Source: Planctomycetota bacterium
GTDB taxonomy: Bacteria > Planctomycetota > UBA1135 > UBA2386
Assembly: GCA_016793305.1 (NCBI GenBank)
Contig: JAEUHU010000507.1
Span: 1 to 7,822 of the forward strand
Length of the DNA: 7,822 nt
Direction of reading: 5' to 3'
Notes under the pieces: model-generated
The model's database searches: none
What the model saw: only the letters and a program-made list of their open reading frames with translations
Told to the model about the DNA's origin: nothing
Shown: one piece after another, positions 1-7,822 of the stretch
How the letters are laid out: each line of letters opens with the position of its first letter
Numbering within the stretch: position 1 is the first letter of the stretch
Position numbers and translations under genes: made by a program

Positions 1-52
1 GGTCAGGTTCGGAAACCGTCGTTCGCAGCTGCGGTCGCTCGATCTTCACCAT
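1..52 (-). CDS. 5' end of an unidentified gene running off the left edge
   Basis: An ATG on the minus strand (bases 50-52) opens a frame reading MVKIERPQLRTTVSEPD to the window edge with no stop. The start is chosen because a strong Shine-Dalgarno sequence sits just upstream, the clearest ribosome binding site in the window. Only 17 residues are visible, too few to name a family. It points the same way as the upstream initiator gene (508-2286), about 455 bases away across a repeat block, so it probably has its own promoter in or near those repeats. In a phage-like replication module the next gene could be a helicase loader, helicase or recombinase, but nothing here shows that. Confidence 0.6.
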   Translation of the reverse strand, partial: MVKIERPQLRTTVSEPD

Positions 53-55
53 GGT

Positions 56-62
56 TCACCTC
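56..62 (-). promoter_or_regulatory. Shine-Dalgarno sequence of the left-edge gene
   Basis: The minus strand reads GAGGTGA, a seven-base match to the consensus complement of the 16S rRNA 3' end, ending three bases before the ATG. The other starts in this window have weak or no such sequence, so this site decides the start of the left-edge gene. The repeat block begins immediately upstream. Confidence 0.65.
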
Positions 63-355
63 TCGCGCGCGGGTGCCGCGCGCGTACTGGTCCGAAAAGT
101 CCTCGCGCGGGCGCATGGGCGCGTACTGGCCAAGCAGCCCTCGCGCGCGGGTGCGCGTGCGTGCGTACACGGTCGAAAACTGCGCTCGCCTGCGCGAAAG
201 CGGGCGCACGATGGCCCGAGGATCCCGCATCGCCGCATCGGGCGCGCACGCACGCGCGTGTACTTGCCGGCAGTGAGCGGCCCCTCGCGCGCGGGCACGC
301 GACGCGCGCGATGCGTCCACTGGCTCGCGCGGGCGCGCTCGACACGCGCGATGCG
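62..355. repeat. Degenerate ~40-bp direct repeats, GC alternating, non-coding
   Basis: The motif CTCGCGCG starts at 62, 102, 140, 284 and 324, giving spacings of 40, 38, 144 and 40 bases. The units share a second block: CGCGTACTGG at 81-90 and 120-129, with a diverged GCGTAC version at 163-168 followed by GGTCGAAAA, compared with GGTCCGAAAA in the first unit. In the right-hand pair, GCGCGATGCG recurs at exactly 40 bases (306-315 and 346-355). The middle (about 185-283) holds more diverged copies. Frames across the block give arginine/alanine-rich low-complexity peptides with no domain, so I treat bases 53-507 as non-coding. Bases 356-507 show nothing further that I can interpret. The block may bind a replication, partition or recombination protein. 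Confidence 0.6.
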
Positions 356-507
356 CGAACACATCAAGCGAGGCCAGAACGTCGCCAGAGCCCCGATCCG
401 CAGCAGCCGGCCGGAGCAGGGCCTCGCCCGGATCACCCAGCAGGAGGGCACGCAGGGGCCTTGGCGTGGCCGGCGACGCGCCGCGCGCATCTCCGAAGCT
501 CCGGGAT

Positions 508-2286
508 TCATGCGGCCAGCAGCTCCCTGGCAACTTCCACCGTGCAGACGTCCCCCACGGCACGCGCAAGCGCCTCGTCGGTGCGGTCCGATCCGACGAG
601 CTCCAACAGCACGGCGCGCGCGGCCACCTTGCGGCCCTCACTGAGGTACTTCCGCAACTCGTGCCGCAGGAACTCGCGGGCCTCGCCCTCTGCTGCGAGC
701 ACTTGGGCAGTGGCGTCCACGATCCGCGCCACGTCGTCGGCACGCTCGCCCTCAAGCTGCCTTTCGGTCTCGGGCGTGAAGTGCTGCCAGGTCTCGGCTG
801 CGCGCCCGACCCGATTCCGCATGTGGCTGCCGAGCAGCGCGCCAGGATCGCCCCCGCTGTCGACGGTCCTGCGCAGGTAGGCGCCCCACTCCGCGACGCC
901 GAACTGCTGCGACGCGCACACCAGCCACTCCCCGAGGCGGGTCGGCGAAGAGCACCAGGCGATCACGCGCACGGCGAATCGGAGGCGCTCGACAGCAACG
1001 GCTCGGCGGTCGCGAATGCCGTCAGGCGAGCCCAGCTGGTCGAGCAAGCCGGCGACGTCGGCGGCGTGCTGCGGCTGCATCTGCTCGATGCCCCTGAGAG
1101 CGAAGGCGGTCACCCACTGTTCCACGATCGCCCGAGGGTCGGCGTTGGGGTGCGGCGCCGTTGCCGACGTCGCGGTGGCGCCAACCTGGACCTCTCCCAG
1201 AACGGCCGGCGCAGCCGGCGCCTCTGCTGCTGGTCGCAGCCGCTTGGTTTCACCGTCTGGAACAACGCGCAGCCGCGCGTCCGTAGGTGAATCCGGTTGT
1301 GACTCCGAAGGGCAATCCGGATGGCGTGCGCCGCTTTGCGAGGGGGGTGGCGCCGCTTCGCGATGGGTAGGCACGCCAGTTCGCGACGGGGGGTGCGCCA
1401 GTTCGCGATGCTCGACCGACTCAAGGCGCGGCACGGCAGCCGTCCCTTTGCCCTTCGCCTTCACTCGTGCGCCACTTTGCGACCCCACTCGTGCGCCGCT
1501 TTGCGACGGTCCCGGTGCAAGGCACAGCTGGCCACCGCCGACTGGCGCCGTCCACTTGTGCAAGGCACCGACCTTCTGTGCGGCAGCCAATGCCGACTGC
1601 AACGTGCGTCGAGGAAGCCCGGTCCGCTCGCACAAGTAGTCGAGGCCGAGCGCCACCTTGCCGGACGAGGGCACTACTTGGCCGAGCACAAGGCCGGCCA
1701 GCAACATCGGCCTCGCCCGCATGCCGAGCGAGCGCACGCGCTGGTCGAACCGTAGACGGCGGCGAGGCTCCGCCCACCGGGCAGCCAACGCAGCGGGCAC
1801 CGCGAAGAGGCCCGCGTTGCTCCCACCAGCCGTATCGGGGTCGCGGTAGGCATGGCCAGCCTCGACCAGGTCCAGCGCGCCACGGCGAACAGCGTCGATG
1901 CACAGTCCGGTCTCGCGCGCAACCCAGGCGAGCGACGCAGCGCGGCCGGCATCGTGCGTCACGCTGTCACCGGTGCGGCCCTCCATGTCGGCCCCTTCGC
2001 ACGTGAGGCCGTTCCGCGCCGCGACAGCAGCCAGGACGATGCTGGCTTCCGGGCTCCACCGAGGATCATGCCCGACGACGAGCGTGCGGAAGGTCGGAGC
2101 GAACCGCGACGCATCCCGCGCCTTTGCCTTGCCCCGAGGCGCCGTGGTATCCTGCGCGTCGTCGAGGTTCCCCACCGCGACACCACGAACCGGGTCGGCC
2201 CCTGCAAGGGTCGGCCCGGTGCCATTTCCGGGCACGGGAAGGAAGCTCAAGAGCACCCCCCGCCCGCTGCCGGAAGAAGTCGCCAC
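508..2286 (-). CDS. Lambda O-like replication initiator, tandem winged helices
   Basis: This is probably the origin-binding initiator of a phage, plasmid or integrated element. Residues about 69-147 form a winged-helix domain: DPRWSPEASIVLAAVAARNG is the usual opening helix of such proteins, and 119-147 give a helix-turn-helix ending in a leucine/valine-rich 'LDLVEAGHAY' wing lead-in. A second one spans about 180-256, with its helix-turn-helix at 215-245 (recognition-helix region GLPRRTLQSAL). Residues 257-385 are a Pro/Ser/Ala-rich linker whose DNA carries six iteron-like repeats. Residues 386-592 are helical and charged, as expected of a region that recruits a helicase or loader. The start is a GTG without a clear Shine-Dalgarno; homology-like sequence begins only near residue 60, so the true start may be further in (for example GTG at codon 38). 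The family assignment is from architecture, not from a search. Confidence 0.7.
   Translation of the reverse strand: MATSSGSGRGVLLSFLPVPGNGTGPTLAGADPVRGVAVGNLDDAQDTTAPRGKAKARDASRFAPTFRTLVVGHDPRWSPEASIVLAAVAARNGLTCEGADMEGRTGDSVTHDAGRAASLAWVARETGLCIDAVRRGALDLVEAGHAYRDPDTAGGSNAGLFAVPAALAARWAEPRRRLRFDQRVRSLGMRARPMLLAGLVLGQVVPSSGKVALGLDYLCERTGLPRRTLQSALAAAQKVGALHKWTAPVGGGQLCLAPGPSQSGARVGSQSGARVKAKGKGTAAVPRLESVEHRELAHPPSRTGVPTHREAAPPPSQSGARHPDCPSESQPDSPTDARLRVVPDGETKRLRPAAEAPAAPAVLGEVQVGATATSATAPHPNADPRAIVEQWVTAFALRGIEQMQPQHAADVAGLLDQLGSPDGIRDRRAVAVERLRFAVRVIAWCSSPTRLGEWLVCASQQFGVAEWGAYLRRTVDSGGDPGALLGSHMRNRVGRAAETWQHFTPETERQLEGERADDVARIVDATAQVLAAEGEAREFLRHELRKYLSEGRKVAARAVLLELVGSDRTDEALARAVGDVCTVEVARELLAA
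1326..1506. repeat. Six iteron-like 16-bp repeats inside the initiator gene
   Basis: The plus strand repeats GTGCGCCGCTTTGCGA at 1326-1341 and identically at 1491-1506. Diverged copies lie at 1348-1363, 1371-1386, 1393-1408 and 1467-1482, with 13, 11, 13 and 15 of 16 bases matching by my count. Start-to-start spacings are 22, 23, 22, 74 and 24 bases, so most are about two helical turns apart. Four copies are read by the overlapping gene in one frame (as SQSGAR or SRTGV) and two in another (HREAA, HRELA). DNA conserved across reading frames points to a binding site rather than a protein repeat. The position, in the linker-coding part of an O-like initiator, matches the known arrangement of the lambda origin in the O gene. 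No obvious AT-rich unwinding element is seen. Confidence 0.65.
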
Positions 2287-2355
2287 CAGTTTCCGCCACC
2301 AGTTTGGTGGCGAACCGGCCGGAAACCCCGATTCCGGGAAGGGCCGGCCGGAAAC
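2281..2355. promoter_or_regulatory. Palindrome cluster at the initiator gene start, possible operator
   Basis: CGCCACCAGTTT occurs twice (2281-2292 and 2294-2305). The second copy is the left half of a perfect inverted repeat, CGCCACCA / TGGTGGCG, with a three-base loop (2294-2312). Next to it, CCGGCCGGAAAC occurs at 2315-2326 and 2344-2355, 29 bases apart, and CCGGAA / TTCCGG forms another inverted repeat at 2319-2337. The cluster overlaps the GTG start region of the initiator gene and fills the space up to the tRNA terminator. Autoregulation by the initiator, or accessory binding by a recombinase near the tRNA junction, would fit; the sequence does not choose between them. Confidence 0.45.
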
Positions 2356-2357
2356 GA

Positions 2358-2402
2358 AGAACCCCGCCGAACTGCCCTTTTGGAGCGGTTCTGCGGGGTT
2401 CT
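2358..2402 (-). terminator. Terminator of the tRNA-Asp transcript
   Basis: The sequence is an imperfect palindrome centred at 2380, with arms of about 20 bases (three mismatches) around a TTTT loop; the outer ten bases, AGAACCCCGC / GCGGGGTTCT, pair perfectly. It starts four bases beyond the tRNA CCA end. On the minus strand the stem is followed by TTCTTCGTTTCC, a moderate U-rich tail. This is the expected position and form for the tRNA terminator. Confidence 0.7.
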
Positions 2403-2405
2403 ATC

Positions 2406-2482
<77 letters not shown>

Positions 2483-2500
2483 ACGCCTTGGGGGCCGGAG

Positions 2501-2528
2501 ATGCTAGCGACGGTCGGCGGCTTTGCAA
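2501..2528 (-). promoter_or_regulatory. Promoter of tRNA-Asp
   Basis: On the minus strand TTGCAA (2523-2528) and TAGCAT (2501-2506) are separated by 16 bases, a good match to a housekeeping sigma-70 type promoter. The -10 box ends 18 bases before the tRNA, leaving a leader of roughly ten bases. This also argues that plus-strand coding does not begin as early as 2523. Confidence 0.55.
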
Positions 2529-2587
2529 GCTCGTCTTCTCGCGCACCTGCCCCGTGCGCGCCCGCGTCCAGCGAGGCGGCCCGGGCC

Positions 2588-2625
2588 AAAAAAATCGGCC
2601 GCCGGGCTCACACCCCGGCGGCCGA
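2588..2625 (-). terminator. Strong intrinsic terminator with no obvious gene
   Basis: A perfect 12-bp stem (2595-2606 with 2614-2625, TCGGCCGCCGGG) encloses a seven-base loop. On the minus strand it is followed directly by seven T residues (2588-2594), the textbook form of a Rho-independent terminator. No minus-strand gene lies upstream of it: the next gene to the right is on the plus strand. It may end a small RNA from about 2626-2750, stop antisense transcription from the plus-strand operon, or insulate the tRNA promoter. Confidence 0.75.
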
Positions 2626-2750
2626 AGCCACTCTTCGCTCTCTCGTGTCGAAAGCGGCCGCTGTCGCGAAGCCTCGCAGCCTCGGCCAGCGACCGTTCTC
2701 GCTTGCCCCGGTCTGTAGGATGGCTCGTTCGCGCGCCCAAGAGCCTCTGC

Positions 2751-3767
2751 ATGTTCTTCCAGGACTCCCCTCGCCTGCAGCTCGGTTTCGCCGGCGCCAA
2801 CGGCTGCCCGACCCCGCACCTGTCGGTCGACGGCATGACCCCGATCGGCCCCAACTTGTCGCACTGGCCGGGCAATCGCACCCCCGGCAAGTGGAAGGCG
2901 GACCTCAGCACCGGGATCGCCCTGCAGTTCGCGCGGGCGAGCACCGCGGAGCAGGAGGAGTTCCTCGGCCCTGCCGAGCTGGTGCTCAACGACCACTACG
3001 ACGCCGACGGGTTCGGCGCCCTGCTGGCGGTGCTGCGCCCCGAGGTCGCGTTCGGCCGCGAGGAACTGCTCCTGACCGCCGCGGCGGTCGGCGACTTCGG
3101 CACCTGGCAGACCTGGCGCGGCTTCGCCATCGACCGCACCGTCACGCGCATCGGCGCTCCCGAGTCGCCGGTGCACGCCGTGTTCCGGAGCTGGACCGAC
3201 CCCGACCAGCGCACCCTCGAACGCTACCGCTGGCTGATCGAGAACGCCGAGTCCGTGCTCGACGGCACCGGCCAGTACGCCGCGCTCTACGCCGAGGAGA
3301 TGGCGAACGTCCGGCAGCAGCTCCGGGAAGGCCTCGCCGGGGCCGTCGCCCGCCGTTCGTACGACCCGATCGGCTTCTCGGTGCTGACCAGCCGCGGCGA
3401 CCGCCACCGCATGGTGCTGAACACGCTGGCCGGCGCGTTCCGCATCCTGCACGTGCGGCACGAGCCCGATGGCCCGCGCTTCCGCTACCACGACCGCACC
3501 GAGAGCTGGTTCGAACTGGTGACCCTGCGGCCGCTGCCGCGCCTCGACCTGCGGCCCATCGCCGCCTACCTCGACACCCTCGAGGCTCCGCACGACGGTG
3601 CCCGCTGGGTCGCCGATCCGCCGAGCGAACCGATCCCCGAGCTCTACTTCGGGGTGCCGAGCGTGCAGGCCTACGGCCAGCTGACGCGCGAGCTGCGGCC
3701 GAGCAGCCTGCCGCCCGAACGCGTCGAGGCGGCCCTGGTGCGCTTCTTCGCCGAAGCCCAGCAGTGA
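2751..3767 (+). CDS. DUF6687-like protein with DHH-type metal motif
   Basis: The 338-residue product resembles the DUF6687 family in its ordered motifs: an opening 'VDG' (26-28), SHWPG at 37-41, NDHYDADG at 80-87, and GDFGTW at 114-119. The NDHxDxDG cluster resembles the metal-binding motif of DHH-superfamily phosphoesterases, and D115 could be a further ligand. Catalytic activity is inferred, and the substrate is unknown. No signal peptide is seen, so it is probably cytoplasmic. I chose the ATG at 2751 because family-like sequence starts there and AAGAG lies seven bases upstream; the open frame extends further 5', but across the tRNA promoter and the terminator. It may be the first gene of an operon with the next two. 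The family name is from memory of its motifs. Confidence 0.75.
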   Translation: MFFQDSPRLQLGFAGANGCPTPHLSVDGMTPIGPNLSHWPGNRTPGKWKADLSTGIALQFARASTAEQEEFLGPAELVLNDHYDADGFGALLAVLRPEVAFGREELLLTAAAVGDFGTWQTWRGFAIDRTVTRIGAPESPVHAVFRSWTDPDQRTLERYRWLIENAESVLDGTGQYAALYAEEMANVRQQLREGLAGAVARRSYDPIGFSVLTSRGDRHRMVLNTLAGAFRILHVRHEPDGPRFRYHDRTESWFELVTLRPLPRLDLRPIAAYLDTLEAPHDGARWVADPPSEPIPELYFGVPSVQAYGQLTRELRPSSLPPERVEAALVRFFAEAQQ

Positions 3768-3811
3768 ACCGCTGGCTGGCCAGGGCCGCGCGCCCCCGCC
3801 ATCATCCGGCC

Positions 3812-4762
3812 ATGCGCTCGTTCCCGTCGCTGCTGGCCGCCGTCCTGCTCGCCGCTTGCGCGGAGCGCGCCGTGCTGCAGAGCACGGACGGCCGCTGGCG
3901 CCTGCTCGGCGAAGTCGACACGACGGGTGCCGAGGCGGCGGCGCGCACCAGGGAACTGCTGGCCAACGCCCCGTCGGAGGCCGTCGTGGTCGCGTTCGCG
4001 CCGGCCGAGCTGCCGCCGCGCGCGGCCTCGGGCGGACGACGCGCCGTGTTCGTCGGCACACCGGCCGGAGGGCGCGAGGTCGATGCCGACACGATCGTGC
4101 AGGGCGCCGAAGGCGGCGACCTCGCCGTCGAGCTCGCGGTCCTGCACTGCCACGGCATCGAGGTGCCGAGGATCCTGCCGCTCGGCGCGCGCGTGTGGAC
4201 CGCGGCGACGCGCCAGACCGGCGGCACCCAGCGGCCGGGCCCCGGCGACGTGATGCTGCAGATGTTGCGCATGCGGCACCGCGAGGTCCTGTCGGGCGAA
4301 CTGCGCACCGACGCCGTGTGCCGCATCGGCTTCGTCGCCGTCGGCTCGGCACGCAGCGCCGGCGACGCAGCCGCCGAAGCCAAGAAGCGCTTCCAGCACA
4401 TCGAGCTGGTGCCGAGGGTGGTGAGCGACGCGGCTACCCTGCCCGCGGTGCTCGGCGAACTGCTCGACAGCGGCTGCCGCGCGGTGATCGTCGCCACCCC
4501 AGCGGCGCTGCAGTTGGGCGAACTGCGAACCCGAGCTGAGGCGCTGCACGCCTTGTTGCTGGTGCTCGACCCGACGCTCCAGACCGATGCCGATTGCGTG
4601 GTCGGCCCCGATCCGGACCAGCTCGGCCGCGCCGCCGCCGAAGCCGTGCGTTTGCTGGTCGGGGACCGCGGCAACCTGCTCGAACTGCATCCCTCGACGT
4701 CGCCCACCGCCGTGCGCACTCGCGACGCGTTCCACAAGGCCCTGCAACTGGCTCCCCGATGA
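3812..4762 (+). CDS. Lipoprotein of the type 1 periplasmic-binding fold
   Basis: The 316-residue product begins MRSFPSLLAAVLLAAC, a lipoprotein signal with a clean LAAC lipobox and Cys16 as the lipidated residue, so it is probably anchored in a membrane facing the periplasm. The rest resembles sugar-binding proteins of the RbsB/LacI fold: alternating hydrophobic strands and helices, a central 'CRIGFVAVGSAR' strand, and near residues 262-281 the pattern VVGPDPDQLGRAAAEAV, which corresponds to the usual 'D-x-x-x-G-x-x-A-A-E' element. No permease or ATPase is adjacent, so it may be a sensor or orphan binding protein; the ligand is unknown. ATG 3812 is preferred for the compact lipoprotein signal, but an in-frame GTG at 3764 overlaps the previous stop and cannot be excluded. 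Confidence 0.7.
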   Translation: MRSFPSLLAAVLLAACAERAVLQSTDGRWRLLGEVDTTGAEAAARTRELLANAPSEAVVVAFAPAELPPRAASGGRRAVFVGTPAGGREVDADTIVQGAEGGDLAVELAVLHCHGIEVPRILPLGARVWTAATRQTGGTQRPGPGDVMLQMLRMRHREVLSGELRTDAVCRIGFVAVGSARSAGDAAAEAKKRFQHIELVPRVVSDAATLPAVLGELLDSGCRAVIVATPAALQLGELRTRAEALHALLLVLDPTLQTDADCVVGPDPDQLGRAAAEAVRLLVGDRGNLLELHPSTSPTAVRTRDAFHKALQLAPR

Positions 4763-6021
4763 ACACCGGCGGCATCGCCCGGCCGACCGGCTCGAAGCCG
4801 AGCAGGCTCGCGGCCGGCTTGCTGCTGCTGGCATCGGCCGCGTCGGCGCAGGAGCCGCTGCTGCGCGCGTCGGCCAAGGCCCCGCAGTGGATCGCCGGTC
4901 TCGCCGAAGCGCTCGCGGTGCAGCTGCCGCCGCTCGCCGAAGGCCAACGGCTCGAACTGCTGGTCGACGCCGAGGGCGTCGCCAGCGCACGAGCCGTTCC
5001 GATCCCGGACGGAGCCGACGACGAACGGCTGCTCCAGCTCGAACTGCGGCCCGCCGCGTGGCTGGCACACGCGGACCTGCCGGCCGACCCAGCCCCACGT
5101 TCGGCGCGCAACCGCGCGGTCGCGATCGGCCAGCCGTTCGGCCTCACGCCGCGCCAGTGCGGCACGCTCGCCGACGCGCTGTGGGCGCGCCTGCACGAAC
5201 TCGATCGCTGTGCGCTCGGCGTCACGCCCGGCGACGGCGAACGTCCGGCACGCCTCGAGCTGTTCGCCACGCCGCGGCCCGGCACGGAACTCGCCGCCTG
5301 GCTGCGGCGGCTGTCTCCGGCCGAGCAGCCGGCACCGACCTGGTCGTGGCCGCGCGCACTGCTGCAGGTGCGCCTGCAGCTCGATCCCACCGAGCTGACG
5401 GCTGCGGCGGCACCGTTCCTGCCCTGGTGGGCCGCGATCGGCGGCGAGCCGATCGAGACGCTGCACGAACGGCTGGCGAGCCACGACGGTCGCCTCGCGT
5501 TCGTGATCGGCGAGGCGCAGTGGGGCCTGGCGCTCGGTCTGCGCGACCCAGCAGCCTTCGCCGCGCGCTGGCGCGCGGACGTGGATGCGACGGGCGATCC
5601 CGACGACAACACGCCGACGACCCGCCACACCGCGGCGCCGTACCGCGACATCGCCCTGCTGCGCACGCGGCACCACGGCCGACGACCGCTCGCGCGCTAC
5701 GGCGACACCGACGGGGCCGTCGAAGCGTTCGGCGGCATCGTCGGCAGGCACTGGTTGCAGGTCGCCGGCCAGGACGCACGGCCCGGCGCAGAACGCGCGA
5801 TCGACGACGCACTCGCCGGCCGCTTGTTCGGTGCGACCACGAGCACGGCACCCGAGCCGGCTCCCACGAGCTGGCTTCAGCTCGATCTCGACGTGCGAGC
5901 GATCGCGACGCAGTGGGGTGGCGAAGCCGGCGATCCGCCGATCCGGCACGTGCATCTCGAAGTCTCGACCGACCGGGCGAACGACACGCCGCGGCTGCAG
6001 CTCACCGCCGCGTGGCGCTGA
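4759..6021 (+). CDS. Exported protein of unknown function
   Basis: I do not recognise this 420-residue product. It opens with a Sec signal peptide: basic residues to Arg16, a hydrophobic core AAGLLLLASAA, and a likely cleavage after ASA at residue 30, before Gln31. The mature part is soluble, rich in Ala, Arg and Leu, with no transmembrane segment, no Cys pairs or repeats that I can assign, and several Trp residues (PFLPWWAAIGG). Its ATG overlaps the lipoprotein stop in an ATGA junction, so the two are almost certainly translated from one message and may work together in the periplasm, for example as a binding protein and an associated exported factor. That partnership is inferred from coupling only. 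Confidence 0.7.
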   Translation: MNTGGIARPTGSKPSRLAAGLLLLASAASAQEPLLRASAKAPQWIAGLAEALAVQLPPLAEGQRLELLVDAEGVASARAVPIPDGADDERLLQLELRPAAWLAHADLPADPAPRSARNRAVAIGQPFGLTPRQCGTLADALWARLHELDRCALGVTPGDGERPARLELFATPRPGTELAAWLRRLSPAEQPAPTWSWPRALLQVRLQLDPTELTAAAAPFLPWWAAIGGEPIETLHERLASHDGRLAFVIGEAQWGLALGLRDPAAFAARWRADVDATGDPDDNTPTTRHTAAPYRDIALLRTRHHGRRPLARYGDTDGAVEAFGGIVGRHWLQVAGQDARPGAERAIDDALAGRLFGATTSTAPEPAPTSWLQLDLDVRAIATQWGGEAGDPPIRHVHLEVSTDRANDTPRLQLTAAWR

Positions 6022-6034
6022 GCCGCCCGTTCCG

Positions 6035-6069
6035 CGACGCGACGCGGCGCGTCGTCCACCAACGGTGGA
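6035..6069. terminator. Paired hairpins between convergent genes
   Basis: The 48-base gap between convergent stops holds two perfect inverted repeats: CGACGCG / CGCGTCG with a six-base loop (6035-6054), and TCCACC / GGTGGA with a three-base loop (6055-6069). Neither is followed by a T run on either strand, so if they terminate transcription they do it poorly alone or with Rho. Position is the main support. Confidence 0.35.
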
Positions 6070-7822
6070 TCACCAGGACAAGCCGATGTTGAGCCGGTTC
6101 GTGGTGCGCGCGACGCCGGTCGCCGGGTCGTAGTTGACGCCCTGCACATGGAGCGTGATCGGCGACAGACCCTCGGGGATCGGCAGGCTCCACGACCCGC
6201 TCGTGCCGAACTGCCAGGGCAGCTCGCCGAGGTAGTCCGGACCGGCGATCGGCACGTACTGCCAGCAACCGTCGACGACCGGCACCATGCCGAACAGCTG
6301 CAGCGAGGCAGGTGCAGTCGCCAGCACCGCGAACGAGATCGTGCCGGCAGGCGAGCCGGTGAACGAGATCGAGCCGAACTCCCCGCCGATCCACTGGCTG
6401 CCGTTCCACGCGATCTGCATCGGCGTGCAGCTCGCACCCGAGAGATAGGCCGGGAACACGGCGGTGTACTGACGACGACGGAGCTTGCTCGGCGAGTTCT
6501 GCCCCGGATCGACGATGCCGTAGCCGACGTGGAACTCCGAGCCGCTGCTGCGGAAGCACACGCTGCCACCGTGGATCGTGCCGAGTGCGGTCGCCGGACT
6601 GTCGATCGTGTGGTCGAGCACTTCCTCCCCGCGGTAGCCGTAGAGGCGCAGGTAGAGGTTCTGCGTCACGTTGCTGCGGAAGGCCAGCGCCCAGTGGCTC
6701 AGCGAGTTGCGGTCGAAGTCGACTCCGGCGAGCTCGAGGCGCGCGTCCGCGTTGGCCTGCAGGGTCTTGCTGCCGTGCGGCGTCGTGAACGCTCCGTTCC
6801 AACCGAGGCGCGTGCCGCGGATGCGGTGGCCGTTCGCACCAGCCGGCTTGCCCGACGACTCGGCGACCGTCGACGCGGTCGTGAACAACATCAGGCGGTC
6901 GTCGGAGCCACCGAGCCGCGGCGCCATCTCGTGGCTGCCCGGCGTGGCGCCGTCGATCACGACCTCGGGTCCGACGACGTTGGCCGCGTCGATCCGGCGC
7001 ACGCCGACGTCCCAGTCGTCTCCAGCGACGCCGGCGTAGCGCTGGTAGGCGACGGTCCACTGCCGCGTCGGCCCGACCGCCACCTTGGCGAGCGTCGGGC
7101 GTTCGTGGTCGACGAACGGCGCATCGGCGATCGGGAAGTTCGCGACGATGCTGCCGGCACCGGCGAGGGTGACGAGCTGGCCGTGGATCTCGCTGAACGG
7201 CAGGTTCGCGAACGCGTTCTCGCCTTCGACCTGCATCGCCACCAGCACGGACGTGAACGAGACCGGCGACAGCTCGTCGCCGACCACCGGTCGCCACTGG
7301 TTGCGGTTGCCGATGCTGGCCGCGTTGAGCACGCCCCCCGCGAGGCCTAGATCGGCCCGCTCGTGCACGTGCATGCGCACCCGCGACGTGTCGTTGGCGG
7401 TGAAGTAGCGGGTCCACGCCAGCAGCATGCGTCCGGCCGGCACGTCGAGGCCGAGGCTCGGCTCGCGCGACGACCACAGGTTCGAGAGGTCGGCGAACAC
7501 GAGCACGGGGTTGGCGCCGTCGGGATCGGTCCGGAACAGCCGCAGGTCGGCGTCGCCGGCGGTCTCCCGGACTTCGGCGAGCCACAGGTTCTTGCTGCCC
7601 TGCTGGTCGTAGGCGACCGCGACGTCGACGCAAGGGGCACCGACGGCGACCACGACCGGCGCCACCAGCGGATCGACCACAAGCGGGAACGCCGCCTCGG
7701 CCAGGGCCGAGCCCGCAAGCCGGAGCTCGATGCCACCCGGCACGACGCACGTCTGCATCGGCAGGCGGCGCCCGTTCGCGTCGATGGCGAGCGCGTCGCC
7801 GTAGTGCACGCGGGCGACCCCG
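6070..7822 (-). CDS. Large exported beta-propeller-like protein, 5' end missing
   Basis: The last 583 residues are visible; the frame is open to the right edge, so the gene starts outside. The first visible part, HYGDALAIDANGRRLP followed by FPLVVDPLV (about fragment residues 45-53), matches a linker common in large exported planctomycete proteins after an N-terminal domain. The next 400 or so residues form recurring units with a Trp- or Leu-rich 'WTVAYQRY' / 'WALAFRSN' strand and a following 'V-x-V-x-R' strand, suggesting a sialidase-like beta-propeller. The C-terminal 120 residues (LQLFGMVPVVDGC to a terminal TTNRLNIGLSW) resemble the beta-rich C-terminal module of the same protein group, possibly for secretion or attachment. 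The GTG at 7807-7809 is not taken as the start, because the linker continues upstream. Ligand and role are unknown. Confidence 0.75.
   Translation of the reverse strand, partial: GVARVHYGDALAIDANGRRLPMQTCVVPGGIELRLAGSALAEAAFPLVVDPLVAPVVVAVGAPCVDVAVAYDQQGSKNLWLAEVRETAGDADLRLFRTDPDGANPVLVFADLSNLWSSREPSLGLDVPAGRMLLAWTRYFTANDTSRVRMHVHERADLGLAGGVLNAASIGNRNQWRPVVGDELSPVSFTSVLVAMQVEGENAFANLPFSEIHGQLVTLAGAGSIVANFPIADAPFVDHERPTLAKVAVGPTRQWTVAYQRYAGVAGDDWDVGVRRIDAANVVGPEVVIDGATPGSHEMAPRLGGSDDRLMLFTTASTVAESSGKPAGANGHRIRGTRLGWNGAFTTPHGSKTLQANADARLELAGVDFDRNSLSHWALAFRSNVTQNLYLRLYGYRGEEVLDHTIDSPATALGTIHGGSVCFRSSGSEFHVGYGIVDPGQNSPSKLRRRQYTAVFPAYLSGASCTPMQIAWNGSQWIGGEFGSISFTGSPAGTISFAVLATAPASLQLFGMVPVVDGCWQYVPIAGPDYLGELPWQFGTSGSWSLPIPEGLSPITLHVQGVNYDPATGVARTTNRLNIGLSW

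Follow-up and report, generated by a model that had tools for sequence, protein, structure and literature searches.

A probable lambda-like replication origin within the initiator gene of planctomycete phages and satellites

Introduction

The linker-coding part of the bacteriophage lambda O gene is a proven origin of replication, where four iterons are bound by the O protein and an AT-rich region lies alongside. In the lambda record the four annotated iterons are at 39034, 39054, 39078, and 39101 (spacings of 20, 24, and 23), and they fall in phases 0, 2, 2, and 1 of O, i.e., in three reading frames. PMC7466680 likewise locates both the iterons and an AT-rich tract centrally within O. Among the RepA_N plasmids, PMC5703833 describes pSK41 as having its Rep boxes centrally within rep, at a site where the protein sequence is dispensable, and pPR9 as having an exchanged N-terminal domain and origin. 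Among iteron plasmids, according to PMC4980987, R6K and pPS10 carry iterons of about 22 bp, and in RK2 four 13-mers adjoin the iterons.

Here we describe a locus in a 7822-base stretch of DNA, referred to below as the window and probably the whole contig, since the database gives a length of 7822 for the contig of its protein, which resembles lambda in having iterons within an initiator gene, in several reading frames and under constraint at the DNA level. It differs from lambda in its repeat, in its host phylum and in having an array of GC-rich boxes in place of a strong AT-rich tract. In sequence-profile scans of 21 relatives, none matched an O family in Pfam (E up to 0.01), and the only matches in PHROGs were weak. 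As in the RepA_N plasmids, a predicted N-terminal binding domain and a separate C-terminal domain are encoded on either side of a linker-coding part that holds the candidate origin. Unlike them, the family had no RepA_N domain match at an E of up to 1 for five initiators or of up to 0.01 for 21 relatives, its N-terminal model is a tandem winged helix and its context is that of phages or satellites. That model resembles RepE54 and the iterons are spaced by about 22 bp, likenesses to RepE of F, pi of R6K, and TrfA of RK2, but there was no sequence match to these proteins, the iterons lie inside the gene and there is a large extra C-terminal domain.

Results and Discussion

The initiator gene and its product

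The open reading frame of interest (Table 1) begins with GTG and has 592 codons; the database copy of its product, P0001, has 580 residues. The model of the 214-residue N-terminal fragment (pLDDT 89, pTM 0.86) had a tandem winged-helix fold, a feature of Rep_3-type proteins. Foldseek searches with this model gave a best E of 1.7e-4, to a Rep-DNA complex, with RepE54 (1rep) at rank 19 (E 3.2e-3), and rows 1–37 of the PDB fold search were all co-crystals of the RepE54 series. The linker between the two domains had a model confidence below 50.

The window protein had no PHROGs match up to an E of 1, and seven of the 21 relatives weakly matched phrog_391, "replication initiation O-like" (E up to 0.1; best 2.9e-5). 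No match to Rep_3 in Pfam was found for five initiators (E up to 1) or the 21 relatives (E up to 0.01), and a profile search of PDB sequences matched no solved Rep protein (E up to 10). Based on the RepE-like tandem winged-helix model, the weak matches of relatives to a phage initiator profile and the phage or integrase genes near relatives, the assignment of this gene as an initiator in the preliminary description is plausible.

Table 1. Coordinates of features in the 7822-base window.
Feature	Position	Strand	Basis
Initiator gene	508..2286	(-)	ORF + homologues
Tandem winged-helix domain at the N-terminus (214-aa fragment modelled)	1513..2154	(-)	predicted model
C-terminal helical domain	511..1137	(-)	alignments + model
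Iteron 1, SQSGA	1491..1506	(-)	motif scan + reading frame
Iteron 2, SQSGA	1467..1482	(-)	motif scan + reading frame
Iteron 3, other frame, HRELA	1393..1408	(-)	motif scan + reading frame
Iteron 4, 2 mismatches to TCGCRAANNGGCGCAC, SRTGV	1371..1386	(-)	motif scan + reading frame
Iteron 5, 2 mismatches to TCGCRAANNGGCGCAC, other frame, HREAA	1348..1363	(-)	motif scan + reading frame
Iteron 6, SQSGA	1326..1341	(-)	motif scan + reading frame
Four CGGA boxes, 12 bp apart	1280..1319	(-)	motif chosen after looking
CGGA boxes singly	1316-1319, 1304-1307, 1292-1295, 1280-1283	(-)	motif chosen after looking
tRNA-Asp	2406..2482	(-)	tRNA call + Rfam

The iteron array in the window

Six copies of the 16-bp sequence TCGCRAANNGGCGCAC had been reported from the linker-coding part of the gene, and the motif scan confirmed them mid-gene on the minus strand, at 1326–1506. 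At up to two mismatches there were six matches in the whole window, all of them the iterons, compared to a mean of 0.65 and a maximum of 3 in 200 dinucleotide-preserving shuffles. Among 210-bp stretches of the window, the iteron region also had the highest number of 15-mer repeat pairs (44). The start-to-start spacings in gene order were 24, 74, 22, 23, and 22, so that four of the five bear out the earlier statement that the copies are mostly 22–24 bases apart. The reported division between frames was also correct: copies 1, 2, 4, and 6 share one frame (SQSGA or SRTGV) and copies 3 and 5 another (HRELA or HREAA).

Arrays in homologous genes

Protein searches identified 12 relatives and then 18 more. 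The planctomycete label is based on P0002 and P0010, which are named as planctomycete by their source. The DNA of another five genes was available (L001, L004, L005, L006, and L007), all from three of 154 genomes of one class; in a sample of the phylum in which few candidates were scored per genome, one of 392 genomes had a relative, and it was one of the same three. P0015 is approximately the same gene as L005, and these close copies are not independent. Single-protein scans of genome contigs and of viral contigs found no relative, an alignment scan of the genome contigs found one locus, and two alignment scans of the viral contigs found none. Searches with P0009 of phage and plasmid records, and with P0022 of phage records, were also negative.

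All five relatives with DNA had arrays with spacings mostly of 22–23 bp. There were eight copies of CCGCAAANNGGCGCACG in L001 (final spacings 23, 22, 22), nine of CNGTCGCGAAGCGGCAC in L005 (final spacings 23, 23, 23, 22), and eight each of CGNNCCCCCACCGGTGC in L004 and ACCGGTGCAGATCTGCN in L006, both of which were spaced by 23, 22, and 16 and then four times by 22. These four arrays occupy three reading frames, and the four copies of CCTGCTCGANNNCGCAC in L007 (spacings 23, 22, 23) occupy two. The L001 homologue (9953–11492) is split over two frames shortly past the repeats and boxes, possibly as a consequence of decay, assembly error or frameshifting.

At the score of true copies, no iteron lay outside the initiator genes in the stretches scanned, which were the window, L001 (21 kb), L015 and L016 (20 kb each), and contigs L017 and L018; the two extra matches (L016 and L017) were on the opposite strand and inside these genes. 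At a looser score of at least 12, there were six outside matches in the window, scoring at most 16.6 versus at least 23.4 for true copies, and eight in L001, scoring at most 14.8 versus at least 18.7. G153 had a single exact motif match, at a place spanned by an open frame of 1006 residues, and this was treated as chance.

For proteins mostly without DNA, we looked for a single exact 13-mer that was compatible with the linker peptide in at least three positions and that used every one of the three frames, a test which replaced a pairwise two-frame compatibility test that was too permissive. Twelve of 25 winged-helix-type proteins passed, P0024 and P0026 with doubtful 13-mers, compared to none of six proteins with another N-terminus. 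In 40 residue shuffles of each passing protein, the count was never reached for 11 of the 12, and it was reached in 4 of 40 for P0019. In P0021, a single 13-mer fitted the peptide at six positions, which were distributed over three frames. The window's own protein, whose repeats use two frames, did not pass. Under a looser peptide-only fit, P0008, P0009, and P0019 had spacings of 24, 74, 23, 22, and 22, and P0007 of 24, 73, 23, 23, and 22, close to those of the window.

Constraint at the DNA level

To determine how many repeats would be expected from the peptide, each linker was re-encoded by drawing synonymous codons according to the codon usage of its gene, in 2000 trials per gene, and pairs of 15-mers that were out of phase and differed by at most two mismatches were counted. 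The window had 17 such pairs versus a null maximum of 5. The counts were likewise higher than the null maximum in L001 (41 versus 15), L005 (154 versus 18), L004 (104 versus 11), and L006 (76 versus 11), and in none of these five genes did any of the 2000 trials reach the observed value. The sole exception among the six genes with DNA was L007, which had no out-of-phase pairs at up to two mismatches; it had a weak excess at three and four mismatches (7 and 8 of 500 trials reached the observed count) and none at five (43 of 500).

Each of 39 other windows of equal length in the window gene had zero out-of-phase pairs, as did control windows elsewhere in the tested genes, with at most one pair in L005. 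The lambda O linker, used as a positive control, had nine pairs, which was reached in 0 of 2000 trials. A comparison with homologues, proposed as a check in the preliminary description, showed that the spacing is kept while the repeat and the peptides change. Together with the recoding excess in five of six genes, L007 excepted, these data supported the earlier suggestion that selection acts on the DNA rather than on the peptide.

Boxes and AT content beside the array

Within 60 bp past the last iteron, all six genes had four short boxes of one of two motifs. The CGGA boxes were spaced by 12, 12, and 12 bp in the window, 12, 11, and 12 in L001, 11, 11, and 11 in L005, and 10, 7, and 11 in L007, while the CCCCGT boxes were spaced by 9, 9, and 9 in L004 and 8, 9, and 9 in L006. 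The boxes use three reading frames in L005 and L007 and one in the window. In each gene, the 60-bp windows with equally many boxes formed a single run, just past the last iteron. The numbers of 5000 recodings reaching the observed boxes were 79 (window), 3 (L001), 16 (L005), and 140 (L007) for CGGA, and 0 in both L004 and L006 for CCCCGT, counts that are not independent tests because the motifs were picked from the same sequences.

Past the last iteron, a mild AT-richness was seen in some genes and not in L006. In the window, the 60 bp of the gene with the highest AT content begin 23 bp beyond the last iteron. Of all 60-bp windows in each gene, the fraction that equalled or exceeded the stretch beside the iterons in AT content was 0.05–0.08 in the window, L004, and L007, 0.20 in L005, 0.34 in L001, and 0.80 in L006. 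By analogy with the 13-mers of RK2, the four-box stretch may be a region that melts or that provides a second place for binding.

Covariation of protein and repeat

Repeat estimates were available for 24 proteins (there was none for P0013), and seven were dropped before the count, P0018, P0020, P0024, P0026, and P0031 for poor fit and two others, P0005 and P0011, because their register was unclear, so that 17 remained. These estimates derive from peptides and single bases may err; that of the window differs from its DNA at the last base. When C-terminal distance was controlled for, iteron distance correlated with N-terminal distance (r 0.37, permutation P 0.0014); in the converse analysis, controlled for N-terminal distance, it did not correlate with C-terminal distance (r -0.01, P 0.54). 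For C-terminal distance alone, r was 0.17 (P 0.087). The second winged helix was the strongest correlate (r 0.44; 0.36 given the first winged helix), and it tracked the right half of the repeat (r 0.47) more closely than the left (r 0.08). By eye, the helix RRCLFRHL was found in four proteins, all of which have GGCAC repeats, and the three proteins whose second winged helix contains an insertion (P0021–P0023) all have CCGC in their repeats.

A pair of proteins, P0006 and P0011, were 43% identical in their N-terminal pieces and 97% identical in their C-terminal pieces. Of the first 20 alignment columns 16 agreed, falling to 4–9 of 20 per block across the binding domain and repeats; beyond the repeats there was one block of 12/20, then eleven blocks of 18–20 of 20 and an end of 12/12. 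On sequence grounds this looks like an exchange of the binding domain together with the repeats, to which the exchange in pPR9 described in PMC5703833 is the closest precedent. As the two contigs are 9486 and 1612 bases, an assembly error is possible, and it would need two junctions. The C-terminus of P0012 is also 90% like that of P0010, with a different N-terminus.

P0012, P0025, and P0027–P0030 share a related C-terminus, and their other N-terminus holds a CxxC...CxxC ribbon. Recurring AQT or PQT peptides were seen by eye in these six proteins, whose alternative N-terminus may be another binding module that has repeats of its own.

Genomic context

Of the five relatives with DNA, the four whose surroundings were annotated all had phage or integrase genes nearby; the fifth, L005, is on a contig of only 4370 bases. 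L001 neighbors a head-tail connector (PF12236, 2.4e-94) and a small terminase, L004 an ERF annealing protein, and L006 a Sak4-like protein. The L007 gene, which is in L016, neighbors an integrase, an excisionase and a small terminase, and the 7.7-kb element that contains them together with this initiator (L016 5921–13642) is flanked by 52-bp copies of the end of a tRNA-Leu gene and is satellite-like.

In the window itself, the neighboring tRNA-Asp gene was the only satellite or prophage feature. It is about 120 bp from the start of the initiator gene, with a DUF6687 gene beyond, and it may be the attachment site of an element. A second copy of the tRNA-Asp end was not found in the window, except for a 14-bp inverted match at 6594–6607. 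ARAGORN also called a tRNA-Trp at 5005–5099, within a long open frame; this call is probably false, as Rfam does not call a tRNA there.

An origin within the initiator gene, and alternatives

The repeats, their conserved spacing, the constraint on their DNA, their covariation with the second winged helix and the phage or integrase context of relatives were all observed by computation. Their best explanation, which we consider probable, is that planctomycete phages or satellites have a lambda-like origin within their initiator gene, in which the repeats would be the iterons of a replication origin within the initiator's own coding sequence, and the copy in the window is presumably active. The N-terminal tandem winged-helix domain (approximately residues 45–258) would bind the repeats, which are arranged in a pair and a group of four, with about two helical turns from one to the next. 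The resulting protein array may bend or strain the DNA so that the adjoining four-box stretch opens, and the C-terminal helical domain may then help to recruit the host helicase or primase. As a spacing of 22 bp is no multiple of three, the frame in which this DNA is translated rotates from copy to copy, and the peptide of the linker would be largely a by-product.

Plasmid iteron arrays serve copy control too, and the repeats might instead be operator, handcuffing or incompatibility sites for control of the gene itself or of copy number, with the true origin elsewhere in an element of which the window contains only part. We consider this unlikely, since at the true-copy score no site was found upstream of genes or elsewhere in the stretches scanned, and the layout of a pair plus four adjoining a box array resembles the anatomy of an origin. 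It is very improbable that the repeats are a pac site for the small terminase encoded close to the L001 and L016 initiators, or sequences promoting the module exchange seen at the linker: the repeat sequence tracks the initiator's own second winged helix, and recombination gives no obvious reason for a phasing of 22–23 bp. That the array is a peptide repeat without DNA function, spread by in-frame duplication in a disordered linker, would fit the four of six copies in one frame, the low model confidence of the linker and L007, but this scarcely credible reading was rejected by the recoding test, which never reached the out-of-phase copies in five of six genes, and the six three-frame fits of the P0021 13-mer also argue against it.

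Relation to known systems and significance

The parallel with lambda drawn in the preliminary description holds and extends beyond it, in that the lambda iterons too span three frames. For this reason, reading iterons in several frames is not new. Among the matches listed for planctomycete phage origins or satellites and in-gene iterons, no title or abstract describes this family; likewise, no phage origin is described for the host phylum among the matches listed. New here are the family itself, the RepE-like model of its protein, the boxes and a block that appears to be exchangeable. Origins in initiator genes are known from lambda and the RepA_N plasmids, and here they probably occur in a separate family with a plasmid Rep-like model.

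Whether these genes go further and constitute a new initiator class, one of planctomycete phages and satellites, i.e., a RepE-like protein whose gene holds the whole origin and whose binding domain and origin are exchanged as a block, is in our estimation evenly balanced. If so, the class would combine iterons at two helical turns with four boxes about one turn apart, and it would offer a natural series of matched protein-DNA pairs (e.g., RRCLFRHL with GGCAC versus RRTxQ with GGCGC). Such an initiator-iteron series could show how a winged helix selects its DNA. The locus would also be a clear case of a DNA function overriding protein sequence and, judged from sequence, a candidate replicon for planctomycetes.

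Other repeats flanking the gene

Additional repeats were observed at both ends of the initiator gene. Downstream, positions 1–360 of the window contain CG-rich near-repeats, and a tandem array with a 38-bp unit (2.2 copies, score 99) lies at 66–147. At the gene's start, a 13-bp tandem repeat, CGCCACCAGTTTC, at 2281–2305 continues into an inverted repeat with 7-bp arms, identified by eye at 2294–2312, and this repeat region (2281–2312) could be an operator.
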